This document shows positions 1-14,159 of a DNA stretch of 14,159 nt, in pieces. The translations under genes and the position numbers were made by a program. Below the pieces are notes generated by a model. That model ran no database searches. It saw only the letters and a program-made list of their open reading frames with translations, and had not been told where the DNA came from. Within the stretch, counting starts at the first letter, position 1; every line of letters starts with the position of its first letter. Source of the stretch: Muribaculaceae bacterium (GTDB lineage Bacteria; Bacteroidota; Bacteroidia; Bacteroidales; Muribaculaceae); assembly GCA_029062725.1 (NCBI GenBank), contig JAIDPP010000202.1, forward strand, positions 1-14,159, read 5' to 3'.

Positions 1-251
1 AATTTCGGATTGTCGGTATTAAGCCATTCCGGGAGATGTCCCCACGTAAGGAAATGAATTTTCCGGACCCAAGGCATATTTCTTTCTATCCCTCGGAAAA
101 CGAATTTCAAAGTATCCCATTCCCTGAAATAATGGGAAAGGTGTTTTTTATCTTCCTTGAATTGCGGAAGAAACCTGTCGCGCTCTTTCTTCCATGCAGG
201 ATCGGAGTCATCCACCCAGGGAATGACAATATCAATGGGTTCTTTTGTCAT
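1..251 (-). CDS. Stealth-family capsular sugar-phosphate transferase, N-terminal part (runs off left edge)
   Basis: Eighty-three codons are visible; the rest lies beyond base 1. Residues 6-20 read IDIVIPWVDDSDPAW, the conserved region 1 signature of Stealth proteins. Residues 40-82 (HYFREWDTLKF, then MPWVRKI, then GHLPEWLN) match the start of conserved region 2. Known members transfer a hexose-1-phosphate (for example GlcNAc-1-P) onto a growing glycan and so create phosphodiester linkages in bacterial capsules. The ATG at 251-249 overlaps the TGA of the upstream polymerase gene (ATGA), so translation is probably coupled. It is the last gene of the operon that can be seen. Family assignment rests on direct motif reading; donor and acceptor sugars cannot be told. 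Confidence 0.88.
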   Translation of the reverse strand, partial: MTKEPIDIVIPWVDDSDPAWKKERDRFLPQFKEDKKHLSHYFREWDTLKFVFRGIERNMPWVRKIHFLTWGHLPEWLNTDNPK

Positions 252-1495
252 ACGGTAACTTTTCTGTTTTTCACCACGTAAGGTAGGAGGAGAAAAAGAA
301 TGATGTCGAGATAAAACCTTGAAGTAGAGGCTAAATCTCCTTTATAGTGAGTAAAATAAGTATAGATCAGGATTATGAAGATAAAGAGTTTCTCGTTGAT
401 GCTTTTTGTGAGTTTATATGGTTTGATAAAAAATAAAAGGGTGAAGAGGTAACTCACAGCAGATCCTACTACACCCCAATACAGCAACTGGCGGAGATAA
501 CCGGCATCAACGCTTTTATAATACCCGGTTCCGCTCGGACTCATATAATATCCGGAGCCTATAAACCATTCCTGATCCGTAATAGTCACGTATTCATACA
601 TCTCATTGAGGGTATTGAACGAGTGACTACCTTCCGTGCTTCCCGACTCTGTATATTTGATAAATAAATCAAACACCCAGGGCAGGACATGATCCGTAAG
701 AAACATCAGTGTGTCGGGAGGCAAGATAATTACCACTATTCCGATCAGACCGACTGTAATTATAGTAAAGCGTGCAAGAAACCGAAACTTTCCTCCTATA
801 TTTGTTCGGCAGAATACCAGATACAAAAAGCCGAACCCCACCCCCACTAAAGAAGTGCGTCCGGCAAAGAATCCACAAATAATGATCAGGAACAGTTTTA
901 CATATTCTATAAAAGATGCTCTCCTTGCAAGAGATAGCCTCTTGAACTGGATAATTGTGACGAGTCCACAGGAAGCCGCAAATTCAAAATAAAGACGGCC
1001 TGAGACAGCGAGACCTCTAAACCCGTTATAAGAGGTTTCAGCCTTTTCAGCATCATGTGCAAATTGGAAGTGATGGACTATCTCAAGAATCTTAGGCGAC
1101 ACGAAAGCACCAATCGATATAATAGCCTGAACACAGAACACATCCACAATCAGAGCTTCTACAACATCCACGTCTAACTTGGCAGAATTGAGGGAGGAGG
1201 TCACCACCAATGTTATGATAATACCGATAAACACTGAGGCATAAGCGGTAGTTAAGGAAAAATCTTTCGCTCCTAACCAAATTGACCAAACAGCGCATAA
1301 TATGGTAATCCCGATAGACCCCCAGATCAGGAGATATGTGTAAGGAATTTTATACCATCTGAATATCAGGTTGGATTTTCCCTTGTATAATAATTTCCCA
1401 AGAGCCATAAACAGGGCAAGAAAGATGGAATTCAAAGGCCCTACTATAGGGAAGCAGAAGAACAGGAGAAATAAAACGAATGTATTATAGACCAC
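248..1495 (-). CDS. wzy: Wzy-type polysaccharide polymerase (O-antigen ligase/polymerase-like membrane protein)
   Basis: A 415-residue, very hydrophobic protein with about ten predicted membrane segments spread from residue 4 to the C-terminus, the usual size of Wzy polymerases. Features typical of the family are GRTSLVG at 212-218 at a membrane edge, a long polar loop at about 260-335 containing GSGYY (313-317), and DAGYLRQLLYWG (330-341). Wzy joins lipid-linked repeat units into polymer on the outer face of the inner membrane. The start is a GTG, 7 nt after the stop of the upstream glycosyltransferase; an in-frame TAA five codons upstream leaves no better start. Wzy primary sequences are poorly conserved, so the call rests on topology, loop motifs and its place between glycosyltransferases and a flippase-bearing operon. 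Confidence 0.82.
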   Translation of the reverse strand: MVYNTFVLFLLFFCFPIVGPLNSIFLALFMALGKLLYKGKSNLIFRWYKIPYTYLLIWGSIGITILCAVWSIWLGAKDFSLTTAYASVFIGIIITLVVTSSLNSAKLDVDVVEALIVDVFCVQAIISIGAFVSPKILEIVHHFQFAHDAEKAETSYNGFRGLAVSGRLYFEFAASCGLVTIIQFKRLSLARRASFIEYVKLFLIIICGFFAGRTSLVGVGFGFLYLVFCRTNIGGKFRFLARFTIITVGLIGIVVIILPPDTLMFLTDHVLPWVFDLFIKYTESGSTEGSHSFNTLNEMYEYVTITDQEWFIGSGYYMSPSGTGYYKSVDAGYLRQLLYWGVVGSAVSYLFTLLFFIKPYKLTKSINEKLFIFIILIYTYFTHYKGDLASTSRFYLDIILFLLLPYVVKNRKVTV

Positions 1496-1502
1496 CGTAT
1501 TT

Positions 1503-2513
1503 TCAGATTAAAGCCGGTATGATATCGGATTTGACATGTTTTAATGCCACTATCACGAACCTCCTCAGATTATAGGGATGATGCAGATAGTCTCCGGATA
1601 ACAGGAAACGTCCTAAGGAACGGAAGGAATAATCGTCAATTGAATAGTAGAGAACCCGGCGGATGCAATTCATTATAACGCTGCAATCCTCGCCTTTTTT
1701 GAGAAGCTTCTTCTCGGCGCGGTAGTTATCAGTGATGGTGGAGAAGGTTATTTTGTCAGGTAAGGGCGGGAGATTGTGAAGACTATAATAATAGTCTATC
1801 AATTCCCTTCTAACTCTGCGACCGGCCTCTACCTGAAGGTTTCCCTTCGCTTTGGATATCTGATTCTGTGATTCCCTATAGAGCAGCAGATATTTATCCA
1901 GATTGGTGATGTTACCGATCTTGAACAGATCGGCAGCCAATTTATAGTCCTGACTAACTTTATATGATTCGTCATATCTGATACCATAGCTCTTCAAGAC
2001 CTCCGATCTGACAATAAGCAGTGGATGGATAAAGGGAGAGGAGGTGTAGATATAAGATTCGATATCTTTATGGGAAGTGGGTCTAAAAATCGCATCTTTC
2101 TTTTTCTCTCCGTCCCAACTATGGGCCAGCGCGCTTGACGCAATCACATCCGGGTTTTCCTCCATGTATCTTACCTGAAATTCCAGTCTGTCAGGTAAAG
2201 AGAAATCATCGGCATCCATTCTGGCTATATATTTGCCGGTTGAGGCGTCAAGGCCGTTATTTAGCGATTTTGTAAGACCTGAATTGGTCTCATTCCGGAT
2301 AATCCTTATTCTTTTATCCTTTTCTGAATATGACTTCAAAAACACATTCAATTCCTTTGATTCCGGATTGTCATTCACAATAATGAATTCAAAATCCGTA
2401 AATGTCTGGTTGAGGATAGACTCAATACTGACTCCAATCCATTCCAACGGTTCCTTATAGACGCTCATCAGAATGGAAACGGACGGATTGTTGATTGTCA
2501 AACGGTCAGCCAT
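1503..2513 (-). CDS. Family 2 glycosyltransferase (GT-A fold)
   Basis: This 336-residue cytoplasmic enzyme would transfer one sugar from a nucleotide donor to the lipid-linked repeat unit. It begins with the GT2 strand-loop VSILMSVYKEP (12-22), followed by ESILNQTF (31-38) and VND (46-48) for nucleotide binding. The metal-binding DXD element is MDADD (99-103), followed by LPDRLEFQ, the usual GT2 arrangement. A conserved SQDYKL element near the middle is likely to lie in the acceptor half. The protein has no membrane segment and the length is normal for the family. It lies 46 nt after the GT8 gene and 7 nt before wzy, so it is inside the operon. Sugar specificity cannot be read from sequence. 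Confidence 0.92.
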   Translation of the reverse strand: MADRLTINNPSVSILMSVYKEPLEWIGVSIESILNQTFTDFEFIIVNDNPESKELNVFLKSYSEKDKRIRIIRNETNSGLTKSLNNGLDASTGKYIARMDADDFSLPDRLEFQVRYMEENPDVIASSALAHSWDGEKKKDAIFRPTSHKDIESYIYTSSPFIHPLLIVRSEVLKSYGIRYDESYKVSQDYKLAADLFKIGNITNLDKYLLLYRESQNQISKAKGNLQVEAGRRVRRELIDYYYSLHNLPPLPDKITFSTITDNYRAEKKLLKKGEDCSVIMNCIRRVLYYSIDDYSFRSLGRFLLSGDYLHHPYNLRRFVIVALKHVKSDIIPALI

Positions 2514-2559
2514 TGAAGTATAAAGTTAAAAAAGGACGGGATCAGCGATGCAGGAAAGA

Positions 2560-3471
2560 TCATCGGAATAGTTTTTGTTTAATAAAACTCAATATACGGA
2601 GCCAGCTGTAGGAAGGGCGGATTATCTTTCCCGAAACTTTCAGCTCCATTTCCGGATCATAAAAAATGGAATTACTGAATGCATTCCACCATTCTCTCCA
2701 GGCATAGGTGAAGGTATTCCATGGTTTCTGGCCTGCGTAATGGATTATGCAGTCGCGGGAGGCGATCCATTTTAGCTTGTTTTTGTATGAGGAATTGTCC
2801 GGGTGCAATAAGGAAGGCAGGTTGTATATTTCATAAAACTTCGGAGTGACGTTAAAGCCTATATCCATAAGCAAAATATTCCCCCTGCATGTAAGATTAA
2901 TAATGTCTTGGTCTTGGTATAGATATTTTTTCCCGGCTTCTTTCAAGAACTTCTCTTTATAGTTCTCGTCCCGCAGGCGTTTACAGTTTAAAACGATGAA
3001 CCCGGCGTTAATATAGGTCATGGGATCTATTCCGAGCGATTCAATATGTTTTCGTCCAGCCTTCGACCTTAACCCAAGCGCAGGCACACCCTCCACAAGA
3101 TAGTCGGAGATCCTATCCATAGGAATAAGGGATAAATCAATCTTAAAGATAATATCCACATCACTATATATGACGATATCAAATTGAGGCAACAACCAGG
3201 GAATCAACAATCTGGAATAAGTGGCCGTGGAAATATCCCGGACTTCGTAGCTATTGGAAAAAACATCTCCAATCTCGATAAATGAAATATTATGTCCGGG
3301 GAATCGCTCAACCTGTTTATCCAGCAATGCCTTGTCGTCATTACTCACGTCACGGCTTATCAACACATAAATGTCATATTTCGACACAGTCGCGTTGGCT
3401 AATAAAGAATAGATGCATACGCCTGTCTGCATCACAAAGTTATGCTCTGTCGAAAAGACTACAGGAATCAT
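2560..3471 (-). CDS. Family 8 glycosyltransferase (LgtC/general stress protein A-like)
   Basis: A 303-residue retaining glycosyltransferase. All GT8 landmarks are present in order: IPVVFSTEHNF at 2-12, STATYSRLLIP (81-91), the metal-binding DVD in IYSDVDIIF (104-106), INAGFIVLN (154-162), QDQDIIN (186-192) and HYAGQKPW (244-251). Known GT8 enzymes of this type use UDP-galactose or UDP-glucose to make alpha linkages; which one applies here is inference. There is no signal peptide, so it should act on the cytoplasmic face. It sits between the pyruvyl transferase (49 nt gap) and the second GT2 gene (46 nt gap). Confidence 0.93.
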   Translation of the reverse strand: MIPVVFSTEHNFVMQTGVCIYSLLANATVSKYDIYVLISRDVSNDDKALLDKQVERFPGHNISFIEIGDVFSNSYEVRDISTATYSRLLIPWLLPQFDIVIYSDVDIIFKIDLSLIPMDRISDYLVEGVPALGLRSKAGRKHIESLGIDPMTYINAGFIVLNCKRLRDENYKEKFLKEAGKKYLYQDQDIINLTCRGNILLMDIGFNVTPKFYEIYNLPSLLHPDNSSYKNKLKWIASRDCIIHYAGQKPWNTFTYAWREWWNAFSNSIFYDPEMELKVSGKIIRPSYSWLRILSFIKQKLFR

Positions 3472-3520
3472 ACGGTCGTATTAATAGGGGAAATTTAAAA
3501 TATCTTTTTTTGAATGTGGT

Positions 3521-4504
3521 TTACCCGGCGATGAATTTTTTACAGGATTCTTTCAGGGAATCGGCCAATCTAAGGTACGCAGAAGGATTGGGATATATCT
3601 TGTGACCGGAAACAGGGGTGGAATCATTTTTATACATGTAATGGATTTCCCCTGTTTTAAGGTTAACCTCAATACGGTTGAAGAGATCGGTGAGTCCCTT
3701 GAGTCTTGATTTATTTGAAGAATCCGAGAAAGAATCTATAAATATGACCGGAGTTCCTAATGCCAGACATGGCAGGGCGCAGTGAATCCTTGATGTGATC
3801 ACCAGCTTTGCTTTCGCATAACGGTGCAGAAGATCCTCGGCAATACGGAATCTTTCTGAATCAGGGATATCATTAGGAGGCAGCTGATGATGGGTGTAGA
3901 TCGCCTTCTTCCTGATCTCTTTAGGTATAATTCTATTGATCAAACGCTTTTTCCTGAAAAGGTCAATGAATTTACCCCTTAAGAGAGCCGACAGGAAACT
4001 GCGAGGAGACTTTAAGAGTGTTTCACCTTCCTCAATATTAAAAATTGGATCGACAATATATATGTCGTCGCCTCTCTCCTTGTCGGCAACTTTATATTTC
4101 AAATCCAAGGTTAGAGTCAGACACCCGGAATAAAATGCCGGGACTCCCTTGCTTTGTAATAATTCTGTAGTGAACAGATCTCTGCACCCGATAGGACCGT
4201 GTGTTTTTAAATACGTTATCCCTTCTTGGGTGAGCATCCTGGACTGTACGGAATGGTTGATATGGAAGGCAACGAAATGAGGATGGATATTCTTAGCGGG
4301 TATCCAATGCGAGGGAGTGTGGGTGAACCATCCATTCATGATGAGCTTGACCTCATCATCATCATAATCATCCAACCGCTCTCTGTTTAATAATTGATCG
4401 ACCTGCGGAAGATATTGCCGGGCCGCTAAACTCTGAATATAGTCGCCGATGTTTGTTCCTGTAGGTGTATCAGTATAGGTCAATAATCCGTATTTCATTT
4501 CCAT
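3521..4504 (-). CDS. Polysaccharide pyruvyl transferase
   Basis: A 327-residue member of the polysaccharide pyruvyl transferase family (CsaB/WcaK/EpsO type), which transfers the enolpyruvyl group of PEP to a sugar as a pyruvate ketal. Diagnostic parts are GTNIGDYIQSLAARQYL (16-32), IGCRDLFTTELLQSKG (105-120), SGCLTLTL (126-133) and the C-terminal half with TSRIHCALPCLALGTPVIF (238-256), in which His241 sits in the usual substrate-binding loop. The ATG at 4504 is followed by a second Met at residue 3; either may be used. The gene lies 37 nt after the flippase gene. A pyruvate group adds a negative charge to the repeat unit. The sugar modified is unknown. Confidence 0.92.
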   Translation of the reverse strand: MEMKYGLLTYTDTPTGTNIGDYIQSLAARQYLPQVDQLLNRERLDDYDDDEVKLIMNGWFTHTPSHWIPAKNIHPHFVAFHINHSVQSRMLTQEGITYLKTHGPIGCRDLFTTELLQSKGVPAFYSGCLTLTLDLKYKVADKERGDDIYIVDPIFNIEEGETLLKSPRSFLSALLRGKFIDLFRKKRLINRIIPKEIRKKAIYTHHQLPPNDIPDSERFRIAEDLLHRYAKAKLVITSRIHCALPCLALGTPVIFIDSFSDSSNKSRLKGLTDLFNRIEVNLKTGEIHYMYKNDSTPVSGHKIYPNPSAYLRLADSLKESCKKFIAG

Positions 4505-4541
4505 AATCTAACTTTTCAAACCGTGATGATGTAATGCTCTC

Positions 4542-6077
4542 TCATTTCTTGAGTTTTCCGATAAGAGTATTCATAATGCTTCTTCGTTGTGCCGAGTTGA
4601 AACTTATAAGAAATGCGATCGGAAGCAGCAATATAAAAAAGCATATACCTCCGCCGATCAATCCACCAAACTGTGATGGGAAAATATAATATCTGAGTCC
4701 CCACATGATTGCAACACCGAACAATGTTATAAGGAATAGAGGAAGCAGAATGGTTTTAAGAACCCATCTGATTGATATGTTGCAGCATTTTTTCATATAA
4801 AATATCCTTACAGCCATACTAAAAAAGGCCACAAGCAGTTTTACCTGAAAAATTACTTGTGGAGGAAAACCAAGTTCAAAAAGGCAAAAAGAGATCAGAA
4901 TAGTGATAAGCAATGCACACCCCACTGCAATCTGATAATTCCTTATTCTGCCGGAAGCGCCTATAACCATCCAAAAGGGTCCTCCTGTAGAATCAACCCA
5001 TCCGCATATAATCATGTAAATGCAGAAAATACTTGTAAGTGGCGGAATTTCTTTCAGCCATATTGAGAGTATGGTGTCGATATTAAAAATAACAGGACAC
5101 CCGACAATAAAAACAAGCAGATAAGAGAGTTTAGTGCTTACCTGTAAAAGAGAAAGAAGAGACCGGCGTTCATCTGCCGTATATCTTTTTACAATCTGGG
5201 GCTGAAAGGCTTTCTGGAAGTTACCTACTAATTGAGTGAGGGAATTGGAAACCTGATTTGTTATTCCAAGAGCTGCATTTACAGTTACACCAAAGAACAT
5301 ATTCACAATAATACCTATCCCTTGATTTGAAGTCATGGCGGCGAAGACTCCAAAAGTGTTCCACCCTGAATAGGATGTCATTTCCTTTCTCAAAATTTGA
5401 TCTTTAGGTCTTCCTTTCGATAAGTACTGGGGAAAATTTTTTTTAGCGTATGCTATATAGGCCCACTGAATCAAGACCGTGACAGACAGAGTAAGAAATC
5501 CTAAGACCGTTAAGGCCGGATAATGTCTGAATACCAATACTAAAAAAACAATTCCAAGTCTTAAAAAGGATTCAATAATCCCTATGACAGCAATGAAGTT
5601 AAATTTTTCCTTTGCTATTATGATGGAATCGTAGGGCAGCCTATATAATTGAAGAATAAACGACACTACCGCGCATTGATACAGGAAATGTGTCTGCACC
5701 GTATATTCTCGTGGAATATCCAGCTTATGCGTCAGAAACCATAAACCAACAGTCTCAAAAATAATTAAAAGGATGGCTGATAATAGAAAATAAAGAAATA
5801 CGGAGGTTCTAAAAATCTCGCGTACCTTTTCTATATCTTTTTCTGCCAAGGCGACATTGAAAAATCGCTGGGTGGAAGCAGTGAGTGGAGATGATAGGAA
5901 AGACAGGGATCCAATTACTGTAAAGACCAGACTCCAAATTCCATAACGTGTAATTCCGAGGACTTCAAGGATTACCCTCGAGGTGTATAAGGCAATTAAC
6001 ATCGCCACGGCCATCCGAATGTAGAGAAAGACCGTATTTTTCGCGATTCGTTTATTAGAAGATACCTCAGGCATCAT
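4542..6077 (-). CDS. wzx: Wzx-type polysaccharide flippase (MOP/MATE-like exporter)
   Basis: A 511-residue integral membrane protein with about 12-14 hydrophobic segments, the normal size of Wzx. The N-terminal segment (roughly 9-75: IAKNTVFLYIRM, then YTSRVILEVLG, YGIWSLVF, and STQRFFNVALAE) is the classic opening of the polysaccharide biosynthesis transporter family. Wzx moves undecaprenyl-pyrophosphate-linked repeat units from the inner to the outer leaflet of the inner membrane, where Wzy polymerises them. Two Met codons open the frame (6077 and 6074). The gap to the upstream glycosyltransferase is 91 nt and holds a possible hairpin. The DNA is clearly AT-rich by eye, as is common for flippase genes of exchangeable glycan loci. 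Confidence 0.94.
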   Translation of the reverse strand: MMPEVSSNKRIAKNTVFLYIRMAVAMLIALYTSRVILEVLGITRYGIWSLVFTVIGSLSFLSSPLTASTQRFFNVALAEKDIEKVREIFRTSVFLYFLLSAILLIIFETVGLWFLTHKLDIPREYTVQTHFLYQCAVVSFILQLYRLPYDSIIIAKEKFNFIAVIGIIESFLRLGIVFLVLVFRHYPALTVLGFLTLSVTVLIQWAYIAYAKKNFPQYLSKGRPKDQILRKEMTSYSGWNTFGVFAAMTSNQGIGIIVNMFFGVTVNAALGITNQVSNSLTQLVGNFQKAFQPQIVKRYTADERRSLLSLLQVSTKLSYLLVFIVGCPVIFNIDTILSIWLKEIPPLTSIFCIYMIICGWVDSTGGPFWMVIGASGRIRNYQIAVGCALLITILISFCLFELGFPPQVIFQVKLLVAFFSMAVRIFYMKKCCNISIRWVLKTILLPLFLITLFGVAIMWGLRYYIFPSQFGGLIGGGICFFILLLPIAFLISFNSAQRRSIMNTLIGKLKK

Positions 6078-6143
6078 ACTTATCTGTAAGGTCTGCTGAT
6101 CAACATAATGAAACAGGATTCATAAAAGAGTCATTCCCCGTTT

Positions 6144-6172
6144 CTGAACCTTTCGGCTCCCGAGGGCTTCAG
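6144..6172 (-). other. Bulged hairpin overlapping the glycosyltransferase stop codon
   Basis: Read on the minus strand, CTGAAGCC at the 5' side pairs with GGTTCAG at the 3' side (one bulged G), and inside it TCGG pairs with CCGA around a GAG loop. The outer stem starts on the TGA stop of the upstream glycosyltransferase gene. No T-run follows directly (the next bases are AAACGGGG), so it is not a classic terminator. It could be an RNA stability or polarity element within the operon. The pairing is visible; the function is not. Confidence 0.35.
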
Positions 6173-6876
6173 ATAAGGTACCTCAGTAGGTTGCCCTTTG
6201 TCAGAATACTTTTGTGATAAACTTTCCCGGGTTTATCCTCAAACCACTTTATCACTTCCTCTCTCTTCGTATGTAATCCTTTGGCTACTTTAAACGCATC
6301 TCCGGATTTGCCCCCGTAGTGGTGGAGTATATGGTCGTGATGAGTCAGCCCCAGAAGATTGATACCTTCCGTTATCATCTGTGATTGCAGTTTAGTCACT
6401 CCCCACCACCATTGAAAAGCAGTATCTAAAAGATACCTGTCAAAAAGAGGTTTATCCACCAACCAGCAGTAGCCGTCACATCTGTCGGGGTTTTTACAGA
6501 AACCGTAGGAAATTCCGCCGTAGTTACCGTCCTCCTTTATATCCAGCAGATATTTCAGCCATTTCGGATCTTTTATCCTGACATCGGAATTCAACAGGAG
6601 ATAATACTTCACATCGGGTCCCGCTAACTTAGAAGCTTCGTTGTTACCCCCGGCAAACAGCAGGTTCTCATCCGATAGTCTTAGCTTATCGATATATCCT
6701 TTTTGCTGATACTCTTTTAATATTCGCTTTGTCTCCTCCTCAGAATTATTATCCCAAACCACAATCTCACAACGCTTCAAATCCTCCGGATCGGTCACAT
6801 TATGGAGGGTTTCAAGGGTCTCTTTAACGTATTGAGGGGCATTGTAGGTAAGAATTAAGATTCCTATATCTTTCAT
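6169..6876 (-). CDS. Family 2 glycosyltransferase (rhamnosyltransferase-like subgroup)
   Basis: A short (235-residue) GT2 enzyme. The N-terminus has DIGILILTYNAPQYV (3-17), WDNNS (41-45) for nucleotide binding, FAGGNNEA (74-81) and LLLNSDVRI (93-101), in which the NSD at 96-98 replaces the DXD. That set is typical of the WcaA/rhamnosyltransferase-like subgroup. The C-terminal part is short and carries unusual clusters: Cys127, Cys133 and Cys137, then His179, His180, His182, His185 and His186. No membrane segment is seen. The start ATG lies 126 nt after the epimerase gene, the widest gap in the operon. It ends 91 nt before the flippase gene. Donor sugar is unknown. Confidence 0.9.
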   Translation of the reverse strand: MKDIGILILTYNAPQYVKETLETLHNVTDPEDLKRCEIVVWDNNSEEETKRILKEYQQKGYIDKLRLSDENLLFAGGNNEASKLAGPDVKYYLLLNSDVRIKDPKWLKYLLDIKEDGNYGGISYGFCKNPDRCDGYCWLVDKPLFDRYLLDTAFQWWWGVTKLQSQMITEGINLLGLTHHDHILHHYGGKSGDAFKVAKGLHTKREEVIKWFEDKPGKVYHKSILTKGNLLRYLI

Positions 6877-7002
6877 ACATTCATATAGCGGTTATTATTA
6901 TACGATTAAAAGTGCCTTAGATAACTCTCCATAGTTCGGCGCCTGAATGGCATCCTGAACTCCGGAAAGATATTATCCAGTTGGAGCTGCTTGGGATTAC
7001 AC

Positions 7003-8013
7003 CTACACGTTATAATACTCCTTGAACCATTCCACAGTGCGTTGGATGCCGTCGCGGAGAGGGGTTGAAGGAGCGAAGGATGTTGCTTTAGCCAGAGCCG
7101 ATGAATCAGCGTATGTCTGATAGACATCCCCGGGCTGCATGGGGAGGTAATTCTTGACAGCCTCTTTTCCCGTTGCTTTCTCGATACACTCTATATAATC
7201 CATCAGTCGTGTAGGAGTCTGGTTGCCTATGTTATAGATAGTCGCCGGTATTTCTTTTTCGGGGATTATGTCGATTATCCTCACAATCCCTTCTACGACG
7301 TCATCTATATAGGTGAAATCACGCAGCATGTCTCCATTATTGAATACATTGATCGGCCGGTTATGGAATATGGCGTCCATGAACAGGAATGGCGACATGT
7401 CGGGACGCCCCCACGGACCATAGACCGTAAAGAATCGAAGGCCGGTGGTCGGCAGCCTGTAAAGTTTGCTATAGACATTAGCCATCAGTTCGTTGCTCTT
7501 TTTAGTGGCGGCATAGATTGACACCTGATTGTCAACCCGGTCGGTTTCCTGAAAAGGTATTTTTGTATTCCCTCCATATACGGAAGATGAGGAGGCATAG
7601 ACAAGATGCCCCACATTGTTGAGTCGGGAGGCTTCCAGAATATTTAGGAAACCGATTATATTACTTTCTATATATGCGTAGGGATTCTCAATGGAATACC
7701 TGACACCTGCCTGAGCGGCGAGATTCACCACAACATCGAATTTCTCATTTTCAAAAAGTTTGTCTAATAGCGGTTTGTCGCATAAGTCAATGCGACAGAA
7801 ACGATAGTCCGGATATAGGGTGGATTGAACGGTATGCGCTTGAAATATTTTTGATTCAGGAATTCCGGTGGCCTCCAGGCGGGCATATTTCAGACTGACG
7901 GGATAATAGTCGTTGATGTTGTCAATCCCGAAAACTGAATATCCTTTAGCGCAAAGAGCTTTTACGAGATGGAAACCAATGAATCCGGCGGCGCCGGTTA
8001 CCAATATTTTCAT
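7003..8013 (-). CDS. NAD-dependent epimerase, UDP-glucuronate 4-epimerase-like
   Basis: A 336-residue extended short-chain dehydrogenase/reductase. The Rossmann motif GAAGFIG is at 7-13 and Asp31 (GIDNIND) would bind the NAD ribose. The catalytic set is SSSSVYG (141-147) with Tyr167 and Lys171 in YAATK. The stretches NLAAQAGVRYSIENP (97-111), FFTVYGPWGRPDM (194-206) and RDFTYIDDVVEGI are those of the UDP-glucuronate 4-epimerases (LpsL/CapI type), which interconvert UDP-glucuronate and UDP-galacturonate in the cytosol. The enzyme would supply a uronic acid for the repeat unit. It lies 30 nt after the UpxZ-like gene and is the first biosynthetic gene of the operon. UDP-galactose 4-epimerase or a related specificity is less likely but not excluded. 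Confidence 0.88.
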   Translation of the reverse strand: MKILVTGAAGFIGFHLVKALCAKGYSVFGIDNINDYYPVSLKYARLEATGIPESKIFQAHTVQSTLYPDYRFCRIDLCDKPLLDKLFENEKFDVVVNLAAQAGVRYSIENPYAYIESNIIGFLNILEASRLNNVGHLVYASSSSVYGGNTKIPFQETDRVDNQVSIYAATKKSNELMANVYSKLYRLPTTGLRFFTVYGPWGRPDMSPFLFMDAIFHNRPINVFNNGDMLRDFTYIDDVVEGIVRIIDIIPEKEIPATIYNIGNQTPTRLMDYIECIEKATGKEAVKNYLPMQPGDVYQTYADSSALAKATSFAPSTPLRDGIQRTVEWFKEYYNV

Positions 8014-8043
8014 AGGATATATTTTGTAGGTTTAGGGGAAATT

Positions 8044-8841
8044 TCAGATTGAGTAGGGATGCCGAAAGCTTTTGGCGAGGCGTGTTTGAGCGAGCCGCGT
8101 AAGGCGTTCGTAGTCGGTGAGAGGGATGTAGGGATACGCCGCGAAGAGCAGACGGAGGAGGGTTTTGGCATTAACGCCTGAACTCATGGCTTCAAGGGGA
8201 AGTGTTTCTACTAACCGCCGCTTGAAACTCTTCTGATCAGGATCAAAGTCGTAGAGGTCCGCTCGGAGGAGTATAGCGGCCTTTTCTGCTTCAATATCGC
8301 TCATGGAGCCGGGAGGAGGATTGACTGTTCCTCTTAATTTTTCTTGAGCTTCGCGATACCAGTCTTCAAGACGGTCGGAGTGCCAGCGGAAGGGTGCGCC
8401 AAGGAATTCTTTTCTGCGGCGTAGGATGGGACCGTCAAGGGCGCGGTGGAGAGTGAAGATATTGACGCCGGGGTCTCCTTTGATGCGCGCCTGAAAGGCA
8501 AGGAGAATAATCTGGTCTCCGCTGTCGGCGAGGGGAGGGGCATTGAATGCGATACGGTGGATGAAGTCACGTGACTCAAGGAGCTCGAGGGCATCGCCTG
8601 GAGTTAGGAGGATAAGATCCGGGAGTAGGCTGTCGAAGGTTTCTATCCATTCGTGTGCATCGCGGCGGAGGGATGCAAGCTCGGGGATGGCACCCCCGGC
8701 ATTGGCCCGAAGGCATAGGAGCATCGCCTTACGATAGGCTTCGGAGGCCGCTGATTTCAGAGCACAGCTCCGGGCAGGAAAAGCTTCGCTTCTCTTGATG
8801 GGCTTCTCTTGATGGGCGTAGAGAGCTTCGAACTTTCTCAT
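8044..8841 (-). CDS. UpxZ-like protein, probable antagonist of UpxY antitermination (divergent, long)
   Basis: I choose the ATG at 8841-8839, which overlaps the UpxY TGA (ATGA) and gives 265 residues; an ATG at 8892 would extend it by 17 residues inside upxY and is less likely. No catalytic motif, signal peptide or membrane segment is seen. The protein is rich in Leu, Ala and Arg and looks all-helical. In Bacteroides capsule loci the second gene after upxY encodes UpxZ, which blocks the UpxY proteins of other loci so that one capsule dominates. The opening MRKFEALYA and the helical stretch at about 35-85 are loosely reminiscent of UpxZ, but this protein is about 100 residues longer than the usual form (about 160). 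Function is therefore inferred mainly from position. Its second half (about 130-265) is unrecognised. Confidence 0.55.
   Translation of the reverse strand: MRKFEALYAHQEKPIKRSEAFPARSCALKSAASEAYRKAMLLCLRANAGGAIPELASLRRDAHEWIETFDSLLPDLILLTPGDALELLESRDFIHRIAFNAPPLADSGDQIILLAFQARIKGDPGVNIFTLHRALDGPILRRRKEFLGAPFRWHSDRLEDWYREAQEKLRGTVNPPPGSMSDIEAEKAAILLRADLYDFDPDQKSFKRRLVETLPLEAMSSGVNAKTLLRLLFAAYPYIPLTDYERLTRLAQTRLAKSFRHPYSI
8789..8816. repeat. Perfect 14-bp tandem duplication inside the UpxZ-like gene
   Basis: CTTCTCTTGATGGG occurs twice with no gap (8789-8802 and 8803-8816). It falls in codons about 9-18 of the UpxZ-like gene. Because 14 is not a multiple of three, loss or gain of one unit shifts the reading frame. 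Removing one unit by hand gives a stop (TAA) after 32 codons. Confidence 0.9.
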
Positions 8842-9362
8842 TCTATCGCTTCCAGAAGATCGGGATGTATATATGGGAGCATTACCATGCATATTCCTTC
8901 GATGCGGACGATGACGTGTCGATTTTTTCTCACTCTGGTTATGTTTCCTTCGTAGCCTTGGAAAGGGCCCCCGGTGATCCTGACCCGCTGGCCCTCCTTA
9001 TAATCTGTCTTGGTGAATATCTGGCAACGGGTCGTGTCGCCGGACGTTAGAAGACGGAGGAGGTCTATAGATTCCCGGGGGATGATTCGGATGGTGCGGT
9101 CATGCGGATACCGGTAAATCCAGAATGAGGGGTATTGCTCGGGATGCTCACGGCCGGCTTCCTCGAGAAGGAGGGCGTTTTCTTGAGTTGTTCGGATGAA
9201 CAGGACTCGTGGGATGACGGCCCGAACTCGTGTCTTGCGGTCTTTGGTTTTTACCTTTTCTTTAGGGAGGAACACCTCTTGGCAGTGTGTTGCGAGTATG
9301 GTTTCAGCGCGGAAGTCGTTACGGGTTTTTATTGCGAACCAATGGATTGAGTCTTTTGTCAT
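8838..9362 (-). CDS. upxY: UpxY-type transcription antiterminator (NusG paralogue)
   Basis: I prefer the ATG at 9362-9360, giving 174 residues that begin MTKDSIHWFAIKTRNDF, the usual opening of UpxY and of the NusG N-terminal domain. Met codons at 9404 and 9401 would add 14 or 13 residues with no NusG similarity. The NGN domain covers about 5-110. A C-terminal KOW domain (YKEGQRVRITGGPFQGYEG, 121-139) follows. UpxY proteins are locus-specific NusG/RfaH relatives that bind RNA polymerase in the operon's own 5' leader and prevent premature termination. As first gene of a minus-strand glycan operon behind an invertible segment, the context fits fully. It overlaps the UpxZ-like gene by ATGA, suggesting coupled translation. 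Confidence 0.92.
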   Translation of the reverse strand: MTKDSIHWFAIKTRNDFRAETILATHCQEVFLPKEKVKTKDRKTRVRAVIPRVLFIRTTQENALLLEEAGREHPEQYPSFWIYRYPHDRTIRIIPRESIDLLRLLTSGDTTRCQIFTKTDYKEGQRVRITGGPFQGYEGNITRVRKNRHVIVRIEGICMVMLPYIHPDLLEAIE

Positions 9363-9481
9363 GGGTATATGCAGTCTTTTGCAAGGCTTATGGCGATGCA
9401 TCATTCACAACCGTCCGTGTGCCCGAGCGGGGATCGGATCTCATGGAGGAGCCTATACAGGAGCTTTCCGTGTGGCTGCGG
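9363..9481 (-). promoter_or_regulatory. upxY 5' leader
   Basis: This is the stretch between upxY and the nearer inversion site, about 120 nt that any transcript from the invertible segment must cross. UpxY proteins are known to act in the leader of their own operon, so this is where a pause or antitermination site would be expected. I see only weak structure: a CCGA/TCGG pair around a 7-nt loop near 9425-9440 and two copies of CACACGGA on the minus strand. No clear terminator is visible. Plus-strand reading frames across it show no protein-like features. Confidence 0.5.
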
Positions 9482-9512
9482 AAAAAGTATCTCTTGGGAA
9501 GAGATACTTTTT
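9482..9512 (+). repeat. Left inversion site (near-palindrome, GGG centre)
   Basis: A perfect palindrome with 14-bp arms: AAAAAGTATCTCTT at 9482-9495, GGG at 9496-9498, and the complementary arm at 9499-9512. The site at 9668-9698 is its reverse complement at 30 of 31 positions. Seen as a recombinase site, it splits into 11-bp arms (AAAAGTATCTC and its complement) around a 7-bp spacer TTGGGAA. The only clear asymmetry is the GGG centre, which would set the polarity of the site. As RNA it would also fold into a hairpin with a trailing U-run. Confidence 0.85.
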
Positions 9513-9667
9513 ATTAGTCAACCAATTGGAAATCAACGGTTCCTGTAAAAGCAAAATCTATTAAATATGCAAATATGCCATAAAATATGTCAATTCCTCC
9601 TCAAATCCGCTAAAAATAACACCTAAATACTAAGCAATTCAGATATTTTTATTAAATTTGCACTTGG
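9513..9667. other. Predicted invertible promoter segment (phase-variation switch)
   Basis: A 155-bp, AT-rich segment enclosed by the two inverted near-palindromic sites. It contains no gene. Near its right end lies TAAATTTG (9653-9660), a match to the Bacteroides -7 element TAnnTTTG, pointing right. Bacteroides fragilis capsule loci are switched by inversion of just such a segment in front of upxY. In the orientation shown the element points away from upxY, so the operon is likely OFF; inversion would place it about 150 nt upstream of the upxY start and facing it. AAATATG occurs three times at 9563, 9571 and 9583 and might bind a protein. The geometry is seen directly; inversion itself is inferred. 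Confidence 0.8.
9653..9660 (+). promoter_or_regulatory. Promoter -7 element inside the invertible segment
   Basis: TAAATTTG matches TAnnTTTG exactly. No TTTG is present at the expected -33 distance, so it may be weaker or activator-dependent. Transcription would start about 7 nt downstream, at about 9667, which is the edge of the right inversion site. In the present orientation it reads toward the TPR gene; after inversion it would drive upxY. Confidence 0.6.
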
Positions 9668-9698
9668 AAAAAGTATCTCTTCCCAAGAGATACTTATT
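9668..9698 (-). repeat. Right inversion site (near-palindrome, CCC centre)
   Basis: AAAAAGTATCTCTT at 9668-9681, CCC at 9682-9684, then the second arm at 9685-9698 with one mismatch (A at 9696). Aligned to the reverse complement of the left site it matches 30 of 31 bases; aligned in the direct sense it matches only 27 of 31, since GGG faces CCC. The two copies are therefore best read as inverted repeats. Both are preceded by GG on the plus strand. Confidence 0.85.
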
Positions 9699-9910
9699 TT
9701 TTGCTTTTAAAGACGTTAAAGGGGATCATCCCTGCCAATGGAGATCGCTCCGCGGCGACCGGGATTTATATCATAAATTCGGGAAACCGGAGGTTTCCGC
9801 ACATCTCCAAAACAGGACGCGTCGGAGGCCATGATAATTTCGGCACATATCCAAAACGGTATAGACCACGGGATAGACACCTGCCGTGTATAGGCCGAAA
9901 AAAAGGAATT
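9699..9910. other. Gene-free stretch between the right inversion site and the TPR gene promoter
   Basis: About 210 bases with no gene I can support. An open frame continues upstream of the TPR gene through this stretch but has no in-frame ATG and ends in a TTG at 9701, so it is chance. Small structures visible are a 7-bp perfect hairpin (GGAAACC at 9782-9788, GGTTTCC at 9792-9798), a 15-bp direct repeat with one mismatch (GCACATCTCCAAAAC at 9799-9813 and 9843-9857), and a bulged inverted repeat at 9857-9871 and 9884-9897. No T-run follows either hairpin, so none is a clear terminator. Confidence 0.5.
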
Positions 9911-9941
9911 TTTGCTCAATGGAATTTTTTGAGTAAATTTG
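9911..9941 (+). promoter_or_regulatory. Bacteroides-type promoter of the TPR gene
   Basis: TTTG at 9911-9914, a 19-nt spacer, then TAAATTTG at 9934-9941. This is the consensus -33/-7 form. The expected start point, about 7 nt after the -7 element, falls at about 9947, on or next to the first ATG of the gene. Confidence 0.8.
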
Positions 9942-9946
9942 CAGGG

Positions 9947-12097
9947 ATGAATCCTACGAAGCTCTTATCCTATATTATATCCTTTGTCAAGGGGATGATT
10001 CCTGGGAGTTATTCCTTATTTATCCCTAATATAGCATTATTATTTATTTTCGTTCTGGCCGGAGGCTTTGCGGAAACGTCTCGGGCGCAGGTCAATGCGG
10101 AGCAGTGCGTCACGATCGGGAGGAATGTCCTTTCGATGGATGACTATATGCTATCGATCCAGTATTTCAATCAAGCGATCAAGGCGAAGCCCTATCTCTC
10201 TGACCCTTATTTCTTCCGTGGCCTTGCCAAGCTCTATCTTGAGGATTACAAGGGGGCGGAGGAGGACTGCTCCCTTGCTATCGAGAGGAACAAATATAAG
10301 ACGGAGAGTTATAAGGTCAGGGGATTCGCACGCCAGTATTTGGGTAAGGATTCGTTGGCCGTAGAGGATTATAAAATCGGGCTTCAGGAGAATCCCGATG
10401 ACAAGTATTTCCTATTCTATAAAGGAGTGGCTGAGACGGAACTGCGACGTTTCTCCGACGCCGATTCGACTTTCCGGCATCTCCTGCGTCTTTATCCCCG
10501 ATTTGACGATGGCATAACGGCACGGGCGCGTCTGAGGATGGTTGAGGGTGATACGGTCCGCGCTCTTGAAGATCTTGACGCCTCCATACTCCTCGCTCCG
10601 ACGGGTGTGAACCCTTATCTGATGCGTGCCGAGCTTCTATCGCATAAGAAGGAATGGAGCGCGGCGGCCGCAGATATGGATGAGGCCATCCGCCTTCAGC
10701 CCCAGGAACCTGACTATTATCTCAATCGTGCATATCTGAGGTATAACAATGATGATTATTTCGGCGCCATGGCCGACTATAATTATTCTCTTGAACTCAG
10801 ACCATATAATGCCGCTGCCCTCTTCAACCGTGCCTTGTTGCGATATGAGGTGAGGGATTTCAGCCGGGCTGTGAAGGATCTGGATGAGGTTCTTAAGATC
10901 GAGCCTGACAATTTCCACGCCCGCTATAACCGCGCATTGATGCTCCTTGAATTAGGTGAATATAAGGAGGCGTTGAAGGGCTTTGACGCTATAGCTAAAA
11001 AATATCCCAGGTTTTATCCGGCCTATTACGCGATGGCGGAATGTCTGCATCAACTCGGCGACATGCGCGGTGCGATGACCAATGTTCATCATGCCGAGGA
11101 ATTGATCAAGAAATATGTGAAGAATCCGGGTAAGTTTCAACTTGACCGGCCGACTATCGCTTCCGGGACCACCAATACCAAAGGCTTGGAGGAGGAACCG
11201 GATCCGCGCGATGGTGACGATAGAGAGGGAGAGACTGATATACGGGTGATGGAACGGTTCAACCAACTGGTGACAGTTTCTCCCTCCTCTACGGCACAGC
11301 TGTCGTATAATGAAAGGATAAAGGGGCGGGTGCAGGACCGGGATATGGCTGTGGAGCCCGAGCCTGACTATATGCTTTCTTTCTATGCCCCCCGGCAATC
11401 GCTCAAGATTACATCGAATTATTTCCGGGAGTTGGATGATTTCAATCAGGGAGGATATGTGGAGGAGAAGATTAACTTAGCACCGGCTTATTCGCACCTG
11501 TCGGGAGTTGGGGGCGCGGGTGAAGAGAATGCTTCTCAATGGGAGCGTATATTCAGCAGGATAGAATATTATGAAGGGATTGCAGCCGAGGGAGCGGCGC
11601 GTCCGGCGGATTATCTTGCCCTGGGGATTGCGCGGAGCATGGTGAAAAACTACGGAGAGGCAATACGGGCGCTTGACAAGGCTCTGGAGAAAGATCCGCG
11701 TTTCACAGTAGCCTTGATGGCGCGAGCTTACGCCCGTCAGGCGGAGAGCGCGATGCGGGAGGCCGAGGAAGGAGATTCTCAACTCCGGCGGCTGGAAGCC
11801 ACGCGAGACATCGCCGCGGCGATTGCGGATTATGACGCTGCATTGGAGCTGAATCCGAGATTGGTTTACGCGTGGTTCAACAAAGGGAATATCTATTACA
11901 GGATGCGTGATTTCACATCGGCGATGCAATGCTACAGCGAGGCCCTTCGTCTCGACCCTGAATTCGGTGAGGCTTACTTCAATCGTGGCATCTGCTATTT
12001 CCAGATGGGAAATAAGCGGCAGGCCTTCATCGATCTCTCAAAAGCAGGCGAGGCGGGGGTGGTCCAAAGCTACAATATCCTCAAGAGGATGAAATAA
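9947..12097 (+). CDS. Secreted tetratricopeptide-repeat protein
   Basis: 716 residues from the ATG at 9947. A long signal sequence (hydrophobic core about 23-40, IPNIALLFIFVLAGGF) ends near SRA-Q at 45-48; there is no lipobox, so the protein is likely periplasmic or surface-exposed. Two TPR blocks follow: about 50-400, with many 34-residue repeats of the form A...Y..A..D...A..L.P, and about 540-710, including YAWFNKGNIYYRM and EAYFNRGICYFQMGN. A charged, low-complexity linker (LEEEPDPRDGDDREGETD) separates them. TPR arrays bind other proteins; no enzyme domain is present, so the partner is unknown. The promoter start point lies at the first ATG, so either the mRNA is leaderless or translation starts at the second Met (9995), which leaves a 32-residue signal sequence. 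It is transcribed away from the capsule operon and toward thrS. Confidence 0.88.
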   Translation: MNPTKLLSYIISFVKGMIPGSYSLFIPNIALLFIFVLAGGFAETSRAQVNAEQCVTIGRNVLSMDDYMLSIQYFNQAIKAKPYLSDPYFFRGLAKLYLEDYKGAEEDCSLAIERNKYKTESYKVRGFARQYLGKDSLAVEDYKIGLQENPDDKYFLFYKGVAETELRRFSDADSTFRHLLRLYPRFDDGITARARLRMVEGDTVRALEDLDASILLAPTGVNPYLMRAELLSHKKEWSAAAADMDEAIRLQPQEPDYYLNRAYLRYNNDDYFGAMADYNYSLELRPYNAAALFNRALLRYEVRDFSRAVKDLDEVLKIEPDNFHARYNRALMLLELGEYKEALKGFDAIAKKYPRFYPAYYAMAECLHQLGDMRGAMTNVHHAEELIKKYVKNPGKFQLDRPTIASGTTNTKGLEEEPDPRDGDDREGETDIRVMERFNQLVTVSPSSTAQLSYNERIKGRVQDRDMAVEPEPDYMLSFYAPRQSLKITSNYFRELDDFNQGGYVEEKINLAPAYSHLSGVGGAGEENASQWERIFSRIEYYEGIAAEGAARPADYLALGIARSMVKNYGEAIRALDKALEKDPRFTVALMARAYARQAESAMREAEEGDSQLRRLEATRDIAAAIADYDAALELNPRLVYAWFNKGNIYYRMRDFTSAMQCYSEALRLDPEFGEAYFNRGICYFQMGNKRQAFIDLSKAGEAGVVQSYNILKRMK

Positions 12098-12125
12098 GAA
12101 TTAAAGAGGATGAAATAAGAATTAA
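12084..12125. repeat. Perfect 21-bp tandem duplication over the TPR gene stop codon
   Basis: Bases 12084-12104 are repeated exactly at 12105-12125. The unit begins AGAGGATGAAATAA and contains the gene's TAA stop. Being 21 bp (seven codons), the second copy keeps the same frame and repeats the stop, so the protein is unaffected. It looks like a recent slippage event. Confidence 0.95.
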
Positions 12126-12145
12126 AAAGGGGAAAGGACATAAAA

Positions 12146-12177
12146 TTTGCATATTCAGGATTTTTTTAGTATCTTTG
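12146..12177 (+). promoter_or_regulatory. thrS: Bacteroides-type promoter of thrS
   Basis: TTTG at 12146-12149, a 20-nt spacer, then TATCTTTG at 12170-12177: a full match to the Bacteroidota housekeeping consensus. Transcription would start near 12184 and give a leader of about 85 nt before the thrS ATG. I find no convincing riboswitch or attenuator in the leader, only two copies of GTGCCG. Confidence 0.85.
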
Positions 12178-12269
12178 CGCGATTTTAGTGCCGTAAGAGG
12201 TTTTTGAGGTCTCTAAGGTGCCGAAATAGCGCAGAAATAATTATAATTAAAGGGAATAAGTCGCAACTT

Positions 12270-14159
12270 ATGATCAACATAACTTTTCCGGACGGCAGCG
12301 TAAAGCAGTTTGAGGCAGGAGTAACCCCGTTTCAGGTGGCTGAGAGCATCTCTCCGCGATTCGCAGCCGATGTCCTTGCCGCCAAAGTGAACGGCGAGGA
12401 ATGGGATATATCCCGTCCAATTCAGGATGACGCCAGCATCGAGCTTTTCAAATGGGAGAGCCCTGAAGGGAAGCACGCTTTCTGGCATTCTTCCGCGCAT
12501 CTTCTTGCAGAAGCGCTCCAGGAGCTTTACCCCGGAGTGAAATTCGGTATCGGTCCTGCAATCGAGAACGGTTTCTATTATGATATCGATCCGGGAGAGC
12601 ATAAGATCACATCGGAAGATTTCGCCAAGATTGAGAAGAAGATGGCAGAGATCGTAAGTCGCAAGGAGAATATAGTGCGCTCCGACATTTCGAAAGAGGA
12701 TGCGCTCAAGGCTTTCGGCGACCGAGGCGAAACCTACAAATGCGAACTTATCAGCGAGCTTGAAGACGGAAAGATCACTACCTACACTCAGGGAGCCTTC
12801 ACTGATCTCTGCCGCGGTCCGCACATTCCCAATACAGCTCCTATCAAGGCTGTCAAGATCCTTTCTCTCGCCGGTGCCTACTGGCGCGGCGACGAGAAGC
12901 GTAACCAACTTGTCCGTGTCTATGGCATCTCCTTCCCCAAAAAGAAGATGCTTGATGAATACCTGCTCCTTCTCGAGGAGGCCAAGAAACGCGACCACCG
13001 GAAACTGGGTCGTGAGATGGAACTTTTCGCCTTCTCTCCGACAGTAGGTCAGGGTCTTCCGCTCTGGCTTCCCAAAGGAGCGGCGCTCCGCGATCGTCTG
13101 GAGCAATTCCTGCGTAAGATACAGAAAGAATACGGTTATCTTCAGGTGATAACCCCGCATATCGGCAACAAGCAGCTATACGTGACCTCGGGTCATTGGG
13201 CGAAATACGGCAAAGACTCCTTCCAGCCCATCCACACACCGGAAGAGGGTGAGGAATACATGCTCAAGCCGATGAACTGCCCGCACCACTGCGAAATCTA
13301 TAAGACGTCGCCCCGGTCATACCGCGACCTCCCTCTCCGACTGGCGGAGTTCGGAACCGTTTATCGATACGAGCAGAGTGGTGAGCTCCACGGGCTTACG
13401 CGAGTGCGCGGCTTCACGCAAGACGACGCGCATATCTTCTGCGCGCCGGAGCAGATAAAGGGAGAATTCCTGAAGGTGATGGATATCATCCTCTATATCT
13501 TCAACGCTCTTGATTTCAAGAATTTCGAGGCTCAGATCTCACTGCGCGATCCGAAGAACAAGGAGAAATATATAGGCTCCGACGAGAACTGGCATCTTGC
13601 CGAGCAGGCCATTATCGAGGCCTGTGCCGAGAAGGGACTTCCTGCCCGTCAGGTGGAGGGAGAGGCTGCGTTCTACGGACCGAAGCTCGACTTCATGGTG
13701 AAAGATGCCATCGGACGCCGTTGGCAACTCGGTACAATACAGGTTGACTATAATCTTCCGGAGCGTTTCGGCCTTGAATATACCGGTTCAGACAACCAGA
13801 AACACCGTCCGGTGATGATTCATCGTGCACCGTTCGGATCTATGGAGCGATTTGTAGCTGTGTTGTTGGAACATACCGCCGGGAAGCTACCTCTTTGGCT
13901 CATACCGGAGCAGTGCGTAGTACTTCCGATTTCGGAGAAATACAACGACTACGCCTACGAGGTCGTGAAGCGCCTTGACAAGGAGGGTGTCCGCGGTTTC
14001 GTTGACGATCGGAACGAGAAGATCGGAAAGAAAATCCGCGACAATGAGCTCAAGAAAATACCTTATCTTCTCATAGTAGGTGAAAAAGAGGCCGAAAATG
14101 AAGAAGTATCGGTAAGAAAACAGGGAGAAGGTGACAAAGGTACGATGAAAATCATTAAC
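12270..14159 (+). CDS. thrS: Threonine-tRNA ligase (3' end beyond window)
   Basis: Exactly 630 codons are visible with no stop; bacterial ThrRS is about 640-650 residues, so only a short tail is missing. The enzyme charges tRNA-Thr in the cytosol. Domains in order: TGS (about 1-62), the editing domain with His73 and His77 (HSSAH) plus Cys181 and His185 (CRGPH), then the class II catalytic core. Zinc ligands are Cys338 (MNCPHHC), His389 (DDAHIF) and His519 ([12 protein letters not shown]), matching Cys334, His385 and His511 of the E. coli enzyme. The anticodon-binding domain starts at about 545 ([13 protein letters not shown]). All key residues for activation and for editing mischarged serine are present, so it should be fully functional. 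The codon and base makeup looks like a core housekeeping gene. It has its own promoter, 172 nt after the TPR gene. Confidence 0.98.

Follow-up and report, generated by a model that had tools for sequence, protein, structure and literature searches.

Is the AT-rich, gene-free interval in front of a capsule operon in a Muribaculaceae genome an invertible promoter, and if it is, which enzyme would turn it around and what would its transcript meet before reaching the capsule genes? Muribaculaceae are abundant in the mouse gut. We examined a 14,159-nucleotide stretch (here called the window) of a Muribaculaceae bacterium (NCBI GenBank assembly GCA_029062725.1, contig JAIDPP010000202.1), in which a first-pass annotation had read a phase-variable promoter inverton. 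The assembly comprises 1.83 Mb in 441 contigs and is 79.6% complete (∼20% of the genome is missing). Judged by sequence comparison, the locus is very probably a capsule promoter inverted by a tyrosine recombinase, set in front of an upxY-headed operon with a structured leader RNA.

Sites, promoter, and operon in the window

Two 31-bp repeats match each other at 30 of 31 positions in inverted orientation with 155 bp between them, exactly where the first-pass annotation had placed them (Table 1). Both are near-palindromic, with ATCTC/GAGAT arms around a 7-bp spacer (TTGGGAA on the left and TTCCCAA on the right); the left repeat has the composition AAAAAGTATCTCTT-GGG-AAGAGATACTTTTT. As each repeat is itself a near-palindrome, the pair is inverted mainly through its center (GGG versus CCC). 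The single-site pattern AGTATCTCTTNNNAAGAGATACT, allowing up to three mismatches, matched the window at the two repeats only (0.00 matches expected from 200 dinucleotide shuffles) and had no match elsewhere in the 1.83-Mb assembly, where the reversed control pattern matched one other place. The enclosed segment is AT-rich, as had been claimed: its GC content is 28% (9512-9666) versus 40 to 52% in windows lying fully on either flank.

The segment does contain the Bacteroides −7 element attributed to it, TAAATTTG, though the element is directed away from upxY. The assembled promoter is directed toward the gene for a TPR-repeat protein, so the capsule operon is predicted to be OFF; by arithmetic, inversion would move the element to 9520-9527 on the minus strand. 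We found no convincing candidate for a −33 element in the window. The TPR gene is preceded by a separate, fixed −7 element (9934-9941).

The claim that the segment lies next to upxY also held. The upxY product scored 91.2 bits against NF033644, just below the curated cutoff of 100, and the point at which the family match begins makes an internal ATG at 9362 the likelier start. The product of the second gene of the operon matched no Pfam family, with two weak, chance-like matches (E values of 0.027 and 0.087); its counterparts lie at L152:4705-5535 (−) and L103:5483-6085 (+). This gene occupies the position of upxZ in Bacteroides fragilis and could be the upxZ counterpart. The window has the layout of invertible capsule promoters in Bacteroidales: inverted repeats enclose a promoter, and upxY and polysaccharide genes lie downstream of the switch.

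Table 1. Features of the window, with positions counted from its first nucleotide
Feature	Position	Strand	Remarks
Hydrophobic protein	248..1495	−	No family match of weight; possible polysaccharide polymerase
Family 2 glycosyltransferase	1503..2513	−	
Family 8 glycosyltransferase	2560..3471	−	
Polysaccharide pyruvyl transferase	3521..4504	−	
O-unit flippase-like membrane protein	4542..6077	−	Weak: 29.6 bits vs cutoff of 300
Family 2 glycosyltransferase	6169..6876	−	
NAD-dependent sugar epimerase/dehydratase	7003..8013	−	
Second operon gene	8044..8892	−	Behind upxY; 33-34% identity in L152, L103
upxY-family antiterminator gene	8838..9404	−	NCBIfam NF033644, E 6.6e-26
Conserved structured leader RNA (candidate)	9406..9479	−	∼70-nt three-way junction, 15 pairs
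Left inverted repeat	9482..9512	+	Core site 9489-9505, ATCTC-TTGGGAA-GAGAT; spacer 9494-9500
Invertible promoter segment (predicted)	9513..9667	.	155 bp between repeats
−7 promoter element TAAATTTG	9653..9660	+	Directed away from upxY; predicted OFF as assembled
Right inverted repeat	9668..9698	+	Core site 9675-9691, ATCTC-TTCCCAA-GAGAT; spacer 9680-9686
TPR-repeat protein gene	9947..12097	+	Other flank of the switch; ATG at 9947 is the chosen start

A family of paired sites with reverse-complementary spacers

Across the 61 genomes searched (the own genome and 60 relatives), the site was matched in 21 and the reversed control pattern in 4, and several of these genomes had paired sites with reverse-complementary centers. 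The two-site pattern was found in at least 119 stretches of GTDB genomes. When neighboring site pairs were compared (n = 123; the listed GTDB stretches and the window), the centers were inverted in 121 and direct in only 2, one of which involves a third site in L073 and the other a Bacillus record (L145). With the rule relaxed to ATCTC-N7-GAGAT and duplicates discarded, there were 135 distinct pairs among the matches listed, and in 134 of these the 7-bp spacers were exact reverse complements of each other. The lone exception was the Bacillus record, in which the sites are direct.

The promoter follows an equally regular pattern. We scored outward-facing matches to a strict TANNTTTG lying a fixed distance within a site. 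Among the matches listed, 110 of 121 pairs had such an element at one end only, none had it at both ends, and 11 had it at neither; for a wider set of 134 pairs, also among the matches listed, the corresponding counts were 121, 1, and 12. A TTTGC motif, often in the form TTTGCTAAACA, lies 7 to 8 bases outside the core site at 25 of 238 site ends and ∼78 bases inside it at 17 ends, with examples in L130, L138, and L143 and at 9692-9710 of the window.

Sites of this family occur widely across Bacteroidales, among others in Phocaeicola vulgatus ATCC 8482, and the exact two-site pattern had no match in any IMG/VR contig. The same site pairs also occur in records titled Clostridium, Clostridia, Roseburia, and Pseudoflavonifractor (L058, L068, L095, L108, L110, and L121), which may reflect either mislabeled assemblies or transfer. 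Two loci (L073:7101-7396 and L211) carry three site copies instead of two and could in principle undergo multiple inversions or a deletion. We considered whether the spacer could be an address that separates loci within one genome and rejected the idea, as several genomes reuse one spacer: the Phocaeicola massiliensis and Phocaeicola faecalis pairs examined all have ACT/AGT, and reuse is also seen in G013, G102, and G032. The two Phocaeicola species have many similar invertons with the shared spacer (L028, L029, L031, L062, L064, L074, L075, and L088, and further L092, L097, L101, L106, L107, L112, and L139).

The first genes beside invertons were called mechanically (142 genes), and 118 of them were retained after 24 very long, short, or doubtful calls had been dropped by hand. 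At an E value of 1e-5 or better, 28 of the 118 match UpxY and 23 match AraC-type regulators. Judged from these family matches, the targets of the switch family extend beyond capsules.

A tyrosine recombinase linked to the sites

Tyrosine recombinases bind arms that flank a 6- to 8-bp spacer, which must match that of the partner site, whereas serine invertases use a 2-bp spacer. The sites described here are of the former type, with the arms around a spacer of this length identical between inverted partners in 134 of 135 pairs. The own assembly encodes five tyrosine recombinases (PF00589). With these five as queries, we looked for recombinases linked to invertons, a search that enzymes unlike them escape. 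All recombinases found in this way within 1.5 kb of an inverton had their best match in the product of a gene on contig C72 (own assembly) and none in the other four. The 3′ end of the recombinase gene faced the inverton in 26 of 27 cases (two gene pieces in L122 counted once); in these 26, the promoter pointed toward the recombinase in 19 and the other way in 6, with 1 unclear. The C72 gene (L147:151-1353) encodes 400 amino acids with SAM-like and integrase domains, the arm-binding domain falling below the cutoff.

As a control for circularity, 30 loci were chosen by recombinase protein similarity alone. The contig ended less than 350 bp downstream in 6 of them (C72 included) and less than 350 bp upstream in 4. 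A palindrome-arm pair was found de novo downstream in 15 of the 24 loci with at least 350 bp of downstream sequence, 14 times with ATCTC arms, compared with none in the 26 upstream regions or in 480 Markov shuffles; the other 9 loci had no pair downstream. A loose search for 21-base inverted repeats behind recombinases had mostly failed because the outer arms differ, and it was superseded by the spacer-based search. Co-occurrence within the genus is weak: a recombinase match was present in 24 of 25 genomes with an exact pair versus 88 of 111 overall. Physical linkage and the protein-only test are therefore better evidence than genus-wide co-occurrence for a tie between recombinase and site.

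The window inverton has no adjacent recombinase. Contig C72 carries an open gene for a recombinase of the linked kind; the contig stops 150 bp behind the gene, and its tail (L147:1-153) contains one site, CAATCTC-TCTCCGT-GAGATTG, differing from the window sites in spacer and outer arms. This single palindromic site suggests that a second, unassembled inverton probably lies at the contig break. With such an enzyme in the genome and the site linkage seen in relatives, the C72 enzyme is most likely the recombinase of the window inverton, acting in trans. In a protein catalogue, the 8044-8892 product and the C72 recombinase each occur on two contigs (the longest being 14,266 and 10,528 bp); these exceed the contigs of the own assembly, and hence another assembly with both proteins exists.

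It is unlikely that the segment is flipped by a different enzyme, be it a serine invertase or any of the four remaining tyrosine recombinases. The incompleteness of the assembly would leave room for one, and the serine recombinase Mpi is reported to invert seven polysaccharide promoters in B. fragilis (PMC4747536). Against this, the 79.6%-complete assembly had 0 matches to the serine recombinase family PF00239, the 7-bp spacer rule suits tyrosine enzymes, and none of the linked recombinases is closest to the other four. We also rejected an Mpi repeat as such: the published motif ARACGTTCGT is absent from the inverton, and one match with a single mismatch lies outside it, at 8102 (1.17 expected by chance). 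The first-pass annotation was thus right that the site is not the Mpi core. Its further suggestion of a different recombinase family stands insofar as the linked enzymes are tyrosine recombinases and so unlike Mpi; they are not a new kind of enzyme, since a tyrosine recombinase, Tsr19, is already reported to invert Bacteroides promoters (PMC4747536).

A structured leader RNA between the switch and upxY

A structured element occupies the 5′ leader before upxY (Table 1). Searching the 111 genomes of the genus with a 100-base query from this leader, we obtained 11 matches, spread over 9 genomes; one match was without upxY, its contig ending just behind the match. We aligned ten leaders, one per genome from this query, with two further copies in G032 dropped and G009 added via its upxY. 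All ten fold as a three-way junction, and 3 of the 15 pairs show changes on both sides. The covariation score of the ten leaders was above all 500 shuffles, while 31 of 500 shuffles did as well in both-sided pair changes and 341 of 500 in pair types. A covariance model run over 297 genomes of the family gave 25 hits in 23 genomes from 12 genera. All 20 hits with at least 38 bits (19 genomes and 9 genera; 5 of the 20 had been used to build the model) were located before a same-strand upxY, and none of the 5 weaker hits (21 to 23 bits) was.

We then aligned 26 strong loci, comprising the 10 that built the model and 16 that did not, one of the latter (L238) having been fetched via upxY. In this set, 98.4% of cells pair, both-sided changes affect 7 of 15 pairs and three of the four helices, and 0 of 500 shuffles reach either the both-sided pair count or the covariation score. 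RNAalifold, run on an alignment that the model had already shaped, predicted these same 15 pairs. Loop lengths differ by numbers not divisible by three, a point against a coding function. No Rfam family matched the window at its gathering score, and a permissive search of 9300-9720 gave four matches with E values of 0.19 to 0.96, far below gathering scores.

The distance from switch to RNA is regular. Of the 26 strong loci, 9 have a detected N7 site pair, with the nearer core site ending 38 to 42 nt before the RNA in eight loci and 9 nt before it in the window, and 3 more have a related inverted repeat. Among the remaining 14, a −7 element lies 72 to 81 nt upstream in 6, with no repeat detected. 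Outside the family, two models (R1 and R2) gave three order-level matches each at 23.5 to 26.8 bits, in five places altogether, under stricter filters that weak members can escape; tblastn found no adjacent upxY at the five places. When R2 was run on 29 loci, chiefly distant upxY genes and other invertons, the best score was 29.6 bits at L240, before upxY, and all others were at most 21.5.

Conservation of the leader at the DNA level only, for example, as a protein-binding site or a recombination enhancer, would be compatible with its position beside the switch and with its many invariant columns, which include the whole CCU/AGG hairpin stem in 26 of 26 loci. We consider it an improbable explanation for the rest of the pattern: three helices change on both sides, sliding the partners along the same 26 loci lowered pairing to 25 to 52%, and the element also precedes upxY genes that have no detected inverton. 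Positions 9406-9479 are therefore best described as a candidate new UpxY-leader RNA. We lean slightly toward the view that this family-specific three-way junction, downstream of an invertible or, elsewhere, an apparently fixed promoter, is a recruitment signal for UpxY in Muribaculaceae and an undescribed second layer of the switch. We know of no earlier defined cis-signal for the UpxY antiterminator, and the leader RNA would be the first. In literature searches on UpxY leaders and RNA structure, no title or abstract among the leading matches describes such an element.

Orientation of the segment at related loci

The first-pass annotation had proposed searching related genomes for the reversed segment. 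We searched 111 genus genomes for the window upxY and took as orthologues genes with at least 55% identity and 1,100 bp of upstream sequence; G070 and a second G032 contig, with less than 350 bp upstream, were set aside. An inverton lies upstream of 7 of the 8 orthologous upxY loci; G062 has none within the 1,100 bp examined. The promoter faces upxY (ON) in G031, G077, and G030 and faces away from it (OFF) in the window, G032, G021, and G009. Across orthologous loci of different species, the segment is thus found both ways around at the same locus. The spacers differ between these loci, yet the two partners within each pair are exactly reverse complementary. More distant upxY genes had no inverton of the window's type within 1,100 bp (0 of 16). 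These 16 include a second upxY-like gene in the own genome (C247:5046-5558, locus L250), which is 42% identical to the window's upxY.

The segments themselves are homologous. With matched promoter polarity, segment 9513-9667 scored above all 500 mononucleotide shuffles against the segments of L056 (38 versus a shuffle maximum of 30) and L103 (45 versus 34). With opposite polarity, the scores were reached by 74 and 18 of 500 such shuffles, respectively. Because the segments of L056 (G031) and L103 (G030) match at equal polarity, their orientation relative to upxY is opposite to that in the window. When all segments were compared with one another, 9 of 254 homologous pairs were reversed, both flanks being conserved in 3 of these; the pairs are not independent. 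The best reversed pair was L138/L143 (flank pieces 81 to 88% and segment 89.7% identical over 184 bp); the window and L103 are reversed with one flank conserved. Phocaeicola accounts for 233 of the 245 same-way pairs and has none reversed, compared with 9 of 21 reversed outside this genus (again, nonindependent pairs). Finally, taking one locus with a site pair per genome (34 in the genus), we found a contig end no more than 400 bp away in 8, versus 1.36 expected (P = 9e-5 by a Poisson test). This excess fits assembly breaks where both orientations coexist; repeated sites can break assemblies too.

Could the segment be a relic, formerly invertible and now frozen in an orientation kept by descent? 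A single orientation was assembled, the recombinase is not adjacent, and the polysaccharide promoter described in PMC13114119 is reported to be largely ON beside a broken invertase. We nevertheless regard a relic as quite improbable. Spacers that differ between orthologous loci and still match exactly within each pair argue for continuing exchange or selection, and the genome has a linked-type recombinase gene with an open reading frame. That the palindromes are merely RNA hairpins or terminators beside a fixed promoter is very hard to credit: the left repeat does fold as a 14-bp hairpin (−13.8 kcal/mol; z = −7.2) with a T run at its end, but a hairpin needs no match between copies, whereas the spacers are inverted-identical in 134 of 135 pairs and reversed homologous segments exist. 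The comparisons strongly support the original reading of a phase-variable promoter inverton, given the inverted spacers, the single outward promoter, and the occurrence of both orientations.

Proposed mechanism

We propose that a tyrosine recombinase, most likely that of C72 in trans, would bind the palindromic ATCTC/GAGAT arms at both sites and exchange strands across the 7-bp spacer. Comparison among genomes backs both the site family and the spacer rule on which these steps depend, and the particular recombinase is our inference. As the two spacers are reverse complementary, recombination would flip the segment. In the assembled orientation, transcription would proceed toward the TPR gene, with the capsule operon OFF; the genome comparisons also back the promoter polarity and the occurrence of both orientations at orthologous loci.

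After a flip, the transcript would start near the left repeat, at ∼9512-9514 on the minus strand, and pass through the left-repeat hairpin and the 9406-9479 RNA before reaching upxY. We place the putative start by analogy with Bacteroides intestinalis, in which transcripts from promoters of this kind are reported, from RNA sequencing, to begin within the proximal repeat (PMC8375218). In B. fragilis, more repeats between promoter and genes are reported to go with less transcription (PMC4747536). The UpxY antiterminator would then recognize the 9406-9479 RNA, and the polymerase would continue into the capsule genes. The reported action of UpxY is to keep transcription from terminating within the 5′ leader that precedes upxY (PMC7819879). 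The fold of the RNA draws on the comparison of leaders, and its recognition by UpxY is the presumed step.

Relation to known systems and implications

Promoter inversion upstream of upxY has been reported before, as have tyrosine enzymes that invert both nearby and remote promoters (PMC4747536, PMC13114119, PMC8748976, PMC12632263, and PMC3090145), and the window inverton belongs to this known kind of switch. The Mpi-controlled capsule promoters of B. fragilis are similar in that a short promoter lies between inverted repeats before upxY-headed operons and is switched ON or OFF (PMC4747536 and PMC3090145). They differ in that Mpi is a serine recombinase (PMC4747536) with the motif ARACGTTCGTN (quoted in PMC8375218), whereas the window inverton lacks the motif, the assembly has no PF00239 match, and the sites fit a tyrosine enzyme. 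Closer to our proposal is Tsr19 (BF2766) of B. fragilis, a single tyrosine recombinase reported to flip a promoter beside its own gene and a distant one (PMC4747536); we propose Tsr19-like local and distant flipping for C72 and the window. A polysaccharide promoter of P. vulgatus is likewise invertible before upxY, with a site-specific recombinase upstream and inversion seen by PCR, but its local recombinase is described as broken (PMC13114119).

For the RNA, the nearest parallel is LoaP, a NusG paralog reported to recognize a folded 5′-leader RNA, the dfn leader hairpin, and to promote read-through (PMC12691694). That element is a small UNCG hairpin in Bacillus (PMC12691694), whereas the window has a three-way junction for which we propose recognition by UpxY.

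Repeat motifs of Bacteroidota have been reported in PMC11892184. Searching literature text for the letters of the site returned nothing relevant, letters in figures being outside such searches. The leading matches of literature searches on Muribaculaceae with invertons, phase variation, or capsules did not name the family.

The locus yields a sequence rule for finding switches of this kind (ATCTC/GAGAT arms with reverse-complementary 7-bp spacers), as well as a candidate enzyme and a definite prediction of the ON and OFF states. Having a defined RNA as candidate target makes the question of UpxY antitermination directly testable. If the proposed role of the leader is true, capsule expression would require both the correct DNA orientation and UpxY reading the leader RNA.
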